Position numbers and translations under genes: made by a program
The notes under the pieces: generated by a model
The model's database searches: none
Told to the model about the DNA's origin: nothing
What the model saw: the letters and a program-made list of their open reading frames with translations, nothing else
Origin: Candidatus Cloacimonetes bacterium HGW-Cloacimonetes-2
GTDB taxonomy: Bacteria > Cloacimonadota > Cloacimonadia > Cloacimonadales > Cloacimonadaceae
Assembly (NCBI GenBank): GCA_002842035.1
Contig: PHBP01000001.1
Coordinates: 419,198 to 483,197 of the forward strand
DNA length: 64,000 nt
Reading direction: 5' to 3'
Shown: piece after piece, positions 1 to 64,000 of the stretch
How the letters are laid out: the number at the start of each line of letters is the position of its first letter
Position numbering within the stretch: position 1 is the stretch's first letter

Positions 1-1015
1 ACTTCTGGCGCACGCTCTCGTCGCGAATGGTCTGCTCCGGCTTGATAAAGGTTCTGCCAATATAGTGATTGCGGATCAAGCCCAAAGACAGTGGTATCCC
101 CAATCTGCTGGCATAGCCGGAGGCAATGAAATTGGATGAATCCGGCACCGGAACTATATAGTCCGGCCTTAGATCCTTATCATTATCAGCCATCAAAGCG
201 CCAATCTTTTCACGCACTGCAAAGACGTTTTCGCCAAAGTGATGGCTATCGGGTCTGGAGAAGTAGATATGCTCAAAGATACAGTGCTTGTCCGTATCGT
301 GAGAACGGTAAAACTTTGGATCATTCTCGATGATCGTGATGCCACTCTCGTTCACCCGGATAATCCCGGCAGGAGGTACTTCCTTGCGTTCGCATACGTT
401 CAGGGTATCCAGCGCGCAGCTTTCTGAAGCCACTACGACCGTGCCATCCTCGGTTCTACCCCAGACCATCGGGCGTATGCTATAGGGATCGCGCAGCATA
501 TAAAGCTCTGTCCGTGTAGCAAATACACAGGAATAAGCACCCTTGATCTCGCGCATCAAAGCCTGTATGGCATCGATGATTCCGGCTCCATTTTGCATCT
601 GTAAAGCCAGGAATCTCAGTAACAGTTCGCCATCATTATCGCTATTAAAATAAACACTCTCGGCTTCCAGCCTGGCTCGCATTTCCTGATAGTTTACCAG
701 ATCGCCATTTGATGCCAGAGCAAAGCCGGGACCGGACAGGGTCTCCAGGAGGTGAGGCTGGCTGTTGAACGCAGTGGCTGAGCCTTTGGTGGGATAGCGC
801 ACATGCCCGATCGCCAGGCTACCTTTCAATTCGGCAAGCGCTTCTTCTGTAAAAACTTCCTTGACCAGCCCCATCTTTTTGCGCAGCCGTATCACGTGTC
901 CATCGCTGACCGCCATACCACAGCTTTCCTGCCCTCTGTGCTGTTCAGCAAACATCCCCAAAGCCGCCAGGCGAGCTGCTTCCGGGCTACCGTAAACACC
1001 GATAATTCCACACAT
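1..1015 (-). CDS. purF: Amidophosphoribosyltransferase, 3' end outside window
   Basis: PurF catalyses the first committed step of purine synthesis, transferring glutamine-derived ammonia to PRPP. The minus strand opens with MCGIIGVYG, so after Met removal Cys2 is the N-terminal nucleophile of the class II glutaminase domain. It is followed by the conserved EQHRGQES and GHVRYPTKG stretches, and the frame stays open to base 1. About 338 of the usual 460-480 residues are present; the C-terminal phosphoribosyltransferase part lies outside the window. The ATG shares one base with the stop of plsY upstream (TAATG), so the two are probably translationally coupled. The family assignment is secure. 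Confidence 0.96.
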   Translation of the reverse strand, partial: MCGIIGVYGSPEAARLAALGMFAEQHRGQESCGMAVSDGHVIRLRKKMGLVKEVFTEEALAELKGSLAIGHVRYPTKGSATAFNSQPHLLETLSGPGFALASNGDLVNYQEMRARLEAESVYFNSDNDGELLLRFLALQMQNGAGIIDAIQALMREIKGAYSCVFATRTELYMLRDPYSIRPMVWGRTEDGTVVVASESCALDTLNVCERKEVPPAGIIRVNESGITIIENDPKFYRSHDTDKHCIFEHIYFSRPDSHHFGENVFAVREKIGALMADNDKDLRPDYIVPVPDSSNFIASGYASRLGIPLSLGLIRNHYIGRTFIKPEQTIRDESVRQK

Positions 1016-1644
1016 TAGAGGCTTCCCTTTTTAGTAAATCTGATTTTATTCTCACTAGCCCGGATTAGCCGGCCTATGTTTTCCTTGTGTTTATAGATGA
1101 TCATCGCCACCACTACGACAGTGAAAGCCACCTTTACCCAATCTGGACTGGGGCTAAAGTACTGCCGGAGACCCACAAAGATGCCAAAGCTGATTGCTGC
1201 CAGGATCGAGCCCAGCGAGACATAGCGGGTAATCAGCACGATAATGATAAAAAAGAGTAGAGCCAAGCCCAGTTCTCCCGGTGCCAGCGCCAAAAAGACT
1301 CCCCCCGCTGTGGCTACGCCTTTGCCGCCTTTAAAGCCCAAAAAGATCGTGAAGATATGCCCCAGAATTACCACCAATCCACTTAAGACCACCAGCCAGG
1401 GATAATCTCCCAATAGCATCTTACTGAGAATGACCACGGCAAAACCTTTTAACATATCGAGTAAGAGGATGATGATCCCGGTACGCGTGCCGAAGAGCCT
1501 CAGGGCATTGGTAGCCCCGATGTTTCCGCTGCCGGCTGTGCGTATATCGGTCTTGTAAAAGAGCTTGCCCACCAGATAGCCCATCGGGATGGAGCCTGCA
1601 AGATAAGCTCCCACCAGTATAAGTAGTGCCTCAAGCCAGATCAT
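1015..1644 (-). CDS. plsY: Glycerol-3-phosphate acyltransferase PlsY
   Basis: This is a 209-residue integral membrane protein that transfers the acyl group of acyl-phosphate to the sn-1 position of glycerol-3-phosphate, the first step of phospholipid synthesis. It shows several hydrophobic segments and the PlsY signature loops GSGNIGATNALR (about residues 38-49) and GFKGGKGVATAGG (about 103-115). The length is typical. It overlaps the 3' end of der by 14 nt and the start of purF by 1 nt, forming a compact der-plsY-purF unit on the minus strand. PlsX is not visible nearby. Confidence 0.97.
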   Translation of the reverse strand: MIWLEALLILVGAYLAGSIPMGYLVGKLFYKTDIRTAGSGNIGATNALRLFGTRTGIIILLLDMLKGFAVVILSKMLLGDYPWLVVLSGLVVILGHIFTIFLGFKGGKGVATAGGVFLALAPGELGLALLFFIIIVLITRYVSLGSILAAISFGIFVGLRQYFSPSPDWVKVAFTVVVVAMIIYKHKENIGRLIRASENKIRFTKKGSL

Positions 1645-2971
1645 CTTCGTCCTTCTTGCGTCCTTTGAAGATCAGCTTGATGCTCACTCCCTCAAAGGCA
1701 AAGACTTCCCTAAGTTGATTGTGCAGATAGCGGCGGTAGTTTTCTGAAACCAATGCCGGTTGATTGCAAAAGAAGATAAAGGTGGGCGGCTTGACCGCAG
1801 CCTGCGTCATATAATAAATCTTTACGTGTTTGCCTGTGGCATGGGTCGGAGGTCTGCGCTCCACAACCGTCTCCATAAAGCGATTGAGCTCTGAAGTGCT
1901 GATCCTCTTTTGGCTCTCTTCCTCGATCTGGACGATCTGCTCCATCACGCGGTTGATCCGCTGTCCGGTCTTGGCAGAGATAAATTGCACTGGGGCAAAC
2001 TGCAGGAAAGGCATCTGAAAATGCAGCTCTTCCAGGAATTTCTTCGTCGAATGGGTATCCTTTTCTACCAGATCCCACTTGTTGTAAGCTATCATAATCT
2101 CTTTCATCTTGCGCTTGGCATAGGAAGCTATCTTGATGTCCTGCATTGAGATCTCTTCATCTGCGGTAAGCACCAGGACGACAATATCCGCCCTATCAAC
2201 CGCTTCAATCGTGCGCATTACGGAGAAGTATTCCACTCCATAAGTCACCTTGGTCTTGCGCCTGAGACCGGCTGTATCGATCAGGACATATTCTTTGCCG
2301 TGATACTTGAAGATCGTATCGATCGCGTCGCGAGTAGTGCCCGGAACATCTGTGACAATCTGCTGATCGCTGCCCAGCATCCGGTTTACGATCGAGCTTT
2401 TGCCTACGTTGGGCTTGCCTACAATGGCAATCCTGGTCAGCGGTGCCGGTTTTTCTTCCGTCGCATCCATTGTATCGGGCATCATCTTGATCAGTTCATC
2501 CAGAAAGTTGCCCGTATTGCGTCCATGCGAAGCAGAGATCGGGAAGGCATCGCCAAAGCCCAATTGCAAAAAGTCGTAAACTTCCCATTCGATTTTTTCA
2601 CTATCGGATTTATTGGCAGCCAAAAAGACCTTATCTCTGTGCGGATAGAGGATCTTGGCGATTGCTTTGTCAATATCGGTAGCCCCGGTCTGAGCATCCA
2701 CCATAAAGATTATCAGGTCGCTTTCGTCGATAGCCAGCAGCGCTTGATGCTTTACCATCTTGTCGATTGCTTCGCCGGAATCAAAAATAATCCCGCCGGT
2801 ATCCACCAGCTTGAAAATCTTGCCATTCCATTCGACATCTTCATACTTGCGATCCCGCGTAACACCCGCTTCAAAATCCACGATTGCATTACGCTTGCGG
2901 CTCAGTCTGTTAAACAGGGTCGATTTCCCGACATTGGGACGCCCCACGATTGATACTATGTATTTTCTCAT
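1631..2971 (-). CDS. der: Ribosome-assembly GTPase Der (EngA)
   Basis: This is a 446-residue tandem GTPase needed for 50S subunit maturation. G domain 1 has GRPNVGKS (10-17), DTGG (57-60) and NKSD (120-123). G domain 2 has GKPNVGKS (185-192), DTAG (232-235) and NKWD (297-300). The C-terminal KH-like domain ends in a basic tail. The frame is open 25 codons further upstream, but the start at 2971 is chosen because MRKYIVSIVGRPN matches the family N-terminus and an AAGGA ribosome site lies just upstream. Its 3' end overlaps plsY by 14 nt. Confidence 0.97.
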   Translation of the reverse strand: MRKYIVSIVGRPNVGKSTLFNRLSRKRNAIVDFEAGVTRDRKYEDVEWNGKIFKLVDTGGIIFDSGEAIDKMVKHQALLAIDESDLIIFMVDAQTGATDIDKAIAKILYPHRDKVFLAANKSDSEKIEWEVYDFLQLGFGDAFPISASHGRNTGNFLDELIKMMPDTMDATEEKPAPLTRIAIVGKPNVGKSSIVNRMLGSDQQIVTDVPGTTRDAIDTIFKYHGKEYVLIDTAGLRRKTKVTYGVEYFSVMRTIEAVDRADIVVLVLTADEEISMQDIKIASYAKRKMKEIMIAYNKWDLVEKDTHSTKKFLEELHFQMPFLQFAPVQFISAKTGQRINRVMEQIVQIEEESQKRISTSELNRFMETVVERRPPTHATGKHVKIYYMTQAAVKPPTFIFFCNQPALVSENYRRYLHNQLREVFAFEGVSIKLIFKGRKKDEDDLA

Positions 2972-3294
2972 ATAATCCTTGCTTTCTAATCTGCTAAGGA
3001 GCTGTCTCAAAGGGAGACTCCTCCAGCATAACTGCTTTTTGTGCAACTCTTTTTAAGATATGAATTTTGTCAATAGCAGAGCGCTCCATAATGCTATGCA
3101 TTAAGGGAGGATTTTCCCAGGACTGTTGTATGTGTTTTTGATCATACCCGATATGAGATCGGGTATGCCAGCCAAAATGCTATTATAGTGAATCCGCAAA
3201 TTAGCCAGCCAAGACGCGTAACTACGACTGCTCAAAGGCATTATTGCCTTGACAGAATCGATCTGTCTCGCCAGAGTGCTGTAAGGAGCTCAAT
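2972..3294. other. Divergent intergenic region between der and a VOC gene
   Basis: 323 bases hold the upstream regions of der (minus) and the VOC gene (plus). The only clear structure is a perfect 10-bp inverted repeat with a 5-base loop at 3143-3167. No RNA gene was recognised. Confidence 0.6.
3143..3167. repeat. 10-bp perfect inverted repeat, 5-base loop
   Basis: CATACCCGAT (3143-3152) pairs with ATCGGGTATG (3158-3167). No T tract follows on either strand, so it is unlikely to be a simple terminator. Its position between divergent genes suggests a regulator site or a small palindromic repeat; neither can be shown from sequence alone. Confidence 0.5.
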
Positions 3295-3690
3295 ATGAAA
3301 GGAAGATTACACCACGTGGAGATTTATGTGCGGGATCTTGCGATCAGCCGCAGCTTTTGGTCCTGGCTGCTGGAAAGCCTGGGTTACAAGCTCTTTCAGG
3401 AGTGGGACGCAGGATTCAGCTTTCTGCTGGAAGAGACGTACATCGTCTTTGTCCAGACTGAAGAACGCTATCTGGATATTCCCTACCACCGCTGCCGTGC
3501 CGGATTGAACCATCTGGCATTTCACGCAGGTAGCAGAAAGATGGTGGATGAGATCACTGATGCATTAAGAGAGAAAGGGGTTAATATCCTCTATCCGGAC
3601 AGGCATCCTTATGCCGGTGGAGAGGGTTATTATGCTGTGTTCTTTGAGGATCCCGACCGAATGAAGGTAGAGATTACCGCTGATTCTTAA
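3295..3690 (+). CDS. VOC / glyoxalase-fold family protein
   Basis: A 131-residue single-unit vicinal-oxygen-chelate protein. The N-terminus HHVEIYVRDL, the central LNHLAFH and the C-terminal FEDPDRMKVEI are the usual positions of metal ligands (His, His, Glu) in glyoxalase and dioxygenase-like members. The substrate cannot be deduced. The start is supported by GTAAGGAG 7 bases upstream. It stands alone, divergent from der. Alternatives within the superfamily include lactoylglutathione lyase-like, fosfomycin-resistance-like and uncharacterised enzymes. Confidence 0.85.
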   Translation: MKGRLHHVEIYVRDLAISRSFWSWLLESLGYKLFQEWDAGFSFLLEETYIVFVQTEERYLDIPYHRCRAGLNHLAFHAGSRKMVDEITDALREKGVNILYPDRHPYAGGEGYYAVFFEDPDRMKVEITADS

Positions 3691-3917
3691 TGCAGAACCG
3701 GAGGGCTTGCAATCGGGTATCACTTATCAAGCCTTACTATGGAACAATAGGCTTTATTATGTCGAAATCCGGGCTTGTACGCAAAAAAGAACTTGACTTC
3801 ATTCTTTATGGCAGAGATTTATGTAAATAGTCGTATGGTCACACATAATATTACTCTTGATATCTTGTATCTCATACTCGAACAATAGTCTCTACATCAT
3901 CAAACAAGGGGTAAACA

Positions 3918-5933
3918 ATGAAAAGACAGATACTGATTTCATTCTTTATGCTATTCTGTGTAATGCTCTCGGCTCAAAGCGTAAACTGGCTCTGGGCAAA
4001 CGGCGCTGGAGGATCTAGCAGTGATCGTGGCAGGGCAATCGCCACCGATACAGCAGGCAATTGCTATGTAACAGGTACTTTCATCGGAACTGTCAACTTT
4101 GGTACCACAAGCCTCACCAGTAGCGGCAGCGATGATATCTTCATTGCAAAGCTCGACACTTTTGGCAACTGGATTTGGGTAAAAAGAGCCGGAGGAGCGG
4201 ATGTTGACGCAGGCTATGGGATTGCTGCTGACGCCGCTGGCAATTGCTATATTACAGGATACTTCCAGGGCACTGCCGCCTTTGGTGGCAATTCGCTCGT
4301 CAGCAGTGGCGCTTCGGACATCTTTATCGCCAAACTGGATACAAACGGCAATTGGCTTTGGGCAAATAAAGCCGGGGGCACAGGTACTGATATTGGTAAT
4401 GCCATTAGCACGGATGCAGATGGCAATTGCTTTGCTGCCGGATACTATCAGGGCACTGCTACTTTTGGAGATAGCTCCCACACCAGTAACGGCTCATATG
4501 ATGTATTTATCGCAGGGGTTGATACCAATGGCAATTGGCTTTGGGCAAAAAGTGCAGGTGGCTCCAGCACAGATGCAGCTTATGGCATAAGCTCAGATGC
4601 CGATGGCAATTGCTATGTCACGGGTAGCTTTATGGGCACTGCCGCTTTCGGCGTCAACAATCTCTCGAGCATTGGCTCTTCTGATATCTTTATCGCAAAG
4701 CTGGATGCCGATAGTGACTGGCAGTGGACAATCCGCGCCGGGGGAACCGGTAGTGATACCGGCAATGGCATTGCCACAGATATTTCCGGTGATTGCTATG
4801 TCATAGGATCTTTCTCCGCAACTGCAGACTTTGGCAGCACTTCCCTCACCAGCGCCGGCGGGGCTGAGATCATAATCACTAAGCTCGATCCGAATGGCAA
4901 CTGGCTCTGGGCAAAAAAAGCAGGCGGGACTGGTGCTGATACGGGCTATGGCGTTGCCACGGATGCCAGCGGTAACTGCTACATCACAGGATTTTTCTCC
5001 GGTACCGCCGCATTCGGCGAGACAAACCTTACCAGCTCCGGCGCAAACGAAATCTTTAGCTCCAAACTGGATACTGAGGGCAACTGGCTCTGGGCAAACC
5101 GTGCAGGAGGCTCCAGCCTTGATATCGGATATGCCATAGCAAGCGACCCAAGTGGCTATTGCTATGTCACCGGAACGATCCTGGGCACAGCAGCTTTTGG
5201 CAGTATATCGATCAACCCGGGTCTGGTCAATGACATCTTTATAGCCAAATCTGGCCTTCCCTATCCGCTTATCACTACTGACATACAAGGAGTAGTGGAC
5301 TTTGCGAATGTTTATCTCGAAACTACATCTCTGCCTTTCCCAGTATGGATCAAGAACTCCGGAATGGCTGATCTGGTGATCGATGCACTCAGTTTGCAGC
5401 AGGCAAATTCAGCCTTTTCGATCCAGGAGATCACCCTGCCTGCCACTATTGCATCAATGGACAGCCTTAGCATTAATCTGCTCTTTACACCTCAGGTGCC
5501 GGGACAGGTCATAGACAGCCTGTTTATTGCCAATAACTCTCAAAATCTCCCGCTCTATGCCCTCCAGCTAAGAGGCACGGCAGTATTTGCCGAACCGATG
5601 GCACCCGCAAATGTGAATAGTGTTATGAACGGCTTTGATGCCATCATCACCTGGGATGAGGTCACACAATCCGTAGCCAATACTCCCATCGTGCCGGATT
5701 TCTATTTCATTTATTTCAATGGCTCGCCTGATCCTCAAGGTGTGTACTACTTTCTGGGAAGGTCACTCGGCACGCAGTTCACCCACTATGACGTTGGCTG
5801 GGGCGCTGAACATATGTTTTATCGGGTAAAAGCTATCAAACTGGTCAGCAGGAATCAAGCCTTGCTTGACAGGCTTATCATTCCCGGTATGACGGAAGAT
5901 GAGATAACAGCAATCTTGAAGTCTTTGGAATGA
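3918..5933 (+). CDS. Secreted SBBP-repeat beta-propeller protein
   Basis: A 671-residue exported protein. It starts with a signal peptide (MKRQILISFFMLFCVMLSAQ). Then come seven consecutive copies of a 61-residue unit (roughly residues 24-450) with the pattern NWLWA..AGG, D..GNCYVTG, G.A.FG and DIFIAKLD, which is the SBBP seven-bladed-beta-propeller repeat. Seven units imply one closed propeller (inference). A choice-of-anchor-D-like Ig domain follows (about 455-560), then an Fn3-like tail with the motif YFIYFNGSPDP. There is no YPNPFNP-type sorting module, so the secretion route beyond Sec is unclear. Every repeat carries a Cys in GNCYVTG. The start has a ribosome site AAGGGG. Confidence 0.85.
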   Translation: MKRQILISFFMLFCVMLSAQSVNWLWANGAGGSSSDRGRAIATDTAGNCYVTGTFIGTVNFGTTSLTSSGSDDIFIAKLDTFGNWIWVKRAGGADVDAGYGIAADAAGNCYITGYFQGTAAFGGNSLVSSGASDIFIAKLDTNGNWLWANKAGGTGTDIGNAISTDADGNCFAAGYYQGTATFGDSSHTSNGSYDVFIAGVDTNGNWLWAKSAGGSSTDAAYGISSDADGNCYVTGSFMGTAAFGVNNLSSIGSSDIFIAKLDADSDWQWTIRAGGTGSDTGNGIATDISGDCYVIGSFSATADFGSTSLTSAGGAEIIITKLDPNGNWLWAKKAGGTGADTGYGVATDASGNCYITGFFSGTAAFGETNLTSSGANEIFSSKLDTEGNWLWANRAGGSSLDIGYAIASDPSGYCYVTGTILGTAAFGSISINPGLVNDIFIAKSGLPYPLITTDIQGVVDFANVYLETTSLPFPVWIKNSGMADLVIDALSLQQANSAFSIQEITLPATIASMDSLSINLLFTPQVPGQVIDSLFIANNSQNLPLYALQLRGTAVFAEPMAPANVNSVMNGFDAIITWDEVTQSVANTPIVPDFYFIYFNGSPDPQGVYYFLGRSLGTQFTHYDVGWGAEHMFYRVKAIKLVSRNQALLDRLIIPGMTEDEITAILKSLE

Positions 5934-6470
5934 TGGTCTATTAGGATTCTCAGCAGCATCCCCCCTGCTTGACAGGATGCTTCTATCCTGCTTGTATCCT
6001 GCTTGAATCCTGCTTGAACAAGCATCAAGCGACTGTTGTATATGGATTTAGCAGCCTTTTACCCAATAGGCAAGCTTAAACTACTGTCTCCTAAGGAATT
6101 GCCGGGAGATTCCCGGGCCTATCCCGGGTCTATCGCAGGCCTGGGCCTGTGGATCTCCCGGCTTGGGGCTTGCCTGCTCCCCGCACTATCTTCAGATAGA
6201 CTGCAGAAAATGTTGATCGGGATGCCTCCAGGCATACTATCAAAGGTAATCTTGCTTTTGAGGTGGGTGGAGATAGCAATACATAAACTTCACGCATAGC
6301 TCAGTCTATCACAAATCACCTATTTCCCAAGCGCTTTGTAAACACAACTTATCCCTTCTATTATTTTCTACAGAGCAGTAATGCAATAGATCAAGAACTT
6401 ACTTGACACAATAGACATTTTCACATTCGTAATATTTCAAATAGCAAAATCTACCAAAACTGAGGTAAAT
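5934..6470. other. Gene-free 537-base stretch with short tandem repeats
   Basis: It contains an 11-bp tandem repeat (5984-6016), a GC-rich patch around 6110-6185 with several small palindromes such as CAGGCCTGGGCCTG, and the AT-rich leader of the next gene. An 87-codon open frame at 6036-6299 lacks a ribosome site and family features and is not called. A TTGACA sits near 6404, but no well-spaced -10 follows. Confidence 0.55.
5984..6016 (+). repeat. Three tandem 11-bp units (TATCCTGCTTG)
   Basis: TATCCTGCTTG occurs at 5984 and 5995 and as AATCCTGCTTG at 6006, with a degenerate CCCTGCTTGACAGG copy just upstream. It lies directly downstream of the SBBP gene. No function is evident. Confidence 0.8.
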
Positions 6471-9400
6471 ATGCGTAAAACAATGCTTCTGATGCTCATC
6501 TTGCTGGTGCCGGTACTGATCTGCGCCAATGCAATCCTGAGCACGAGTCTGCAGCGTCCCCGCTTTGCAGCTAATATTTTGAAAATTCAGCTTTCTACAG
6601 ATGCCATCGCGAGAACTGATCTTCCCACAGAATACTATTCCGAAGCTCCGGAATTTGGCATTGAAGAGCTGGATGAACTAGCCGCTTCATACGGCAGCCA
6701 CAAGATACTGAGAGCTCATATCCGTATGAAAGACAGGGCATTCGAACAGAGAACCGGCTTTGATCGCTGGTTTTTGATTATCTTTGACAACGCGCTGGAT
6801 GTAGAAAGCGCTCTAGGTGAATTCAAGCTCCAAAAGCAATGGATTGATGAAGCCATCCCGGAGTATTATGCTTATACTACTGCTGTTCCCAATGATACTT
6901 ATTATGCCAATAACTGGGGTCACAACAACACCGCCCAGTTGCCCGTCTATACCGGAGGTAGCCATTCCGGAGCCGGAGTGGGCACCATTGGGTTTGATGT
7001 TGATGCCCAGCTTGCCTGGGATCAATCTCAAGGCTATGGCTCGATCTATACAATTATTGCCATCATCGATACGGGTGTCGATACCGCTCATCCTGATCTG
7101 CGTTTGGTAGCAGGATATGACTATGGCGACAACGACGGTAACCCAATGGACGACAGCGCCGATCCCGGACACGGAACTGCGTGTTCCGGCGTGGCAGCAG
7201 GTCGGGCAAACAACGCCCTGGGAGTTACAGGTATTGCCGGTGGTTGTACAGTGATGCCCTTGAAGATAGCAGATTCTGCCGGAAACCTGGGCTTCACAGC
7301 TATTGAGAATGCACTTACACACTGCGGAAACAATGGAGTCGATGTAGCCAGTATGAGTTTTGGCGCGGAAGGCGGAATGGGTGAAGGCGATAGCCCTTCA
7401 ACCGATACAGCTCTGGAATATGCCTATAGCAATGGAGTTACCCTCCTGGCAGCCACAGCCAATAGCAATACATCTGCCATAGCATACCCATCCAATCATA
7501 ACAAAGTGATCTCCGTGGGTGCTGCCAGTCCAACCGGACAGCGTAAAAGCACTTCATCTTCAGATGGAGAAAACTGGTGGGGTTCAAACTACGGCGTAGC
7601 CACGATAGACGATCCCAATGCTGTCGATATTATGGCTCCCACAATCCTCCCCGCCACCGATATCACCGGTGCCGGCAATGGTTACAATACTACCAGTGAT
7701 TATTATATGTGGTTCAATGGCACCTCCTGCGCTACTCCCTATGCCGCAGGTGTGGCAGCTCTCCTCATATCCAAAGACCCTTCGCTTACACCTGCACAGG
7801 TACGCACAGCGCTTACCTCTACTGCCACCGATATGACCTTTGATGGCGGAGCAGGCTGGGATCGCTATACTGGCTATGGTATGGTCAATGCCAATAACGC
7901 ACTGCTTTCTCTAGTGCCGGGAATGCCTACTTGCCAGATTACAGCCCCGATAGGCGGAAGCGTAATAGATCTGGGCAGCACAGTAACGATCAACGCTAAC
8001 GCCACAGATAGCGATGGGACTATTATCGACGTCAAGTTTTACATCGACAACGTACTGCAGTTTACGGATAATGCCAGCCCCTATAGCTGGAGCTGGAATA
8101 CCACCGGTTACAGCGGTGGCAGCCACCTTATCAAAGCAGTAGCCACAGATAATAGCTCAAACACAGCTCAGAGCGAGATCACAATCTCCTTGCTCGCTCC
8201 TCCCAATGAAGGTTTTGAGAGCGGTAACTTTGCTGCATATCCCTGGGTAAACAGCTCTTCGATCCCCTGGACTGTCCAAAGTATTGAGAAATTCAGCGGT
8301 ACTTATGCAGCCAGGAGCGGCGCTATCGCTGAAAATGGCAGCACGGAGATCAGTGTCACGGTAAACGTCACCGAAGCCGGTAATATCAGCTTTTATCAGA
8401 AGGTATCCTCCGAATCTGGCTATGATTACCTGCGTTTCTTTATTGATGGAGTGCAGCAGGCACAATGGTCTGGAACTGGAAGCTGGACGCAACAAAGCTA
8501 TCCGGTCAATCCGGGCGCTCATACCTTTATGTGGAGATACACAAAGGACGTTAGTGTAAACGCAGGCAGCGATTGCGCCTGGATCGATCATATCATCTTC
8601 CCGCCTACCGGCACGATGTACGCCATCCCGCAAAACTTCAGTGCAGATGCGGGTAATGGCTATGTGCAACTGAGCTGGCAAGCTCCGGTCAGTGGATCAC
8701 CCACAGGATACAAGATATTCAGGGATAGCACACTGCTTACGACCGTTACAGGACTCAGCTATACAGATTATGCCGTGGTGAATGAAACCAGCTATAGCTA
8801 CTACCTCAAAGCTGTCTATGCCGGAGGCGAATCCAGTCCCACAGCGACAATTGTCGCCACTCCAACAGCTATCGTAACGACTGAATTCATCATCGGGACA
8901 GAAACCACATCAACAGGATCGACAGAAGGGTGCCCAGTCAACGTATATTACAAGAGCTTACACGGACAATCGGTTTATACTCGAGCAGAACTCAACGCAG
9001 CAGGCATCATTGGTCCGATCAATATCACTCAGCTTGGCTTCAATATCACAGGTTTACCGGATCAGGTGATGCCGACATTCTTGGTAAGAATGGGACATAC
9101 AAGCCAAGCCAATGCGGCGAGTTGGGTTCTCGAACCCAGCCTGACGACAGTATGGTCTGCCACGTCCTATCAGCCTGCCGCTACCGGCTGGAATATGTAC
9201 ACTCTCAGCACTCCTTTCCTTTGGAACGGAACTGATAATATCGTAGTCGATACTGCCTTTGGGCTAGTTCCAACTTATACCTCTACCGGTACTGTACAAT
9301 TCACAACAGTCTCTACAGGCTACAGATTTGTCCGGGTGGATACCGCTGACCAAACATCAGTCTTTGCCGGCGGTAGTACCACAAATTCAAGACCAAATGT

Positions 9401-11861
9401 GAAGCTCGTAGTGGTCCCAATTGTTACCGGTCCTTCCATTGCTGTAAGTCCCACCAGCTTGAGCTATGGCGATGTAGCAGTGGGAACAAGCTCTGCACAG
9501 CAGTTTACTATCTCCAATTCCGGAGGACAGACCCTTACGGGTAGCATCACCACACCCGCTGGTTACTCAGTAAGCCTGGCAGGCAGAGCAGGTGAGCAAG
9601 GCTTTGTGGTATCGAGCCGCAACACCCTTCCCTTCAGCGTCAATGCCGGCACAATGCAGACCTTCTCCCTCAGCTTTGAGCCTACAACAGCGATTACCTA
9701 CAACGGTAATGTAACGATCAGTTCCAATGCCACAAGCAATCCCAATCAAAGCATAGCTGTGAGTGGAACAGGCTATATGCCCCCGGCTATTGTGTTCTCC
9801 ACACAGGCTCTTGAGAATACTATGCTGCCAGAGGAACTGGATTCCCAGAGCTTTACCATTGGTAATTCAGGCTCCCGGGATCTTAACTACTCAATGTCAC
9901 TACAAGAGGTGATCAGGCTGGATAGTGCTGTTAGAACTAGCCGGGATCGCAATATCACAGGCAGTACGCTGGAGCTCGATACCGATACCTACAATGCCGG
10001 CTCTACCGTGGAGTGGACCTTTAGCCTGTACAACGGCAGCAGTGATCAAGAATGGCTCAAAGACCTTTACCTCACCTTCCCCGCAGGTGTCACAGTCAAT
10101 AGTGCTACAAACTTTATTGGCGGTACTGGTGGAGATATGATTCCCAATCTCACCAGCGGAAGCGGGATCACCATTCATTGGAATGGCACAGATGCCACCA
10201 ACTGGGGCGTAGTACGAGACGGAGAGACAGCCACAGCTACACTCAGTGTCACAATTGCCCCCGGCACAAGCGGTAATCTATCTCTGCCCTATCAAATCAA
10301 TGGCGATATCTATGGCACTGAGCCACATACTTTGGTGGGGGAACTGGTGATAAGCCAGAACTTTACTCCTCTCGCCTGGCTTGATCTTGATACTACTAGC
10401 GGCACAATAGCCCAGGGAGCCACGGATCTGATCAATGTACTGTATGATAGCTCCAGCCTCAGTCCAGGCACCTACAGTGCCAATATATTCGTCAATAGCA
10501 ACGATCCCATTCATCCCCAAGAGATCGTAAGCATCTATCTGGAAGTCTTAAATCCCAATAGTGCGCCTGTCATTGATATTCCGGATTATCTGAGCTTTGG
10601 CAGAAATGATCAGTTTACAGAGGATTTCTCGCACTATATCAGCGATCCGGATAACGATCCGCTTACGCTAAGCTACAATGGCAACACCAATGTTGACGTC
10701 CAGATCGATGGAATGCTGGTAACCTTCAGCTCCATAAACGGCTGGGTTGGTAGTGAAACTATCACCTTTACGGTCGATGACGGTTTGCTCGATAACAGCG
10801 ATACAATCACGATCGAATTCACCAATTCCACGCCCTGGGTTGACTTACCCGAATCAATCAACTTCGGCAGAAACGCCAGTTATGACCTTAATCTGGAACC
10901 CTATGGCGGTGATGACGACGGAGACGGACTGGAACTTACTTTCAGTGGTAATACCAATATTCTGGTAGAGCTTAACGGTCTGATCGCCACTTTCAGCGCT
11001 CCCAATGGCTGGGCTGGAAGCGAAACCATCACCTTCACGGTTGATGACGGTATAACCACAGCAAGTGACGATATGCTGGTCACAGTGACCAATACCGCTC
11101 CTTGGGTCGATCTCCCGGAAAGCTTCAGCTTTGCCAGAAATGCCAGCCTGGATGTTAATCTGGAACCCTATGGCGGTGATGACGACGGAGATGGACTGGC
11201 AGTTACCTGGAGCGGAAACACCAATATCGTGGTCGAACTTAACGGCTTGATCGCCACTTTCAGCGCTCCCAATGGCTGGGCTGGAAGCGAAACCATCACC
11301 TTCACGGTTGATGACGGTGTCGATACAACCAGTGACGCTGTGCTGGTAATGGTTACAAATAGCGCACCCAGTATCGATCTACCAACAGCCTGGTCATTTG
11401 ATCAGGATACGATAGGCACCCAAGACCTTAGCATCTATGCCAGCGATCCTGAAAATGACAACCTCGATTACAACTACAGTGGCAATACCAATATCATTCT
11501 GGATATCACGGATGGAGTCCTGACGGCTACACCCGTGGCAGGATGGTATGGCACAGAGCTCGTTACGATCACGGTCTCCGATGGCTATCTACAGACCTCA
11601 GATACCTGGGAAATCATCGTCGAGCAGGTGATCAGCGATCTGGATACGCCCATTGTTACAATCAACCTCGTCGCAGGAAACTGCATTCTGGATTGGCAGG
11701 ACGTGCCCAATGCCAGCTACTACATCGTCTATGCCTCGCCCGATCCTTATGGAAGCTATACTGAGCTGGGACAAAGCTATGAAAGCCAGTACCAGTTTAT
11801 CACAATGCCCGATACGGCTTTCTTCAAGATCGTAGCGGTTTACACCGAAGCAAGTAAATAA
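6471..11861 (+). CDS. Large multidomain subtilisin-like (S8) secreted protease
   Basis: A 1796-residue exported serine protease. A signal peptide (about 1-22) and a propeptide-like region precede the S8 domain. The catalytic triad is Asp200 (IIDTGVD), His234 (GHGTACSG) and Ser419 (NGTSCATP). After the protease come an Ig_17-like domain (about 480-580), a jelly-roll-like domain (about 585-700), an Fn3 domain (about 710-800), a Cloacimonadota-type domain (about 805-985), choice-of-anchor-D-like domains, four cadherin-like repeats of about 90 residues (about 1363-1720) and a C-terminal Fn3-like module. No type IX sorting signal is seen. Repeats 2 and 3 are almost identical at DNA level, pointing to recent duplication or conversion. 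Probable role is extracellular protein degradation or adhesion (inference). Confidence 0.9.
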   Translation: MRKTMLLMLILLVPVLICANAILSTSLQRPRFAANILKIQLSTDAIARTDLPTEYYSEAPEFGIEELDELAASYGSHKILRAHIRMKDRAFEQRTGFDRWFLIIFDNALDVESALGEFKLQKQWIDEAIPEYYAYTTAVPNDTYYANNWGHNNTAQLPVYTGGSHSGAGVGTIGFDVDAQLAWDQSQGYGSIYTIIAIIDTGVDTAHPDLRLVAGYDYGDNDGNPMDDSADPGHGTACSGVAAGRANNALGVTGIAGGCTVMPLKIADSAGNLGFTAIENALTHCGNNGVDVASMSFGAEGGMGEGDSPSTDTALEYAYSNGVTLLAATANSNTSAIAYPSNHNKVISVGAASPTGQRKSTSSSDGENWWGSNYGVATIDDPNAVDIMAPTILPATDITGAGNGYNTTSDYYMWFNGTSCATPYAAGVAALLISKDPSLTPAQVRTALTSTATDMTFDGGAGWDRYTGYGMVNANNALLSLVPGMPTCQITAPIGGSVIDLGSTVTINANATDSDGTIIDVKFYIDNVLQFTDNASPYSWSWNTTGYSGGSHLIKAVATDNSSNTAQSEITISLLAPPNEGFESGNFAAYPWVNSSSIPWTVQSIEKFSGTYAARSGAIAENGSTEISVTVNVTEAGNISFYQKVSSESGYDYLRFFIDGVQQAQWSGTGSWTQQSYPVNPGAHTFMWRYTKDVSVNAGSDCAWIDHIIFPPTGTMYAIPQNFSADAGNGYVQLSWQAPVSGSPTGYKIFRDSTLLTTVTGLSYTDYAVVNETSYSYYLKAVYAGGESSPTATIVATPTAIVTTEFIIGTETTSTGSTEGCPVNVYYKSLHGQSVYTRAELNAAGIIGPINITQLGFNITGLPDQVMPTFLVRMGHTSQANAASWVLEPSLTTVWSATSYQPAATGWNMYTLSTPFLWNGTDNIVVDTAFGLVPTYTSTGTVQFTTVSTGYRFVRVDTADQTSVFAGGSTTNSRPNVKLVVVPIVTGPSIAVSPTSLSYGDVAVGTSSAQQFTISNSGGQTLTGSITTPAGYSVSLAGRAGEQGFVVSSRNTLPFSVNAGTMQTFSLSFEPTTAITYNGNVTISSNATSNPNQSIAVSGTGYMPPAIVFSTQALENTMLPEELDSQSFTIGNSGSRDLNYSMSLQEVIRLDSAVRTSRDRNITGSTLELDTDTYNAGSTVEWTFSLYNGSSDQEWLKDLYLTFPAGVTVNSATNFIGGTGGDMIPNLTSGSGITIHWNGTDATNWGVVRDGETATATLSVTIAPGTSGNLSLPYQINGDIYGTEPHTLVGELVISQNFTPLAWLDLDTTSGTIAQGATDLINVLYDSSSLSPGTYSANIFVNSNDPIHPQEIVSIYLEVLNPNSAPVIDIPDYLSFGRNDQFTEDFSHYISDPDNDPLTLSYNGNTNVDVQIDGMLVTFSSINGWVGSETITFTVDDGLLDNSDTITIEFTNSTPWVDLPESINFGRNASYDLNLEPYGGDDDGDGLELTFSGNTNILVELNGLIATFSAPNGWAGSETITFTVDDGITTASDDMLVTVTNTAPWVDLPESFSFARNASLDVNLEPYGGDDDGDGLAVTWSGNTNIVVELNGLIATFSAPNGWAGSETITFTVDDGVDTTSDAVLVMVTNSAPSIDLPTAWSFDQDTIGTQDLSIYASDPENDNLDYNYSGNTNIILDITDGVLTATPVAGWYGTELVTITVSDGYLQTSDTWEIIVEQVISDLDTPIVTINLVAGNCILDWQDVPNASYYIVYASPDPYGSYTELGQSYESQYQFITMPDTAFFKIVAVYTEASK

Positions 11862-11892
11862 TCCCAAAGAATAAGAGCTCCATTGAGCCAAC

Positions 11893-11926
11893 AAACCCCC
11901 GGAGAAATACCGGGGGTTTTCTTTTT
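11893..11926 (+). terminator. Rho-independent terminator after the S8 protease
   Basis: AAACCCCCGG and CCGGGGGTTT form a 10-bp stem with loop AGAAATA. The stem runs into TTTTCTTTTT. It lies 31 bases after the stop codon. Confidence 0.92.
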
Positions 11927-11949
11927 CGCTATCAATATAAAGTACTTGA

Positions 11950-11961
11950 CCTGATATCAGG
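11950..11961. promoter_or_regulatory. 12-bp perfect palindrome overlapping a -35-like TTGACC
   Basis: CCTGATATCAGG overlaps a TTGACC hexamer (11946-11951), 37 bases upstream of the UPF0173 gene and directly behind the preceding terminator. It could be an operator. No convincing -10 was found. Confidence 0.35.
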
Positions 11962-11997
11962 ATTGGCTAGTCTTGCCGAAAAGCACTGGGAGTAAAG

Positions 11998-12690
11998 ATG
12001 AAAATTAAGTTTCTGGGACACTCGGCTTTTCTGATCGAGGCCTGCCACGCCACAATCTTGATAGATCCTTATCTTACCGGTAATCCTCTTGCCCCGGTCA
12101 AGGCTGATGAGCTCAGGGTGGATTACATCGTGCTCACTCATGCCCACGGCGACCATCTGGGCGATACCTTGCAGATTGCCAAACACTCTGGCGCCACCGT
12201 GATCTGTGTGGCAGAGCTGGCAGGCTGGCTACGCAAACAGGGGATCAAGACCCACGCGATGCAGATCGGGGGAGCTTTTCGCTTTCCCTGGGGCAGAGTA
12301 AAGCTCTATACCGCCTTGCACGGCTCTCAGACTCCCGATGGTTCCTACGCCGGACTGGCTGCAGGTGTGGTAATGGAGCTGGATGACAAGACCCTCTATC
12401 ACAGCGGTGATACAGGGCTGTTTGGCGATATGCGCCTGATCGGTGAATTACACGCTCTGGATCTAGCGATGCTGCCCATCGGGGGCAATTACACGATGGA
12501 TATCGAGGATGCCCTCTTAGCTGTCAAGATTCTCCAACCCAAGCTCACCATCCCTATGCACTACAACACTTTCCCCCTGATCGAATGCGACCCCCAAATC
12601 TTTGTGGACAAAGCAAATGAACTGGGTTACGAGGTGCGGATAATGACAGCGGGAGAGGTCTTAGCCCTACCCACTGAGCGCAGTGAATAA
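11998..12690 (+). CDS. UPF0173 metal-dependent hydrolase (beta-lactamase fold)
   Basis: A 230-residue MBL-fold hydrolase of the UPF0173/YtkL group, cytoplasmic, substrate unknown. The THAHGDHLGD motif near residue 43 gives the metal-binding HxHxDH set. Further ligands are suggested by ALHGSQTPDG, HSGDTGLFGD and the C-terminal PMHYNTFP. Length and order match the family. The start follows GGGAGTAAAG. The gene is monocistronic between a terminator and a long palindrome. A homologue function in RNA or small-molecule metabolism cannot be assigned. Confidence 0.92.
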   Translation: MKIKFLGHSAFLIEACHATILIDPYLTGNPLAPVKADELRVDYIVLTHAHGDHLGDTLQIAKHSGATVICVAELAGWLRKQGIKTHAMQIGGAFRFPWGRVKLYTALHGSQTPDGSYAGLAAGVVMELDDKTLYHSGDTGLFGDMRLIGELHALDLAMLPIGGNYTMDIEDALLAVKILQPKLTIPMHYNTFPLIECDPQIFVDKANELGYEVRIMTAGEVLALPTERSE

Positions 12691-13106
12691 GTTAACATGT
12701 GAACAAGTTAATAGTGAAGCTGCGTATGAGGCCAGGATACAGCGGAACCCCTGGCAGTAGAGTTTTGTCCTAGCAGGGCTTGATCGACCCTGAATATCCT
12801 CCCTGATGAAATGGACATCCCAAGGTATCTTAGCCGGGAGCACCTCGCATTCCTCCGGGAGGTCTAAAGCATATCACCAGCAAATCAAGCCGAAATCACC
12901 TCGAACGCGGTTCGACTTGATTTCGGCTTGAATTGCTGGTGATCTCCTGAAAAGCAAGGTCTGGGATAGAGAAATTGAGGAGATTTGACGAGTCATAGTT
13001 ACGAGGAGCTGGATGCTGCGCACTGTTCGTAGAAACGATCTCTGAACAAAGCGCAGCGCCAAGTTCTAGCTGCCTATATCAAACTGCCAGGACTGCGTCC
13101 AGTTAT
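12691..13106. other. Convergent intergenic region carrying a long palindrome
   Basis: 416 bases between two convergent genes. The main content is the 71-nt palindrome at 12873-12943. No other gene or RNA is supported. Confidence 0.6.
12873..12943. repeat. Long palindromic repeat, family copy A
   Basis: The arms (34 bases each) pair nearly perfectly around a GCG centre at 12907-12909. The inner arms are TCGAAC/GTTCGA and the outer arms ATCACCAGCAA/TTGCTGGTGAT. It shares the core, the upstream AGCATATCA and the general layout with copies at 39668-39745 and 48533-48613. It lies downstream of two convergent genes and could also stop transcription, though no T tract is present. Confidence 0.9.
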
Positions 13107-13874
13107 CTACTGCCCCCTGAACTGCATCATCCCAAAGATATTGCCGGCAGGATCAATGCCATAGCTAAAGAGCCCAACCCCCGGGATTTCCTCGGGAGGC
13201 ATCAGGATAGAGCCTCCGGTTGAGATGACTTTATCGACCAGGCTCTTTAGATCAGCTACACCAATCGTATTGGCTACATACTGCATCTCGCCTTTGGGCA
13301 TCACTGCGCCATCCGCTCCACCGGTGCTTTCATCTCCGGTCATCAGAAATACGTAGGGGATTCCGCCTTGCCAGTGTGAACTGGTCCAGCCGAAGACTTC
13401 TGTGTAAAACTCTGCCAGCTTATCCATATCCGCAGCCGGAATCTCAAAGTGGATAGGGCGACTGCACTCTCCATCTGCAGGAAGCTTCCCACCCAGAGCA
13501 TTGGTGATCGTAGCCTGATAATCCGCAGAGGGCTGCATCAGAACAAAGAAGTGATCATCAATATCTTTGCACCAGGCAAAGAGTCCCATCCCGGGGATTT
13601 CCTGCCTGGGAGTGGTGATTTGCCCGCTTTTCTTAGTTACCAAAGCCAAAGTTGCATCGATATCTTCTACTTCGATGGTATTCACGGTGGCTGGCATAAA
13701 GCGTCCCATTATCACTCCATTCAGCCCTGGCTGGTCAAAAGGTCCTGTGCCAATCGCATAGACATCTTTCATTCCCGGCATCTCGCCGTAAGTCCAGCCG
13801 AATACCTTGTGGTAAAATTCCGCCAAAGCTTTGGGCTCATCCGCGGGCAGGTGAAACGATACTAATCTTCCCAT
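13107..13874 (-). CDS. Two-domain VOC (glyoxalase-like) protein
   Basis: A 255-residue protein with two homologous VOC units (about 1-120 and 135-255). Each contains the pattern F..P......AEFY..VFGWT and ends in an EIPG(M/V)GLF...D...F..MQ stretch. Tandem units are common in the bleomycin-resistance/glyoxalase group, and the substrate is not deducible. A ribosome site (AGGAGT) precedes the ATG. It is convergent with the UPF0173 gene and divergent from the next secreted-protein gene. Confidence 0.87.
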   Translation of the reverse strand: MGRLVSFHLPADEPKALAEFYHKVFGWTYGEMPGMKDVYAIGTGPFDQPGLNGVIMGRFMPATVNTIEVEDIDATLALVTKKSGQITTPRQEIPGMGLFAWCKDIDDHFFVLMQPSADYQATITNALGGKLPADGECSRPIHFEIPAADMDKLAEFYTEVFGWTSSHWQGGIPYVFLMTGDESTGGADGAVMPKGEMQYVANTIGVADLKSLVDKVISTGGSILMPPEEIPGVGLFSYGIDPAGNIFGMMQFRGQ

Positions 13875-14013
13875 TGTTTACTCCTAAGTCATTGCTATAT
13901 ACTGTTAATATAAATAAACATAGCTTTTAGCCCAAGCCGATATTTCTGCTTGACGTATCCGGCGTGATTGTACAGTCTGGCGCAGTTGCCGTAAGCAACA
14001 AAAGAGGTATGAG

Positions 14014-15972
14014 ATGAAGCCAATTTTCGTGATACTACTCGCTTTCTTGTGTGTAAATCTGGTGGCGCAATGGAGTATGGATGCTGCTGCTCCCACTTTG
14101 ATCGCAGGGGGGGCTGGTGATCAATCCCTGCCCAAGGTCGCTATCACAGCAGATAACAACGTTTATATCAGCCGCTTTGACAATTCCACCGGCTCTTACA
14201 AGGCAATGCTCAATTACTTTTCTCCCACGGGTGCCAACCATTGGATCGATCCCCTGGGAATACAATTACCGGGGAATGTAAACGACAGTTGGTTAACGGA
14301 TTACGATATGACTGCGGATCAGGATGGCAATGCTATAATCTGCTTGCAGGATGTTCGGAATGGGGTTAATAACGTATATGTTTACAAGGTCTTAGCCTCC
14401 GGGCAGCAAGCATGGGGGCAAAATGGACTCGCGCTCAGTGCAGACACCAATCCTGACAATGCGAATTATACGCCGACTATCCTGAACGCCACAGATAATA
14501 CTACCTGGGTCGCCTGGCAACACAGTGCAGATAGCGCACCAATCGAAATCCAGCGTATTGATTCGGCAGGAAATCCACTCTGGGTCTATCCGGCAATGCT
14601 CACGACCCTTAATGCGGATAATACCTGGCCGCAACTGGTGGAAGGGCAAGATGCATCTGTCTGGATCAAGTACTATGCGGATAGCGGTCCCTTCTGGGCT
14701 CCAAACCGGCACCTCAAGGTGGTAAAATACACTGCTCAGGGAGATTTTGTAAGTGTTTATACAATCAGTGACGCAGGCGGTATCACAGCTTGGACTCAGA
14801 TCATTGGCTTTGAGCCGGATGGCTTGGGTGGAGCGTGTTTTGCCTGGCACGACGATCGCGACGGCAACCAGATCAATGAGGTATATTTTGCCCATATCAA
14901 TGCCAATGGCACGATCAGCACTCCCGAGGATGGGGCTTTGATCACTGCTCCCAGCGGTATGCAACAGTATTACCCCAAGCTGGTCTGTGACGGCGATTCA
15001 CAGCGTGCCTTCATCTTCTTTAAAACTACCGACGCCGATCAGAATCAGAGCGGAATCGTGGCGCAGATTATGGATTACTCCGGCAATCGCCTCCTGGGTG
15101 ATAACGGCTTGACCCTGAACCAACTAACCGCCTTTAGCACCAATTCCCTCTTCGCTTACCTCAATGGAGATCAGATCGGCTTTGTCTATAGCATCGGGGC
15201 TACCCCCTCCAGCGATCAGGACCTGCAAATCAGGCTTTGGGAAGGTAGCGCTTCCTCCCCGACTGCTCCCTGGCTGGATCGGGCAATTGCTACAAATAGC
15301 AGCGCTAAGTTTCATTACGACTTTGGCTTTCATCCCTCAGGCTGGATTATGAGTACATGGGAAGATGGCAACTCGGCTTATGATATCTATGCGATGCGGG
15401 TAAATCCCGATGGCCTGGGCTCGCCCTATTATGCCCCCAGCAATCTGCAAGCCTACTACATTCCTCCAGATACCATTCATCTTTCCTGGGACGTTCCCAG
15501 CTTTATCGTGCCTGATTATTATGAGATTTACTTTAATAACCAAGCAGTAAACACCGTGCCGGGAAGTCTAAACGAAGTAGAGCTTAACCCAATTCCTCCG
15601 GGAACTTATGATATCTATATGATTGCTATGTACGACGATACGATAGCATCTCCGCCATCACAGACAGTAAGCGTTACAGTAGTCTCAAACGATGATCCTC
15701 TGGTGCCCTCTACCCGGGAATCGCTGGTGATCTATCCCAATCCTTCCAGTGTTTCCAGCACAATCAAGTGGTATTCCAAAGAAGCATCTTCCGGCAGGAT
15801 CAGCCTCTACAATATCAGAGGGCAGCAAGTCTATACAAAGCAGCTATCGGCAGTATCAGGCTGGCAAGAGCAGGAGCTGGAACTGCTTGATTATCCTGCG
15901 GGAATATACCTCCTAAAGCTGGACAATGGCTCAGGGGTACTCAGCAGGAGGCTTTTGATCACGAGAAAATGA
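14014..15972 (+). CDS. Secreted type IX cargo protein (C-terminal sorting module)
   Basis: A 652-residue protein with a signal peptide (MKPIFVILLAFLCVNLVAQ). A long region carries repeated DQDGNAI / W.D.R.G..Q-type motifs resembling a beta-propeller, then an Fn3-like domain near 475-560. The C-terminus (about 570-652) has VIYPNPSS, ISLYNIRGQQVY and the final basic RRLLITRK, features of the type IX (Por) sorting domain. It is likely surface-attached or released after crossing the outer membrane. No enzymatic motif was recognised. A GAGGTATGAG leader supplies the ribosome site. Confidence 0.82.
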   Translation: MKPIFVILLAFLCVNLVAQWSMDAAAPTLIAGGAGDQSLPKVAITADNNVYISRFDNSTGSYKAMLNYFSPTGANHWIDPLGIQLPGNVNDSWLTDYDMTADQDGNAIICLQDVRNGVNNVYVYKVLASGQQAWGQNGLALSADTNPDNANYTPTILNATDNTTWVAWQHSADSAPIEIQRIDSAGNPLWVYPAMLTTLNADNTWPQLVEGQDASVWIKYYADSGPFWAPNRHLKVVKYTAQGDFVSVYTISDAGGITAWTQIIGFEPDGLGGACFAWHDDRDGNQINEVYFAHINANGTISTPEDGALITAPSGMQQYYPKLVCDGDSQRAFIFFKTTDADQNQSGIVAQIMDYSGNRLLGDNGLTLNQLTAFSTNSLFAYLNGDQIGFVYSIGATPSSDQDLQIRLWEGSASSPTAPWLDRAIATNSSAKFHYDFGFHPSGWIMSTWEDGNSAYDIYAMRVNPDGLGSPYYAPSNLQAYYIPPDTIHLSWDVPSFIVPDYYEIYFNNQAVNTVPGSLNEVELNPIPPGTYDIYMIAMYDDTIASPPSQTVSVTVVSNDDPLVPSTRESLVIYPNPSSVSSTIKWYSKEASSGRISLYNIRGQQVYTKQLSAVSGWQEQELELLDYPAGIYLLKLDNGSGVLSRRLLITRK

Positions 15973-16056
15973 AATATTGTTTGATTCCTGCTTGACAAAG
16001 AGCAGAGCTTTCTTAGCTTGCCTTCTGCGGGGGCATTAAGCTCCTGCGAAGGTAAT

Positions 16057-17406
16057 ATGGTAAATATCAGATTCTTTGTAATCCTGGCTATCAGCTTTAT
16101 GCTTTACTGGTTAATCCCAAGTAGAGCACTGCGGAAGTATCTTTTGATAGTCTCCAGCTTTGTCTGGCTGGGGCTGAGTGATCCCTGGCTCCCGGCAATG
16201 GTACTGGTACTGACGGGATTTGCATATTTAGCAGGACGCGCAATCGGCAAGACGGGAGCGCGTGGCTGGATACACCCTCTATCTGTGGTAGCGTTGCTCT
16301 GCTTCTTGGGTGGCTTTAAGTATCTGGGCTGGCTGGCACCTATTTTGAGACAAGCTCTGGATGCCCTTCGGCTATTTCCGGCAGTTCGCCTGGAAGAGAT
16401 CCTGCTGCCTCTGGGCATATCATATATAGTTTTCAAGCTGATCAGTTATCTTACCGATGTCAAATGGGGGCTGATCAAGCCGGGTAGTCTGCCTGATCTA
16501 CTTGTTTATAGCAGTCTGTTCACGATCTTCACAGCCGGGCCAATAGAGCGTTTTGAGAGGCTGGAGCCGCAATTGGAAGATAAATCAATCGCTTTCCCCA
16601 AGGATCAGGTGATAAGCAGTATTCAGCGAATCTGCTTTGGTATCTTTAAGAAACTGGTGATTGCGGATTGGATCGGTTATGCTGTGGATCTGGCTGGCAG
16701 ACATCAGGTTAATGACGGTGTCGCAGCTATTTATGTACTGCTTTATGGATTGCAGCTATACTTCGATTTCAGTGCCTATAGCGATATCGCGATTGGTTCT
16801 TCGGGGCTCTTTGGCATCCGGATAATGGAGAACTTTGCCAATCCCTATCTCGCCCCTAATATCAGCCAGTTCTGGCGGCGTTGGCATATCTCGCTCTCGG
16901 ATTGGATCAGGGATTATGTCTTTTTCCCACTATCACGTATCTCTCCCAAAGCAATCTGGCTAAAGCTGGTTGTCCCGGTGATCGCTATGAGCCTATGCGG
17001 TGTTTGGCATGGTTCCACGCTCAATTTCGCGCTCTGGGGAGCTTTGCATGGGCTGGGTCTGGCGATCTATCAGTTCTACGGAGATTATAAACGCAAGCAT
17101 AAGTCTGTGGGACGTTTTGCCAGGAGTCGGATTGGAAATATGCTTTCGATCCTGATTACTTTCGTTTATGTTAGCTTGATCTGGGCGTTTTTCAAGGATC
17201 AGGATATGTGGCTGGGACTCAGGATGATCAAGCCTTTGGCTTTGGCAAGCATGGTTTTTAGCTCTGCTATAGTATTGTCCGCGCTGGCATTTATTCAGTA
17301 TCTGTTATCCAAAATAGAGCAGAAGTATCTTTCGCTCTATGCCGCGGTATTGCCGGTGCTTTTTTACTGCGGGATCAATACGGGCTTTATCTATGCGGCT
17401 TTCTAA
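16057..17406 (+). CDS. MBOAT family membrane O-acyltransferase (AlgI-like)
   Basis: A 449-residue polytopic membrane protein. The AlgI-type core is visible: FDFSAYSDIAIG, NPYLAPNISQFWRRWHISLSDW and CGVWHGSTLNFALWGALHG with the catalytic His. These proteins move acyl (often acetyl) groups onto extracytoplasmic polysaccharides or lipoteichoic acids. The frame is open 13 codons further upstream, but ATG 16057 has an AAGGTAAT leader. It overlaps the SGNH gene by 14 nt, an AlgI/AlgX-J-like pairing that supports a role in surface-glycan acylation. Confidence 0.92.
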   Translation: MVNIRFFVILAISFMLYWLIPSRALRKYLLIVSSFVWLGLSDPWLPAMVLVLTGFAYLAGRAIGKTGARGWIHPLSVVALLCFLGGFKYLGWLAPILRQALDALRLFPAVRLEEILLPLGISYIVFKLISYLTDVKWGLIKPGSLPDLLVYSSLFTIFTAGPIERFERLEPQLEDKSIAFPKDQVISSIQRICFGIFKKLVIADWIGYAVDLAGRHQVNDGVAAIYVLLYGLQLYFDFSAYSDIAIGSSGLFGIRIMENFANPYLAPNISQFWRRWHISLSDWIRDYVFFPLSRISPKAIWLKLVVPVIAMSLCGVWHGSTLNFALWGALHGLGLAIYQFYGDYKRKHKSVGRFARSRIGNMLSILITFVYVSLIWAFFKDQDMWLGLRMIKPLALASMVFSSAIVLSALAFIQYLLSKIEQKYLSLYAAVLPVLFYCGINTGFIYAAF

Positions 17407-18322
17407 AGGTTGGGCACTCCATATCGGAATACTGCTCCTGATTATCGGAGCAGCGCTGGTAATGAAAATCAAGCTGAGGGAACTCAATTGCGGCTTGGAG
17501 CCAAGCCTGGAGGATAATCCCAGGGTACTGCTCCTGGGAGATTCGCACGTTGGCTGGAATATCGATCCTGCATTCATTGAACACAGTATCAATATCGGAC
17601 AGGATAGCGAATCGATCAACTTTAGCTATTATAAACTGCTGAGGATGCTGGAGCTGTATCCCTCGATCAAGACGGTGATCTACGGGCTGGGCTATCATCA
17701 GCTATACGATTTTGAGGGTGAAGCAGTCTATATGTTAAACCGCTATGATACCATCCTGGACGATGCCTTTTACCGGGAAAAGCTGGAGATGGAAGGTAGT
17801 AATTTCCACTTTGCTATGCGTCGGGCGGTCAATAAGTACAATCTACCGGTGGGGGTTTCGAACGACATAGCAGTTTATCTGATCCACGGAATCATCTTTA
17901 AGGGAGAGCGTTTACCCTGGATGGGAATGTTCAAGAGCTATTACGAGAATATTATCGATCGCGATTACTACTTCAAGAAAACACATCATATTCACTACTT
18001 TGAAGGATCCAGGCCCAGACAAATCTCAGAGCTAAGAGTGAAAATGCTCAAGAGGATAGCTGAGACCTGCCAAAGCAGGGGAATAAAGCTGTTATTGGTC
18101 AATACTCCGGTGCACCAAAGCTATTATGACAAAATCCCGCCCGGGACGATCAGCTTTGTGGATAGCCTGGCAACCAGCTTAGAAGCTACAGGAATCAGCT
18201 ATCTGAACTATTCCCGGATGGCAGTAGCGGATGGCCTGTTTTACGATTATCACCACCTTAATAAGCAAGGATCGGATATCTTCTCGGAGATAGTGGCGCA
18301 AGCATCTGCTAATGGTAATTAG
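17393..18322 (+). CDS. SGNH-fold acyltransferase partner of the MBOAT protein
   Basis: A 309-residue protein with one N-terminal transmembrane helix (about 8-27). An SGNH/GDSL-like domain follows: LLLGDSHVGWN (about residue 49) gives the nucleophile block, and DYHHLNKQG near the C-terminus gives the Asp/His block. In alginate and cellulose acetylation systems a membrane MBOAT protein hands acetyl groups to such a partner; the overlap with the MBOAT gene makes this role likely here. An upstream extension of the frame lies entirely inside the MBOAT gene, so ATG 17393 is preferred although its ribosome site is weak. Confidence 0.82.
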   Translation: MRLSKGWALHIGILLLIIGAALVMKIKLRELNCGLEPSLEDNPRVLLLGDSHVGWNIDPAFIEHSINIGQDSESINFSYYKLLRMLELYPSIKTVIYGLGYHQLYDFEGEAVYMLNRYDTILDDAFYREKLEMEGSNFHFAMRRAVNKYNLPVGVSNDIAVYLIHGIIFKGERLPWMGMFKSYYENIIDRDYYFKKTHHIHYFEGSRPRQISELRVKMLKRIAETCQSRGIKLLLVNTPVHQSYYDKIPPGTISFVDSLATSLEATGISYLNYSRMAVADGLFYDYHHLNKQGSDIFSEIVAQASANGN

Positions 18323-18667
18323 CGGGTTTTGATGCCGTAGTCCGGTGAATTCCATACTGGATTGCTAAAGCTGAAAACCTTCCCTGAAATCTACAAATTC
18401 AATGACCAAGATTTCAAATGTCCGAGTCCGATGCAAATTCACATAAACAGCCCATTTATAGTCTATCAATAGCTTGCTCACTCAGCTATGGGACTTAGTC
18501 TCTAATGCTCCTGGGAAGTCGATTGCCTGGAATTATGCAAAGGCCTTAGATTACAGAATCATCTCCAATAAATGAGTTTAAGAAGTATGTAACGGCAACA
18601 TTCTCAAGAAGATACATAAAAGCCCAAGGATAAAACCTTGGGCATAAGTGGCAATATTAACAGTTTT
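18323..18667. other. Convergent intergenic region
   Basis: 345 bases separate the SGNH gene from the convergent type IX cargo gene. It contains a terminator for the minus-strand gene at 18612-18643 and nothing else recognised. Confidence 0.6.
18612..18643 (-). terminator. Rho-independent terminator of the minus-strand cargo gene
   Basis: GCCCAAGG/CCTTGGGC with a 6-base loop. On the minus strand the stem is followed by TTTTATG. It lies 25 bases beyond the stop codon at 18668. Confidence 0.8.
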
Positions 18668-19172
18668 TTACTTCAATAGCATCGCTTTTCTGATGCTGGA
18701 TTTGCCCGCAGCATCGAGACGGATGAAATTGACTCCGGAAGCGACATTTCGATTGCCTTCATCTCTGCCATCCCATACCAGGCAATGATGACCTCTTTCC
18801 AAATCTTCATTGTACAAGGTCTTGACTCGTTGTCCCCTGATATTATAGATCGATACGTTTACCCGACCGGTTTCCGGGATACTAAAGGCTATTGTGGTAG
18901 ATGGGTTGAAGGGATTGGGATAATTAGAACTGATGAGAGGTATAGCTGGTATAGGTATTTCTCCGGTGTCCTCTCTTTCGTATAGCTCCCTTAATAATCT
19001 CCAGTGTTCTGTGTGCTTTGATATAAATATCTCTTTTGACGGGTACTTGTATTGTTCATATTTCGTAAGTATGGACTGCTTTGTAGAGTCCAATTTCAAG
19101 AGTCTCGGAACAACAAGTTGTGTGAATGCCAACAAGTAAGGCGATAAGTAGATATGTTATGGGGAATTTCAT
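18668..19172 (-). pseudogene. Frameshifted secreted protein with type IX sorting module
   Basis: The open frame 18668-19135 encodes a C-terminal sorting module: SNYPNPFNPSTTIAFSI, VSIYNIRGQRVKTLY, SGVNFIRL and a final KAMLLK. It has no credible start; only a TTG at 19135 is available. In another frame, an ATG at 19172 with a GGGGAG ribosome site, two bases after the preceding stop, encodes a good signal peptide (MKFPITYLLIALLVGIHT), but that frame stops near 19058. One frameshift between 19058 and 19135 would join the two into a protein of about 167 residues. Either the gene is broken or the assembly has an indel here. The module and the signal peptide are clear; the cause is not. Confidence 0.7.
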
Positions 19173-19174
19173 TC

Positions 19175-19648
19175 TTACTCCCCAACCTTTATATGAAGAT
19201 ATGGGTTGAAATTACCTTGAAAATCATTTGGATTCACAAAAATGAGTAATTGCAACTTAATTCTGTACTCATTTCCTTCCAAACCTTCGATTTTACATAC
19301 CTGTTCCCGAGACTCATGTTGCGGTAGAAAGGTTTCTTGCAGATCTTGTGGTGGGTATCCTATCACGTCATCTCCATCAGTTCCAGGTGTGTATACTCCA
19401 TAACTGAATAGTGCGCTATCAGCCATGTAAGGATATTTTTTATAGAATATATCGCGATTGGTGGGATTTATCATCTTGAAATGAACGAATATTGGTTCAT
19501 TGATTTTGAAGCTACATCGTTCAGTGCCGGTGGAATCAGCAGCATAATAAAGCATCTGTCCATGTTCTCTATCAGGAGTTGAGAATAAGTTACATCCTGC
19601 GAATAATAATATTCCCAGCAATGGTACAAGTAGCATTCGAATATTCAT
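19175..19648 (-). CDS. Small lipoprotein of unknown function
   Basis: A 157-residue protein. The N-terminus MNIRMLLVPLLGILLFAGC is a lipoprotein signal with lipobox LFAGC. The mature part contains a beta-rich domain (FKINEPIFVHFKMINPTNRDIFYK) resembling intracellular-proteinase-inhibitor-like (BsuPI) folds, which is a weak suggestion. Start 19648 is chosen for its AAAGGAGAC ribosome site; upstream codons of the same frame belong to the IS element. The IS3 element ends about 40 bases upstream on the same strand, so the native promoter was probably displaced. The frameshifted cargo gene follows 2 bases downstream. Confidence 0.75.
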   Translation of the reverse strand: MNIRMLLVPLLGILLFAGCNLFSTPDREHGQMLYYAADSTGTERCSFKINEPIFVHFKMINPTNRDIFYKKYPYMADSALFSYGVYTPGTDGDDVIGYPPQDLQETFLPQHESREQVCKIEGLEGNEYRIKLQLLIFVNPNDFQGNFNPYLHIKVGE

Positions 19649-19686
19649 TTTGTCTCCTTTAAGGTTCATAACGATCATACCCCATT

Positions 19687-20544
19687 TTATAGACCAGTTT
19701 CTAATGGGCAACTTGCTTTGACGTTAAAGGCATTAATAAACTCGTAGGGAGCCATATAATTCAGAGACCGATGAGGTCGTTCTTCATTGTAGTGACTTAC
19801 CCAATTCATTATAAGTTCTCTTGCTTCAACTAAATTGCGGAAGATATGCCTGTCAAGACATTCCTTCCTCATTTTGCCATTGAAACTCTCGATAAAGCCA
19901 TTCTGCGTTGGCTTTCCTTTAGCTATGAAACCCAGCTGAACTCCAGTCTCGTCTGCCCATTTGAGCATAACTTTGCTGGTAAACTCGGGACCGTTATCAC
20001 ATTTAATTGCCTTGGGAAGTCCCCGTATTTCTGCAAGTTGGCTAAGCTCGCGAACAAGCCTGTTTCCCTGAAGGGAGTTGTCGATGATCTGGAGAACACT
20101 CTCTTTACTGAAGGTGTCGATTAGGTTGAAGACTCTGAACTTTCTGCCATTCTCCAGAGTGTCGGTCATGAAGTCCATTGCCCAGATCTGGTTTGGCTCA
20201 GTAGCCTTTTCCAAAGGTACCGGATCTCGCTTGATATACTTCTTGGGACGCTTGGCAAGTTGCAGCCTCGCATCTTTGTAGATTCGTTCCACCCGCTTGT
20301 GATTAACGTTACCGAACTTCTTCCTTACTAAGGCTACCAGTCTCGGCAAGCCATAGCATGCATATCGCGGGATGACCACTTTCTCACGCAAGAACTTCTC
20401 TATAGCGACATTCTCCTGCTTGATTATCGCCCGATATCGCAGTGTGTTGCGGTTCAAGCTGATCACTCTGCAGGCATGCCGTTCACTGAGTCCGTGAGTC
20501 ATTACAACCCCGACAGCTTCTCGTTTCTGCCGGGGCTCTACCAT
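19687..20544 (-). CDS. IS3-family transposase OrfB (DDE integrase core)
   Basis: A 285-residue integrase. An HTH_21-like segment (about 20-100) is followed by an rve domain with Asp124 (WAMDFMTD), Asp183 (KCDNGPEF) and Glu219 (GFIESFNG), the DDE triad of IS3 transposases. The C-terminus has NWVSHYNEERPHRSLNY. It is normally made as an OrfAB fusion. The run A7 just before the OrfA stop (TCAAAAAAATGG) is a classical -1 slippery site, and the OrfB ATG lies inside it. The frame is intact, so the element may be active. Confidence 0.93.
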   Translation of the reverse strand: MVEPRQKREAVGVVMTHGLSERHACRVISLNRNTLRYRAIIKQENVAIEKFLREKVVIPRYACYGLPRLVALVRKKFGNVNHKRVERIYKDARLQLAKRPKKYIKRDPVPLEKATEPNQIWAMDFMTDTLENGRKFRVFNLIDTFSKESVLQIIDNSLQGNRLVRELSQLAEIRGLPKAIKCDNGPEFTSKVMLKWADETGVQLGFIAKGKPTQNGFIESFNGKMRKECLDRHIFRNLVEARELIMNWVSHYNEERPHRSLNYMAPYEFINAFNVKASCPLETGL

Positions 20545-20837
20545 TTTTTTGATAGTACATCCTTGAGTGCTTCAATCTCCAGGCATCTCTCCGCCAGGAG
20601 CTTCTTTAGCTTAGAGTTCTCCAATTCCAAGTCCTTGAGTTTCTGTATCTGGTTGTTTTCCATACCACCGTATTTGCTCTTCCAAAGATAGAAAGTGTTT
20701 CGGGCTATGGCATATTTCCTGATGATATCTGTGACTTCTGTACCTGCCTCGTGTTCTTTCAGTATCTTGATGATCTGAGTGGGGCTAAATCGTTTTCCTT
20801 TCATTATTCCTGCTTCTTTTCTTATTGCCTCAGTACA
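19690..20837 (-). mobile_element. IS3-family insertion sequence, boundaries approximate
   Basis: It contains intact orfA and orfB. The left end is probably at TAGACCAG (about 19690) and the right end at TGTACTGAGG read on the minus strand (about 20837). The terminal inverted repeats match poorly by eye and no target duplication was established, so both edges are estimates. A fossil of a related orfB lies near 57427-57565. Confidence 0.6.
20538..20804 (-). CDS. IS3-family transposase OrfA (helix-turn-helix)
   Basis: An 88-residue HTH_Tnp_1 protein: MKGKRFSPTQIIKILKEHEAG, then IIRKYAIARNTFYLWKSKYGG, followed by a leucine-rich coiled coil (LKDLELENSKLKKLLAERCLE). It ends SKKW at the slippery A7 where a -1 shift would enter OrfB; the two overlap by 7 nt. 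ATG 20804 is chosen because GCAGGAAT precedes it and it matches the family start. A strong palindrome lies just upstream. Confidence 0.92.
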   Translation of the reverse strand: MKGKRFSPTQIIKILKEHEAGTEVTDIIRKYAIARNTFYLWKSKYGGMENNQIQKLKDLELENSKLKKLLAERCLEIEALKDVLSKKW

Positions 20838-20883
20838 AGTTAACACTTGTGTGCGAGCGAACAAGTGTTAACTTGTACTGAGG
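20828..20883. repeat. 23-bp perfect inverted repeat at the IS3 right edge
   Basis: CCTCAGTACAAGTTAACACT... (20828-20850) pairs perfectly with 20861-20883 across a 10-base spacer. The IS right end appears to fall inside the left arm. The right arm therefore places an inverted copy of the terminal TGTACTGAGG outside the element. It may act as an insertion target, a regulatory hairpin ahead of orfA, or the scar of a second insertion. Confidence 0.85.
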
Positions 20884-21035
20884 GCGCTTAGCGTTCCAAT
20901 ATACACATTTGATACTGGTGCAGTTTTCGGGGGCACGTTCAATAACGAGTTCATCAATTGCAAGACTCTTCACCCACAACAATACCCGTATAATCTTGCA
21001 TAATATAGCTATAGGCATACTCTGGAAAATACCGC

Positions 21036-21063
21036 TTGCATTAAAGGCGAATACTATTATAAT
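21036..21063 (+). promoter_or_regulatory. Sigma-70-like promoter of the padR-RND operon
   Basis: TTGCAT (21036-21041), a 16-base spacer and TATAAT (21058-21063) lie 56 bases upstream of the padR ATG. The palindromic operator candidate begins at the next base. Confidence 0.6.
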
Positions 21064-21086
21064 GACTATTAGAATTTATAATAGTC
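21064..21086 (+). promoter_or_regulatory. Inverted-repeat operator candidate for PadR
   Basis: GACTATTA and TAATAGTC form a perfect 8-bp inverted repeat with a 7-base AT-rich spacer, directly abutting the -10 box. Further ACTATT and AATAGT half-sites flank it. PadR regulators typically repress their own efflux operon through such dyads. Confidence 0.55.
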
Positions 21087-21118
21087 CGCTAGTGAATAGT
21101 GGAAAAAGGAGTAAGCCA

Positions 21119-21691
21119 ATGTCCAAGCCGCAACTGGTCGTGCTGAGCTTTCTAAAAAGGCAGCCTATGTACGGCTATAAGATCGGTCAGATCGTCGAAG
21201 AGATGAAGATGCCCGTCTGGGCAGGGATCAAGCTGCCTTCCATCTATAAGGCGATGCAAAGTCTGGAGCAAGGCGGGATGATCGCTGGAAAACAGCAAGT
21301 AGAAGGCAATAACCCTCCGCGCACGGTTTACCACATCAAAACCAAAGGACAGGAACTGCTACGTGAGATGGTGCTGGATTATCTAAAGCGTCAGGATCTC
21401 CCACCTCAGGATTGGTGGCTGGTGCTTTCCTTTTCCGCACAATCCGTTACCCGTGATGAGCTGGAACAAGCTGTAACTGAAAGGATAGAGCTGATCAAAT
21501 CCAGGCGAGATGTACACAAAGAGGATATCTGCCGCAAAGTGATGCACACCGAAAAGCTGCCGGGAATAATGAAGCATATCATCAATCTGGGTGAAAGACA
21601 CAGCAAGGTGGAGCTCGATACCCTGAAAGAGCTGCTTGATGATATTCAAAACAACCGATTGGAAGATTTATACGTGAGTAAGGGAGATTAA
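21119..21691 (+). CDS. PadR-family transcriptional regulator
   Basis: A 190-residue PadR protein. The winged-helix domain (about 1-80) reads PQLVVLSFLKRQPMYGYKIG, then LPSIYKAMQSLEQGGMI and RTVYHIKTKGQELL. The C-terminal helical dimerisation domain (Vir_act_alpha_C-like) follows. It heads a four-gene efflux operon and ends 1 base before the tolC-like start. It probably represses the operon and releases on ligand binding (family knowledge plus inference). The ATG is set by AAAAAGGAGT; an in-frame upstream extension covers the promoter and is rejected. Confidence 0.9.
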   Translation: MSKPQLVVLSFLKRQPMYGYKIGQIVEEMKMPVWAGIKLPSIYKAMQSLEQGGMIAGKQQVEGNNPPRTVYHIKTKGQELLREMVLDYLKRQDLPPQDWWLVLSFSAQSVTRDELEQAVTERIELIKSRRDVHKEDICRKVMHTEKLPGIMKHIINLGERHSKVELDTLKELLDDIQNNRLEDLYVSKGD

Positions 21692-21692
21692 T

Positions 21693-23060
21693 TTGAAGAG
21701 ATACATCTTAATGTTGATGCTGATTGTAGTGGTGGGACTGGGTGCCAGAGAGGCTGCCAACCTCAGCTATGATCAAGCAAGGGAACTTGCTAAACAGGGC
21801 AATAGCGATTATCAGGCAAAGCAATCGGCGCTGGAAGCAGCAAAGTGGCAAAAGAATGTGGCTCTCAGCTCTTTTTTGCCAAATCTGAGCTTAACTGGAA
21901 CCTTGCTTTATATGGATCCGGCGCAGTCGGTTCAGGCAGGTGCGAACACAATCGAGCTGAATAACGACTTCAGAACCATTGGTTTGTCGCTATCCCAGCC
22001 TCTGTTTACCGGAGGTAAGCTCTGGCAGGCATACAAGATGGCAGAGATTGGGGTGGAAATGGCGGAACTGGCTTTGAAAAACCAGGAGCTGAGCCTGATG
22101 GCAGAGCTCGAGACAAGCTATCTGGCAGTGCTCCAGACTATGAGCCTCCTGGATATGGCGGAGCTGGACTATCAATCTGCAGAGCGCAATCTGGAAATTG
22201 CCTTGCTCAAGAAAGATGCCGGGATTATCTCTAATGCGGACTATCTGCGTTTTGAGAGCAACAAAGCCTCCAAGGAAGTGAGTCTTTTACAAGCGCAATC
22301 TGCCTATTCCCTATCGCAGATGAAGCTGAAAAACCTGCTGGGGATAGAATACTATCCCGTGCCGCAGGAAATTGCTGATCAAGATGATGCGCAGATGCAA
22401 ATGATTTCGGGCTTTGATACTGCCAAAACCAGGCTTTTAAGTAATCTGGCAAGGCAGAGAAGCCAGCAGGATAATATAGCTCTGAGGCTCACAGATAGCG
22501 GATTGGAGCTCTCCAGAAGGGCGTATGAGATCAGCAAAGGATCGTTTTTGCCGACCGTTATGCTGACCGGAAGTAGAAAGTACGAGGAAAATGGGATTGA
22601 TCGTTGGGACTTTAATGCGTCAAACCAGATAATGCTGAATGTCTCGCTCCCGCTCCTCCCGCAGCTCGGTAATTATGCCACAATGCGTAAGTCTTACTTT
22701 GATCTGCAGCAAAAGAAAAGCGAAGCGGAAACTGCCAGAGATGGCATAGATACCGCACTTGAAGCGGCAGTGCTCAATTTGGTCTCATCTGCCAAGCAGG
22801 TTGGAGCATCCAAGCTGGCACTCAGCTATACGGAGCAGACTTATGAGCAATTGCAACAGCGTTACCGGATGAATATGATCTCCAGCGGAGAACTGCTCGA
22901 TGTAGAGCTGATGCTTTCCGCTGCAAGGGTCTCCTATACAGGCAGTCTTTACAACTATTACAAAGCCAGAGCAGCACTCAAGCAGTTGCTTGGGATGAGC
23001 ACTATGGATGAATATAACGATTTGATAAGCGGCAGCTTATTACTCAGCAGTCAGGAATGA
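21693..23060 (+). CDS. TolC-family outer-membrane efflux channel
   Basis: A 455-residue exported protein with two long alpha-helical OEP repeats (about 25-225 and 245-450), including LSLSQPLFTGGKL and SLPLLPQLGN. These build the trans-periplasmic tunnel of tripartite pumps. It begins with a TTG codon, AAGGGAGA 5 bases upstream, and a signal peptide ending near GLGARE. It lies between padR and the adaptor gene in the same operon. Confidence 0.9.
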   Translation: MKRYILMLMLIVVVGLGAREAANLSYDQARELAKQGNSDYQAKQSALEAAKWQKNVALSSFLPNLSLTGTLLYMDPAQSVQAGANTIELNNDFRTIGLSLSQPLFTGGKLWQAYKMAEIGVEMAELALKNQELSLMAELETSYLAVLQTMSLLDMAELDYQSAERNLEIALLKKDAGIISNADYLRFESNKASKEVSLLQAQSAYSLSQMKLKNLLGIEYYPVPQEIADQDDAQMQMISGFDTAKTRLLSNLARQRSQQDNIALRLTDSGLELSRRAYEISKGSFLPTVMLTGSRKYEENGIDRWDFNASNQIMLNVSLPLLPQLGNYATMRKSYFDLQQKKSEAETARDGIDTALEAAVLNLVSSAKQVGASKLALSYTEQTYEQLQQRYRMNMISSGELLDVELMLSAARVSYTGSLYNYYKARAALKQLLGMSTMDEYNDLISGSLLLSSQE

Positions 23061-23073
23061 ACGGAGAACGCAA

Positions 23074-24141
23074 ATGAAGAAACTAATACTATTGATACCA
23101 ATCGTACTAATAATGATCACAGCCTGCAACAGAGGCGGAAAAGCACCGGCCAAACAGACAGATGAAGCACAACCGGTGATGGTCGAAGCTCTGGCACTGC
23201 AGGATTTGGATGAGTATATCACCGTGTCTGGCAAGCTGGAAGGCATCACAGATATCACGATGAGCAGCGAAGCCAGCGGCAGAGTCTTGCAGCTTTTCAA
23301 ACGCTTGGGAGATAGAGTAAGCCGTGGCGAAAGGATCGGGAGACTCGATAATGAGGTCTCGCAAATCAGGCTGCAGCAGGCGGAATCTGCTCTTGCATCA
23401 GCGCAGGCGAGCTTTGATAATGCTCAGAGGAATCTGAATTATGCAGAGGAATCGAGGCGGAGAAGCCTGATCTCTGAAGCTGAATACAATAACGCTATGA
23501 GCGCTTTTACCGGTGCCAGAGCGGGCTTGGAAGGTGCCAGAGCGGGGGTTGAACAGGCTCGCAGCGGGCTTAGCGGGTCATTCCTTACTGCTCCTGAATC
23601 GGGCACAATCTCAAATCTCAATGTGATGGTGGGTCAGTTTGTGGCAGCGGGACAACCTGTTGCATCTATCACAGATGCCAGCACCTTGATCCTCAAGACA
23701 GGGCTGGGTGAAAGCCAGATCGGGAAGATCCGTAATGGACAGCTCGTGGAGATCAGTTACCCGGGGCTTAGCGAGAAGTTACAGGGCAGAGTCCGTGGCT
23801 TTGGCATCCGTCCCTTGGCAACGGGTTCGACTTATCCTCTGGAGATAGAGCTCTCAAACAGCCGTGGTCTCTTACCCGGGATGGTCGTCTCCGGCAGAAT
23901 CCTCAGCAAGCGTCACAATGACCTGCTCTACACTTCCATTACAAATCTCAGCAAAGAGTTTGATCGGGATTATCTCTTTGTAGTGGGTGCCGATAATAAG
24001 GTACAAAAGCGTGAAGTTAAGCTCGGTGAAGTGATCGGTGAGTTTGTGGTAATCCTTTCCGGTGTGGAGATAGGGGAGCGAATCGTCACAAGTGGTAGCG
24101 AAAACCTTGAAGAGGGCAGCCTCGTCGAGATCAAGAACTAA
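23074..24141 (+). CDS. RND efflux periplasmic adaptor (MFP) lipoprotein
   Basis: A 355-residue HlyD/AcrA-like adaptor. The signal sequence ends in the lipobox MITAC, so it should be anchored through Cys18. The lipoyl/barrel-sandwich half-motif SSEASGRVLQLFKRLGDRVS is followed by an alanine-rich coiled-coil hairpin (about 90-160) and the second half FLTAPESGTISNLNVMVGQF. The membrane-proximal domain ends SGSENLEEGSLVEI. It bridges the TolC-like channel and the RND pump, whose gene starts 12 bases later. Confidence 0.93.
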   Translation: MKKLILLIPIVLIMITACNRGGKAPAKQTDEAQPVMVEALALQDLDEYITVSGKLEGITDITMSSEASGRVLQLFKRLGDRVSRGERIGRLDNEVSQIRLQQAESALASAQASFDNAQRNLNYAEESRRRSLISEAEYNNAMSAFTGARAGLEGARAGVEQARSGLSGSFLTAPESGTISNLNVMVGQFVAAGQPVASITDASTLILKTGLGESQIGKIRNGQLVEISYPGLSEKLQGRVRGFGIRPLATGSTYPLEIELSNSRGLLPGMVVSGRILSKRHNDLLYTSITNLSKEFDRDYLFVVGADNKVQKREVKLGEVIGEFVVILSGVEIGERIVTSGSENLEEGSLVEIKN

Positions 24142-24153
24142 GGGGAGTACACA

Positions 24154-27100
24154 ATGTTCAGCGTAGCCGATACAGCATTGAAATACTCCGTACTGGTCAA
24201 TATGCTCACTCTTGCCATCCTGATCTTTGGATTGGTGGCAATGGTCTCAATGCCGAGGGAAGAATTCCCGGCGGTGGAATTTGGATTGGTCTTTGTGGTA
24301 GTGCCCTATCCGGGAGTTTCACCAGCAGAGATCGAGCAGTTGATAGTAAATCCGATCGAAAACGAGCTCGGTGATCTGGAAAACCTGGACTATATAGCCT
24401 CCAGCGCCGAGGAAGGCAGAGCCTTTATCAGGCTGGTCTTTGATAGCGGTATTGAGCCGGTCAAGGCCTATGACAACACAATCCGAGAGCTTAGTAAGGT
24501 CACTAATCTGCCACCGGATGCCCTCGATCCGATCGTAATGCGTGCCAATATGCGCGAAGTCAATCCCATTGCACAGGTCGTCCTGGGTGGAGATTTCTCG
24601 CCCCGGGCTCTGGGTGATATCGCAGACGAGGTAGAAGAAGGTCTCCTGAGTGTAGAAAACATCTCCAAAGTTGATGTGGTGGGCAAGAGAGAACGCCAGA
24701 TCTGGATTGATGCGGATCAGGCAAAGCTTGATGCTTATGGCATTACCCTGAGTGATCTGTCCTCTATGCTGCAGGGACGCAATCTCAATATCCCGGGCGG
24801 AACCACCAAGTTTGGCAAGGTGGAATTCCTGGTGAGGACTCTGGGGCAGTTTGGATCAACCGAGCAGCTTGCTTCGATGATTGTCCAATCTGATCCCAGC
24901 GGACGTGCCATCAGAATCTCGGATCTTGCAGCTGTAAGAGACACTCTGGAACGTACTGAGACCATCGCCAAGCTCAATGGATCACAAAGCATCAGCATCT
25001 TCCTCTACAAGAAAGGTGATGGCAATATCATCAAGGTAATGAAGGACGTTAGGACTTATCTGGATGACTACAAGAAAGGTGTTCCGGGCTTGGAGGTCAG
25101 CGTTCGCAATGACGGCTCCATAGATGTCCGCAATGGCATCAATGCCCTTGGCTCAAACGCCCTGATGGGGATTATCCTGGTATTCCTGGCGCTCTTTATC
25201 TTCCTGGGCTGGAAGAACGCACTTCTGGCGTCTATCGGAATACCTCTGTCGCTACTAATCACTTTTGTAATTGCTCCGATATTTGGGATCACTCTAAACA
25301 ATCTCACCATCTTTGGTATGATCATAGTGGTGGGAATGGTGGTGGACAATTCGATCGTGGTGCTGGAGAATATCCATCGCTTCCGCGAGCTCGGATATTG
25401 TCATCGTGATGCTATCGTAATGGGTGTAAATCAGGTGATATCTCCGGTCTTCTCATCCACTCTTACGACAGTAGCAGCCTTTTTGCCTCTCTTATTGATG
25501 AAAGGCATTATGGGGCAGTTTCTCTCGGTGTTTCCGATCGTGGTTAGTATCGCTCTGCTGGGATCATGGTTCCAGAGTATGGTGATCCTGCCCAATAACG
25601 TCTATCAGTTTGGCAGGGGCATCAAGGCAGGAGATGATCGTACCACCCGCCTGATCAAGCCGCTGATCAAATACTATCAGAAGATCATCCACAAGGTTTT
25701 AAAACACCGTGCCATCGTTATCTGGAGTGCGATAGGACTCTTGGTAATCTCCTTTGGAATTCTGGCATCAGGTGCGATCCAATTTGAATTCTTCCCTTCC
25801 TCCCCCTCGCAATCCATTGCCTTGCAGCTTCAGACCCCAGTGGGGACTTCGTTACAAGAGACCGAACGGGTAGTAACTCAAGTGGAAGACTACGTAATGA
25901 ATATGAAGGAAAAGGAAGATATCGAGTTTGTAGTCAGCAACATCGGTGCCATCGGAAGCGAAGGTATGCGCGACGTTAAGTCAAGCAATGCCCAAGTAAA
26001 CATCGATCTGGTTGATATCAAGGAAATGAAGTTTACTCAGGAGCAGATCCGTAATTCCATCCGCCAGTATCTGGATAAACTGCCTGGTCTTTACACCTAC
26101 AAGTTCGGGCGCAGTCAGCAGGGACCTCCTGTGGGCAACGACGTCGAACTCCGTATCAAGGGTGAAGATCTGGCAAGGCTTGCCTATCTTGCTGACGTAG
26201 TGAAATCCAATCTCCGCAAGATCCCCGGTGTGGTGGATATTGAAGACGACTTTGATGCCGGTAAGAAGGAAGTCAAGATCGTGCCTTATCACGAGAAGCT
26301 CTCCATTGCGGGCTTGACGGTTGCACAGATCGCATCCACCATCCGTACTGCAAGCAGCGGCTCAACGGTTACTCAGTACCGCGGTGAAGGCGTCGAAGAG
26401 CACCCAATAGTAGTCAAGCTGGATGATATATATACCCAGGATCTGGAAATCCTCAAGAATCTGAAGATACGTACCCGCACCGGGGAACTGATCGCCATCC
26501 GCGACCTGGCAGATTTCGAGATCACCAGTGGTTATTCCAGGCTCTCTCACCGCGACAAGAAACGCGTGGTAACTGTCACTGCAGCCGTTACAGATTATGA
26601 CAACGGCGGTAGAAAAGCCAAGAGAACTACTCAGGAAGTGACGACAATGCTGCTGGGTAACAGGCTGGGTAATGAGACCGGGATGCTTGGCAATTTCGAG
26701 CAGCGCTACCCGGGATATTCCATTGAGTTTGGCGGAGTCCAGGAAGAGCAACGCAAGTCCTACAGCTCGCTTGGTGCTGCCTTCCTGCTGGCAGTATTGA
26801 TCATCTTCACTATCCTGGCATCTCAGTTTAAGAGCTATGTCCAGCCTCTGATCGTGATGATGACCATCCCCTTTGCCTTCATCGGCGTGATCTTTGGTCT
26901 CCTGATGACAGGACTCTCTTTCTCCCTGAACACAATGATCTCAGTAGTGGCTCTGGCAGGTGTGGTTGTCAATAACGCCATCATTATGATCGATTTCATC
27001 AATCAGGAGCGCGAGAAAGGCGCAGATCGCTGGCATGCCATTGTAAATAGTGGTTCTGCCCGTCTGAGACCCATTATCCTCACTACCGCCACAACCGTAG

Positions 27101-27330
27101 CCGGGATGCTGCCTCTCGTATTCTCCGGTGATCCTTCCGCGCAGGTCTGGCGTCCGATGGCGGTGAGTTTTACCTTTGGCTTGCTCTTTGCGACCCTCTT
27201 AACCCTCTTTGTGATCCCTGTGATCTATTCAATGGTGGATAGCTTCTTTGGTAAGTTCAAGATGACTCGTTTCACCGAACATCTGAAGTTCAACGACGCT
27301 ATGGAAGAATGCAAACCCGCAGAGGATTAA
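24154..27330 (+). CDS. RND efflux permease (AcrB/Mdt family)
   Basis: A 1058-residue inner-membrane proton antiporter. It contains the ACR_tran hallmarks: an N-terminal helix, PREEFPAVEFGLVFVVVPYPG, two large periplasmic loops and two six-helix blocks (FGMIIVVGMVVDNSIVVLENIHR near 390 and VVALAGVVVNNAIIMIDFIN near 935). The GxxxDN pair in helix 4 is present. Subfamily and drug substrates cannot be fixed. The stop overlaps by three bases the stop of the convergent ECF T-component gene, so the two transcription units collide without an intergenic terminator. Confidence 0.95.
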   Translation: MFSVADTALKYSVLVNMLTLAILIFGLVAMVSMPREEFPAVEFGLVFVVVPYPGVSPAEIEQLIVNPIENELGDLENLDYIASSAEEGRAFIRLVFDSGIEPVKAYDNTIRELSKVTNLPPDALDPIVMRANMREVNPIAQVVLGGDFSPRALGDIADEVEEGLLSVENISKVDVVGKRERQIWIDADQAKLDAYGITLSDLSSMLQGRNLNIPGGTTKFGKVEFLVRTLGQFGSTEQLASMIVQSDPSGRAIRISDLAAVRDTLERTETIAKLNGSQSISIFLYKKGDGNIIKVMKDVRTYLDDYKKGVPGLEVSVRNDGSIDVRNGINALGSNALMGIILVFLALFIFLGWKNALLASIGIPLSLLITFVIAPIFGITLNNLTIFGMIIVVGMVVDNSIVVLENIHRFRELGYCHRDAIVMGVNQVISPVFSSTLTTVAAFLPLLLMKGIMGQFLSVFPIVVSIALLGSWFQSMVILPNNVYQFGRGIKAGDDRTTRLIKPLIKYYQKIIHKVLKHRAIVIWSAIGLLVISFGILASGAIQFEFFPSSPSQSIALQLQTPVGTSLQETERVVTQVEDYVMNMKEKEDIEFVVSNIGAIGSEGMRDVKSSNAQVNIDLVDIKEMKFTQEQIRNSIRQYLDKLPGLYTYKFGRSQQGPPVGNDVELRIKGEDLARLAYLADVVKSNLRKIPGVVDIEDDFDAGKKEVKIVPYHEKLSIAGLTVAQIASTIRTASSGSTVTQYRGEGVEEHPIVVKLDDIYTQDLEILKNLKIRTRTGELIAIRDLADFEITSGYSRLSHRDKKRVVTVTAAVTDYDNGGRKAKRTTQEVTTMLLGNRLGNETGMLGNFEQRYPGYSIEFGGVQEEQRKSYSSLGAAFLLAVLIIFTILASQFKSYVQPLIVMMTIPFAFIGVIFGLLMTGLSFSLNTMISVVALAGVVVNNAIIMIDFINQEREKGADRWHAIVNSGSARLRPIILTTATTVAGMLPLVFSGDPSAQVWRPMAVSFTFGLLFATLLTLFVIPVIYSMVDSFFGKFKMTRFTEHLKFNDAMEECKPAED

Positions 27331-28034
27331 ATGAGCAATAACAAAGCACTTAGAGCTACCAAAGCTATAAGTACCAGATAATCGACAAGCTGTAAGCTCC
27401 GGGGGTGGAGGAAGCTCTTCTTCCCCTGCCTCCGGAAGCCTCTCAGCTCCAATTGTATAGCCTGTAGATCACTCTTTGCTAATAGCCCCCCCAGGACAGT
27501 CAGGCTCACAATCCGATAAACCTTTAGTTTGTCCTTGAAAGCTAAGCTCTTGATCTTTATCCCCCTAAGGGATAGATTCTGCATAGATAACCGAAACTGA
27601 GCCCTTAGTTGCGGCAGCAGATGTACCATATAAGCTATCATAAAGCTGATCTCTGCCGGAAGCCACTTCAAGGCCAGCCTGAAATCCTGATAAGCCAGCT
27701 CCTTGAGGATGGATGCCGATACCAACAGAATCACCAACCTCAAGCTCACCTGAGCCGCCAAAGCCAAGCCCCCACTATAAATCGCCACAAAGCCCGCTCG
27801 CCACAGCTCGTCCCCATCCCTGCGCAGCAGCACCTGCACCACGAATACCGAGGCTATCACAGGGATCAGGATACGCAGAGCCTTCAGATAGACCCAGAGC
27901 TTTTTTCCATTTGCCCAAAATGAGATTAGTAGCGCAATGCCTAATAATCCCAGCAAATACTCTATCCGGTTTTCCAAGACAGCGATACTGGTGATCCAGA
28001 GCGTGATCAGGAGCCAGGTTCCAGGATGGATCAC
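27327..28034 (-). CDS. ECF transporter T component (EcfT/CbiQ family)
   Basis: A 235-residue membrane protein of the CbiQ family. It shows several hydrophobic helices and the cytoplasmic coupling-helix region with AYMVHLLPQLRAQFRLSMQN and SLRGIK...LSLTVLGGLLAKSDL...LELRGF, which docks to the ATPases. The frame is open to 28055, but GTG 28034 is favoured: its GTGA overlaps the stop of the upstream ATPase gene, GGAG lies 5 bases before it, and the other genes of the operon show the same coupling. It ends inside the RND stop codon. Confidence 0.85.
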   Translation of the reverse strand: MIHPGTWLLITLWITSIAVLENRIEYLLGLLGIALLISFWANGKKLWVYLKALRILIPVIASVFVVQVLLRRDGDELWRAGFVAIYSGGLALAAQVSLRLVILLVSASILKELAYQDFRLALKWLPAEISFMIAYMVHLLPQLRAQFRLSMQNLSLRGIKIKSLAFKDKLKVYRIVSLTVLGGLLAKSDLQAIQLELRGFRRQGKKSFLHPRSLQLVDYLVLIALVALSALLLLI

Positions 28035-28612
28035 AGCTTCTCCAGGTGTAGGCATTCCGCCCCCAGTTGCTCTTTCAGAAATGCTTCGTGACTTACGATC
28101 AGGGCTCCGCTGCCTGCATCTTGCTTTTTTATTACCAGCCTCAAGAGCCTCTCTCGATCCTGATCGTCAAGCCCGGCAAAAGGCTCGTCAAGCAGCCAAA
28201 ACTTATCCATCAGATAGGGCAGACAGAGCTGTGCGGCTGTCCTCAGCATCCCGCTGGATAGCCTTGTATAGGGAGTATCAAGGAGCTCCGGATAACGCAA
28301 TTCCCTCTTGACTTTATCAATATCCAGCTCAGGCAATACCAGCTTCCATATTTCCAAATCTTCCGCCGGAACGATACCTAAGAGGCTCTGTGCCGGATCT
28401 TGAGCCAGATAATGCATAGCGATCCCGCCTGTCTCTATCTTTGCCGTTCCTGCCGGTAAAACACCTGCCATAAGCTTTAGCAGAGTGGACTTTCCACAGC
28501 CATTTTCACCGCTCAGGATATAGACTTTACCGGGATCCAGCTCCCAATTGATTCCCTTTAGGACGTCCCTTCCGGCTTGATAGCCCCACCGTGATATCTC
28601 AAGACTGATCAA
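28031..28612 (-). CDS. ECF transporter ATPase subunit 2
   Basis: A 193-residue ABC ATPase, shorter than usual. The Walker A is GENGCGKST (about 33-41), the signature region is RLSSGMLRTAAQL, the Walker B is DKFWLLDEPFAGLD, and the H-switch is IVSHE. It starts with TTG overlapping the preceding ATPase stop (TTGA). It pairs with the upstream ATPase as the A1/A2 heterodimer of an energy-coupling-factor importer. Confidence 0.9.
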   Translation of the reverse strand: MISLEISRWGYQAGRDVLKGINWELDPGKVYILSGENGCGKSTLLKLMAGVLPAGTAKIETGGIAMHYLAQDPAQSLLGIVPAEDLEIWKLVLPELDIDKVKRELRYPELLDTPYTRLSSGMLRTAAQLCLPYLMDKFWLLDEPFAGLDDQDRERLLRLVIKKQDAGSGALIVSHEAFLKEQLGAECLHLEKL

Positions 28613-29256
28613 GCTTGATCCCCCAGCCGGATGAGGCGTACCGGCAGATCCAGCAAGGCATCACCATGTTCTGCCATCAGGATGATCCTGCCTTCATTGC
28701 TTTTATCCAAGAGCCAGGTCTTGAGGAGCTTTAGTGACTGTCCGGACATTCCCTTGGAAGGCTCATCCAACAAAATCAGTGGTGCATTAATCACGTCGCA
28801 GATTGCCCAAGCCAATCTCTTCTGCTGTCCAAAAGAGAGCTTCGCCGCGTCGTCATAGCGCAGGGTCTCCAGCTCGAATCTCTTTAATGCCAAGCTGATA
28901 CGCTCTTCGATAGCGGTGGGATCGATGCCCAGATTCTCGGGTGCAAAAGCCAGTTCATACTCCAGATTGGGAAAGAAAAAGCCCGATTCCGCCATTTGAT
29001 AGGAGAGGAACTGCAGTCTGTCGCACAGTGCAAAGGACCCGATATCCACATTATCCAAACTGATTCTGCCCTCCAGCCCCGCCTTGATATGCTCGCCAAT
29101 AATCCCGGCTATCGCATTGAGCAGTGTGGTCTTGCCACTACCGCTGGGAGCTCTTAGGACTGCGATCTCTCCCTTTGCCAGTTCCAGCGAGAGCTCTTTT
29201 AATACCGGCTCTTCAGCTCCCGGATAATGAACCGAAAGGCGATCCAGCTTTAGCAA
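28609..29256 (-). CDS. ECF transporter ATPase subunit 1
   Basis: A 215-residue ABC ATPase. The Walker A is APSGSGKTT (about 36-44), the Q-loop lies near FLSYQMAES, the signature is LSFGQQKRLAWA, the Walker B is PLILLDEPSKGMSG, and the H-loop is MAEHGD. The start is TTG at 29256, 3 bases after the secreted-protein stop. It works with the neighbouring ATPase, T component and S component. Confidence 0.9.
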   Translation of the reverse strand: MLKLDRLSVHYPGAEEPVLKELSLELAKGEIAVLRAPSGSGKTTLLNAIAGIIGEHIKAGLEGRISLDNVDIGSFALCDRLQFLSYQMAESGFFFPNLEYELAFAPENLGIDPTAIEERISLALKRFELETLRYDDAAKLSFGQQKRLAWAICDVINAPLILLDEPSKGMSGQSLKLLKTWLLDKSNEGRIILMAEHGDALLDLPVRLIRLGDQA

Positions 29257-29259
29257 GGC

Positions 29260-30192
29260 TCAATTGCCCGGATAGAGCTTGAAATAGCGATCCTCCAAAC
29301 TGAGGCTGCGCTTGGCGATAAAATCTGCAAAGCTCAGCTTTTGGCTGCCTCTCGTGCGATAGAGCTTTACCTTTGCCCGTGTTCCCAGGTTCCAGGATAG
29401 GAGCCCGTTCAGATCGATCAACTTGCGTAGCTCTGCACCCTGGAAAGTCGCTTGTTTTCCGGCTTGGATATAGATGATATCCTTTACCCACATACCACCC
29501 GGAATCCGTGGACTCTTCAGGTTAATACCCTCATCTCCGGCTTCCAACACCGCTCCACGGAGGTCATCAGGATATTTCAAACCGAGCTTAAACCCATCTC
29601 TGCTGATCAGGATCACATCGCTACGGCGTCCGGCACCGAGTTTTCGTAAGATATCTTCAAAGCGATAAGCCCAGATTCCCACAAAGGGAGCGGGATCCTG
29701 CACCAGGTCGATCCGACTGAGCAGCAACTCCATACTATGGATCTTCTTGGGACGTGGAGCCGGACGGAAATCTTCCAATACCACCTTGCTGATATTGCGT
29801 ATCCAGTGATTCTGCGAGAGATTGGGGAAGATCACCCGGTAATTTTCAGACTCGAAGATCTCATCATTCTGCCCGGTCATAATCCAGCAGGATGTAGTAT
29901 CAAATGCCACTTTCTCAAAGCTTACCTGATAGCGATCGTCCGATTCAAAGCGAATCACCGTCCAATCTGTCAAGCCATTATCTCTCAGCCAGTTGTCAAA
30001 TCGTATCCCTCTCCAGCTATCCCTGCGGATTCCTTCCTCGCGGACACGCTCTGTGCTGATCTCTTCCTGTGGCAACGTCCCAAAGAAGCTATTTTCAAAC
30101 TCCCGGATTCTACCATCTTTCTCGATGATCCGGAGTCCGTTCAGGCTCAGCAAGAGCCCGGTCAAAATCAGTATCAGCAGATATCTTTTCAT
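29260..30192 (-). CDS. Secreted protein of the ECF operon, possible SUOX-like fold
   Basis: A 310-residue exported protein with signal peptide MKRYLLILILTGLLLSLNG. Two internal segments (WRGIRFDNWLRDNGLTDWTV..ESDDRYQVSF near 65-100, and YRFEDILRKLGAGRRSDVILISRDGFKLGL near 175-210) resemble the tandem half-sites of oxidoreductase molybdopterin-binding (SUOX-like) or DUF4430-like domains. No molybdenum-ligand Cys is evident, so a binding role is likelier than catalysis. It sits between the ECF S component and the ATPases, suggesting a periplasmic part of the same uptake system. ATG 30192 has TGAGGA upstream and lies 8 bases after the S-component stop. Confidence 0.6.
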   Translation of the reverse strand: MKRYLLILILTGLLLSLNGLRIIEKDGRIREFENSFFGTLPQEEISTERVREEGIRRDSWRGIRFDNWLRDNGLTDWTVIRFESDDRYQVSFEKVAFDTTSCWIMTGQNDEIFESENYRVIFPNLSQNHWIRNISKVVLEDFRPAPRPKKIHSMELLLSRIDLVQDPAPFVGIWAYRFEDILRKLGAGRRSDVILISRDGFKLGLKYPDDLRGAVLEAGDEGINLKSPRIPGGMWVKDIIYIQAGKQATFQGAELRKLIDLNGLLSWNLGTRAKVKLYRTRGSQKLSFADFIAKRSLSLEDRYFKLYPGN

Positions 30193-30200
30193 TGTATTCC

Positions 30201-30737
30201 TCACGCGCAAAGCTTGTATTTTCTTAGTTCATAATGGATCAGATAGCTAAGGTATCCTCCCGCAATGCCGGATACCAAGGCTGTCGATACCGAAACACCT
30301 ATCATCAGCGGAGGATGCTTGAAGATCACGATTGCCATGATCAGTACTCCGGTGATATTGGCAAATGAGGTCAGCACCAAATGCTGAAGGAGACCTCCGC
30401 GGTAGCGCATAATGATCGCCAGCGCATCGGCTACCAGCCCGGGGACCGTATAGGTCAGTAGCGATAGCGCCCCGTGATTGCCAAAGCTGCCTTGAATCAG
30501 CACTACCAAAGCCTGCAAGACTCCAAACAGAGTTCCGCTACCGAGTTTTTTGGTGCTGAGAACTGCCAAACTGAGCCACATCATATAGAAGCCACCGGCA
30601 AAGGAGCCTCCCGGCAACATCAGAGGAGCAGAGATGCTCTTTGAGATGGGAGATACGATAGGCTTGATTGCCAGCCCTACAGCGGCAAAGACGGCTATCA
30701 GGATCAGGTCTCTGGTGCGAAAACTCTTCAGGATCAA
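30201..30737 (-). CDS. ECF transporter substrate-binding S component
   Basis: A 178-residue membrane protein with about six helices and the S-component start RTRDLILIAVFAAVGLAIKP. It carries the conserved Gly-rich helix GGSFAGGFYMMWLSLA and a loop LIQGSFGNHGALSLLTYTVPG. The substrate is not identifiable; similar proteins are linked to vitamins, queuosine precursors or metals. It overlaps the dCMP deaminase stop by 4 bases (ATGA). Confidence 0.8.
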   Translation of the reverse strand: MILKSFRTRDLILIAVFAAVGLAIKPIVSPISKSISAPLMLPGGSFAGGFYMMWLSLAVLSTKKLGSGTLFGVLQALVVLIQGSFGNHGALSLLTYTVPGLVADALAIIMRYRGGLLQHLVLTSFANITGVLIMAIVIFKHPPLMIGVSVSTALVSGIAGGYLSYLIHYELRKYKLCA

Positions 30738-31216
30738 ATCAAGCGCTCCATTACCTGATGCTCGGGATCATAGTGAATCAGCTCGATCCCGGCTTCCTCA
30801 AAGAGCTGCTCCGCCAAAGCATCGGGATATGTAGCTGCGCAGTAAACAGTTCTGATCTCCGCATTGATGATCAGGCGCGCGCAGATACTGCAGGGCTGAT
30901 GAGTGCAGTAGAGCACTCCATTCTTTGTACTGGAGCCATTGATAGCTGCCTGGATGATTGCATTTTGTTCCGCGTGAACCCCACGGCAAAGCTCGTGCTG
31001 TTGCCCCGAGGGCACGTTCTTTTGCATCCTGAGGCAACCAACGTCCGCGCAATGCGGTACACCCTTGGGGCTCCCATTATAACCGGTAGAAATAATCTGG
31101 TTGTCGCGCACCAATACTGCACCCACGGAGCGCCTGAGGCAAGTGCTGCGTTTGGCTGCCAGATGCGCCATTTCCATAAAGTATTGCTGCCATGTAGGCC
31201 TGTTTTCCATCGTCAT
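30734..31216 (-). CDS. dCMP deaminase (ComEB-like)
   Basis: A 160-residue zinc deaminase that converts dCMP to dUMP for thymidylate synthesis. The zinc site is HAE (81-83) plus PCSIC (Cys109 and Cys112), and the insert HCADVGCLR..GQQHELCRGVHAEQNAI is typical of deoxycytidylate deaminases. ATG 31216 or 31210 begins the family-like N-terminus (M.NRPTWQQYFMEMA); codons further upstream are not conserved-looking. It leads the ECF operon, overlapping the S component by 4 nt. The functional link with uptake is unclear. Confidence 0.92.
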   Translation of the reverse strand: MTMENRPTWQQYFMEMAHLAAKRSTCLRRSVGAVLVRDNQIISTGYNGSPKGVPHCADVGCLRMQKNVPSGQQHELCRGVHAEQNAIIQAAINGSSTKNGVLYCTHQPCSICARLIINAEIRTVYCAATYPDALAEQLFEEAGIELIHYDPEHQVMERLI

Positions 31217-31306
31217 CCCCAATCTTCTTGATGATCGCATCCCAGCATCTCCCCCTTTTTTTGTCAAGAACCATACAGAGTGATTCCACTCGCAGAGATT
31301 GTCGCA

Positions 31307-31360
31307 TCAGATCTGGTGGCTTAGGTTTTTCCAGCCCTGTACCGGCTCCAATAGACCTGC
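31307..31360 (-). pseudogene. Detached 3'-end fragment of the 38857-39294 gene family
   Basis: Read on the minus strand, 18 codons (AGLLEPVQGWKNLSHQI plus stop) match the last 18 codons of the gene ending at 38857 (AGLLEPVQGWQNLIREI), 43 of 54 bases. Similarity begins sharply at base 31360, where the frame is preceded by two stop codons. Several differences are third-position changes. The two copies bound the defence island. Confidence 0.8.
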
Positions 31361-31423
31361 TTATTATGAACACTGCAATTCATACCTCAGTATCCCAATG
31401 CAATTTGTCCCAATCAGTTACCA

Positions 31424-31514
31424 TATTCACTCTATACGCTGTTTGAAAGATCAATACCAAAATCTTGCTTACACTATTATATGGGGGACAGATTTGGGAT
31501 TTTCGGACAGATCT
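31424..31514 (+). repeat. GGGGGACAGAT dispersed repeat, copy 1
   Basis: It contains ATTCACTCTATACGCTGTTT, ATACCAAAATCTT, ATGGGGGACAGATTTGGGA and CGGACAGATC. It is closest to the inverted copy at 41426-41513 and related to copies at 39450 and 57280. Confidence 0.88.
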
Positions 31515-31580
31515 TGAAAGAAAGTTTATTAAAACGAGATTATGACGGATGCTGTGCAGGGATATATATAGGTTTATTGT

Positions 31581-31667
31581 GTGGGTCCGTCATCCTGACG
31601 GACAGTGAAAGTGGGTCCGTCATCCTGACGGACAGATGTACACTGAGCGACAGGATGTCGCTCCCAC
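31581..31667. repeat. REP cluster: two forward and one inverted hairpin
   Basis: GTGG plus stem GTCCGTC, loop ATCCT and GACGGAC occur at 31581-31603 and 31611-31633. On the minus strand GTGG plus GAGCGAC, ATCCT and GTCGCTC lies at 31645-31667. The GTRG head plus hairpin is the layout of REP sequences mobilised by RAYT transposases, and the same units surround the RAYT gene 5.5 kb away. Confidence 0.88.
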
Positions 31668-31682
31668 AATCATAAGCTCCCC

Positions 31683-31708
31683 AAAAAAAAGACCTTCCGA
31701 AGAAGGTC
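31683..31708 (-). terminator. Terminator of the defence operon
   Basis: On the minus strand GACCTTC-TTCG-GAAGGTC is followed by eight T. It lies 28 bases beyond the stop of the 69-residue gene. Confidence 0.95.
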
Positions 31709-31736
31709 CCTCCAGGGTTATTGTTCCGAATTATGG

Positions 31737-31946
31737 CTAGACTTTACGCCAGCCGTATTTGTTTTCTAAGTACCTGTAGAAGTTGGCTCTGTTATGAGGG
31801 CTATACGAATAGTCTTGCTTGAACGCCCTGCATTTGGATCTGATATCAAGCAAGTTTGATTGTGTCTGGGCTTTACCGTATATCTGAAGGATATACATCA
31901 TCTCGTGGTCTTGTTCACAAGCTACGAGGTCGTGGTCTGATGGCAT
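31737..31946 (-). CDS. Small protein of unknown function, last gene of the defence operon
   Basis: A 69-residue, polar, probably helical protein beginning MPSDHDLVACEQDHEMMYIL and ending NFYRYLENKYGWRKV. No family was recognised. ATG 31946 is chosen because GGAGGT lies 3 bases upstream; the longer frame (to 32054, TTG) runs through a homopolymer giving KKKK and has no ribosome site. It follows the zinc-ribbon/NDT-like gene by about 125 bases, on the same strand, and precedes a strong terminator. It may be a regulator, immunity partner or unrelated. Confidence 0.6.
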   Translation of the reverse strand: MPSDHDLVACEQDHEMMYILQIYGKAQTQSNLLDIRSKCRAFKQDYSYSPHNRANFYRYLENKYGWRKV

Positions 31947-32071
31947 ATTACCTCCTATACCCTGGAATTCTTTTTTTTTCTTGTTTGGTTCTGTTTGAGA
32001 TTCTGTTTCTATTCCAGTTATAGTAGGTTCTGCTACAGCTCCAATGCTAGCCAATAAATTGATTGATTATA

Positions 32072-32998
32072 CTATGTAATAGTAGCCTTTATCCTATTGA
32101 TTAGTTTTTCTTTCAAGTCTGAGGGATCTGACCATTTTATATGATTATACTGTCTTGTATCGAAATGTAAATTATCAAAATCATCTTCTCTGCAGCACCA
32201 TACTACAGGTATCCCAAGCCCTAATGCATGGCCAGCCTCAAAGTAAACCCCACCTCGCTGACCAGTGAAATCCGCAATAACAAAGGCAGACTGCTTAATC
32301 TCTTTTACGATTCTATCGCAGATTTTACCGTTGTGGTCTTTTTTGTCAATTCGGAACGCTTGGTATCCACATTCTGTAACTGCTGGTGCTATAGCCTCAA
32401 TATAGGCATTATCAAGATCAGGATCTCCAAACTTCATAGCTACAAATACCTGCTTTGATTCTGGATGGCGTTTTCGTAGCTGTGAGATCCTTTCCCACCC
32501 CTTCACGTATAAAAAAAAGGTGAAGCTGTCATTTCCCGTTGTATAAGGTCCAATGTATTCAAGATCTGCAGCCATTAATAGAACAGCTTGCAACTCACTA
32601 TCATCATGTATATACAGCAGTGGAATATCATGTTTGGGTATGGAAATTCCAACATTGAATCTAGATGCCTTACGACTACAATACTGCATAAGAATGTCCA
32701 GAATTTCCAGAGGGTCATCAGGAACGCGGACACTGCTCTTGATCTCATCGTAGTTCTCTATAGTTAACTCTATCTCATCCGTGGATGCTTCAGATAAATT
32801 CCTAAGTACAATGCTCATATCAAGATCAGGATTCTTTAAGTCGTAGTAATCAACAAGCCTCGTATTCAACTGCCAGGATGTTACTTTATACCGACCGCAG
32901 TATTGACAATCAACTTGATACTTCGCATTGCCATCATAGTAATGGATTTCCATGTTCGTCCGATGGCATATCGGGCATTTGTCAAATTTGTATTTCAT
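32072..32998 (-). CDS. Zinc-ribbon protein with nucleoside deoxyribosyltransferase-like domain
   Basis: A 308-residue protein. The N-terminus has a four-Cys zinc ribbon (Cys8, Cys11, Cys31, Cys34). A middle region (about 45-175) is unassigned. The C-terminal domain (183-300) is of the nucleoside 2-deoxyribosyltransferase/TIR-like Rossmann type: KQVFVAMKFG, AIAPAVTECGY, FRIDKKDHNGKICDRIVKEI, FVIADFTGQRGGVYFEAGHALGLGIPVVW. Glu254 in VYFEAGHA sits where the catalytic Glu of this fold is found. Such domains occur in nucleotide-targeting conflict and abortive-infection systems (established for the fold). That it is a defence effector here is inference from its place behind a restriction operon. 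Confidence 0.72.
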   Translation of the reverse strand: MKYKFDKCPICHRTNMEIHYYDGNAKYQVDCQYCGRYKVTSWQLNTRLVDYYDLKNPDLDMSIVLRNLSEASTDEIELTIENYDEIKSSVRVPDDPLEILDILMQYCSRKASRFNVGISIPKHDIPLLYIHDDSELQAVLLMAADLEYIGPYTTGNDSFTFFLYVKGWERISQLRKRHPESKQVFVAMKFGDPDLDNAYIEAIAPAVTECGYQAFRIDKKDHNGKICDRIVKEIKQSAFVIADFTGQRGGVYFEAGHALGLGIPVVWCCREDDFDNLHFDTRQYNHIKWSDPSDLKEKLINRIKATIT

Positions 32999-33068
32999 AA
33001 GGTGCTCCCATGTTTAAAGACATTAGCTGAAAACAATTGAGGTTACTAGAGAAGATAAGTGCAATCCC

Positions 33069-35579
33069 CTATCCTTCCACATTCACAAACTCCCTCGCTA
33101 CATCCTTATAACTGAGGACAGTGTCAAAGAGTCCAATATCTTCGCCTTCGTGTTTATTGATGCCGGTATAGCTGAGGCTGGCATCTTCGTAGCGTTTGAA
33201 TTTGTAGATAGCGTCATTCATCAGAGGGCTGTTGAAGACGTTCAGGCTTACCAAGAGTTCAAAATCTTTCTGGCTCAAGCCGGTTACTTTTTTGAACAGA
33301 GCCGGTTCCAATTGAGAGATAACGTCTTTAAGAGAGCGTTCCCGGTAGTCTGTGAGATACATAAAAATCGGAATCCTCGTAGCAAACTTGATCAGCTTCT
33401 CCTGTATCATCTTGCGTTTGCTACGATACTCTTTCTCTGCCTCTGTTAGTTCTTTCTTTTGCTCCGGGCTCAGTTTGCTGTCATTTGCTTCTTTCTTTGC
33501 CTTTTTCACTGCCTCGGATTTATTGATGATGGTCTCGATATCCTGATTAAGACTGCGGAATCCTTCGATATTCTGCAAGGCTTTCATAGCAGCTTTGTTA
33601 TCTATCAGGCGTTGCAAAGTAGAATTATCCACATTCACAAGGAGAGCGCTTTCCCAACGCCTTGCCAAAAGGGTGGCAGTGGTACCGCTGGCTGCCATAT
33701 CAAGGATACCCGCTGCATCGATCTGCCGCATCGAACTGCCATCAAAAGCCAAAACCGGCAGGAAGCTGATGAATTCTTCCACCAGCTTTTCCTGATTCTT
33801 TTCGATAGAACCCAGTCTGCAACTGTATTCAGCAATCTGCCTTAGCGCTCTATCGGGAGCAAAATCAAAGACATAACATTCCTCTTTGATCACTAGTTCT
33901 TCATTGGGACTTAATCCATCGGGATTTATGATAGTCCAGGGAGATTGCACTCTAAAGGCTGCCTGAAAATAAGTCTCCGGACTTGTTAGATTGCGCAACA
34001 TCAGGATTCCAGACCAGGGGCGTATGGTTACCCCAGTGGTGAGTTTCCCACAGGATAAAGTAATGGTCTTGGTTTTTAGAGGATCAGCCATAGCTTTTTT
34101 TACAGGACCCAGGGCGGCAACGCCAATCCCGGCAGCAGCTCCGGCTGCCAAGATTACCTGATAATCGTGATAAAAACTATTCTGCCGCTTTGCCAAAAGA
34201 GCTTTCATTGCGTGACATGCTGACACGCTCGGCAAGAACCAAAAGCTATGAGAGAGAAGCCCCAAAAGCCTAACATCCGAATAGGGCAGCGGTGGTTTCT
34301 GAGCTCCCAGCTTCAGATCGTCCAGATTGGAAGCCCGATGTTCACCCCGAATCAAATTGAGCCATTTCTGTACTTCATTTTCATATTTGAATTTGGCTTT
34401 GTCCCCCAAACCCTCAGCAGAGAAAAAAACATTGAGGTCAAACTCGTTGAATTCACCTTTCATAGCAATGTCCCTGATCTCATCGGGGAGTTGATAGGTG
34501 AGCATCACCATTCTGGGCAATGCTGCATAAGGGTTCTTATCTCCCTGCCAATCCTGCTTTGCTTTTTGTTCATCGGAATAAGTCCAGTTGTAGATCTGCT
34601 CTTCGATGAATTCTCCTGTGGCTATTGCCCGAAAAGGTGTTCCCGAGAGATATAGATAGGCACTAGTGGTAACAGGCATAATGCCTTCATCAAAAATCGA
34701 GAGACCATCTTCGATTTGCTTATCCAGATCATCTTCTGCCTCAAAGAGCTCTTTTGCCCTCTCGCGCCAAGCTCCGAAGTGGTACTCATCCAAAACCACA
34801 CAATCCCAATTTGTGGTGTGCACCCATTCATTCTTGGTCTTGATGCCCCCGGTAGAAGGATTCTTGCCCAGATAATCCTGAAATGAGCCAAAGCAGACTA
34901 TGGGCTTGGATTGATCTGCCTTATCAAAGCTAAGGCCTCCCGGCTTGATAAACTGCCACTCGGCAAAATCGACGTGCATCCTTAGATCATCTTCCCAGGC
35001 ATCCTGCACAGCAGGCTTGAAGGTAAGCACCAAAAGTTTGGTCCAGCCCATTTCCTTTGCCAGCTTGTAGGTGGCAAATGTCTTGCCAAAGCGCATCTTG
35101 GCATTCCAAAGAAAGTGAGGAGCCTTCCCTTTGTTTGATTTATCACAGTACCAAGCACGAAAGTAAGATGCTGTCCGCTGGACTGCCTCCTGCTGTTCCG
35201 GCCTCAGATCAAAATCCAGACAGCGACTATCAAATGCCAATTGACCTTCGCGAACTGCCCGGATAGCGGAGAGCACTTCGGTTACAGTGCACTCAAACCA
35301 CTCTCCAACAGGATTGTGCTTGCCATTTATGCGGAGCATAGAATGAACATCGTGATCGGTAAAAGCTGTGCCATCAGCACGCATGGCAGATTCCTCCAGC
35401 ACTATCCTGTAGGGAGCTTTGCCGGGAGTTTTGATGGGATAAATCTGCTCCAGCCTCTCTTTGGCAGTCCGGGTGGTGTAACCAACCTTTAGCAAGCCCT
35501 TGAACTGGGGGTTGCTATCCTCATAAGCATAGATGAGAGGCTTTAGCCCGGGCCGGGGTGGAAAGAAATCCTTAGCCAT
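33069..35579 (-). CDS. GIY-YIG nuclease fused to SF2 helicase (restriction subunit)
   Basis: An 836-residue protein. The N-terminal domain (about 13-95) is GIY-YIG/T5orf172-like: LIYAYED, GLLKVGYTTRTAKERLEQIY and GEWFECT, giving the usual Tyr, Arg and Glu. The helicase core follows: motif I MRFGKT (about 165), motif II DEYH (about 263), motif III SGTPF (about 311), a TGVTIRPW motif near 515 and motif VI QAAFRVQSPW near 540. A long charged C-terminal region includes a Lys/Glu coiled coil (about 690-735). It starts 5 bases after the Eco57I-like methyltransferase stop. Together they resemble an ATP-dependent restriction system with cleavage by the GIY-YIG domain. Recognition site unknown. Confidence 0.85.
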   Translation of the reverse strand: MAKDFFPPRPGLKPLIYAYEDSNPQFKGLLKVGYTTRTAKERLEQIYPIKTPGKAPYRIVLEESAMRADGTAFTDHDVHSMLRINGKHNPVGEWFECTVTEVLSAIRAVREGQLAFDSRCLDFDLRPEQQEAVQRTASYFRAWYCDKSNKGKAPHFLWNAKMRFGKTFATYKLAKEMGWTKLLVLTFKPAVQDAWEDDLRMHVDFAEWQFIKPGGLSFDKADQSKPIVCFGSFQDYLGKNPSTGGIKTKNEWVHTTNWDCVVLDEYHFGAWRERAKELFEAEDDLDKQIEDGLSIFDEGIMPVTTSAYLYLSGTPFRAIATGEFIEEQIYNWTYSDEQKAKQDWQGDKNPYAALPRMVMLTYQLPDEIRDIAMKGEFNEFDLNVFFSAEGLGDKAKFKYENEVQKWLNLIRGEHRASNLDDLKLGAQKPPLPYSDVRLLGLLSHSFWFLPSVSACHAMKALLAKRQNSFYHDYQVILAAGAAAGIGVAALGPVKKAMADPLKTKTITLSCGKLTTGVTIRPWSGILMLRNLTSPETYFQAAFRVQSPWTIINPDGLSPNEELVIKEECYVFDFAPDRALRQIAEYSCRLGSIEKNQEKLVEEFISFLPVLAFDGSSMRQIDAAGILDMAASGTTATLLARRWESALLVNVDNSTLQRLIDNKAAMKALQNIEGFRSLNQDIETIINKSEAVKKAKKEANDSKLSPEQKKELTEAEKEYRSKRKMIQEKLIKFATRIPIFMYLTDYRERSLKDVISQLEPALFKKVTGLSQKDFELLVSLNVFNSPLMNDAIYKFKRYEDASLSYTGINKHEGEDIGLFDTVLSYKDVAREFVNVEG

Positions 35580-35584
35580 TGTGT

Positions 35585-37078
35585 TTAAGCCATATCCTTA
35601 ATCTTGGATTCAATAAAGGTGGATTCAGTTTCAGATATTTTGTACTTCTCCTGAAGCATGCTGTCTGTCCACTTTGTGTTCATGTCCAGCACGGGAACAA
35701 AAGAATAAGCATCTTTTGTAATATGGTGTGAATACATGAATTGCGACACTAGAAATCTAAAGAACTTGGTCTTCATATAGGCAACGAGGTTCTCGGATTC
35801 TATCAAGGAATCGTATGCACCAATAACTAAATACGTTTCGGTACAAATTGTTCCGGGAGGCAGAATGTCTATCTTGGAAAATACTCTCCTTTTTCCATCC
35901 TTTCCGGGATTGCCAGCATGATCATAACCTACATATGCTGTCACGACCTTCCATTTATCAATGAGATCTGAACCCACTGTTATCAGTTCTCGTGGGTACG
36001 GTCCTTCTCCCTCGTTCCATCTCAGGATGATATCTCCATGGTCTTTGGGGCGCACGATAGTGCTAAGCCCAAATGGTTTCCTTGATGATACTTGATCACT
36101 CATTTTTGTTTCCTTCTGATCCAGTACTTTTCGGATTATTGAGACTGATTGGCCGTGTCTGATCAGAGTATGAAACTCACTTAGCTCGCGCATTGAATCA
36201 ACTTGTTCACCACTGTGGATATTTATAACATTGCATAATCCAGGATTATCTCTATCCCACAAGAAATAGCAAACACCCCCTGCCAGATCTATTCCAGGAA
36301 AGACTTCGGAGGCATTCTCGTAATCGACCAGAACTCTTATTCTTTTATCATTAAGCATTATGCTTCTGAATCCATCTAAGCCCTTCCCACCACCAAACCA
36401 TCTGGCCGGGATAATCATAACCAAGTATCTTGGATTCAGCTTTATTGCCTGTAGGACAAACTCATTATATATAGGTGTTGCACTTCTGCCAAATCCTCCA
36501 TCACTAAGCTGATAGGGCGGATTACCAATAATTACGTCAAATTTCATTTTAAAGAGCTCCTCTGGTTTTTCTGTGTGGATGAATCTGTAAGCATGGCTTT
36601 CCAATTCATCACCTCTGGAGTAATTGCCTTCACTTGCCCCGCAATAGATACATCTGCCATTTTTCCAAGTGTGTTCCAGGCTTTCATAGGATATATTGCC
36701 TTCTGCTTTTCTGAAGGCAGAGCTTATTGAGTATTGACCATTTGCTTTTTTGGAGCAGTAGAGAGACCTGCGGGAGATTTGGGCTGTAAGATCTGTGATA
36801 GCAAGCCCAAATAGCTGGTTTTTCATTATGTGGTCAATACGTTGCTGGCGATCCGGGATTTGGGATTCCAAACCTTTATCCAGCCTTTTGGCAATCTCCC
36901 GGAGGAATATACCGGATTTGCAGCCGGGATCCAGAAAACGGGATTTCTTGTTTGTCCAGAGCTTTTCTGGTAGCAAGTCCAGCATTTGGTTTGCCAGCTC
37001 TGGAGGAGTAAAGACCTCATCACTGCTTAGGTTTGCAATGCAGGAGAGGACATCAGGATTGTAGCTGGTTCTTAGCAT
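35585..37078 (-). CDS. Eco57I-like N6-adenine DNA methyltransferase
   Basis: A 497-residue gamma-class methyltransferase. VFTPPELANQMLDLLP leads to motif I in the variant form FLDPGCKSGIF (48-57, normally DPACGSG). Motif IV NPPY is at 186-189 after FDVIIG. A Cys pair CIYC (143-146) could bind zinc. The C-terminal half (about 300-497) is probably target recognition. It lies between the RAYT insertion and the helicase gene and most likely protects host DNA. The motif I substitutions may reduce SAM binding, and the neighbouring small methyltransferase with a canonical motif I may complement it (inference). Confidence 0.85.
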   Translation of the reverse strand: MLRTSYNPDVLSCIANLSSDEVFTPPELANQMLDLLPEKLWTNKKSRFLDPGCKSGIFLREIAKRLDKGLESQIPDRQQRIDHIMKNQLFGLAITDLTAQISRRSLYCSKKANGQYSISSAFRKAEGNISYESLEHTWKNGRCIYCGASEGNYSRGDELESHAYRFIHTEKPEELFKMKFDVIIGNPPYQLSDGGFGRSATPIYNEFVLQAIKLNPRYLVMIIPARWFGGGKGLDGFRSIMLNDKRIRVLVDYENASEVFPGIDLAGGVCYFLWDRDNPGLCNVINIHSGEQVDSMRELSEFHTLIRHGQSVSIIRKVLDQKETKMSDQVSSRKPFGLSTIVRPKDHGDIILRWNEGEGPYPRELITVGSDLIDKWKVVTAYVGYDHAGNPGKDGKRRVFSKIDILPPGTICTETYLVIGAYDSLIESENLVAYMKTKFFRFLVSQFMYSHHITKDAYSFVPVLDMNTKWTDSMLQEKYKISETESTFIESKIKDMA

Positions 37079-37087
37079 AGTTCCTCC

Positions 37088-37256
37088 GTAGGTCCGTCTG
37101 TAGGTCCGTCTGTGGGTCCGTCTGTGGGTCCGTCATCCTGACGGACAGCATATTGTTCTGAGCGACAGGATGTCGCTCCTACAAGCTCTTTTGTAGGTCC
37201 GTCTGTGGGTCCGTCATCCTGACGGACAGCAGAATCTTCTGAGCGACAGGATGTTT
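37088..37256. repeat. REP array downstream of the RAYT gene
   Basis: Four GTRG-GTCCGTC heads in a 12-bp tandem lead into a complete ATCCT-loop hairpin, followed by an inverted GAGCGAC hairpin with its CTAC foot. A second doublet (37193-37256) has a damaged last stem (GAGCGAC paired with GTTTCCTC). The second doublet encodes the last residues of the RAYT protein. Confidence 0.92.
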
Positions 37257-37784
37257 CCTCACTATATGATCAAAGTACTCTTTTTGCCAGAAGTGCCCTG
37301 ATCTACCCAGTAACTTATTGATCTCATTGGCAGTGTATGACTTGATTGATTTCATTATATCCGATAACTGATGATTTCCAATGGGCTCGATCAGCATATG
37401 TACATGATTCGCTGATATGGTGTATTCCACAAGATTGTATCGTACATTATTAAAGTGTTTCAGAGCGCCGAGAACAATATCTTTTATGGGCTTTTGAGCC
37501 AGCAGACATTCACCATAGCTATTGTCCAGCCAACGTTCCAGCTTGCTTGTAAACAGTCTGTGATATTGTGCTTTCTGGTCTCCGGATGATGGTAACTGAT
37601 GCATAGATTGCCAATCATCGCGATCTCGTAGCCATTCATTTAGCTTAGCATGAGGAATGGAATCTGCAGTGCGGAAGGTTACAAAGTAGCAGACTGCGTC
37701 TTGTCTCCAATGGGGTAGCTTACCATGGAGGACTGGCTTACCATGGAGGACTGTATATTCTGCTGCTTTATCAAAGAAATTCAT
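37179..37784 (-). CDS. REP-associated tyrosine transposase (RAYT, Y1/HUH)
   Basis: A 201-residue single-strand transposase of the IS200/IS605-like RAYT group. It has the RAYT N-terminus LPHWRQDAVCYFVTFRTADSIP, the HUH motif NHVHML (His127, His129), catalytic Tyr150 in SIKSYTANEIN and the signature GHFWQKEYFDHIVR. ATG 37784 lies 1 base after the stop of the upstream methyltransferase and gives a family-like start. The frame is open to 37865, but that extension is only REP-derived TDPQ repeats. The C-terminal 12 or so residues are also REP-encoded. An 18-bp tandem duplication encodes VLHGKPVLHGK. REP arrays lie on both sides, the usual RAYT setting. Confidence 0.92.
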   Translation of the reverse strand: MNFFDKAAEYTVLHGKPVLHGKLPHWRQDAVCYFVTFRTADSIPHAKLNEWLRDRDDWQSMHQLPSSGDQKAQYHRLFTSKLERWLDNSYGECLLAQKPIKDIVLGALKHFNNVRYNLVEYTISANHVHMLIEPIGNHQLSDIMKSIKSYTANEINKLLGRSGHFWQKEYFDHIVRKHPVAQKILLSVRMTDPQTDLQKSL

Positions 37785-37785
37785 A

Positions 37786-38649
37786 TCAATGTTTGGGATC
37801 TTCAGAGGGCTGCTCTGTGGGTCCGTCTGTGGGTCCGTCTGTGGGTCCGTCTGTGGGTCCGTCATCCTGACGGACAGTAAAATCTTCTGAGCGACAGGAT
37901 GTCGCTCCTACAAGCTCTTTTGTAGGTCCGTCTGTGGGTCCGTCATCCTGACGGGCAGTAAAATCTTCTGAGCGACAGGATGTCGCTCCTACGGGCTCAA
38001 TACTGAGCTTCAGATAATGCACTGGTGGATAATCCTGAATCGGGATTGGAATATACGTCTCTTCTCCCAGATCAGAAATATGCTCAAAGAGGGGTAGCTC
38101 TACCATAGATTCATTTTGGACTATACTATTAAAGCTGAAGTCACGGCGCTTCAACTTACTGCTTCCAATGAATGACCATTCAGGCATAATAATTGGCTGA
38201 GGATTATCTCCTTTAGTTTGCATACTAAGGGCATCGCCATGTATGATGTTTAAAGCGAGGATCAATCGAACCGATTCTCTGCACCTATCATCAGTCTGGT
38301 TTTTAAAGAGCCTAAGGTAGTCTATGTCAAAGATACCGAATAGCCTTTCCCGGCATTGGATTACATTCTCCAATAGAATGTCTATTCCATAAATGCTTGA
38401 TATAGCCTGGATTGCGTTTCGCTCATATTCTCGTTTGCTTTTTGCATATCGTCTTTCCACGACCAATAACTTGCGCTTGAGGATTTCTGCCAGAAAGTTT
38501 CCTGTGCCACATGCTGGCTCAAGAAAGCGGGATTCGATGCGTTCAGTCTCGTGTTTAACCAGATCCAGCATTGCATCCACTTCTCTTTTTGCGGTGAATA
38601 CTTCGCCATGTGCCGCTACACGTTCCTTTGATATGATGTGTTTATCCAT
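37786..38649 (-). CDS. Small DNA methyltransferase-like protein with REP-encoded tail
   Basis: A 287-residue protein. Residues 16-60 carry the N6-methyltransferase start EVFTAKREVDAMLDLV and canonical motif I FLEPACGTGNF (42-52); a motif-III-like YGIDIL follows (87-92). No NPPY motif is present, so it is unlikely to methylate alone. It probably acts with the 497-residue methyltransferase, which has NPPY but an altered motif I (inference). From about residue 220 onward the protein is translated REP array (GATSCRSEDF and DGPT repeats), so the native C-terminus was probably replaced by the RAYT/REP insertion. It starts inside the end of a 49-residue ORF (8-nt overlap). Confidence 0.75.
   Translation of the reverse strand: MDKHIISKERVAAHGEVFTAKREVDAMLDLVKHETERIESRFLEPACGTGNFLAEILKRKLLVVERRYAKSKREYERNAIQAISSIYGIDILLENVIQCRERLFGIFDIDYLRLFKNQTDDRCRESVRLILALNIIHGDALSMQTKGDNPQPIIMPEWSFIGSSKLKRRDFSFNSIVQNESMVELPLFEHISDLGEETYIPIPIQDYPPVHYLKLSIEPVGATSCRSEDFTARQDDGPTDGPTKELVGATSCRSEDFTVRQDDGPTDGPTDGPTDGPTEQPSEDPKH
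37817..37992. repeat. REP array upstream of the RAYT gene
   Basis: Tandem 12-mers GTGGGTCCGTCT lead to a full GTGG-GTCCGTC-ATCCT-GACGGAC hairpin, then an inverted GAGCGAC hairpin ending CTAC (GTAG on the minus strand), then a second doublet of the same plan with one stem change (GACGGGC). It lies wholly within the reading frame of the small methyltransferase and spans the possible longer RAYT start. Confidence 0.93.
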
Positions 38650-38791
38650 AGGTTTTAAAACTCTTCAATCCGTGGTCGTAGTTACAGCCGAACCAATACA
38701 TCATCTCGATGGTATCCCTCGTGATCTTGATATTATTTTTACAAAGGCTTTGAGCTGCTAGGATTTTGTCAATAAGATTCTTGCATGTCAT
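38642..38791 (-). CDS. 49-residue ORF at the head of the restriction operon
   Basis: An open frame with ATG 38791 encodes MTCKNLIDKILAAQSLCKNN, then IKITRDTIEMMYWFGCNYDH and a short Lys-rich end. It overlaps the start of the methyltransferase gene by 8 nt (TATGGATAA), an arrangement typical of coupled genes. The composition (helical, three Cys) looks protein-like. No Shine-Dalgarno is visible and no family is recognised. It could be a control protein, a leader ORF or chance. Confidence 0.45.
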   Translation of the reverse strand: MTCKNLIDKILAAQSLCKNNIKITRDTIEMMYWFGCNYDHGLKSFKTYG

Positions 38792-38856
38792 TGTGTAGCT
38801 ATGATAATGCCTAGTGGAGCAATCCTTCTATTACACCTTCTGCTTGTGAATGCCAC

Positions 38857-39294
38857 TCATATCTCCCGAATAAGGTTTTGCCAGCCCTGTACCGGCTCCA
38901 AAAGGCCGGCTTCGACGGCTGCTTTGACGCTGCTTACGGGTAGATTCTGCTCAATAATCTGCTGGCGGCTGATCTCCTCAAGATCGATTCCCATCTGCCG
39001 GGAAAGACTCCAGAAAAGCCGATTGAGCACATTTACCCAGCTCAAGGGTCCGCTCCCGGGATGCTCTGCCCGGCTCGCCCAGGCATAGCTGCGCAGGTCA
39101 TCACGATAACCTTCAGAGACCTGCAAGTCCCGAAGTCGCCTGGCTATTCTGCCCATCCGCTCATTTGCAGCGGTTTTGGGCATTTTGGGTTCACGCCGCG
39201 CCAAGACACGATTGTAAACAGGATGGTAATAGTAAATGATCCCATCGCATTTCCCGGTGAAATGATTTAGCATGTTTTTGAATTTAACTTTCAT
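38857..39294 (-). CDS. Conserved-looking protein of unknown function at the island edge
   Basis: A 145-residue basic protein beginning MKVKFKNMLNHFTGKCDGII, with YYHPVYNRVLARREPKMP in the first third and the ending AGLLEPVQGWQNLIREI. No family is recognised. The start at 39294 is set by AAAGGAGAAA; the longer frame adds 11 codons without support. Its last 18 codons recur as a fragment at 31307-31360, marking the other edge of the defence island. It is 66 bases upstream of the 49-residue ORF, on the same strand. Confidence 0.75.
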   Translation of the reverse strand: MKVKFKNMLNHFTGKCDGIIYYYHPVYNRVLARREPKMPKTAANERMGRIARRLRDLQVSEGYRDDLRSYAWASRAEHPGSGPLSWVNVLNRLFWSLSRQMGIDLEEISRQQIIEQNLPVSSVKAAVEAGLLEPVQGWQNLIREI

Positions 39295-39449
39295 TTTTTC
39301 TCCTTTAGGTGGCTGTAGCCAGGGCATCCATCAATAGCAGTCTTGTACGTTATACCGAGTATCGATGCTGTATCTTACTGAGCTGCTATCTCTTGTAGCT
39401 ACAACATCCTGATATTGGGCAACGATCGCAGCGAGATATCTTCTCCACA

Positions 39450-39503
39450 AATTCCACCTTTCACTAATCTATGGGGGACAGATTTGCCTTTTTGGGACAG
39501 ATC
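39450..39503 (+). repeat. GGGGGACAGAT dispersed repeat, copy 2 (short)
   Basis: CACTAATCTATGGGGGACAG, ATTTGCC and TTTGGGACAGATC match the right half of the other copies. The left half (ACTCTATACGCTG) is absent or decayed. Confidence 0.8.
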
Positions 39504-39667
39504 CGCCCATAAAAATGCAGTTTTTGGGAAAAAAGTCTTTTGCCTCCTTTGCGGGAGGATGGTTTATATAGATGCCATTCTACTGATAGGCAGATCTTTA
39601 TCTGATCTAAACGACCACAGCCCTACCTTCGCTCCTAGCGTGATCCGTACCAGTTCCCATTGGTCAA

Positions 39668-39745
39668 AAGCATATCAAGAGCAAATCAAAAGCAATTCAC
39701 CTCGAACCGCGTTCGACTTGATTTGCTCTTGATCTGCTGGTGACC
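39668..39745. repeat. Long palindromic repeat, family copy B
   Basis: It is centred on CGC at 39708-39710, with inner arms TCGAAC/GTTCGA and outer arms ATCAAGAGCAAATCA/TGATTTGCTCTTGAT. An 11-base insertion sits in the left arm. It shares AGCATATCA on the left and CTGCTG on the right with the other copies but has different outer-arm sequence. Confidence 0.88.
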
Positions 39746-39771
39746 TGCTGTAGATCAAAGCAAAGGAGGAG

Positions 39772-39880
39772 GTTACATTATTGTAGGTATCATCGGAGGG
39801 CAAAGATCTCATGGGTTTTCCTTGATGTTAAATAATTAGCCAAGTTACATTATTGTAGGTATCATCGGAGGTCAAAGATC
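39772..39880 (+). repeat. Pair of 37-bp direct repeats
   Basis: GTTACATTATTGTAGGTATC and following bases through CAAAGATC occur at 39772-39808 and 39844-39880 with a single mismatch (72-bp period). No function is apparent. Confidence 0.9.
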
Positions 39881-39923
39881 CTGAGGAGGTTAACCGGATA
39901 ATCGGAATCGCTGTTGGTAAGAG

Positions 39924-40014
39924 CTCCGGAGGAGCGACATTCTATAGCCTGAGGTGGAGCGAAGCGGAACCTCAGGAACGGAAACCCGAAATATGCTCAA
40001 ACCCCGGCAGGGGT
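39924..40014 (+). repeat. Cluster of three small palindromic modules
   Basis: CTCCGGAG (39924-39931), followed by GAGCGACATTCT resembling a REP half, CCTGAGGT...ACCTCAGG (39948-39976, 8-bp stem) and ACCCC-GGCA-GGGGT (40001-40014) lie in series. Spacing and composition suggest stacked insertions of small repetitive elements. Confidence 0.7.
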
Positions 40015-40072
40015 GACACCATAATGAGCCCCCCCCCCAAGCCCGTCAATGCCCTCCGAAATGACAATCGAT

Positions 40073-41242
40073 TTAAAGCTCTGCGTGTTTGTTTGCGATC
40101 AATTCTGCCATGGCAATCAGCTCCTTTTTTGTAGGGTCCTTAGCTTCGCCTTTGCAGAGCACTGCGCCCAGCACTTCGACCTGGAGATTGGGCACCAAGC
40201 CCAGGAGCTTGTCCACGACCTTTGTAGCCCAGCCATAAGAGCCAATGATAGCGGCAAAACGGGCTTTGGGCTTGATGGCATTGGCGAGGATAGCGGCATA
40301 GGCAACCACGGGATGCGGGCCAACGTGGACAGTGGGGCTGCCGATCACAATCGTTGCGGCATCGACCAATGCCATCGCGAGCTTGCCAATATCGGTAACC
40401 GAGAGATCAAATAGCTCCACTTTTACATTTCGGCGGATCAATTCTTTGCTAAGCGTATCTACCATTTTGGCTGTGCTGCCGTGCATCGAGATAAAGGGGA
40501 TAACCACTTTGTTTTGCACCTTGTCCGAGACCCAATCTTCATAAGCGTTTACGATAATCTCCGGATGGTTCCAGATCGGGCCGTGGCTGGGGGCAACCAG
40601 CTCGATCTCTAGGGGACTGATCTTTTGTAAGTTGCTGCGGATCTGCGTCCTAAATGGCATCATTATCTCTGCATAATAGCGCTTTGCAGCTTCCAAAACT
40701 GCCGGATCGCCATTGTCATAAATCTCGCTGGAGGCAGAGTGGGAGCCCAGGAAGTCACAACTGAAGAGGATCTTTTCCTCTGCGAGATGCGCCACCATAG
40801 TCTCCGGCCAGTGCACCCAGGGAGTGTAAATGAAGCGCAAGCTCTTATCTCCCAGAGAGATGATTTCGCCATCCTCGACCGCGCGCAGCTTGGCGGGATC
40901 CAGCAAGAGATGCTCCACCAGGAGGTCTTTGGCTTTGGGAGAACAGATCACTTCGGCAGAAGGGAATAGCTCCAAAAGCATCGGGATACTGCCGGAATGA
41001 TCCTGTTCGGAATGAAGTGTGATAATGTAATCCAGGCGTTTCAGTCCCGCCAGATTGCTACGGTATTCTTCAAAGAAAGCGGGATCAACCGTATCGATGA
41101 TGGCAGTCTTTTCCGAACCCTCGATCAGATAAGAATTGTAGCTGGTACCATCGGGCAATGGTATCAACGAATCAAAAAGACGACGACTCCAATCCTGAAC
41201 TCCCACGGCATAAATGCCATTACGGATCAATCTTGCGTTCAT
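40073..41242 (-). CDS. Flavodiiron protein (FprA-type flavoprotein)
   Basis: A 389-residue cytoplasmic protein that reduces O2 (and/or NO) to water in anaerobes. The N-terminal beta-lactamase-like domain carries diiron ligands His77, Glu79 and Asp81 with neighbouring His82 (LHSEQDHSG), His144 (PWVHWPET), Asp163 and His220 (SHGPIW). The flavodoxin domain starts near 250 (ISMHGSTAKMVDTL, FMN phosphate loop) with IGSPTVHVGPHP and GSYGWATK. Full length for the short FDP class, without rubredoxin. It is monocistronic with a GGAGATTG leader. Confidence 0.95.
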   Translation of the reverse strand: MNARLIRNGIYAVGVQDWSRRLFDSLIPLPDGTSYNSYLIEGSEKTAIIDTVDPAFFEEYRSNLAGLKRLDYIITLHSEQDHSGSIPMLLELFPSAEVICSPKAKDLLVEHLLLDPAKLRAVEDGEIISLGDKSLRFIYTPWVHWPETMVAHLAEEKILFSCDFLGSHSASSEIYDNGDPAVLEAAKRYYAEIMMPFRTQIRSNLQKISPLEIELVAPSHGPIWNHPEIIVNAYEDWVSDKVQNKVVIPFISMHGSTAKMVDTLSKELIRRNVKVELFDLSVTDIGKLAMALVDAATIVIGSPTVHVGPHPVVAYAAILANAIKPKARFAAIIGSYGWATKVVDKLLGLVPNLQVEVLGAVLCKGEAKDPTKKELIAMAELIANKHAEL

Positions 41243-41425
41243 AACAATCTCCTTATTGGGTTTCTTTTTTAGACAATATACTCCCTTGGTGCAGATATTC
41301 CCAGCAAAAAGATAGGTGATCGGGACTGCCGGGCACGCCTGATTAGCTTAATTCTGTCCTGATAATGCCGTGGAATCCAAGGTAAGTATCTCAGTAAACT
41401 CGATAAAATCTGAAGAAAAATCGCA

Positions 41426-41513
41426 AGATCTGTCCCAAATTCCCAAATCTGTCCCCCATAGAATAGTGAGACCAAGATTTTGGTATAGATCTTTAAAACA
41501 GCGTATAGAGTGT
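41426..41513 (-). repeat. GGGGGACAGAT dispersed repeat, copy 3 (inverted)
   Basis: Its reverse complement carries ACTCTATACGCTGTTTTAAA, ATACCAAAATCTTGG, ATGGGGGACAGATTTGGGA and TTGGGACAGATC, nearly collinear with the copy at 31424-31514. Confidence 0.9.
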
Positions 41514-41633
41514 TAAGGTATAGTTCGGGGGGATGGCTTAGAACCGCACTACTATGTTTAGCATTCCCCTCTATGACGCAACGACGATTCAAGCCTGAAA
41601 GTCACTAATGTAAATGATTATGAGCTTTCGGTT

Positions 41634-41660
41634 ATGAAAAAGGCGGGACGAATCCCGCCT
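41634..41660 (-). terminator. rpoD terminator
   Basis: On the minus strand AGGCGGGA-TTCG-TCCCGCCT continues into TTTTTCAT. It lies 25 bases after the rpoD stop and ends the macromolecular-synthesis cluster. Confidence 0.95.
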
Positions 41661-41685
41661 ATGGCAATTTATGATAAGCTCGGGC

Positions 41686-43425
41686 TTACTTTACGTGGAA
41701 ATTATCCAGGAACTGCTGCAGGATTGCTGCCCGGCTGGGGTGGCGAAGCTTGCGCAGAGCTTTGTCTTCGATCTGGCGGATACGTTCGCGGGTTACCTGG
41801 AAGATGTTGCCAACTTCCTCGAGAGTACGATGGTAGCCGTCGTCTATGCCAAATCTGAGGCGGATCACACGTTCTTCGCGGGTGGTGAGAGTCTTGAGAA
41901 CTTCATCCACCTGTTTCTTTAGGAGGCTCCGTTCTGCCAGGCGTTCCGGCGAGATAATGGTGCGGTCTTCGATAAAATCGCCCAGGATGCTATCTTCGCT
42001 GTCGTGGCCTATTGGTTTATCCAGCGAGACGGGTTCCTTGGAGATGGAAAGTACATTCTTTACCTTCTCCACGGGCATATCGAGGACTTCCGCGATCTCT
42101 TCGGGATAGGGATCTCTGCCCAGCTTTTGCATCAAGCGTCTGGAAGTACGATTGATTTTGTTAATTGATTCGATCATATGCACCGGGATGCGGATAGTAC
42201 GGGCCTGATCCGCAATGGCGCGGGTGATAGCCTGCCTGATCCACCAGGTGGCATAGGTACTGAATTTGTAGCCTTTGCGGTAATCATACTTTTCCACCGC
42301 TCTCATCAAGCCGGTATTACCTTCCTGGATCAGATCGAGGAATTCCAGACCGCGGTTGTTGTAACGCTTTGCGATGGAGATCACCAAACGTACGTTTGCC
42401 TCAATCATCTCGTTTTGAGCCTTGTCTTTGTTACGTTCAGCACGATCGATCTCACGCAGGAGAAAGACCAATTCACTACCGGTCATCTTGGTTTCGAGCT
42501 CAACACGGCGAATCTTACGGCGGGCATTCTTGATCTTGCGGAGGGTTTCGATAAAGATATTGGGATCTACATTGGTCTCGGTCTTGACTTCGGCAAAATC
42601 CTCATCGCTCTTGCGGGCGCGTCTGCCAAAAGTGCAGATTTCATCTATCGTGTAGCGTTTGATCCTGGTAAGCTCGGTGATGGAATTGTAAGATTCCTCG
42701 ATACGCTCCACCAAGCTACGGATACGATAGACCATACGCTTGATCAGCTTGTCGTTGTAATTGAGCTGGAAGAAGGTATCGATCACCTTGTTGCGAAGTT
42801 CGTCAATCTCTTCCTGACGGTTGGCTGTTCCGGTGTCATCAAAATCACAATTGTCCAGGATTGTGCCAATGCGTTCGAAAGTGGCTTCATTGTCCTTGAG
42901 TATATCCTTGAAAACGTCAATGATCCGGACATCCTGATTCTTGTCGATCCAGGTGCCGATATCGACCTTGAAAATCTGATCCAGCCTGACCCTGCGCTCC
43001 CGATAGCGATGCAGGAAGTTGTACATTTCCCGGAGTGTGCTGCCGCTCTTGAAGACGTTTTGATTGATCATCTTCTGATAGGTTTCGATCTTTTTGGCGA
43101 CGCGCACTTCGCCCTCACGATCCAGAAGCGGAACCCTGCCCATTTCGCGCAGATACATCCTTACAGGATCGTCGTAATAGCGTTTGGTTTTAAATTTCTT
43201 GGGAGCCGCAGGTTTACGGATTGAGGCTCCGCCCTTGGTCACCCGCTTTTCGGTTTCATCAATGATCTCGATGCCATCCTGGCCCAGATCAAAAATGATA
43301 TCATCCACTTTATCCAAAAAGAAAGGACTATTGGGCAATATGTCGTTGATTTGCTTGAATGTGATATAGCCGGTCTCTTTGCCGAGTTCGACCAGCTTTT
43401 TCAGACATTCGTTGTAGGTTATCAT
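41686..43425 (-). CDS. rpoD: Primary RNA polymerase sigma factor RpoD
   Basis: A 579-residue sigma-70. Region 1.1 is at the N-terminus and region 1.2 near [21 protein letters not shown] spacer domain (about 125-330) follows. Region 2 has [20 protein letters not shown] and [20 protein letters not shown], region 3 has [20 protein letters not shown], and region 4.2 has [20 protein letters not shown]. It is the housekeeping sigma factor. It lies 9 bases after dnaG in the order cvpA-mutS2-dnaG-rpoD, with its own terminator. Confidence 0.97.
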
Positions 43426-43434
43426 CCCTGCTCC

Positions 43435-45174
43435 TTAAATGTGTCCGCTCTGGAAGAGGACTTTGTTTACGACTTTCTTGGTCATACGTCTGTATATCTG
43501 GGTGAGAGTGCGTTTCTGCTTGAGGAGTTCCAGGTTTTGCGGATCTTTTTCTATCATCCGGTCCATATCGCTAATGTCACGCTGGAGCTTACGGATTTTC
43601 ACCTGTGTCAAGGCGTCTTCAAAGCGCATATCATGCAAGTCCTCAAACAGAAGTTCGGCTAAACTCTCTTTTATTTCTTTACTTTCAATGTAATCCAAAA
43701 TGCTTGAAGGTTCATCAAGATCCTCCGGCTTCACGCGTTCGATCAAATAGCGGAAGACTGACTTCAAGAGCTTATTATTAAAATAAGCCTCGCTTAGCTC
43801 GTTGGCAAGCAAATTGTAGGATTCTCTATCCTTTAGAGACAAAGCGAGCAGCATTCGTTCTTCGCTGAAATCTCCCTGATTGATAGCCACAGGGCTCTTT
43901 TCGGGCTCAATCTCACGGCTAACGCTGCGTGAAAGCTTGCTATTAAGAGCTTTCTCCGAGATTCCAAAAGCCTCTGCAATATCCTTGATCAGAAATTCCC
44001 TCTGGATTGGATCCTTCACAGCTCTCACAGCATCCAGCAGTTGATCAATCCGCTCGGGCAAAGGATTCTCGATCCGATCGCTGTGCGCCATATACTCGAT
44101 CAGGGGCTCTGCCTGATCGATCAAAGCTTGCATCGCGTCCTTTCCATTATCGAGAATAAAGCTATCAGGATCTGCACCCTGAGGCAATTTGACCACAGAC
44201 ACCTGTAATCCCCTGGCCAGGCATAGCAAACCACCTCTTACGGCAGCTTTGATCCCCGCCGGATCACCATCGTAAAGCATCTTGATATGCTTGCAATAAC
44301 GCATCAGCAGGTAGATCTGCTCATCTGTCAGAGCTGTACCCAGAGATGCCACTGAATTTGTAAATCCACTCTCATAAAGCCTGAGGAAATCAAAGTATCC
44401 TTCTGATACCAGCGCAGACTTTTGCTGTCCGATATCGTATCTGGTTTTAAAAAGGCCATAGAGCTGATTGCCTTTGGTATAGAGCTCTGTACCCGGTGAA
44501 TTCATATACTTGCTGGGGCTGCTGCCATCCAGGATGCGCCCGCCAAAAGCGACCACTTCTCCGGTGCTGTTGTGTATAGGAAAAATCAGCCTCTCGCGAA
44601 ACATATCCGTGAGATTGCCCTGGTAAACCCCAAAGAGACCGCTTTCCTTGAGCAGTGAAACTCCATAACCTTCCTTGAGCAGGTGGTTCAAGAGTGATTT
44701 CTCGCTATTCAGAGCGTACCCCAGATCCAGGCTTTTTGCTGTTTCCGGGCTCAAGCTCCTGTTTTTCAGGTAATCCAGCACAGAGGCTCCGTGCTTATGC
44801 AAGTTGTTGGCAAAGAAATCCTTGGCAGAGCGATACACGGCAAGCAGTTGCTCTCGCTTGGTGGAGACGGTCTTGGTGCGTTCCTGCTCCGGGATGCTGA
44901 TCCCGGCGCGCCCTGCCAGTTTCTTCACAGCTTCGATAAAGCTCAGCTTTTCAAAAGCCTCCACAAAGCCAAAGACATTCCCGGATGCGCCGCAGGCAAA
45001 GCATTTGTAGATCTGCTTGGGCTCACTTACGTAGAGAGAGGGATTGCTGTCTTTGTGAAAAGGACAGAGTCCCCGATGGTTTGACCCCACTCTTTTCAGC
45101 GGGATATAAGAGCTTACGACGTCAACGATATCGTTGGCGTGCCTTACTTGCTCTATAAAGCTCTTATCCATCAT
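43435..45174 (-). CDS. dnaG: DNA primase DnaG
   Basis: A 579-residue primase. The N-terminal zinc-binding domain has Cys37, His40, Cys58 and Cys61 (CPFH..CFAC). The Toprim core includes LVSEGYFDFLRLYESG and IKMLYDGDPAGIKAA with the acidic metal ligands. A C-terminal helical domain (about 420-579) should bind the replicative helicase. The start overlaps the mutS2 stop by 4 nt (ATGA). Clustering with rpoD and rpsU is the classical macromolecular-synthesis arrangement. Confidence 0.97.
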   Translation of the reverse strand: MMDKSFIEQVRHANDIVDVVSSYIPLKRVGSNHRGLCPFHKDSNPSLYVSEPKQIYKCFACGASGNVFGFVEAFEKLSFIEAVKKLAGRAGISIPEQERTKTVSTKREQLLAVYRSAKDFFANNLHKHGASVLDYLKNRSLSPETAKSLDLGYALNSEKSLLNHLLKEGYGVSLLKESGLFGVYQGNLTDMFRERLIFPIHNSTGEVVAFGGRILDGSSPSKYMNSPGTELYTKGNQLYGLFKTRYDIGQQKSALVSEGYFDFLRLYESGFTNSVASLGTALTDEQIYLLMRYCKHIKMLYDGDPAGIKAAVRGGLLCLARGLQVSVVKLPQGADPDSFILDNGKDAMQALIDQAEPLIEYMAHSDRIENPLPERIDQLLDAVRAVKDPIQREFLIKDIAEAFGISEKALNSKLSRSVSREIEPEKSPVAINQGDFSEERMLLALSLKDRESYNLLANELSEAYFNNKLLKSVFRYLIERVKPEDLDEPSSILDYIESKEIKESLAELLFEDLHDMRFEDALTQVKIRKLQRDISDMDRMIEKDPQNLELLKQKRTLTQIYRRMTKKVVNKVLFQSGHI

Positions 45175-47519
45175 ATTCTTACTAGCGTTACTCCACTACC
45201 GCCTTCGTTCATAGGCGGGGTATCAATACTGACCACCTGTCGTTTTGTATGCAGATAGCTTCGCACTTTGCTCCTGAGAGCTCCGGTGCCTTTACCGTGC
45301 ACAATCCTGAGATTGTGTAAGCCGGCGAGCACCGCATCGTCTATAAACTCATCGATCAAGGGCTGAGCCTCATCAAAGGTGAGCCCCAAAAGCTTCAGCT
45401 CATATTTACCTGAAACCGGAGCAGAAGTCTTGGCTCGCACTATTGTCATTGCGCTTTCAGCCTGCTGTTCAGACTGATACAGACTGGATAGCGGAGTCTT
45501 GAAACTAATTCCATTCAGGTCAACCAGGGCATCTTTGCCTTTGATTTCCAGGATCCTGACATCGGCCTCAAAACTTGCCAGCCAGACCTTATCGCCGGGC
45601 TTGGGTTCTGCGGCTTGTTTACGATCGCTGATCCCGGCTTTATAGATCTGGGAGTTGAGCTCGCTATTCTGCTCACTGAGTTTATGCAATTTTCTTTCCG
45701 AAAGAGCTTTACGCTCGTCTTTCTCCAGCTTTTTCAGCTCATCCAGCTCTTTTTGATAGATCTTTTGTTGTGAGATCAGTTCTCTTTGCATTTCCTTCAA
45801 GAAGGTCTGCTTGCGAGCTTTGAGCTCTTCCTCGAGCTTGGCTTCCTTGGTCTCGAGCTCATTAATCCTGGCATCCAGATTGCGGTTTTTGAGCTGATAC
45901 TCGTAATGCTCTCTAGCCAGAGCCTTCTTCTCCGTCTCCAGCTTCTTGAGGAGCTCTGTAAACTGTAAGTTCTGGCTACCGCTGAGTTCCTTGGCGCGAC
46001 TGATCAGATCAGTATCCATCCCTCGGGAAGCAGCCACCTCTATGGCAAAGCTATCCCCCGGAAAGCCTGTCTGAAAGCGGAAAGTGGGGAGTAGCGCTTT
46101 CAGGTCAAACTGCATAGAAGCGTTCACGCAAGCTTCTGCCTGCTCCGCGAAGACCTTCAACGCGGTATAGTGGGTCGTTACAATCCCACGGCAACCCTTT
46201 TGGGTCAATCTCTCCATTATCGCCTGTGCCAGAGCCGAACCTTGTTGAGGATCGGTCGCTGCTCCGATCTCATCGATCAGAATCAGAGATTTGTCATCAC
46301 CTTCAGAGAGCATCTTGCTAAGCTTTTCAAGGTGCGAGGAGAAGGTTGAGAGAGCTGTCTCAATCGATTGATCATCCCCAATATCCGCAAATACAGAGCT
46401 AAACAAACCGATCCTGCTATCTTCATCTACGGGTACGGGAATCCCTGAGATCGCCAGGAGAGTGATGAGTCCGACAGCCTTCATCAGCACGGTCTTGCCA
46501 CCGGTATTTGGACCACTAAGCACCATAAAGTTGTATTCTTCACCCAGTTCCAGATCAAAGGGGATTACATCTCTGAATGACCCCAATCTTACTATCAATA
46601 GAGGGTGTCTGGCTTGAACCAGCTCCAGGATGGGTTCGTTTACGATTTGCGGTACCCGGGCATTTAGCTGAAGGCACAATCTGCCGCAGCCATAGCGGTA
46701 GTCCAGCTCCTGCATTATCTCCTGATTGGAAATTAGTTCTGCCGCCACAGCCCGAAAATCAGCAGAGTAGTCACTGAATATCTTGAAGATCTCACGCTTT
46801 TCTTCCTGCTTCAGCATCTGCAGATCGTTGTTCATCGGCACGACTGCTTCCGGCTCGATGAATATGGTAGATCCGCTACCTGATTGGCTCTGCACTATTC
46901 CCTTTACAAAAGGGCTACTGCTCTCTTTGAAGGGTAGGACATAGCGATCATCTCTCTGCGTTACGAACTTATCCTGCAAATGAACAGCGTAGCGGCTATC
47001 CTGAAGCATTGATTGCATTGTCTTTTGAATTCGTGATCGCAGACTATGCAAGGATCTCCTGATCCGCAAAAGTTCTGAGGAAGCGCTATCTTTTACCTCG
47101 CCTTCGGGATCAAAGATCTGCTCGAATCTCTGTGCAAGATCCGGATATGATCTCAATCTACGCAGGAGCTTCCAGAGCTCAGAACGCTCCTGAATATATG
47201 GCATCTTCCCTGCTGCCTGTATTGCCAGAGCAGCATTGCGGGAAAGCACCAAAAACTCCTCATAGGCATATACACCGGGACAGTTATCGGCAAAGTAGGG
47301 CTTTAGATCTGCCAGATCTTCAAAATTAAGATCAATTCCATCTTCCAGTGCCTGCTGAACCTGGCTTACCAGATTCAAGCTCCGCCTGATTTCGCTCTCA
47401 TCCTCCAAGGGATGGGTCTGATGGGCGCGTTCCGCTCCCAGATGGCTATGCGCTCTACGCGCTATCTGCTCTATAGCCTTATCATATTCCAGATCGGAAT
47501 AGCGTTCTCTAAGATTCAT
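45171..47519 (-). CDS. mutS2: Endonuclease MutS2
   Basis: A 782-residue MutS2-family ATPase acting on branched DNA and collided ribosomes. The Walker A GPNTGGKT is near residue 333, and the Walker B region is DKSLILIDEIGAATDP. A long coiled coil (about 520-640) and a C-terminal Smr domain (about 700-782) with VHGKGTGALRSKV follow. The usual LDLHG/LDLRG motif at the start of Smr reads LKLLGLTFDEA, so the acidic residue linked to nuclease activity is missing. The start overlaps cvpA by 11 nt and the end overlaps dnaG by 4 nt. Confidence 0.95.
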   Translation of the reverse strand: MNLRERYSDLEYDKAIEQIARRAHSHLGAERAHQTHPLEDESEIRRSLNLVSQVQQALEDGIDLNFEDLADLKPYFADNCPGVYAYEEFLVLSRNAALAIQAAGKMPYIQERSELWKLLRRLRSYPDLAQRFEQIFDPEGEVKDSASSELLRIRRSLHSLRSRIQKTMQSMLQDSRYAVHLQDKFVTQRDDRYVLPFKESSSPFVKGIVQSQSGSGSTIFIEPEAVVPMNNDLQMLKQEEKREIFKIFSDYSADFRAVAAELISNQEIMQELDYRYGCGRLCLQLNARVPQIVNEPILELVQARHPLLIVRLGSFRDVIPFDLELGEEYNFMVLSGPNTGGKTVLMKAVGLITLLAISGIPVPVDEDSRIGLFSSVFADIGDDQSIETALSTFSSHLEKLSKMLSEGDDKSLILIDEIGAATDPQQGSALAQAIMERLTQKGCRGIVTTHYTALKVFAEQAEACVNASMQFDLKALLPTFRFQTGFPGDSFAIEVAASRGMDTDLISRAKELSGSQNLQFTELLKKLETEKKALAREHYEYQLKNRNLDARINELETKEAKLEEELKARKQTFLKEMQRELISQQKIYQKELDELKKLEKDERKALSERKLHKLSEQNSELNSQIYKAGISDRKQAAEPKPGDKVWLASFEADVRILEIKGKDALVDLNGISFKTPLSSLYQSEQQAESAMTIVRAKTSAPVSGKYELKLLGLTFDEAQPLIDEFIDDAVLAGLHNLRIVHGKGTGALRSKVRSYLHTKRQVVSIDTPPMNEGGSGVTLVRI

Positions 47520-48042
47520 TATGTTTTAGCTTGTCGCCTACTTTGTGCTCCATTAGCTTGATATGTTGCTTTAGGCTAAAGGTATTGAGGAATTCCAGTT
47601 TAACTTGATCCACAGTTGCATAGACCACATGGCGGTTCTTGTCCTTTAGAGGCATTGATACTTTGGGGATATAGTCCAGCACAACCGTCACAATCATCAC
47701 AATCAACAGCGCGTTGATCAAGCCAAATATCCCGCCTACCAGGCGATTCATAAAGCTCAGTCTCAGCATCTTAAGAGTCCTGGACAAGAGGAGAATTACT
47801 AAACGGCTCAGGACATAGATCAAAAACGAGATCAGGATAAACGAGACCAGCGATGCCATAAAGCTATTGAAGGAAAACCTCTGCACCAAGGCGTTTCTCA
47901 CCAGGGGGAAATACTGCCCCACCAAAAGGAAAAGCGCTATATAGCCCAAGATCTGGATTAGCATCGCGGCAAAGCCACGCTTGAATCCATAGCCCAAAAA
48001 GAAGAGCAAGAATACCAGGATTACCCAGTCGATGATACCCAT
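47509..48042 (-). CDS. CvpA family membrane protein
   Basis: A 177-residue membrane protein with four predicted helices in the CvpA/colicin-V-production pattern: IIDWVILVFLLFFLGYGFKRGF at the N-terminus, then three further hydrophobic segments to about residue 125. The C-terminal tail is soluble. Its role in envelope homeostasis is poorly defined. CvpA directly before mutS2 is a common gene pair. A ribosome site GGAGAATG precedes the ATG. Confidence 0.88.
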   Translation of the reverse strand: MGIIDWVILVFLLFFLGYGFKRGFAAMLIQILGYIALFLLVGQYFPLVRNALVQRFSFNSFMASLVSFILISFLIYVLSRLVILLLSRTLKMLRLSFMNRLVGGIFGLINALLIVMIVTVVLDYIPKVSMPLKDKNRHVVYATVDQVKLEFLNTFSLKQHIKLMEHKVGDKLKHNES

Positions 48043-48070
48043 ATCACATTCTCCTGTATTAAAAAGCCTT

Positions 48071-48102
48071 CTAAAAAAAGCATACAGGGACGAATCCCTG
48101 TA
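48071..48102 (-). terminator. Terminator or attenuator after rpsU
   Basis: On the minus strand TACAGGGA-TTCG-TCCCTGTA is followed by TGCTTTTTTT. It lies between rpsU and cvpA and would set a high rpsU to dnaG/rpoD ratio if read-through is partial. Confidence 0.9.
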
Positions 48103-48156
48103 GCTTCATAACAATACGATTAAACTAACTGCGCTATTGGGATATAACTCCGTGCG

Positions 48157-48363
48157 CTACTTCATATAACGTTGCATACGACGCTGAGCTTTGATCATCT
48201 TGCGGCGTGCGGCGTTATTCTCGCGTTTTTTCTTCACGCTGGGCTTCTCATAAGCCTGATGCTTTTTTATTTCGGAAAGAATAGCGGCTTTTTCGCATTT
48301 CTTCTTGAAGCGTTTGAGCAAGTAATCAAAAGATTCGTTTTCTCTGGCTACGACTGTCGGCAA
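48157..48363 (-). CDS. rpsU: 30S ribosomal protein S21
   Basis: A 68-residue S21 with the family pattern PTVVARENESFDYLLKRFKK, EKPSVKKKRENNAARRKM and a basic C-terminus. A TTG start at 48363 is preferred: it gives the family-like MPTV beginning, and AGGTGGTGA, close to the ideal Shine-Dalgarno, ends 5 bases before it. A GTG at 48375 in the same frame would add four residues. It is the first gene of the macromolecular-synthesis cluster, separated from cvpA by a terminator. Confidence 0.93.
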   Translation of the reverse strand: MPTVVARENESFDYLLKRFKKKCEKAAILSEIKKHQAYEKPSVKKKRENNAARRKMIKAQRRMQRYMK

Positions 48364-48724
48364 ACAAATCACCACCTTTTTTTATAGATTTAGATGTCCC
48401 AAGCTTTTCAAGCACGCTCCGGTGTCAAGGCTTTTCTTTTCAATCAGCTACTCTACACGATTCAGAGACAAATGACGAGAAAGTCAGTTCTATAATCTTA
48501 GCTATTCCGCTTGGTTTTCTATAGTCAAGAGCATATCACCCGGAAATCAAGCCGAAATCAAGTCGAACGTGGTTCGACTTGATTTCGGCTTAATTTCGGC
48601 TTGATCTGCTGTAGATAGCTTGGGATCAATAGGCAAGCAATTGGAATACAGGGGCTAAGCCACTGATAATCTATTCCTTAAATGTTTGTTTACTGCCTAA
48701 TGATCTCTAAATTCTATTTACTTG
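48364..48724. other. Region upstream of rpsU carrying palindrome copy C
   Basis: 361 bases between rpsU and the lipoprotein gene. They contain long palindrome copy C and presumably the rpsU promoter, which I could not place with confidence. Confidence 0.6.
48533..48613. repeat. Long palindromic repeat, family copy C
   Basis: AAGCCGAAATCAAGTCGAAC (48549-48568) pairs perfectly with 48572-48591 around GTG. The left flank has AGCATATCA and the right flank repeats TTTCGGCTTGATCTGCTGTA. It is the most symmetrical copy of the family. Confidence 0.92.
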
Positions 48725-49498
48725 TCACCGAGCATAGCGCTCCAGCAGCAAGTTATATAGCTGCTTGCCGTGTTGATGCTGCTCCTCGAGTGATCTCCGG
48801 AAGCTGCTACCTCCATAGTTCTGGTAATCGCCTTGCCAGCATAGGAAAGCTACCCTGCTGACTACCTTGAAATTCATCTCGTCCACAAAGAGGATATAGT
48901 AGGTGCCGGGGCCGTAAAGATCAACCTGTCCACCCGGGACTGAGAAGCTGCGCGCAGAGGGGCTGATAGAGCGGGAGTACTCGTCAAAATCATCTTCGTG
49001 AGATGAGTTCCCACCGGCAACCTGATACTGGTTGTCTCCGGAAAGATTCCAGAAGAAAGACGTGCTCTGAGCTGGATTCCAGGTCTCTGGGAAATCAGCA
49101 GTTACGTGATAAACAGTCTTGACCGTGGTCTCAGCTTTGACGGTGCCATTGTGGATAAACTGCACATCGTAAGAAGTCCCTGCAGTCATAGTAACTTGTG
49201 CGTGGTAGAGCCCCAATGTCATCATAAGAAGGGGATAGGTCTCATCATTGACTTTGAGCGAGACTGTATCGGAGGCACTGAGATCTGAGGCAGAGCCCAG
49301 ATAGTTCGCCATGATCATATAGTTGCCTTTGGTCCAATCGTTTGAGTTGATGGTTACAAGCCAATCGGCTACATCATCCCCAATTCCTTCGATATCGGTG
49401 GGATCAAAGACATCATTATCATCATCGTCACCTCCACAAGAGAAGATGAATAAGGATAAACCAAGTAAAATAATGACAAACAGATAGGTCAGTTTCAT
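48725..49498 (-). CDS. Lipoprotein of unknown function
   Basis: A 257-residue lipoprotein. The signal MKLTYLFVIILLGLSLFIFSC has the lipobox IFSC, and the mature protein begins with an acidic GGDDDDNDVFDPTD linker, typical of surface lipoproteins in FCB bacteria. The rest is probably beta-sandwich (TVSLKVNDETYPLLM, TAGTSYDVQFIHNGTVKAETTVK). There are no catalytic motifs. Ribosome site AAAGGAGTT. Confidence 0.75.
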   Translation of the reverse strand: MKLTYLFVIILLGLSLFIFSCGGDDDDNDVFDPTDIEGIGDDVADWLVTINSNDWTKGNYMIMANYLGSASDLSASDTVSLKVNDETYPLLMMTLGLYHAQVTMTAGTSYDVQFIHNGTVKAETTVKTVYHVTADFPETWNPAQSTSFFWNLSGDNQYQVAGGNSSHEDDFDEYSRSISPSARSFSVPGGQVDLYGPGTYYILFVDEMNFKVVSRVAFLCWQGDYQNYGGSSFRRSLEEQHQHGKQLYNLLLERYAR

Positions 49499-49846
49499 TG
49501 TAACTCCTTTCCGGGCGCACCGGATCTAGGTATTTAAGACAATTCAAAACGACAACACACGCACACGGAGACCTCAAATGCTATTGATTGTGAGCTTGAT
49601 ACACTTATCAAGTAAAATCTTTGGCAGTAGAATTGAGCTAATGCTGGGCTAAGCAGTTGAACAAACTGGTATCGCACTGTCTATTAAGCTATTAATCTAG
49701 ATCTACGTCGCAATAAGCTGTGTTGACAAGCATCAACATCCAGAAAACATATAGCCATTCTAAGAAGTGTTTGTGGGAATGATGGCAAATCTGGCTAAAA
49801 GAAAAGCCCGGAAAAGATCCGGGCTTTCTTGATAAGTAGTAGTTAT
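49499..49846. other. Intergenic region upstream of the lipoprotein
   Basis: 348 bases with the terminator of the FadL-type gene at one end. The rest is AT-rich with no recognisable gene or repeat. Confidence 0.6.
49801..49830 (-). terminator. Terminator of the FadL-type gene
   Basis: AAAGCCCGGA/TCCGGGCTTT with a 5-base loop. On the minus strand TTTTCTTTT follows. It starts 17 bases after the stop. Confidence 0.92.
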
Positions 49847-51238
49847 TTAGAATCTGTAGCTAATGCCGAGATTGCCGGAAACCACGTTTGAATTGTAGGT
49901 TCCGGTCATATTATCAGCGGTCGGAGTGGCGATGGTGCGTTCTTCAAAGGTCACGTATTGACCATTGAGCTCAACAGTCCAGTCTCCCATACTGCGGCCA
50001 TAGCCGAGATTGAAGCTCATCTTGTTGTTGATATCGGGGAAGGTAGGGCTCATAGTCTCATCCGGGATGGGGCTTTCTTCCCAGAAGAAACCACCGCGGA
50101 AGCTGCTGCAACGATATTTGTATTCGGTGCCGACGCTGATGCGGGAGGTATCCTTCCAATCGAAATTGAGATCACGTTCGGTGAGGGTCACTTCCATTGT
50201 GGGGTGTCCCTGCAGGATCACTACGGGATCTTTCATTTCGACGGTTACATGATCCAAGCTGCTCCACATCTGGTAGTTGTAATCAAGATTGACAGCCCAT
50301 TGAGGCATTATCTTGAAAGTGATACCGCCACCAATCTCACCCGGGAGGGGGAGTTCGGATTCGATATCGCTGGGATCACTTGTGCTGCCGTAGATGGCAG
50401 GGGTCAGGAAAGCAGGGTTGTTGCCCCAGGTCGAGTAGTTTGCAAATTGATTGAGCCAGAGCTTGACTTCTGCTTCGCCCTTGAGGCTGAGCTTGGAGGG
50501 AAGTTTTCCGGTAAGACCGATCGAAAGCTGGGGCAAAGGTTTGTACATAATGCCCATATTTGCTCCGATGCCAATGCCGGAACCACTCAGATCAAAGGTA
50601 GTGGGAGCATAGTAGGCGAGAGCGGCATTCGAATGAGGGACGACCTTGAGGATATCGATCATACCATACATCAGGCTAACGCCGGCACCTACGGACAGAT
50701 TGTCCAGTAACTTGTAGGCAATGGTGGGGTGAGCATCGATGATAGCAATGGAACTCATCATCTCCTCTTCAGGGAAGCCATCTGAATAGACAAGTGTGGT
50801 TCCCAAAGGTTGTCCGGGCATGCCGGCTGTGGGCAGTTCATAGGCATCCCAAGTGGCACCCAGGCCATAGGGTACAAATACGGAAAAGCCCCACTTCCAC
50901 CGCGCTTCGTTTTCTTCTGTCATGAAGACGGAGGGGAAAGCACGCAGTTTCTTCTGGGATTCGTACTCGCCAGCGGAAAATCCGTTTGCTCCTTCGTAGT
51001 CCCACTGGGTTTTCGGATAGAAGAAGGAGCCCCCGACTGAGATCGCGGTCTCGTTCATAAATCCCATACCGGCGGGATTCCAGTACATTGAGCTTGCATC
51101 ATCGGACATACCACGGAAAGCACCACCCATCGAGATTGCGCGGGAACCGACTCCCGAAAGCGCAAATCCGGCACCCATCAAAAGGCTGCTGGAACTGATG
51201 ATAAGTATCAGCATCAGGCTTGTGCGGATTAGTTTCAT
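49847..51238 (-). CDS. OmpP1/FadL-family outer-membrane transport protein
   Basis: A 463-residue outer-membrane beta-barrel. A signal peptide ends near LLMGAG. The family N-terminal hatch motif GSRAISMGGAFRGMSDDASSMYWNPAGM follows (about 31-60). Alternating amphipathic strands continue to a terminal aromatic (GISYRF), as expected for BAM-dependent insertion. FadL-type proteins carry long-chain fatty acids and other hydrophobic compounds across the outer membrane; the substrate here is open. The gene has its own terminator. Confidence 0.9.
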   Translation of the reverse strand: MKLIRTSLMLILIISSSSLLMGAGFALSGVGSRAISMGGAFRGMSDDASSMYWNPAGMGFMNETAISVGGSFFYPKTQWDYEGANGFSAGEYESQKKLRAFPSVFMTEENEARWKWGFSVFVPYGLGATWDAYELPTAGMPGQPLGTTLVYSDGFPEEEMMSSIAIIDAHPTIAYKLLDNLSVGAGVSLMYGMIDILKVVPHSNAALAYYAPTTFDLSGSGIGIGANMGIMYKPLPQLSIGLTGKLPSKLSLKGEAEVKLWLNQFANYSTWGNNPAFLTPAIYGSTSDPSDIESELPLPGEIGGGITFKIMPQWAVNLDYNYQMWSSLDHVTVEMKDPVVILQGHPTMEVTLTERDLNFDWKDTSRISVGTEYKYRCSSFRGGFFWEESPIPDETMSPTFPDINNKMSFNLGYGRSMGDWTVELNGQYVTFEERTIATPTADNMTGTYNSNVVSGNLGISYRF

Positions 51239-51369
51239 CCTTGATTCTCCTTTGTTCAGATTGTGAGATATATTTCACACAGCTAAATGATAATCTCTAA
51301 TCAGGCTTGGTGCAAGCAGAATATATGCAAGCTCTTCCTTGGGAGTTTTACACATCAAGTCTATTGTAC

Positions 51370-52272
51370 TTAGCCAAATACGTATATCAGGAAGGGAAGA
51401 TAAAAGAGTGCAATCAGAATGGATATGGAAACCATTGTGGCAGCGAACTCCCTATCCATATTCTCCAGATTGGCAAAGATCAGTGTATTAAAACCTATCG
51501 GAGTAGCAGAAGTGACTATCACGACAGTGCGAGTGATCCCCTCAAGACCAAAGATGGCAGCAAGGAGCAGACCCAGACCCAAGCCCAGCCCCATTCGGAT
51601 GAAGATTGCTATCATTGCTTTGCCCAGATTCTTTAGCCTTGGCTCAAAATAGAGGCCCAATGCGATCATTATCAGAGGAGTCGTGGGCTGGCCGATCAGA
51701 TTGAGGAATTCCACGCTGACTTGAGGAAGCTGCCAGCCAAGTGCTTTGAGTCCAAATGCTACTACCATCGCCCAGAGCGGAGGAAGCTTGAGAAACTTGT
51801 TCCATTCGATCTTGTCACTCTTGGAATTGTCTCCATACTTGATGGCGTTAAAATATGTAAATGTAAAGATCAGGAAGGTATTGCCCATATCAAACAGAGA
51901 TGCTCTCACCAAGCCTTCATTATCGTACTTTGCCAGAAAGAAGGGCAAGGCATAAGAGGTGTTCATAATCATCGTGCCGACCAGGAAGCTGCCAAAGGTA
52001 GTCTTGGGGAGCTTCAAGGCTTTACCGGTAATGCTGGAGATCCCATACATCGCAAATACCACCAACATCGCCGAGATTGGGATCAGAATCATATCGCTTT
52101 CCAATCTGGCTCTGCTTATGGAGAGAATAGTGAGTGCGGGAAGGCTTACGCTAAGTACAAACCTCAATAAGACCGGAGCATCATCACGCTTGAGCAGCTT
52201 GATCTGCTTGAACAATACGCCCAGGAAAAAGGACAGAATCAGGGGGATAATCTTTTGTACGAAAGGATCCAT
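51370..52272 (-). CDS. AEC family permease
   Basis: A 300-residue auxin-efflux-carrier-type transporter with about ten helices in two repeats. The middle GTMIMNTSYALPFFLAKY and the C-terminal TVVIVTSATPIGFNTLIFANL are the conserved unwound-helix motifs. Members move malate, other organic acids or related anions. It lies 3 bases after the phosphate permease stop, suggesting co-transcription, but a metabolic link is not clear. Confidence 0.88.
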   Translation of the reverse strand: MDPFVQKIIPLILSFFLGVLFKQIKLLKRDDAPVLLRFVLSVSLPALTILSISRARLESDMILIPISAMLVVFAMYGISSITGKALKLPKTTFGSFLVGTMIMNTSYALPFFLAKYDNEGLVRASLFDMGNTFLIFTFTYFNAIKYGDNSKSDKIEWNKFLKLPPLWAMVVAFGLKALGWQLPQVSVEFLNLIGQPTTPLIMIALGLYFEPRLKNLGKAMIAIFIRMGLGLGLGLLLAAIFGLEGITRTVVIVTSATPIGFNTLIFANLENMDREFAATMVSISILIALFYLPFLIYVFG

Positions 52273-52275
52273 AGC

Positions 52276-53760
52276 TTAGGACTCGATAAAATAGAAGCTG
52301 CGATAAAGGATGCTCAAAGCAGCTTCGAGCTGGGTATTGTGATTGCGTTCTTGCTCTGTAGCGGGATCCTCGATGAAGTTCCAGCCGGGTTTGCCGGATA
52401 ATGCCTGCTTCAAGCGCCACTTATAGCGATAGCTCTTATCCTCCAGACTTTTTACCGATTCAAGCTGATCCGGACTAAAGCGCTTTTGCAGACCTTTATC
52501 ATAGAGCAAGCTGCTGTTTACCTTGAGGGGATAGACCTCTACGACGCTCAGCACTTCAAACATCTCTTCCCTGCTATAGCCGTGAGTCTCTTTGAGCTGT
52601 CGGTAAACCTCCATCTCGCTGTTGAAACTGCGTCCATTCACCAATGAAAGCGGATCCACCTTGATATCTCGAGCCCTGAGCTCGCTGATTGTGACTGAAT
52701 TAAAGCTGTATCTCAGGTCTTTGCGAACCTCTTGTTCAAAGACGTTTTGGAATATAAACAGGGCAATAAATGAGAATAAGAAAGCCATCAAAGGAGCTAC
52801 TATCCAGCCCAAGGAAATCTTGCTGAGGATATTCAGCTTGAGATTCTTGCCGCCTTTGACCAAACCTATACCGACCACCGCTCCTACTATCACTTGCGTG
52901 GAAGAAACCGGCACCAGCGGGATTGTTGGTAGCCCCAGAGCCAATAGCGTGTTATACAGCCACCTCGAAGCAAAGAGAAAGAGCACAATAGCCTCTGCCA
53001 GGAGAGCAATCAAGGCAGTCATAGGCGATAGGTGCAAGAGATCGCGCCCCACCGTCCGCATCACTTTCTTGCTATAGGTATAGATACCTACGACGATGGA
53101 CATCGCTCCCAAGATGTAAAGCTGCTGCACTCCATCGAGCACAAAAAGACCGCCGATACTGAGGTCTTTAAAGGGAGTAACAGGGACAAACACACCCACA
53201 ACGTTAGCTATATTATTGGCACCCAAAGAATATGCACCGAATGCGCCCACCAGGATCAGAGCGTTTCTAGTATAGAAATCCTGCTCAAGAAGGTGCATTT
53301 TGGATTTGTTTATTCTGGCTCTAAAGATATAGAAGAGAAGAGCCGCGATTGCTGCGGAGAGCACAAAGGCAATCACCCAACTTGAGGCAATCGTAAGTAG
53401 TGAATTATAATCCGTAAGCCTACCGCTGAAGAAGTTCCAGCCTATGATAGCACCCACAATTGTCTGCGAAGTGGAGACCGGTATCCTGAACCTTACCATC
53501 ACAGTAATTGCTGCCGCTGCAGATAGTGCCACCGTAAAGGCACCTCCCAGAGCATCGACCGAGCCCAATCTACCCAAGGTTTGAGAGGGTCCGCTTCCTT
53601 CCAGGATGGCTCCCAGACTGATGAAGATCGCGGCAATCAGCGCAGCTTTCTTAAAGCGCAGCATACGTGTCTCGACTGCCGCGCCAAAGATGTTGCCGGT
53701 ATCATTTGCCCCCAAGCTCCAGCCCAGGAAGAGTCCGCTGATCAGATAAACGAAGATCAT
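52276..53760 (-). CDS. PiT-family inorganic phosphate transporter
   Basis: A 494-residue phosphate permease. The two duplicated signatures are GANDTGNIFGAAVETRM (about 18-34) and GANNIANVVGVFVPVT (about 180-195), separated by the usual helices; a second STQVIVGAVVGIGL occurs near 285. A soluble C-terminal extension (about 350-494) is longer than in simple PitA proteins. It follows a DUF47 regulator by 21 bases, the standard PiT/PhoU-like pair. Confidence 0.93.
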   Translation of the reverse strand: MIFVYLISGLFLGWSLGANDTGNIFGAAVETRMLRFKKAALIAAIFISLGAILEGSGPSQTLGRLGSVDALGGAFTVALSAAAAITVMVRFRIPVSTSQTIVGAIIGWNFFSGRLTDYNSLLTIASSWVIAFVLSAAIAALLFYIFRARINKSKMHLLEQDFYTRNALILVGAFGAYSLGANNIANVVGVFVPVTPFKDLSIGGLFVLDGVQQLYILGAMSIVVGIYTYSKKVMRTVGRDLLHLSPMTALIALLAEAIVLFLFASRWLYNTLLALGLPTIPLVPVSSTQVIVGAVVGIGLVKGGKNLKLNILSKISLGWIVAPLMAFLFSFIALFIFQNVFEQEVRKDLRYSFNSVTISELRARDIKVDPLSLVNGRSFNSEMEVYRQLKETHGYSREEMFEVLSVVEVYPLKVNSSLLYDKGLQKRFSPDQLESVKSLEDKSYRYKWRLKQALSGKPGWNFIEDPATEQERNHNTQLEAALSILYRSFYFIES

Positions 53761-53781
53761 TGCTGCTATTGTGATCCCGCT

Positions 53782-54426
53782 CTAAAGCTGACGTTTGATA
53801 GCATAGATTGCCAAGCGATCGCAGACTGCCTGAGCATAATCTGATATCTTCTCAATATGGATCGCAAAGAAACGTAGCTGGCTCTTGCGGGAGAGCTCTA
53901 TATCGAGGCTAAAGATATGTCTTCTAAGCTTTTCTCCGATCTGATCCGCCTCTCGCTCAAAGAAATAAACCTTATGGATATAGTTATTCACAGCCGGCAA
54001 ATCCCTAAAGAAGGATCGCACCGCAAAGGTAAGCTGATCCACTGCATTGACCGATGCCCGGGTAGTCTGCATCCACAAATCGTCCAATTCCTCCGGTATC
54101 TGCGGCATCTCTATGGAAAACTGCAGAATCGAATCCTTGATATTATCGATCACCTCGTCCGTATTCTCCAGTATTGCCAGCACATCTCCCCTATTTTCTG
54201 GGATCAGTGTCCTCTCATAGAGAAATCTCTCAATTCCCACTCTGAGATCATCCGCTTTCTGTTCGTTTTCGCGGATTTGGCTGAGTCGTTCTTCAAACTG
54301 CCCGATTCTATCCTTCAGGTAGTCTTCCATCGCGAGGTGAAAGAGAGTCGCGGAGTCGCTTACAATATCCAGAAAGGCATCGATCTGGGATTCGATGAAT
54401 TTGGTGGTCTTTAGCAGCAGTGCCAT
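53782..54426 (-). CDS. DUF47 (PhoU-like) protein partner of PiT
   Basis: A 214-residue all-helical protein of the DUF47/TIGR00153 group, containing ENEQKADDLRVGIERFLY and FFEREADQIGEKLRRHIF, the E(x)2(A/K)D metal-binding repeats shared with PhoU. It probably modulates the adjacent phosphate permease. A ribosome site GAGGATAT precedes the ATG. Confidence 0.92.
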   Translation of the reverse strand: MALLLKTTKFIESQIDAFLDIVSDSATLFHLAMEDYLKDRIGQFEERLSQIRENEQKADDLRVGIERFLYERTLIPENRGDVLAILENTDEVIDNIKDSILQFSIEMPQIPEELDDLWMQTTRASVNAVDQLTFAVRSFFRDLPAVNNYIHKVYFFEREADQIGEKLRRHIFSLDIELSRKSQLRFFAIHIEKISDYAQAVCDRLAIYAIKRQL

Positions 54427-54507
54427 ATCTATATCCTCATATATCTTACAGTTTCAAGAGCTTATTACAATAATAATCTTCTCTGTCTTTCTGTCAAGTG
54501 CTGCTTA

Positions 54508-54837
54508 TCACCACTTCTTGAAGATAAAGAAGACTGCCAGGATAATCAGACCAAAACCCACCAGATAATTCCAGCGAAACTGCTCCTTGAGATAGAGCAC
54601 AGAAAAGAGGCTAAATACCACCAATGTAATCACTTCCTGAATAGTCTTGAGCTGATAGGCGCTATATACTCCGTGTCCGATCCGGTTTGCTGGCACCTGA
54701 AAGCAATACTCAAAGAAAGCTATGCCCCAGCTGGTCAGAATCACCAGTGCCAGCGGCGCTGATTTATACTTGAGGTGTCCATACCAGGCAAAGGTCATAA
54801 ACACATTCGAGATAGCAAGTAAGATTATCGTCCTCAT
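54508..54837 (-). CDS. DUF486 family membrane protein
   Basis: A 109-residue protein with four helices of the small-multidrug-resistance-like DUF486 family: FMTFAWYGHLKYK, SWGIAFFEYCFQVPANRIGH and the terminal YLVGFGLIILAVFFIFKKW. Function is unknown. It stands between the phosphate genes and pyridoxal kinase. Confidence 0.9.
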   Translation of the reverse strand: MRTIILLAISNVFMTFAWYGHLKYKSAPLALVILTSWGIAFFEYCFQVPANRIGHGVYSAYQLKTIQEVITLVVFSLFSVLYLKEQFRWNYLVGFGLIILAVFFIFKKW

Positions 54838-54893
54838 TTTATCTTCCGTTTCTTGATTTTTTTGCCCCTACAAATCCCGACTACAGCGCCCGT

Positions 54894-55706
54894 CTATATC
54901 TTCAAAGCCTTTTCCAGAGGTATCCCGCAGCGCGGATCTTCACCTAGAGAAAGTGCCAATAAGATTCCTTCCTTTACAAAAGCAGCAGCTTTACTGATTG
55001 CTTTGCCAAGGCTATCTTCATTGATCAATCTCGCCAAAAGCATCGTGGCAAAGATATCTCCCGCTCCCGGACACACCGAAGGCAAATACCTGGTCTCGAG
55101 ATAGTGATCTTTTCCCCGTTCATCAAGTCCAACGATAGCGGAGTATCCAGGCTTGGGACTGAATGCCGAGGTGATGATCACCGTCTTCGCCCCCATCTTC
55201 TGCAGTTCCCGGCAATAGCCCTGCGCTTCCTCGTGCCCGATCCGGGGATTGTAGTCGCGCCCCAAGAGCAGGCAAGCCTCGCTCAGATTCGGCGTGATAA
55301 TCTCCGCCAATGGCAAGAGCTCTCGCATCGCTTCCACCATTGAAGGCTTGTAACAGGAATACAGCTTCCCACAATCTCCCAATACCGGATCGATCAGGAC
55401 GATTCCACCTGGAGCAGCAAATCTCTCTATCGCCTCTTTTACCAGCCCTACCTGATCCTCACCGGCAAGAAAACCGCTATAGACAGCATCAAAAGATACG
55501 CCAAGCCTCGCCCAATGCTCCAGGCTCCGCTTCATCTGCGCACTCATATCCTGCATTTGATAGCCTTCATAATCCGTGTTTGTGGAAAGCACTGCAGAGG
55601 GCATTGCAGCGACTTGCAGGCCTTGTTGATACAGAATAGGGATACTTGCCATCAGGGATGTATGCCCCCAACCCGAGAGATCGTGAATAGCCAGGATTCG
55701 CTTCAA
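54894..55706 (-). CDS. Pyridoxal/pyridoxamine kinase (PdxK/PdxY-like)
   Basis: A 270-residue ribokinase-fold enzyme that phosphorylates vitamin B6 vitamers. The N-terminal HDLSGWGHTSL substrate loop, the middle DPVLGDCGKLY and TPNLSEACLL, and the C-terminal PGAGDIFA with the catalytic Asp follow the PdxK/PdxY order. The TTG at 55706 is favoured since TTGA overlaps the stop of the upstream gene and GGAGGA lies 9 bases before it; a TTG at 55724 would add six residues. Confidence 0.88.
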   Translation of the reverse strand: MKRILAIHDLSGWGHTSLMASIPILYQQGLQVAAMPSAVLSTNTDYEGYQMQDMSAQMKRSLEHWARLGVSFDAVYSGFLAGEDQVGLVKEAIERFAAPGGIVLIDPVLGDCGKLYSCYKPSMVEAMRELLPLAEIITPNLSEACLLLGRDYNPRIGHEEAQGYCRELQKMGAKTVIITSAFSPKPGYSAIVGLDERGKDHYLETRYLPSVCPGAGDIFATMLLARLINEDSLGKAISKAAAFVKEGILLALSLGEDPRCGIPLEKALKI

Positions 55707-56038
55707 GCCTTGAGTTCCTCCCAATAGACCATTGCCCGTCTCAAGTGCGGGATCACAATTGAACCTCCCACTACCAGCCCGATATTCAGTAGCTCCTGCA
55801 GTTCCAAATCACTTACCCCGGCTTCCCAGCATTGTTGCAAGTGATAACAGACGCAATCATCGCAGCGCAAGACCAATGAAGCCACCAAGCCCAGCATCTC
55901 TTTGGTCTTGGCATCCAGAGCTCCATCTGTATAAGCTTGAGTATCCAGATTAAAGAACCTGCGGATCTGTAAATTGGCTTTATCCAACACCAGCTTGTTC
56001 TGAATATCCCGTTTTTCTCTAAATTCTGAGGGCTTCAC
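55703..56038 (-). CDS. Carboxymuconolactone decarboxylase / AhpD-like protein
   Basis: A 111-residue CMD-domain protein. CDDCVCYHL (about 60-68) supplies the redox-active CxxC followed by the downstream His of AhpD-like enzymes. It overlaps the alcohol dehydrogenase stop by 4 nt and pyridoxal kinase by 4 nt, so the three are co-translated. A thiol-reductase role is likely; substrate unknown. Confidence 0.87.
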   Translation of the reverse strand: MKPSEFREKRDIQNKLVLDKANLQIRRFFNLDTQAYTDGALDAKTKEMLGLVASLVLRCDDCVCYHLQQCWEAGVSDLELQELLNIGLVVGGSIVIPHLRRAMVYWEELKA

Positions 56039-57132
56039 GCTTTCCCCTTCAGATCGTAATAGATCTTGCGGATATCATCCTCGCTGATCTCAAAGGGATT
56101 ATTAGCCATATTCCGGCTGGTGAGCACTTCCGGCAGCTTCTCATCTATAAAGTGATCCGAAATCCTGATATCTATCGAGAGCTTCAGAGCCTCCAACCAT
56201 TCATAGAATTGCTCGCGGCTGATACTTAGCGAGGCAAACAGATCATCCAGTTCCTTACTGACACCAGGATAATAAAGCTCCATCACACTGCGCATCACGA
56301 TGCCATTGGCCAGACCGTGCGGCACGCCATATACTGAGGTGAGCGGATATCCAATCGAGTGTTGCAGGGTCGTGCTGGCATGCGCGATCACCAACCCGCC
56401 GTAAAGAGACGCACGCATCATTTCCTGCCGTGCTTGGAGATCCCGGGGGTCCTGCAATACCTTGGGCAGATTCTGGAAGATAGTCTTTACTCCGTTGTAA
56501 ATAATCGGAAACATCACCGGATTGCGTTTATTTGAATAAATCCCTTCCAAAAGGTGGGAAAGCGCATCGATGCCTGTATTGAGGGTAACTGCGGGACTCA
56601 GGCTGAGCGTGTACTTTGGCTCCAAAACCGCAATTTGGGGAAAGGCTAATTCGCTACCCAAACCGGCTTTTTTATTATGCTGACTATCGGTCAATACTGA
56701 GTATGGTGTCACTTCGGTACCGCTACCGGAGCTCAGCGGAATAGCCACTATTGGCAGGGCTTTTTTGTAGCCTTCAGATCTATAGATATCGCTGCGATCA
56801 GTCTTGTTTGCAGCAACCAGTGATATCGCTTTCGCCGCATCGATCGGACTGCCACCGCCCACGCCTATTACGAAATCGCACTCATTGAGCACTAGCTCCG
56901 TAACACCTTCCATCACGATATCGATCGTGGGATTTTCTGTGACGCGATCAAAGACTTTCCAGGTAATGTCATTTTTTAGCAAGTGCTGTTGGATATCCTC
57001 CATAGCCCCGCTGATGTAGGCAGAATTGCGTCCAGAAACAATCAACGCCTTGCTGCCCAAAGCGGTAATACGTCCGGCAGCACGCTCCAGAGCGTTGTCA
57101 GCAAAAAATATACGCGTCGGTACATAAAACAT
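56035..57132 (-). CDS. Iron-containing alcohol dehydrogenase
   Basis: A 365-residue group III dehydrogenase. The NAD-binding part contains GVGGGSPIDAAKAISL (about 92-107) and PLSSGSGTEVTPYSV. The metal site is provided by the Asp and His residues of NTGIDALSHLLEG and PHGLANGIVM. It reduces aldehydes or oxidises alcohols in fermentative metabolism (family knowledge); the actual substrate is open. First gene of the ADH-AhpD-PdxK cluster. Confidence 0.92.
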   Translation of the reverse strand: MFYVPTRIFFADNALERAAGRITALGSKALIVSGRNSAYISGAMEDIQQHLLKNDITWKVFDRVTENPTIDIVMEGVTELVLNECDFVIGVGGGSPIDAAKAISLVAANKTDRSDIYRSEGYKKALPIVAIPLSSGSGTEVTPYSVLTDSQHNKKAGLGSELAFPQIAVLEPKYTLSLSPAVTLNTGIDALSHLLEGIYSNKRNPVMFPIIYNGVKTIFQNLPKVLQDPRDLQARQEMMRASLYGGLVIAHASTTLQHSIGYPLTSVYGVPHGLANGIVMRSVMELYYPGVSKELDDLFASLSISREQFYEWLEALKLSIDIRISDHFIDEKLPEVLTSRNMANNPFEISEDDIRKIYYDLKGKA

Positions 57133-57279
57133 TTCATCCTCTCTTGGCTGACATCGCCCATTTTTCTCAGGGATAATGCCAAACCCGCTTTATCAGATTG
57201 GATTATTATCAGCATCTGATGAATTATGTCAAGTCATTATTTACTGCAACACATTCTTAGTCTCTATACAATATCACAT

Positions 57280-57363
57280 TATTCACTCTATCGCTGATTC
57301 AAAGATCATAGGCTCTGCCCTCACTACTATAAGGGGGACAGATCTGCGCCTTTGGGACAGATC
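57280..57363 (+). repeat. GGGGGACAGAT dispersed repeat, copy 4
   Basis: ATTCACTCTATCGCTGATTC, AAAGATCATA, AAGGGGGACAGATCTGCG and TTTGGGACAGATC align with copies 1 and 3, with more substitutions. Confidence 0.85.
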
Positions 57364-57426
57364 GGAGGGTTTATTTTTTAGGAAGTGATAAAAACATCAT
57401 TATCTACTCAGCGTGAGTCAGGCAAG

Positions 57427-57565
57427 TCTGAGACCGATGCGACCGATCCTCATTGAAGTGTCTCGCCCAATTCATATTCCTTTTTTCCATATATATTGCA
57501 GAATATCTGAATGTCAAGACATTCTCTTCCCGTTTTTGCCACAGAAGCTATGAATAAATGCCCTC
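57427..57565 (-). pseudogene. Fossil of IS3-family orfB
   Basis: On the minus strand this stretch encodes NWARHFNEDRSHRSQ, matching NWVSHYNEERPHRSL of the intact orfB (19687-20544), and the DNA stays alignable through GTCAAGACATTC further along. It has frame damage and no ends. It shows an older insertion of a related element near this intergenic region. Confidence 0.8.
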
Positions 57566-57670
57566 TATGACCGTATATCTCCGGTAACACACCACCACGT
57601 TTGACCTACAGATAATCTTAGTAGTTATGGTGCTATGACCCCGTATTAATCAGCAAAATCAAGTTATCTG

Positions 57671-57687
57671 GAACAATTCTTGCATAA
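57671..57687 (+). promoter_or_regulatory. Shared 17-nt upstream motif, copy 1
   Basis: GGAACAATTCTTGCATA occurs 77 bases before the ATG of the 973-residue cargo gene and again, identical, 78 bases before the next cargo gene. It includes a CATAAT that could act as a -10 box. Confidence 0.65.
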
Positions 57688-57747
57688 TATATCATACTAC
57701 GCAAAAGAATCTGCAAGTATGTAAGCTATAGAATCTAAGGAGTTCGG

Positions 57748-60669
57748 ATGAAACGCTATCTGTATTGTCTAATTGTGCTTATTAGTATTGGGCTATATGC
57801 TCAGGAAATCCCGATCAGGCAGTCCTTCGACCTAAGCAGCTCTCAGATCAACTTTAGTTGCCCGGATGGGGATATTATCTTTTGGACTGAAAATCCTGAT
57901 TCACATCGAGATGTTTATGCACAAAAGATAATGTCTGACGGATCCAGTCTATGGCCTGAAGCAGCACTTATATGTAGCGATCCGGAAGATCAGGTGATAC
58001 TGGGAGGAGTACCGTCTAGTGATGGTGGTTTTATCCTGCTCATAGGTGATATTGATAGGGATATCATACATAGAATATTTATGCTGAAAATCAGCCAGAA
58101 TGGTGATTTCCTATGGCCACAAAGTGGTATAGTAGTACAGACAGGAGAATTCTCTATTGGTTCATGCAAAGCAGTTGCCAATTCCAGCGGTGGTGCTTTT
58201 GTTGTATGGTCAGCCCTGAGCTCCAGCGGACTAGTGTATGGGAATAACTATGATACTGCCGGCAACCCTCTTTGGAATAATGGCAGAATACTCTGTTCAC
58301 ACAACGGGAGCGTAGAGCTATCCCAGGCAATCAGCGATGGAGAGGGCGCAATGATCCTGAACATCAAGAAGTGGTATGGTGATATTCCGCGCACTTGTCT
58401 AAAACGAATCTCTGCATCTGGCACCCAGATTGGTGCTGAGCCATTGGTCAATCCGGCCATTTTCCCTAATCAGTTATTCGAGATAGGTAATTCAACAAAC
58501 GGAACCTTTATACTTTGGCAAGTACAATCGAACGAAAACCTTGTCAGATACTACAGAATAGACAATATGGGCATTCTGCAGGGTGCCAGTAGTCAAACTC
58601 AAATTATTCCAAATGGATCCGAAGCTATGGAGACCAGGGTCTGCCCCACCCCGGATGGTGGTCTGGCAATACTTTGGGCTGGCTGGACTGCTGGATTGGA
58701 AGTAGGATTCAAGCTTTATAAGCTGGATGCAGATCTTGGGCAGCAATGGGTGGTAAATCTTGAACACCCCGGGATTGATTATCTCGTTTACGGAGTGGAT
58801 CTCATCCCCAATCAAGGAGGATATCTGTGGGTTGCGTGGTCACAAGAACTGCATGCATACGGTCATCCACAATATGCACAGTTGGTATCACCCGATGGTC
58901 AATTGTGCTGGGGAATTGGTGGGATTCAACTATATTCAACAGGGGGCGCTTTTAAGATAATCCCGCATGGAGACAGAGCTCTGTTTGTTTCGAGAAGACT
59001 ACAGGATGGAAATGAACAGCTTAGATATCAGATCTATTTGCACAATGGATCGGCTCTGCTGTCCGAAGGTGGAGTCTTGGTAAGCCAGCTGATGTTCGGC
59101 GGAGTTTATGAGCATAAAGTAATATCCTTAGGTGACAAGTATTTATTGATATGGCGAGATACCAGACAAGAACGAAGTCTGTATTTCCAGATAGTTGATC
59201 AGCAGAACAATAACCTATTGGAGGATATGGGCAGACATATCGCCAATTCGCAAGATCTCTATGGACTGGCAAAAGTAAATGAAAGTAGTGTAGCCTTGTG
59301 GATCTCAGTTCTTATTGATGGTCTTATCTATGATTACCTTCAGGTTATCGATTCAAATGGTAATTTCCTCTATCCCGGCAATGGCATTCAGATCAGTTAT
59401 TCAGCAGAATTTGGCATACAGGATCGATGTTTATCCAGTTATGGGGGAGATATATATGCTTCCTGGAAGCAAAGCTCAAGTGTTTATTCAGGCATGGAAA
59501 TGAGGGCTCAACGCTTTAGCAACGGACAGGCTTGCTGGGAAGAAAACGGAAAGTTACTGCTGAGCTTACCTTTATCCAGCTACTACAAGTTCTATGGATT
59601 CACTGGAAGATACCTTTTGTGGGTACCGGAGTACTCAAGCACAGCTAAAGTCTTATACTTTGATAACGATGCTAATCCGGATCCTTTATGGGATCCTGCC
59701 GGGATGAATCTCGTTCATAATACTACACCGGGATATAGCTACGAGATCATTGATATTGGTTTTGATAATGAGGATCTCATCGTTGCAATGCAGCTTTCGA
59801 TGCCCGAGGGAAACAACATACAGCTTCAGAGGATTACTCCCCAAGGTATAAGGCTGTGGTCGGATCAAGGACACCAAATCCCAGATCCAGGATTATACCC
59901 AAACCTTATGGATGTTCATTTTGGACCTTCTACCAGCTATCTGTTATCATATCCCGGCGATCCCTATGGTCGCATTCTATTACAAAAAGTCAATGAACAA
60001 GGTGATTGCTACTTCCCAGAGCCGGGTATGATGATCCAATATGGATTGCATTCTTGCCAATCAGCCCAGTTATTCAGTTTTTTGGATGGTAATTGGCTGT
60101 GCGTATGGAGTTCTACCGATGGGCAAGACAACATAAACCGGGATATCTATTACCGTGTTCTTTCTTCAGATTGTGTACCTCTGGGAACAGAGCCGGGGGT
60201 AATCTGCGGGGCTCGTTATCCTCAGGACTTACCTGTGGGAGCGGTGATTGGAAACAATGTATTTGTGGCTTGGAAGGACAATCGTAGTGGGGTCGAGCAT
60301 ACGGAACGAATCTACGGTAAACCAGGGCTATGGGGGAGACAGTTGAACAGCCAGAGTATGTCGGGGTATGAGATCGATCATCCGACCTTGAGCCTCAATC
60401 TAAAGCCAAACTACCCCAATCCGTTCAATCCCATCACTACCATACCTTTCTATCTGTCCTGTTCCGGGGTGACTAGCCTGGAGATATTCAATTTGAGGGG
60501 ACAAAAGGTAAAGAATCTCCTAAAAGATGAATTTCTACTAATTGGAGAACATCAGCTGAATTGGAATGGAACCGATGACAAGGGGAACTCCGTTGGTAGC
60601 GGAGTGTATCTATACCGTATCACCCAGGGAGAAAGATCAAGTTATCGCAGGATGCTGCTGTTAAAATGA
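57748..60669 (+). CDS. Secreted type IX cargo protein, 973 residues
   Basis: Signal peptide MKRYLYCLIVLISIGLYAQ. The body (about 25-880) is built of repeated beta-propeller-like motifs (YAQKIMSDGSSLWPEAALIC, RISASGTQIG, AQRFSNGQACWEENGKLLL). The C-terminus has LNLKPNYPNPFNPITTIPFY, LEIFNLRGQKVKNLL, SGVYLYRI and final RRMLLLK, a FlgD/Ig-like type IX sorting module. No catalytic site is recognised. It is likely exposed on or released from the cell surface. AAGGAG precedes the ATG. Confidence 0.83.
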   Translation: MKRYLYCLIVLISIGLYAQEIPIRQSFDLSSSQINFSCPDGDIIFWTENPDSHRDVYAQKIMSDGSSLWPEAALICSDPEDQVILGGVPSSDGGFILLIGDIDRDIIHRIFMLKISQNGDFLWPQSGIVVQTGEFSIGSCKAVANSSGGAFVVWSALSSSGLVYGNNYDTAGNPLWNNGRILCSHNGSVELSQAISDGEGAMILNIKKWYGDIPRTCLKRISASGTQIGAEPLVNPAIFPNQLFEIGNSTNGTFILWQVQSNENLVRYYRIDNMGILQGASSQTQIIPNGSEAMETRVCPTPDGGLAILWAGWTAGLEVGFKLYKLDADLGQQWVVNLEHPGIDYLVYGVDLIPNQGGYLWVAWSQELHAYGHPQYAQLVSPDGQLCWGIGGIQLYSTGGAFKIIPHGDRALFVSRRLQDGNEQLRYQIYLHNGSALLSEGGVLVSQLMFGGVYEHKVISLGDKYLLIWRDTRQERSLYFQIVDQQNNNLLEDMGRHIANSQDLYGLAKVNESSVALWISVLIDGLIYDYLQVIDSNGNFLYPGNGIQISYSAEFGIQDRCLSSYGGDIYASWKQSSSVYSGMEMRAQRFSNGQACWEENGKLLLSLPLSSYYKFYGFTGRYLLWVPEYSSTAKVLYFDNDANPDPLWDPAGMNLVHNTTPGYSYEIIDIGFDNEDLIVAMQLSMPEGNNIQLQRITPQGIRLWSDQGHQIPDPGLYPNLMDVHFGPSTSYLLSYPGDPYGRILLQKVNEQGDCYFPEPGMMIQYGLHSCQSAQLFSFLDGNWLCVWSSTDGQDNINRDIYYRVLSSDCVPLGTEPGVICGARYPQDLPVGAVIGNNVFVAWKDNRSGVEHTERIYGKPGLWGRQLNSQSMSGYEIDHPTLSLNLKPNYPNPFNPITTIPFYLSCSGVTSLEIFNLRGQKVKNLLKDEFLLIGEHQLNWNGTDDKGNSVGSGVYLYRITQGERSSYRRMLLLK

Positions 60670-60700
60670 GCATCCTAAGGCAATAATTTAACTCCTTAGA

Positions 60701-60717
60701 GGAACAATTCTTGCATA
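60701..60717 (+). promoter_or_regulatory. Shared 17-nt upstream motif, copy 2
   Basis: It is identical to the motif at 57671-57687 and at nearly the same distance (78 bases) from the start of a type IX cargo gene. Confidence 0.65.
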
Positions 60718-60778
60718 TTATTTGTTTATCTGCAGTAGTTTGGATTGATACTATCGGTACTGCGGTAAGGAGTGATTT

Positions 60779-62020
60779 ATGGATACCAGACTGGCGGCCC
60801 TGTTAATAGTCTTGCTCGGGATACCGATCCTGCTTATAGCGCAAGCCTATCCTCAAGTTTACTATGTATCCGGATACCGTACATATGATTCAGGCGGAGA
60901 TACTGGTCCGGATTGGTACTCAATCAATAATGTAGACTTTATCAACGAAGCAGCAGATCCGCTAAGGATGATAGCTGTGGATTACTTTAGCAGACTCGAA
61001 ACAGAAGGTGGCACAGATATCTATGCGGATCAAATCCCTTTTGATGGAGAAGTACTACTCTATCCTGATTACTTTGTTGTAATAAGCCCCTGCAGTATGA
61101 ACGGAGGTCAGTTCAGTTTCCGCATCAGCAAAATTGATTACAATGGTTATTATCACGAAGATATAGTGGCATCAAACGCCAATGGCACTATGCAACAGCT
61201 TGGAGTAAAGTATCATTACGACGAATCTATGAAGCTGATCCGCACGATAAAGACTTTCAACAACCAATATGTGAAGTGGTACGACATTCATCACGTATTG
61301 GATAACTCTGGTCGCAGAATTGAAGACCACTGCTACAGTTCCAGTGATTCGATAAACTGGCAATACTACTCAATGAGTACCTATCAATATTCTAATCAAC
61401 AACTAGCTGGAAACTACCAGTTTGAGAAGTACCTTGCATATCCTCGCCCCCTGCTGTATGATCGCGGAGGGATAGAACCTGATTATTTGAACGATGCCTG
61501 GATACTGCAATCGATCACGACAACCCACGCAAATGCCAGCGGCGGTTGGTATCCGCCTGAAACGAAGACCTACAATTTTGCCTATCAGAATGATCATTTT
61601 GTCCTGTTAAATGGCTATAACAATGCGCAACTAGTCTGGAACAGCGAAGGGCTATTACTATTCTCAGGAGGCGCTGAAGGCGGAGGAATGCCGGCTATGA
61701 ACATCTATTACGGCCATACCAGCGCACTAAGCACCGGCGAGCAAGTGATTCCCGCTGAATCCCGGGTGGCAGTATTTCCAAATCCCGTAAGAACCAATGC
61801 CAAAATAGAGCTGGGGCGAGCCCCTACTTATGAGCTTACCATCAGCACTTACAACCTGAGAGGGCAATTGCTAAAGATGGAGCAAATCCCTCCACAGTTG
61901 AAGCAGACTAACTGGCAAGCCACAGATAGATTAGGAGTCAAGCTCCCAAATGGTATCTATCTGATTAAAATCGAGGGTGAAGGATTCTCCAGCAGTGCCA
62001 AAATCATAGTTATGAACTGA
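60779..62020 (+). CDS. Secreted type IX cargo protein, 413 residues
   Basis: Signal peptide MDTRLAALLIVLLGIPILLIAQ. The middle part has long Tyr/Asn-rich beta strands with RIEDHCYSSSDSINWQYYS and similar segments, which resemble RHS/YD-like strands but without clear periodicity. The C-terminus (about 325-413) has VAVFPNPVRTNAKIEL, TYNLRGQLLKME and NGIYLIKI, a type IX sorting domain. AAGGAGTG is 5 bases before the ATG. It shares its upstream motif with the previous gene. Confidence 0.82.
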   Translation: MDTRLAALLIVLLGIPILLIAQAYPQVYYVSGYRTYDSGGDTGPDWYSINNVDFINEAADPLRMIAVDYFSRLETEGGTDIYADQIPFDGEVLLYPDYFVVISPCSMNGGQFSFRISKIDYNGYYHEDIVASNANGTMQQLGVKYHYDESMKLIRTIKTFNNQYVKWYDIHHVLDNSGRRIEDHCYSSSDSINWQYYSMSTYQYSNQQLAGNYQFEKYLAYPRPLLYDRGGIEPDYLNDAWILQSITTTHANASGGWYPPETKTYNFAYQNDHFVLLNGYNNAQLVWNSEGLLLFSGGAEGGGMPAMNIYYGHTSALSTGEQVIPAESRVAVFPNPVRTNAKIELGRAPTYELTISTYNLRGQLLKMEQIPPQLKQTNWQATDRLGVKLPNGIYLIKIEGEGFSSSAKIIVMN

Positions 62021-62039
62021 GCCAGTTCAGAATTAATTA

Positions 62040-62068
62040 TTGACTTGGATGCGACACTGCAATATTAT
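62040..62068 (+). promoter_or_regulatory. Sigma-70 promoter of the M3 peptidase
   Basis: TTGACT (62040-62045), a 17-base spacer and TATTAT (62063-62068), 32 bases before the ATG at 62101. Confidence 0.7.
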
Positions 62069-62100
62069 GTCCTTTAGTAGATTAATACAATGAGGTTACA

Positions 62101-64000
62101 ATGAAAGCCACGCAAAATCCCCTTCTGATCAAGGAAAACAGCCACCGTCTGAAGGCAGCTCCCTTTGATAAAATCAAGACAGAGCATTTTCTGCCAGCTT
62201 TTGAACAGACTCTGGAAGAAGCCGCACAGGCTATTGACAAGATCAAAAAAAGCAAAGCAAAACCCACATTTGAGAATACTTTCCTGGCAATGGACGAAGC
62301 AGAAGAGCATCTGGACTATATCTCCAGCATCTTTTACAATCTGCTTTCCGCAGAGAGTGGCCCGGAGCACAAAGCTTTAGCGCAAAAGATATCCCCGATG
62401 CTGGCTCAATTCAGCAGCAAAATCGCCACAGATCCGGGCATCTTCAAGCGGATCAAAGCTGTTTACGATGCTGAGGTCGAGGGCAAGCCGGAGCCTGTCC
62501 TGCCAGCCGATATGGCCGATAAAAAGGCATTGCAGAAAGCTGAACGCTATCGCATCATCAAGACAACCTACACCAGCTTTATCCGCAATGGCGCGCTACT
62601 TAGCGATAAGGACAAAGCCAAACTCACTGCCATCGATATGGAGCTTTCCAAGCTGAGCCCCCAGTTCTCGGATAATGTGCTGGGCGCTACAAACAACTTC
62701 ATCCTGCATCTTACCGATCCCAAAGAAGTGGAAGGCATCCCGCAGAGTGCTCTGGATGCTGCCGCCTTTACCGCAAAGCAAAAAGGCAAAGACAAGGGCT
62801 GGGTCTTTACCCTCCAACCTTCCAGCTTTATCCCCGCTCTCACCTATTGTAAAAATCGTGAGGTCCGCAAGACCCTCCAAAAAGCATATAGCTCCAGAGC
62901 CTTCAAAGGCAAATTTGACAATCGTGCCCTGATCCTCCAGATCATCAAGCTGCGCTACCAAAGAGCTAAGCTGCTGGGCTTTAAGACTCATGCCGAGTAT
63001 GTGCTCAAGGAAAGAATGGCTGGCAGCCCCAAAGCCGCACAGGACTTCCTGAACAAGATTTACAAGGTTGCCTACCCGGCTGCACAAAAAGAAGTCGCTG
63101 AGACCGCAGCCTATGCCCGCAAGCTGGATGGACTGCGCAAGCTGATGCCCTGGGACTTTGGCTATTATGCAAACAAGCTCAAAGAAGAACGTTATGCCTA
63201 CGATCCTGAGGAATTACGCCCCTGGTTCAAGGTCGAAAACGTGGTCAAAGGCCTCTTCAAAGTGGCAAAGAAGATCTATGGCATCGACCTGAAGCGCGTA
63301 AAAGACGTGCCCCTTTACCACAAAGACGTGGAGACCTATGAAGTCTATGACAATGGCAACTATATGGGCTTGCTCTATGTCGATCTTTTCCCCAGGGAGA
63401 CCAAGCGCGGTGGCGCCTGGATGACAACCTTCCAGGGACAAGGTATGCATTCCGATGGGATGAGACGTCCACACGTCTCCATAGTCGGCTCGCTGACCCC
63501 TTCCACAGACAAACAGCCTTCGCTGCTCAGGCTCGATGAAGTCCGCACTATCTTCCACGAATTTGGCCACGCTTTGCATGCCCTGCTCTCTGATTGCCAT
63601 TACAAAGGCGTCTCCGGAGCAAGAGTGCTGTGGGACTTTGTGGAATTGCCCTCGCAGATTATGGAAAACTGGCTGATGGAAGAAGAAGCCCTCAAGCTCT
63701 TTGCCAAGCATTACGAGACCGGAGCACCGCTGCCCAAAGAGATGCTGGACAAGGTCCTGGCTGCTCGCAATTTCCACGCCGGTATAGCCAATATCAATCA
63801 ATTGCGCTATGGTATGCTGGATTTCGCCTGGCACAACCAGAATCCTGCCAAGATCACAGACGTGGGCGAGTTTGAGACCGAAGCGATCGAGCCCTACAGA
63901 TTGATGCCTGCGGTCTCAGGAACCAATACTTCCTGCGCCTTTGCGCATATCTTTGCCGGAGGCTACTCCGCCGGTTACTACTCCTATAAATGGGCAGAAG
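62101..64000 (+). CDS. M3 family oligopeptidase, 3' end outside window
   Basis: About 633 residues of a Dcp/PrlC-like zinc metallopeptidase that degrades short peptides. The active site HEFGH is at 486-490 and the third zinc ligand Glu515 lies in WDFVELPSQIMENW. The late motifs GMLDFAWH and FAHIFAGGYSAGYYSYKWAE, near the usual C-terminus, are visible, so only a small part is missing. No signal peptide is apparent, so it is cytoplasmic. The start is supported by GAGGTT and a well-placed promoter. Confidence 0.96.
   Translation, partial: MKATQNPLLIKENSHRLKAAPFDKIKTEHFLPAFEQTLEEAAQAIDKIKKSKAKPTFENTFLAMDEAEEHLDYISSIFYNLLSAESGPEHKALAQKISPMLAQFSSKIATDPGIFKRIKAVYDAEVEGKPEPVLPADMADKKALQKAERYRIIKTTYTSFIRNGALLSDKDKAKLTAIDMELSKLSPQFSDNVLGATNNFILHLTDPKEVEGIPQSALDAAAFTAKQKGKDKGWVFTLQPSSFIPALTYCKNREVRKTLQKAYSSRAFKGKFDNRALILQIIKLRYQRAKLLGFKTHAEYVLKERMAGSPKAAQDFLNKIYKVAYPAAQKEVAETAAYARKLDGLRKLMPWDFGYYANKLKEERYAYDPEELRPWFKVENVVKGLFKVAKKIYGIDLKRVKDVPLYHKDVETYEVYDNGNYMGLLYVDLFPRETKRGGAWMTTFQGQGMHSDGMRRPHVSIVGSLTPSTDKQPSLLRLDEVRTIFHEFGHALHALLSDCHYKGVSGARVLWDFVELPSQIMENWLMEEEALKLFAKHYETGAPLPKEMLDKVLAARNFHAGIANINQLRYGMLDFAWHNQNPAKITDVGEFETEAIEPYRLMPAVSGTNTSCAFAHIFAGGYSAGYYSYKWAE

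Follow-up and report, generated by a model that had tools for sequence, protein, structure and literature searches.

An ECF transporter operon of the Cloacimonadota as a probable importer of the molybdenum/tungsten pyranopterin cofactor

An operon in the genome of a Cloacimonadota member, contained in a 64-kb stretch of DNA (the window, the whole of the sequence analyzed), probably specifies the inner-membrane and periplasmic components of a system that imports the molybdenum or tungsten cofactor in finished form (Moco/Tuco) or its nucleotide form, with an estimated probability of about 0.77. We infer substrate and transport from gene families, the predicted folds of an exported protein (EXP) and of the S component, the linkage of relatives' operons to Moco riboswitches and the pattern of gene content. 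The original prediction described an ECF importer that has an exported protein of its own, which could capture an unknown nutrient. Its core holds: S and EXP are neighbors in 64/82 genomes, and EXP has a predicted pterin-binding fold. Riboswitch linkage, synthesis loss and gene content now name the nutrient, with good support, as the Mo/W pyranopterin cofactor.

Results

Organization of the operon

The six genes proposed at 27327-31216 are all present, all on the minus strand and all identified through Pfam (EXP by way of its family).

30734..31213, minus strand: dCMP deaminase, ComEB-like (PF00383, 1.7e-27); overlaps S by TTGA
30201..30737, minus strand: S component, YkoE-type, TTG start (PF09819, 5.3e-13)
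29260..30192, minus strand: EXP, predicted exported 310-aa protein with two SUOX/PruR-like repeats, the second probable (AlphaFold/Foldseek fold; family PF00174)
28609..29256, minus strand: ECF ATPase A1 (PF00005, 5.7e-18)
28031..28612, minus strand: ECF ATPase A2 (PF00005, 4.1e-15); overlaps A1 by TTGA
27327..28055, minus strand: T component, CbiQ family (PF02361, 4.7e-8)

Three kinds of junction had been reported, ATGA, TTGA and GTGA. TTGA is found at the deaminase/S and A1/A2 borders and GTGA at A2/T, where an alternative GTG start of T at 28034 is possible; ATGA stop/start overlaps are absent from the gene borders of the operon. The S/EXP border offers a further possible GTGA, the alternative EXP start being an ATG 12 nt downstream, and EXP and A1 are separated by 3 nt. 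The 64-kb window contains no tRNAs. The best NCBIfam model for A1 is cbiO (2.2e-25, under that model's cut-off), and the deaminase matches ComEB TIGR02571 at 4.6e-38 with 130.5 bits, against an NCBIfam cut-off of 219.45 bits. The deaminase adjoins S in only 17 of 37 mapped loci with S (three contigs counted twice: L031/L051, L032/L060 and L034/L068), all within family f1. It was therefore dropped as a component of the system and is probably an incidental, lineage-specific neighbor.

Predicted folds of EXP and the S component

EXP measures 310 aa counted from its ATG, in agreement with the original description, and its export is predicted from a hydrophobic N-terminus read by eye. The protein alone gave no Pfam, NCBIfam or PDB-sequence match at E ≤ 1, and a profile-less contig scan with it returned 34 stretches and 0 confirmed relatives. 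The family profile reached sulfite dehydrogenases in the PDB at E 0.017, a hint later supported by fold search. Structure prediction, the check suggested at the outset, yielded an AlphaFold model (pLDDT 86.3) with a SUOX/PruR pterin-binding fold. Foldseek ranked PruR (7kom) first at 5.1e-6 and sulfite oxidases next, and 20/20 matches at E ≤ 0.001 were PruR or SUOX-family. Residues 18-140 of the model align with 7kom at Z 12.8; SUOX/PruR chains as a group scored Z 7.4-12.8 and all remaining chains at most 4.1.

From the model's match to PruR and from PF00174, found in 10/15 family members scanned (the window's own EXP has no match), the first segment is clearly SUOX-like. Comparison of the two halves by hhalign gave E 6.8e-5 (probability 63%) with a 15-row alignment and E 0.0033 (probability 10%) with a closer 20-row alignment, the best among 30 column shuffles reaching E 0.0021; a second SUOX-like repeat is probable. 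Of the two SUOX/DUF4430-like segments first described, the SUOX assignment thus stands for the first and is backed by profile comparison for the second. The DUF4430/transcobalamin-like reading was rejected, as neither the window protein nor its family members gave such a Pfam match.

Although the family has the SUOX fold by predicted structure and PF00174 profile, neither the 15-row nor the 20-row alignment contains an invariant cysteine column, and EXP thus departs from SUOX enzymes, with their conserved metal-ligating cysteine. Because of this and its two degenerate repeats, EXP is probably not an enzyme. Its length and probable second repeat also set it apart from single-domain PruR, which the cited part of a PruR review considers probably unable to hold Moco (PMC13259868), a point that speaks against the Moco-importer reading. 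On its model, EXP is a two-repeat protein of the sulfite-oxidase/PruR (pterin-binding) fold that lacks a conserved cysteine, and we propose that it may serve as a periplasmic carrier of the pterin cofactor.

The S component belongs to the YkoE family by both PF09819 and predicted fold: its AlphaFold model (pLDDT 87.0) aligns with YkoE (5edl) at Z 19.2 over 172 residues and 2.9 Å, the runner-up scoring Z 14.0. Its Y51 and W54 have, by sequence position, the spacing of YkoE Tyr46 and Trp49, and its operon includes a T component and two ATPases, as in group I ECF transporters. The S profile had no match among PDB sequences at E ≤ 10. Membrane proteins with a similar helix layout (Z 7-10) were not taken as relatives. 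That the fold lies nearest a thiamine S component is a counter-point to the Moco-importer reading.

Distribution across the phylum

Counts over 124 Cloacimonadota genomes, uncorrected for phylogeny and with many draft MAGs among the genomes, place S in 82, T in 81 and EXP in 70. Any of the three at E ≤ 0.001 (hereafter, the system) occurs in 92 genomes, 7 of which have T only and 85 S or EXP. EXP follows S within 400 bp in the 64 genomes noted above, more than expected by chance, and is not behind S in the other 18. ECF loci consistently lacking the exported gene, named beforehand as evidence against its dedicated role, do occur in f13, a sister family, where 0/13 S genomes have EXP behind S and the layout is S-A1-A2-T (in one of them, G123, a weak match to EXP lies at another place); this family is also a counter-point to the Moco-importer reading. 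EXP is therefore a frequent but not obligate partner of S.

Cofactor synthesis and cofactor-dependent enzymes

MoaC, MoeA and MoaE were each found in 11/14 control genomes, and in 3/124, 2/124 and 0/124 genomes of the phylum, respectively. Judged on these three, Moco synthesis is nearly absent from the Cloacimonadota. Moco/W enzymes are nevertheless encoded in 110/124 genomes (PF20256 in 101, PF02730 in 82), where a user is defined by PF20256 or PF02730 at E ≤ 0.001 or an FdhA-like PF00384 match above 100 bits; weaker PF00384 matches (mostly NuoG-like frames of ~1100 aa) and frames of ~1180 aa in f13 and f12 were dropped. The window's genome encodes two XDH-type and two AOR-family enzymes; next to one of the XDH genes there is a weak match to a MocA-like transferase.

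Phylogenetic profiling against cofactor pathways, likewise suggested with the original prediction, compared the distribution of the system with that of the enzymes. All 92 system genomes are users, and S, T and EXP are all absent from the 14 genomes without Moco/W enzymes and from the 3 MoaC-positive genomes. In genera g6, g7 and g8, where both states occur, enzymes and system match in 30/31 genomes. Both MoaC and the system are missing from 15 of the 110 user genomes, among them G044, G050, G074, G090, G115 and G116 at 92-99% completeness; these 15 are a further counter-point to the Moco-importer reading.

Moco riboswitches and proposed outer-membrane partners

The Moco riboswitch RF01055 lies upstream of S, on the same strand and at 29-1525 bp, in 38/82 S genomes and is missing upstream of S in 44/82. 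A census of 105 matches (one, G100:C25, under cut-off), based on gene maps and AFOR positions with doubtful cases re-checked, placed 38 before S and 38 before a lipoprotein and/or TonB receptor, so that 76 precede the S operon or the lipoprotein/BtuB-like receptor pair. The others precede P5C dehydrogenase (16), AOR (8), tungstate ABC transporters (2, both in MoaC-positive genomes) and [FeFe] hydrogenase (2); one is cut by a contig end. RF01055 was not found at gathering score anywhere in the window, nor at E ≤ 5 within 26500-36000; this, together with its absence upstream of S in the 44 genomes, is another counter-point to the Moco-importer reading. The same genome carries a lipoprotein/BtuB-like receptor pair on another contig (G000:C3, L075) with its own RF01055 upstream. 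In 9 mapped loci, a BtuB-like TonB receptor gene also separates A2 from T, and an exported phosphodiesterase (PF01663) occurs in several lineages.

The lipoprotein has no Pfam or PDB match that names it. Over the full mature length it matches EXP at E 0.004 (best among 30 shuffles, 0.025); a first whole-length value of 6.7e-7 was inflated by alignment of the signal peptides. Its second half matches the first EXP domain at 6.5e-5, the remaining half pairings give 6.9e-4, 0.0035 and 0.0084, and its own two halves compare at 8.5e-9. Given the weak full-length and mixed half-by-half scores, its status as a second SUOX-like protein is no more than probable.

Discussion

The strongest competing explanation, although unlikely, is import of a pterin that is at an earlier stage or still lacks its metal (cPMP or molybdopterin), to be finished by the cell. 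The riboswitch, gene-content and fold evidence applies equally to it, and a few loci carry genes that would fit: MoaD-like and MoeB/ThiF-like genes after AOR (L090, L108), and MobB directly behind T (L088, L091) or close behind it (L048). MoaE, however, is found in none of the 124 genomes and MoeA in 0/92 system genomes, so the known enzymes for cPMP sulfuration and metal insertion are missing; matches to PF13531 (ModA/WtpA-type) exceed 80 bits in just 4/124 genomes (G051, G057, G058 and G066).

An ECF importer of molybdate or tungstate, regulated like ModABC/TupABC, is a second alternative. CbiM/NikM-type ECF systems transport metals. The Moco RNA motif is described as preceding molybdate transporters (PMC2408646). 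We regard this alternative as very improbable, since the metal alone would be useless where MoaC, MoaE and MoeA are missing. The match of S to YkoE (Z 19.2) is far better than that to the transition-metal S component 4m5b (Z 12.7), EXP has a predicted pterin-binding fold, and in the MoaC-positive genomes G057 and G091 the riboswitch is instead followed by genes for WtpA and for a TupA-like protein. To our knowledge, a TonB receptor would not be expected for small oxyanions.

Equally improbable is an importer of thiamine, HMP or cobalamin that lies near Moco riboswitches by chance. YkoE binds thiamine (PMC5037267), and a B12-receptor model is the best-scoring one for the TonB receptors of L041, L035 and the window's genome. 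The last of these receptors, however, reaches 144.9 bits against an equivalog cut-off of 599.7, and among 20 relatives' loci 14 contain RF01055, whereas neither a TPP nor a cobalamin riboswitch reached gathering score in any; linkage of RF01055 to S in 38/82 genomes is not plausibly chance. Least probable of all is a pterin-sensing or redox-signaling device like PruR-DcpA with a borrowed ECF module: EXP is nearest PruR by fold, but its neighbors are ECF genes in the window (by Pfam) and in mapped loci, many of which also have a TonB receptor.

For import of the finished cofactor, we propose that a BtuB-like TonB receptor and its partner lipoprotein would take the cofactor across the outer membrane and that, in some lineages, the exported phosphodiesterase would strip its nucleotide. 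EXP would then bind the pterin and hand it to the YkoE-like S component, with T and the two ATPases powering uptake. The cofactor would reach aldehyde:ferredoxin oxidoreductases and xanthine-dehydrogenase-type enzymes, and Moco riboswitches would lower uptake in the replete cell. Of the outer capture role originally suggested for EXP, the outermost step more likely belongs to the receptor and lipoprotein (L075) encoded elsewhere, and EXP would therefore be a periplasmic carrier. The broader proposal, a dedicated bacterial importer of finished Moco/Tuco in which pterin-binding proteins of SUOX fold act twice, as surface lipoprotein and as periplasmic carrier, and which leaves most of the phylum Moco-dependent on its neighbors, seems to us rather likely.

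Such an importer could explain Moco/W enzymes in a bacterial group that has lost the cofactor synthesis genes. Several hundred prokaryotes with Moco enzymes and an incomplete Moco pathway are listed by Peng et al. 2018 (PMC6147048), whose suggestions are undiscovered genes for synthesis or enzymes free of the metal; cofactor uptake is not among the suggestions in the cited part of that paper, and a named importer with testable genes would be a third answer beside those two. The importer would likewise parallel, in bacteria, the use of dietary Moco by C. elegans, for which the cited part of PMC9793310 describes the transport route as unknown. A cofactor supposed too labile would then be traded among microbes in anaerobic communities, and most of one bacterial phylum would depend on Moco released by neighbors.

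Comparison with known systems

The group I ECF thiamine transporter YkoEDC likewise combines, in one operon, a PF09819 S component of YkoE fold with T and two ATPase units, which we take to be fused as one double ATPase in YkoD and which here are two genes. Unlike YkoEDC, the present system includes a TonB receptor and an exported protein with a predicted pterin-binding fold, and is linked to Moco riboswitches in relatives. PruR resembles EXP in SUOX fold, export, lack of a conserved cysteine and possession of a membrane partner, but has one domain of ~170 aa rather than two in 310 aa, and its partner is DcpA, where the neighbors of EXP in the window are ECF genes. SUOX-family Mo enzymes (sulfite oxidase, SorA, MsrP/YedY) share the predicted fold, with PF00174 in the 10/15 relatives, but EXP differs from them in its two degenerate repeats and in lacking the invariant cysteine. 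ModABC, WtpABC and TupABC oxyanion importers are controlled by the Moco RNA motif, which lies upstream of S in 38/82 relatives; the window operon has no PF13531-type binding protein. B12 uptake by BtuB/BtuG/BtuFCD proceeds through a TonB receptor, a lipoprotein, a periplasmic carrier and an ATP-driven importer; the proposed system would share this layered layout, with another substrate class, an ECF module in place of BtuCD and a SUOX-fold carrier.

An ECF operon with a YkoE-type substrate component

The operon is listed below (S, YkoE-type substrate component; EXP, exported 310-aa protein; A1 and A2, ECF ATPases; T, CbiQ-family component).

31213 to 27327, minus strand: six-gene operon of dCMP deaminase, S, EXP, A1, A2 and T

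S belongs to PF09819, and its AlphaFold model (pLDDT 87.0) matched YkoE, an S component for thiamine, with Z 19.2 (172 residues aligned), well ahead of other S components (Z ≤14.0). Because S fits YkoE and shares an operon with T and two ATPases, the operon is a group I ECF system.

Among 124 Cloacimonadota genomes, S was present in 82, T in 81 and EXP in 70. The 21 named EXP relatives, the closest at 57% identity, are all Cloacimonadota or Cloacimonetes records; one is Ca. Syntrophosphaera, a member of the same phylum. On this basis the window's organism belongs to Cloacimonadota. EXP is absent behind S in 18/82 genomes, including 13/13 S-bearing genomes of family f13, where the order is S-A1-A2-T in mapped loci L047, L048 and L091, and L050 breaks off in A1. 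A small protein follows S in L091. Across 37 mapped loci with T, MobB lies directly behind T in L088 and L091 and shortly after it in L048. Exported PF01663 phosphodiesterases occur inside the operon in L043 and L045 and, from similarity to these proteins, in L086, L088, L092, L049 and, weakly, L046. In other families, A1 is preceded by small proteins (138-206 aa) whose N-termini are hydrophobic, encoded after EXP or after the phosphodiesterase; no convincing family was found for those at L041:7060-7473, L043:5989-6429 and L041:7473-8090.

Elsewhere in the window, a protein with sub-threshold matches to nucleoside 2-deoxyribosyltransferase and TIR (32072-32998) adjoins a large helicase-like ORF, called by eye (33069-35579); the two are possibly a defence gene pair.

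Molybdenum cofactor enzymes with few cofactor synthesis genes

Synthesis genes for the molybdenum cofactor (Moco) are rare across the 124 genomes, with MoaC in 3, MoeA in 2 and MoaE not found in any, while the same searches detected each of the three in 11/14 control genomes. XDH-type enzymes (PF20256) were found in 101/124 genomes and AOR-type enzymes (PF02730) in 82/124, and the inclusion of FdhA-like enzymes brings the users to 110/124. Each of the 92 genomes that have S, T or EXP (hereafter, the system) is a user, and all three components are absent from the 14 non-user genomes. This co-occurrence gave a Fisher p of 4e-10, uncorrected for phylogeny. Within genera g6, g7 and g8, which mix loss and retention, system and enzymes are both present in 19 genomes and both absent in 11, with a single exception, G044, which has XDH and lacks the system. 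The window's genome (99.55% complete) encodes two XDH-type and two AOR-family enzymes; MoaC, MoaE and MoeA were not matched in it, and a MocA-like match was weak (45.7 bits vs a cut-off of 186.45). Since these three synthesis genes are nearly absent yet the enzymes are common, and since the system tracks the users, we predict that the ECF system may import Moco or its tungsten counterpart, Tuco.

MoaC and the system are both missing from fifteen user genomes, six of which are 92-99% complete (G044, G050, G074, G090, G115 and G116); these may use another importer or other genes. S, T and EXP are all absent from the three MoaC genomes. The two Moco makers examined carry tungstate transporters behind a riboswitch (WtpA in G057; a TupA-like protein, under its model's cut-off, in G091) instead of the system and are a natural contrast to system-bearing genomes. 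Both are near-complete, with MoaC and MoeA and no MoaE match (L153 and L152, respectively); genes of ~146-149 aa follow MoaC in both loci, and L152 additionally carries a MoaA-like gene.

Linkage to the Moco/Tuco riboswitch

The Moco/Tuco riboswitch (RF01055) lies on the same strand, 29-1525 bp upstream of S, in 38/82 S-bearing genomes, among them 4/13 in f13 (G117, G118, G120 and G121); no match was found upstream of the window operon. The genes downstream of the 105 RF01055 matches listed across the 124 genomes are summarized below.

Genes downstream of 105 RF01055 matches
S: 38
Lipoprotein and/or BtuB-like TonB receptor: 38
P5C dehydrogenase: 16
AOR: 8
Tungstate ABC transporter: 2
[FeFe] hydrogenase: 2
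Contig edge: 1

The hydrogenases are of group A6 (L133 in G102, L138 in G103), and [FeFe] hydrogenase itself does not need Moco. The P5C dehydrogenase behind G000:C2:154362-154483 (L074; TIGR01236), with 15 further matches alike, is perhaps a Moco-independent aldehyde dehydrogenase turned on at cofactor shortage. In L090, L108 and L083 the riboswitch precedes an AOR and a MoaD-like gene, followed in L090 and L108 by a MoeB/ThiF-like gene, a possible tungsten-cofactor maturation cassette. The P3 stem is absent or nearly absent in the four RF01055 alignments examined in full. P3-lacking Moco RNA forms are tied to the tungsten cofactor in the available text of Regulski et al. (PMC2408646), and the missing stem fits the abundance of AORs in the phylum.

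EXP resembles a periplasmic pterin-binding protein

Window EXP alone had no match in Pfam, NCBIfam or PDB sequences. The SUOX Moco-binding domain (PF00174) matches 10/15 EXP family members and 9/10 of a second set, five of these over Pfam's cut-off; the second set has four members in common with the first, and its L060 and L051 repeat first-set contigs. With an AlphaFold model built from 20 sequences (pLDDT 86.3), 20/20 Foldseek matches at E≤0.001 were PruR pterin-binding proteins or SUOX-family enzymes, and VIA-align placed EXP residues 18-140 on PruR 7kom at Z 12.8 (first other rows, Z ≤4.1). No cysteine is invariant in the EXP family. The accessible text on PruR describes a periplasmic pterin binder of SUOX fold in which tryptophan replaces the metal-ligating cysteine (PMC13259868). 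Given this fold, the lack of an invariant cysteine and the PruR precedent, EXP is best read as a binding protein rather than an enzyme. Sequence comparison suggests that the two halves of EXP are repeats, the second one degenerate: aligned against each other with hhalign, they scored E 6.8e-5 with 15 rows (probability 63%) and E 0.0033 with 20 closer rows (10%), and the best E in a column-shuffle control (n=30) was 0.0021.

A BtuB-like TonB receptor and a lipoprotein

A TonB receptor lies between A2 and T in nine mapped operons (f4, f7, f10, f11 and genus g10 of f1). Elsewhere, including the window's genome (L075, G000:C3), a lipoprotein/receptor pair is separate with its own riboswitch. The lipoprotein consists of two repeats (halves compared, E 8.5e-9); of the two halves, the second is similar to the first domain of EXP (E 6.5e-5); over full mature length, the similarity to EXP is weak (E 0.004). 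It is thus probably a second SUOX-like protein, judging from these alignments, and if so pterin-binding domains would stand at two stages. Six genus-g2 genomes (G001, G002, G003, G004, G007 and G008; loci including L038, L039 and L149) carry a second EXP paralogue, divergent to the lipoprotein/TonB receptor pair and beside the same riboswitch.

Comparison with known systems

In the available text of Regulski et al. (PMC2408646), Moco RNA is described upstream of genes for cofactor synthesis, molybdate transport and Moco-dependent enzymes, and 'ecf' does not appear. Peng et al. 2018, in the portion available, raise the puzzle of orphan molybdoproteins and do not propose uptake. Titles and abstract openings of the open-access literature, a scope outside which subscription papers and preprints fall, contained no bacterial Moco importer. 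ECF cofactor importers are a kind already known; if the predicted uptake is true, its substrate would be one for which no precedent was found.

Follow-up and report, generated by a model that had tools for sequence, protein, structure and literature searches.

A RAYT gene and its REP arrays in a restriction operon of a Cloacimonadota genome, with related RAYTs in frame inside host genes

A RAYT gene bracketed by REP hairpins lies between two methyltransferase genes of a restriction operon in a Cloacimonadota genome, and many members of its clade are found in frame inside unrelated host genes. The explanation that we consider likely is that this RAYT and the REP pairs on its flanks form a unit called a REPtron, which would have inserted at the overlapping stop/start junction of the two methyltransferase genes; that this copy has lost its catalytic nucleophile; and that it represents one case of a wider pattern of RAYTs residing within host genes. 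The window is the whole stretch of DNA analysed, 64,000 nucleotides (C2:419198-483197) of a source genome (G000) of 2.51 Mb in 14 contigs that is 99.55% complete. The phylum suggested in an earlier note, made from the letters alone, is also the one named in related genome records. On the minus strand, the operon runs from MTase1 through the RAYT and MTase2 to a GIY-YIG/helicase subunit, and the ORF map and Pfam agree with that note in placing the RAYT between two methyltransferase genes of one operon. MTase2 and the GIY-YIG/helicase subunit together match a single type IIG restriction-methyltransferase profile, PDLC03626 (PADLOC). The features of the locus are:

31581..31667, no strand: second REP cluster of the window, extragenic, with two GTCC-type hairpins and one GAGC-type hairpin
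33069..35579, minus strand: restriction subunit, GIY-YIG (T5orf172) plus helicase (domain and PADLOC matches)
35585..37078, minus strand: MTase2, Eco57I family, with NPPY motif (Pfam Eco57I 1e-38; PADLOC)
37088..37258, no strand: REP array downstream of the RAYT, with tandem half-REPs GTRGGTCCGTCT and two REP pairs, one degenerate
37179..37255, minus strand: REP-derived 3' end of the RAYT frame, standing in place of a YIxNNP-type gene end (comparison with G013)
37182..37784, minus strand: RAYT, TnpA_REP-like Y1 HUH transposase, starting ATG (MNFF), stop codon at 37179-37181, HUH pair His127/His129
37224..37226, minus strand: codon 187, Ser in place of the family's nucleophilic Tyr (RAYT alignments)
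37786..37992, minus strand: REP array upstream of the RAYT, forming the in-frame C-terminal tail of MTase1 (VGATSCRSEDFTARQDDGPTDGPT...), with a period of 81 bp plus 12-bp half-REPs
37786..38649, minus strand: MTase1, N6-adenine methyltransferase-like, SAM motif FLEPACGTGNF, native part about 37993-38649

The GTGG/GTAG hairpins named in that note do flank the RAYT on both sides, as GTGGGTCCGTCATCCTGACGGAC on the plus strand and GTAGGAGCGACATCCTGTCGCTC on the minus strand. The two forms alternate in inverted orientation; their stems differ by compensated changes, and the foot and TCC loop are held in common. Both arrays are partly coding, providing the tail of MTase1 and the 3' end of the RAYT. 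The 12-bp half-REPs GTRGGTCCGTCT, each made of the foot and the left stem arm, stand in tandem at 37088-37134 and 37814-37863 in about four copies per side, possibly left by slippage or by cutting at the foot.

Beyond the locus, the pattern GTRGGNNCGNCATCCTGNCGNNC with up to two mismatches has 102 matches in the genome and its reversed form has 0; every REP count was paired with such a reversed-pattern control, and the controls were near zero. The RAYT is thus accompanied by a genuine REP family with dispersed copies. The REPs form inverted pairs of GTRG hairpins about 9-13 bp apart, dispersed and mostly extragenic (28 of a sample of 30 lie outside long ORFs), the arrangement that defines REP/REPIN (BIME) elements. 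The earlier note had listed two contrary outcomes, a genome lacking further hairpins and a related RAYT lacking hairpins nearby. The genomes hold the opposite: about 100 more copies in this one, and flanking hairpins in the close relatives as well. Interpretation of the REP hairpins as mere terminators was rejected.

Across the phylum, the strict REP pattern is nearly absent from the 124 other genomes. REP stems vary between species, and the foot and loop are constant. The looser pattern GTRGN6CATCYTG, counted in all 125 phylum genomes, is most frequent in G043 (148, control 1), the source genome (99, control 4) and G013 (58, control 5), followed by G008 (46, control 6); the three highest counts belong to the three genomes with a close RAYT (RAYT identities 57-60%). 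RAYT homologues as such occur in 67 of the 125 genomes, several distant ones with GTAG hairpins, and the suggestion that such a pair is unusual in Cloacimonadota does not hold as stated.

Perfect REPs at the RAYT locus and in the neighbouring cluster are all of the GTCC type (5/5), whereas perfect partner REPs elsewhere are all of the GTGC type (31/31; Fisher 2.7e-6). The GTCC-type hairpin is found nowhere else in the genome and differs by one compensated pair from those GTGC-type partner REPs. This split fits either a second RAYT that has since been lost or a locus that may have stopped exchanging with the dispersed family; because of that one-pair difference, the dispersed REPs could stem from such a different RAYT. 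REP clusters are also unevenly spread over the contigs, with 13 in 249 kb on C1, 8 in 201 kb on C14, 1 in 467 kb on C2 outside the window and none on C10 (258 kb) or C3 (150 kb) (Monte Carlo p 0.0008), possibly reflecting a replication-related or historical bias.

The identification as a RAYT is borne out by the ORF at 37179-37865 on the minus strand, which matches Pfam Y1_Tnp at 1.1e-11. Its match to the NCBIfam equivalog NF047646 (5e-12) reaches 46 bits, below the 80-bit cut-off; the same model matches all 20 clade members tested with E below 0.001. A profile search of the PDB recovers the fold of ISDra2/IS608 TnpA and E. coli TnpA_REP (4er8), whereas a PDB search with the window RAYT as a single sequence gave no match. 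It is the only RAYT gene in its genome. A single-copy tnpA-like gene with only a weak, below cut-off match to NF033573 falls outside the definition of IS200/IS605 elements.

The proposed HUH pair, His127/His129, is confirmed by an NHVH motif at residues 126-129 in an invariant column. At Tyr150, named earlier as the catalytic tyrosine, both sister RAYTs have Phe; the column of the nucleophile falls instead on Ser187. That column was anchored by ISDra2 TnpA, in which structure 2xm3 has Tyr132 and 2xo6, described as a Y132F mutant, has Phe. In Y1 RAYTs, the catalytic tyrosine lies in a C-terminal YIxxNP motif (PMC6006769); the G013 sister retains it in the sequence KYIQN, and all 42 of the fused relatives described below have Tyr at this column. 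The window frame passes through REP sequence from residue 178 on, and Ser187 occupies the nucleophile column because the REP array has replaced the RAYT 3' end. With the nucleophilic Tyr lost, the copy is probably inactive. Of the motifs of subclass 2.4, NH[IFV]H and WQ are present in the window RAYT, and YIxNNP is absent there and represented by YIQNHD in G013. Identities to the sister of 71, 79 and 41% by codon position show, at the level of coding sequence, past purifying selection on the gene. An exact 18-bp tandem duplication of GCTTACCATGGAGGACTG at 37718-37753, in the N-terminal part, adds six residues that are absent in the sisters.

The insertion point is defined by comparison with operons that lack it. 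Twelve homologous operons in other genomes have no RAYT, and their MTase1 stop overlaps or abuts the MTase2 start. The same contact of stop and start, with neither RAYT nor REPs, is seen in a second copy of the operon in the source genome (C2:330252-330887; L087, L116), which lies about 127 kb away and has an MTase1 that is 62% identical. In G013, a congener, a RAYT with REPs lies at exactly the same MTase1/MTase2 junction in the same orientation, with different REP stems; a recent insertion specific to the source species was rejected on this ground. As to the earlier remark that a RAYT embedded in a defence operon is unusual, the position is real and recurs in a second species, and it exemplifies a wider, apparently undescribed habit of the RAYT clade. 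In G038 (L113 2580-2690), a more distant operon has a RAYT-free REP pair at this junction as well, lying in the MTase1 frame, which could be either a parallel insertion or a REPtron scar.

In both the window and G013, MTase1 stays in frame through the array, and its stop lies one base from the RAYT ATG (TGAtATG in the window, TAGcATG in G013). Each array has one open forward frame of three, and a random frame would be open with odds of about one in three per species, so that the in-frame array may be taken as modest evidence for selection. The upstream array thus keeps the MTase1 frame, and MTase1 ends in REP-encoded residues. Because its stop abuts the RAYT ATG, the RAYT is probably expressed by translational coupling to MTase1, a suggestion resting mainly on these two species.

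Between G013 and the window, the restriction subunit is 89% identical, MTase2 68%, MTase1 66% and the RAYT 56%; rayt genes that change faster than their neighbours have been reported before (PMC2817692). The other window genes have no match in 14 kb of G013 sequence around the operon. As only the operon genes match, the operon and the RAYT have moved as a unit, and the REPtron would travel along with the restriction-modification operon.

To see the wider pattern, GTDB contigs were scanned with members of the RAYT clade, blind to host genes, and the best 80 loci were taken. In 42 of these, the RAYT is in frame within a long host ORF of 458-1439 codons, and Pfam finds Y1_Tnp together with host domains in all 42. 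The 42 ORFs are not independent: they fall into about 11-12 classes of insertion by host gene, and restriction genes make up five or six of these classes. The restriction hosts comprise Eco57I/TaqI_C type IIG methyltransferases, a PglX-like methyltransferase (by motif), MmeI, type ISP and HsdR. The other hosts are uracil-DNA glycosylase (UDG), RarA/MgsA, poly(A) polymerase/CCA enzyme, a radical SAM protein, an SNF2 helicase and shikimate kinase (RAYT at the end). In type IIG hosts, the insert occupies either a loop ahead of SAM motif I or another immediately behind it, with REP-encoded linkers on both sides; some type IIG genes carry REPs without a RAYT at the other loop. Without exception, the 42 fused RAYTs keep the HUH histidines, a Trp, Glu, Asp and Arg, and the nucleophile Tyr. 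An AlphaFold model of one fused type IIG protein (L134) is poor, with a mean pLDDT of 56.6 and REP-encoded stretches below 50. In L125 and L170 (Lentisphaerae), the RAYT sits inside an ORF in which RarA/MgsA and a methyltransferase domain are already combined. A search of a plasmid collection gave two weak matches only.

Host type follows the RAYT phylogeny closely in a tree of 102 RAYTs, built by a quick method with its deep branches left open. UDG, CCA enzyme, HsdR and RarA hosts each correspond to one RAYT clade, and type IIG hosts to one clade apart from a few free members; host type changes 16 times on the tree versus 60 in shuffles. The type IIG clade spans records from Planctomycetota, Cloacimonadota, Omnitrophota, Acidobacteriota, Verrucomicrobiota, Ignavibacteriota, Caldisericota and Smithella. 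Identity between RAYTs rises with identity between the N-terminal parts of their hosts (rho 0.50, a value reached in 3 of 2000 permutations). Hosts taken from records assigned to different phyla are up to 82% identical, which points to horizontal transfer of the composite host-RAYT gene. The extent of REP dispersal differs among hosts. Of 17 type IIG genomes, 12 have REPs on a single contig only, two have them on a second contig too, and in three they are dispersed (65, 24 and 22 copies). With HsdR hosts, REPs are essentially locus-bound, and in all five genomes with a CCA-enzyme host they are dispersed. The window genome resembles a dispersed genome whose RAYT was later damaged.

Three other explanations were weighed against this one. 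Gene wreckage or assembly artefacts could produce in-frame RAYT-host ORFs, with restriction genes hit because they are large and dispensable. Most of the ORFs do come from metagenome-assembled genomes, insertions do build up in large dispensable genes, and unexpectedly long TnpA_Y1 proteins have previously been put down to gene fusions or annotation errors (PMC6006769). However, the 42 ORFs extend over many phyla and include one from a cultured organism, the HsdR host of Roseibacillus persicicus KCTC 12988 (L126); the motifs of the hosts and the catalytic residues of the RAYTs are retained, and the RAYT clades are host-specific. UDG, CCA enzyme and RarA are not typically dispensable, and among 35 free-standing loci, none showed the same host genes split out of frame. 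We regard this explanation as unlikely. It is somewhat less probable that the window RAYT is still active through another tyrosine, such as Tyr150 or Tyr170, and still spreads REPs. Its ORF is open, its codon positions bear the mark of past selection and the dispersed REPs are highly alike, but the sisters have Phe at position 150, the family column that is Tyr in every fused relative is Ser here, and its neighbouring hairpins have come to differ from the dispersed ones.

That the operon has recruited the RAYT as a working part of the restriction system, for instance as a nickase or regulator, seems very unlikely, the least probable of the three. The shared place and orientation in two species, with probable co-translation, would agree with it, but the twelve homologous operons and the second copy in the same genome lack the gene, the RAYT evolves faster than the restriction subunit (56% versus 89% identity) and the nucleophile is lost in the window copy. 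A role as an essential part of the restriction system was rejected. Under the favoured explanation of a REPtron carried by the operon, the REP family has grown to about 100 copies in the genome, presumably via this RAYT or its ancestor, and the window RAYT then lost its nucleophilic Tyr as the REP array replaced its 3' end. RAYTs of its own and neighbouring clades lie in frame in host genes, for the most part those of restriction systems; their catalytic residues are intact and their linkers REP-encoded, and a RAYT, once inside a host gene, would remain with that host. Mobile restriction genes may thereby give RAYTs expression and transport between phyla, and REPs would then spread in some recipient genomes.

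Among known systems, the window RAYT is most like TnpA_REP/RAYT subclass 2.4, Bertels group 4 (PMC6006769), with which it has in common the motifs NHVH and WQ, long GTRG-footed REPs on both flanks, in-frame reading of REP segments and a distribution over many phyla. One difference is that the window copy lacks the YIxNNP nucleophile motif; another is that many members of the clade are embedded in frame in unrelated host genes, a situation not described in PMC6006769; that survey discarded unexpectedly long TnpA_Y1 proteins. GTAG-tagged and intragenic REPs (PMC3733652) have the same GTAG foot, short stem and inverted pairs, some in coding regions including DNA-repair genes. There, REPs alone are intragenic, whereas in the present clade whole REPtrons are; Cloacimonadota is missing from the phyla listed in that paper. 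E. coli TnpA_REP with its Y/Z2 REPs (PDB 4er8) is similarly a REP-flanked single gene with an HUH fold, but it is free-standing, outside host genes, and has DHLH/YIHYNP motifs (listed in PMC6006769). Inteins offer an analogy in their in-frame persistence at recurrent sites in DNA-metabolism enzymes. Unlike inteins, the fused ORFs show no self-splicing Hint domain among the Pfam hits listed for them, and the RAYT and linkers would stay in the protein.

The prevailing view of RAYTs is that of domesticated, free-standing genes. Earlier papers describe GTAG REPs, the presence of RAYTs in many phyla, and REPs in coding regions and tnpA genes (PMC3733652, PMC6006769, PMC2817692). Searches of the open-access literature for RAYT fusions gave nothing of relevance, and we met no account there of a complete RAYT lying in frame within a host gene, although subscription journals may hold one; the habit is apparently undescribed so far. 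We are evenly divided on a broader proposal, that REPtrons constitute an intein-like, non-splicing class of in-frame mobile element that would enter loops of restriction and DNA-repair enzymes, be expressed within the host protein, ride mobile restriction genes between phyla and seed new REP families. The mechanisms by which REP families disseminate are described as poorly understood in the abstract of PMC8266576, and REPtrons in restriction genes would be a concrete vehicle by which such families reach new genomes. The stages would run from REPs confined to the restriction gene in most recipients, through dispersal in a few, to a family orphaned after RAYT death, as in the window. Long RAYT-methyltransferase or RAYT-HsdR proteins merit study rather than discarding, and many restriction and repair proteins may contain REP-encoded segments.

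Two further features of the window lie outside the operon. The restriction operon is followed just downstream by an ORF at 32072-32998 on the minus strand, which has a PADLOC TIR effector match at 1.3e-11 and also a weak nucleoside deoxyribosyltransferase-like match; it is possibly a further defence gene. At 10888-11380 there is a tandem repeat with a unit of 267 bp in 1.8 copies and 84% matches.
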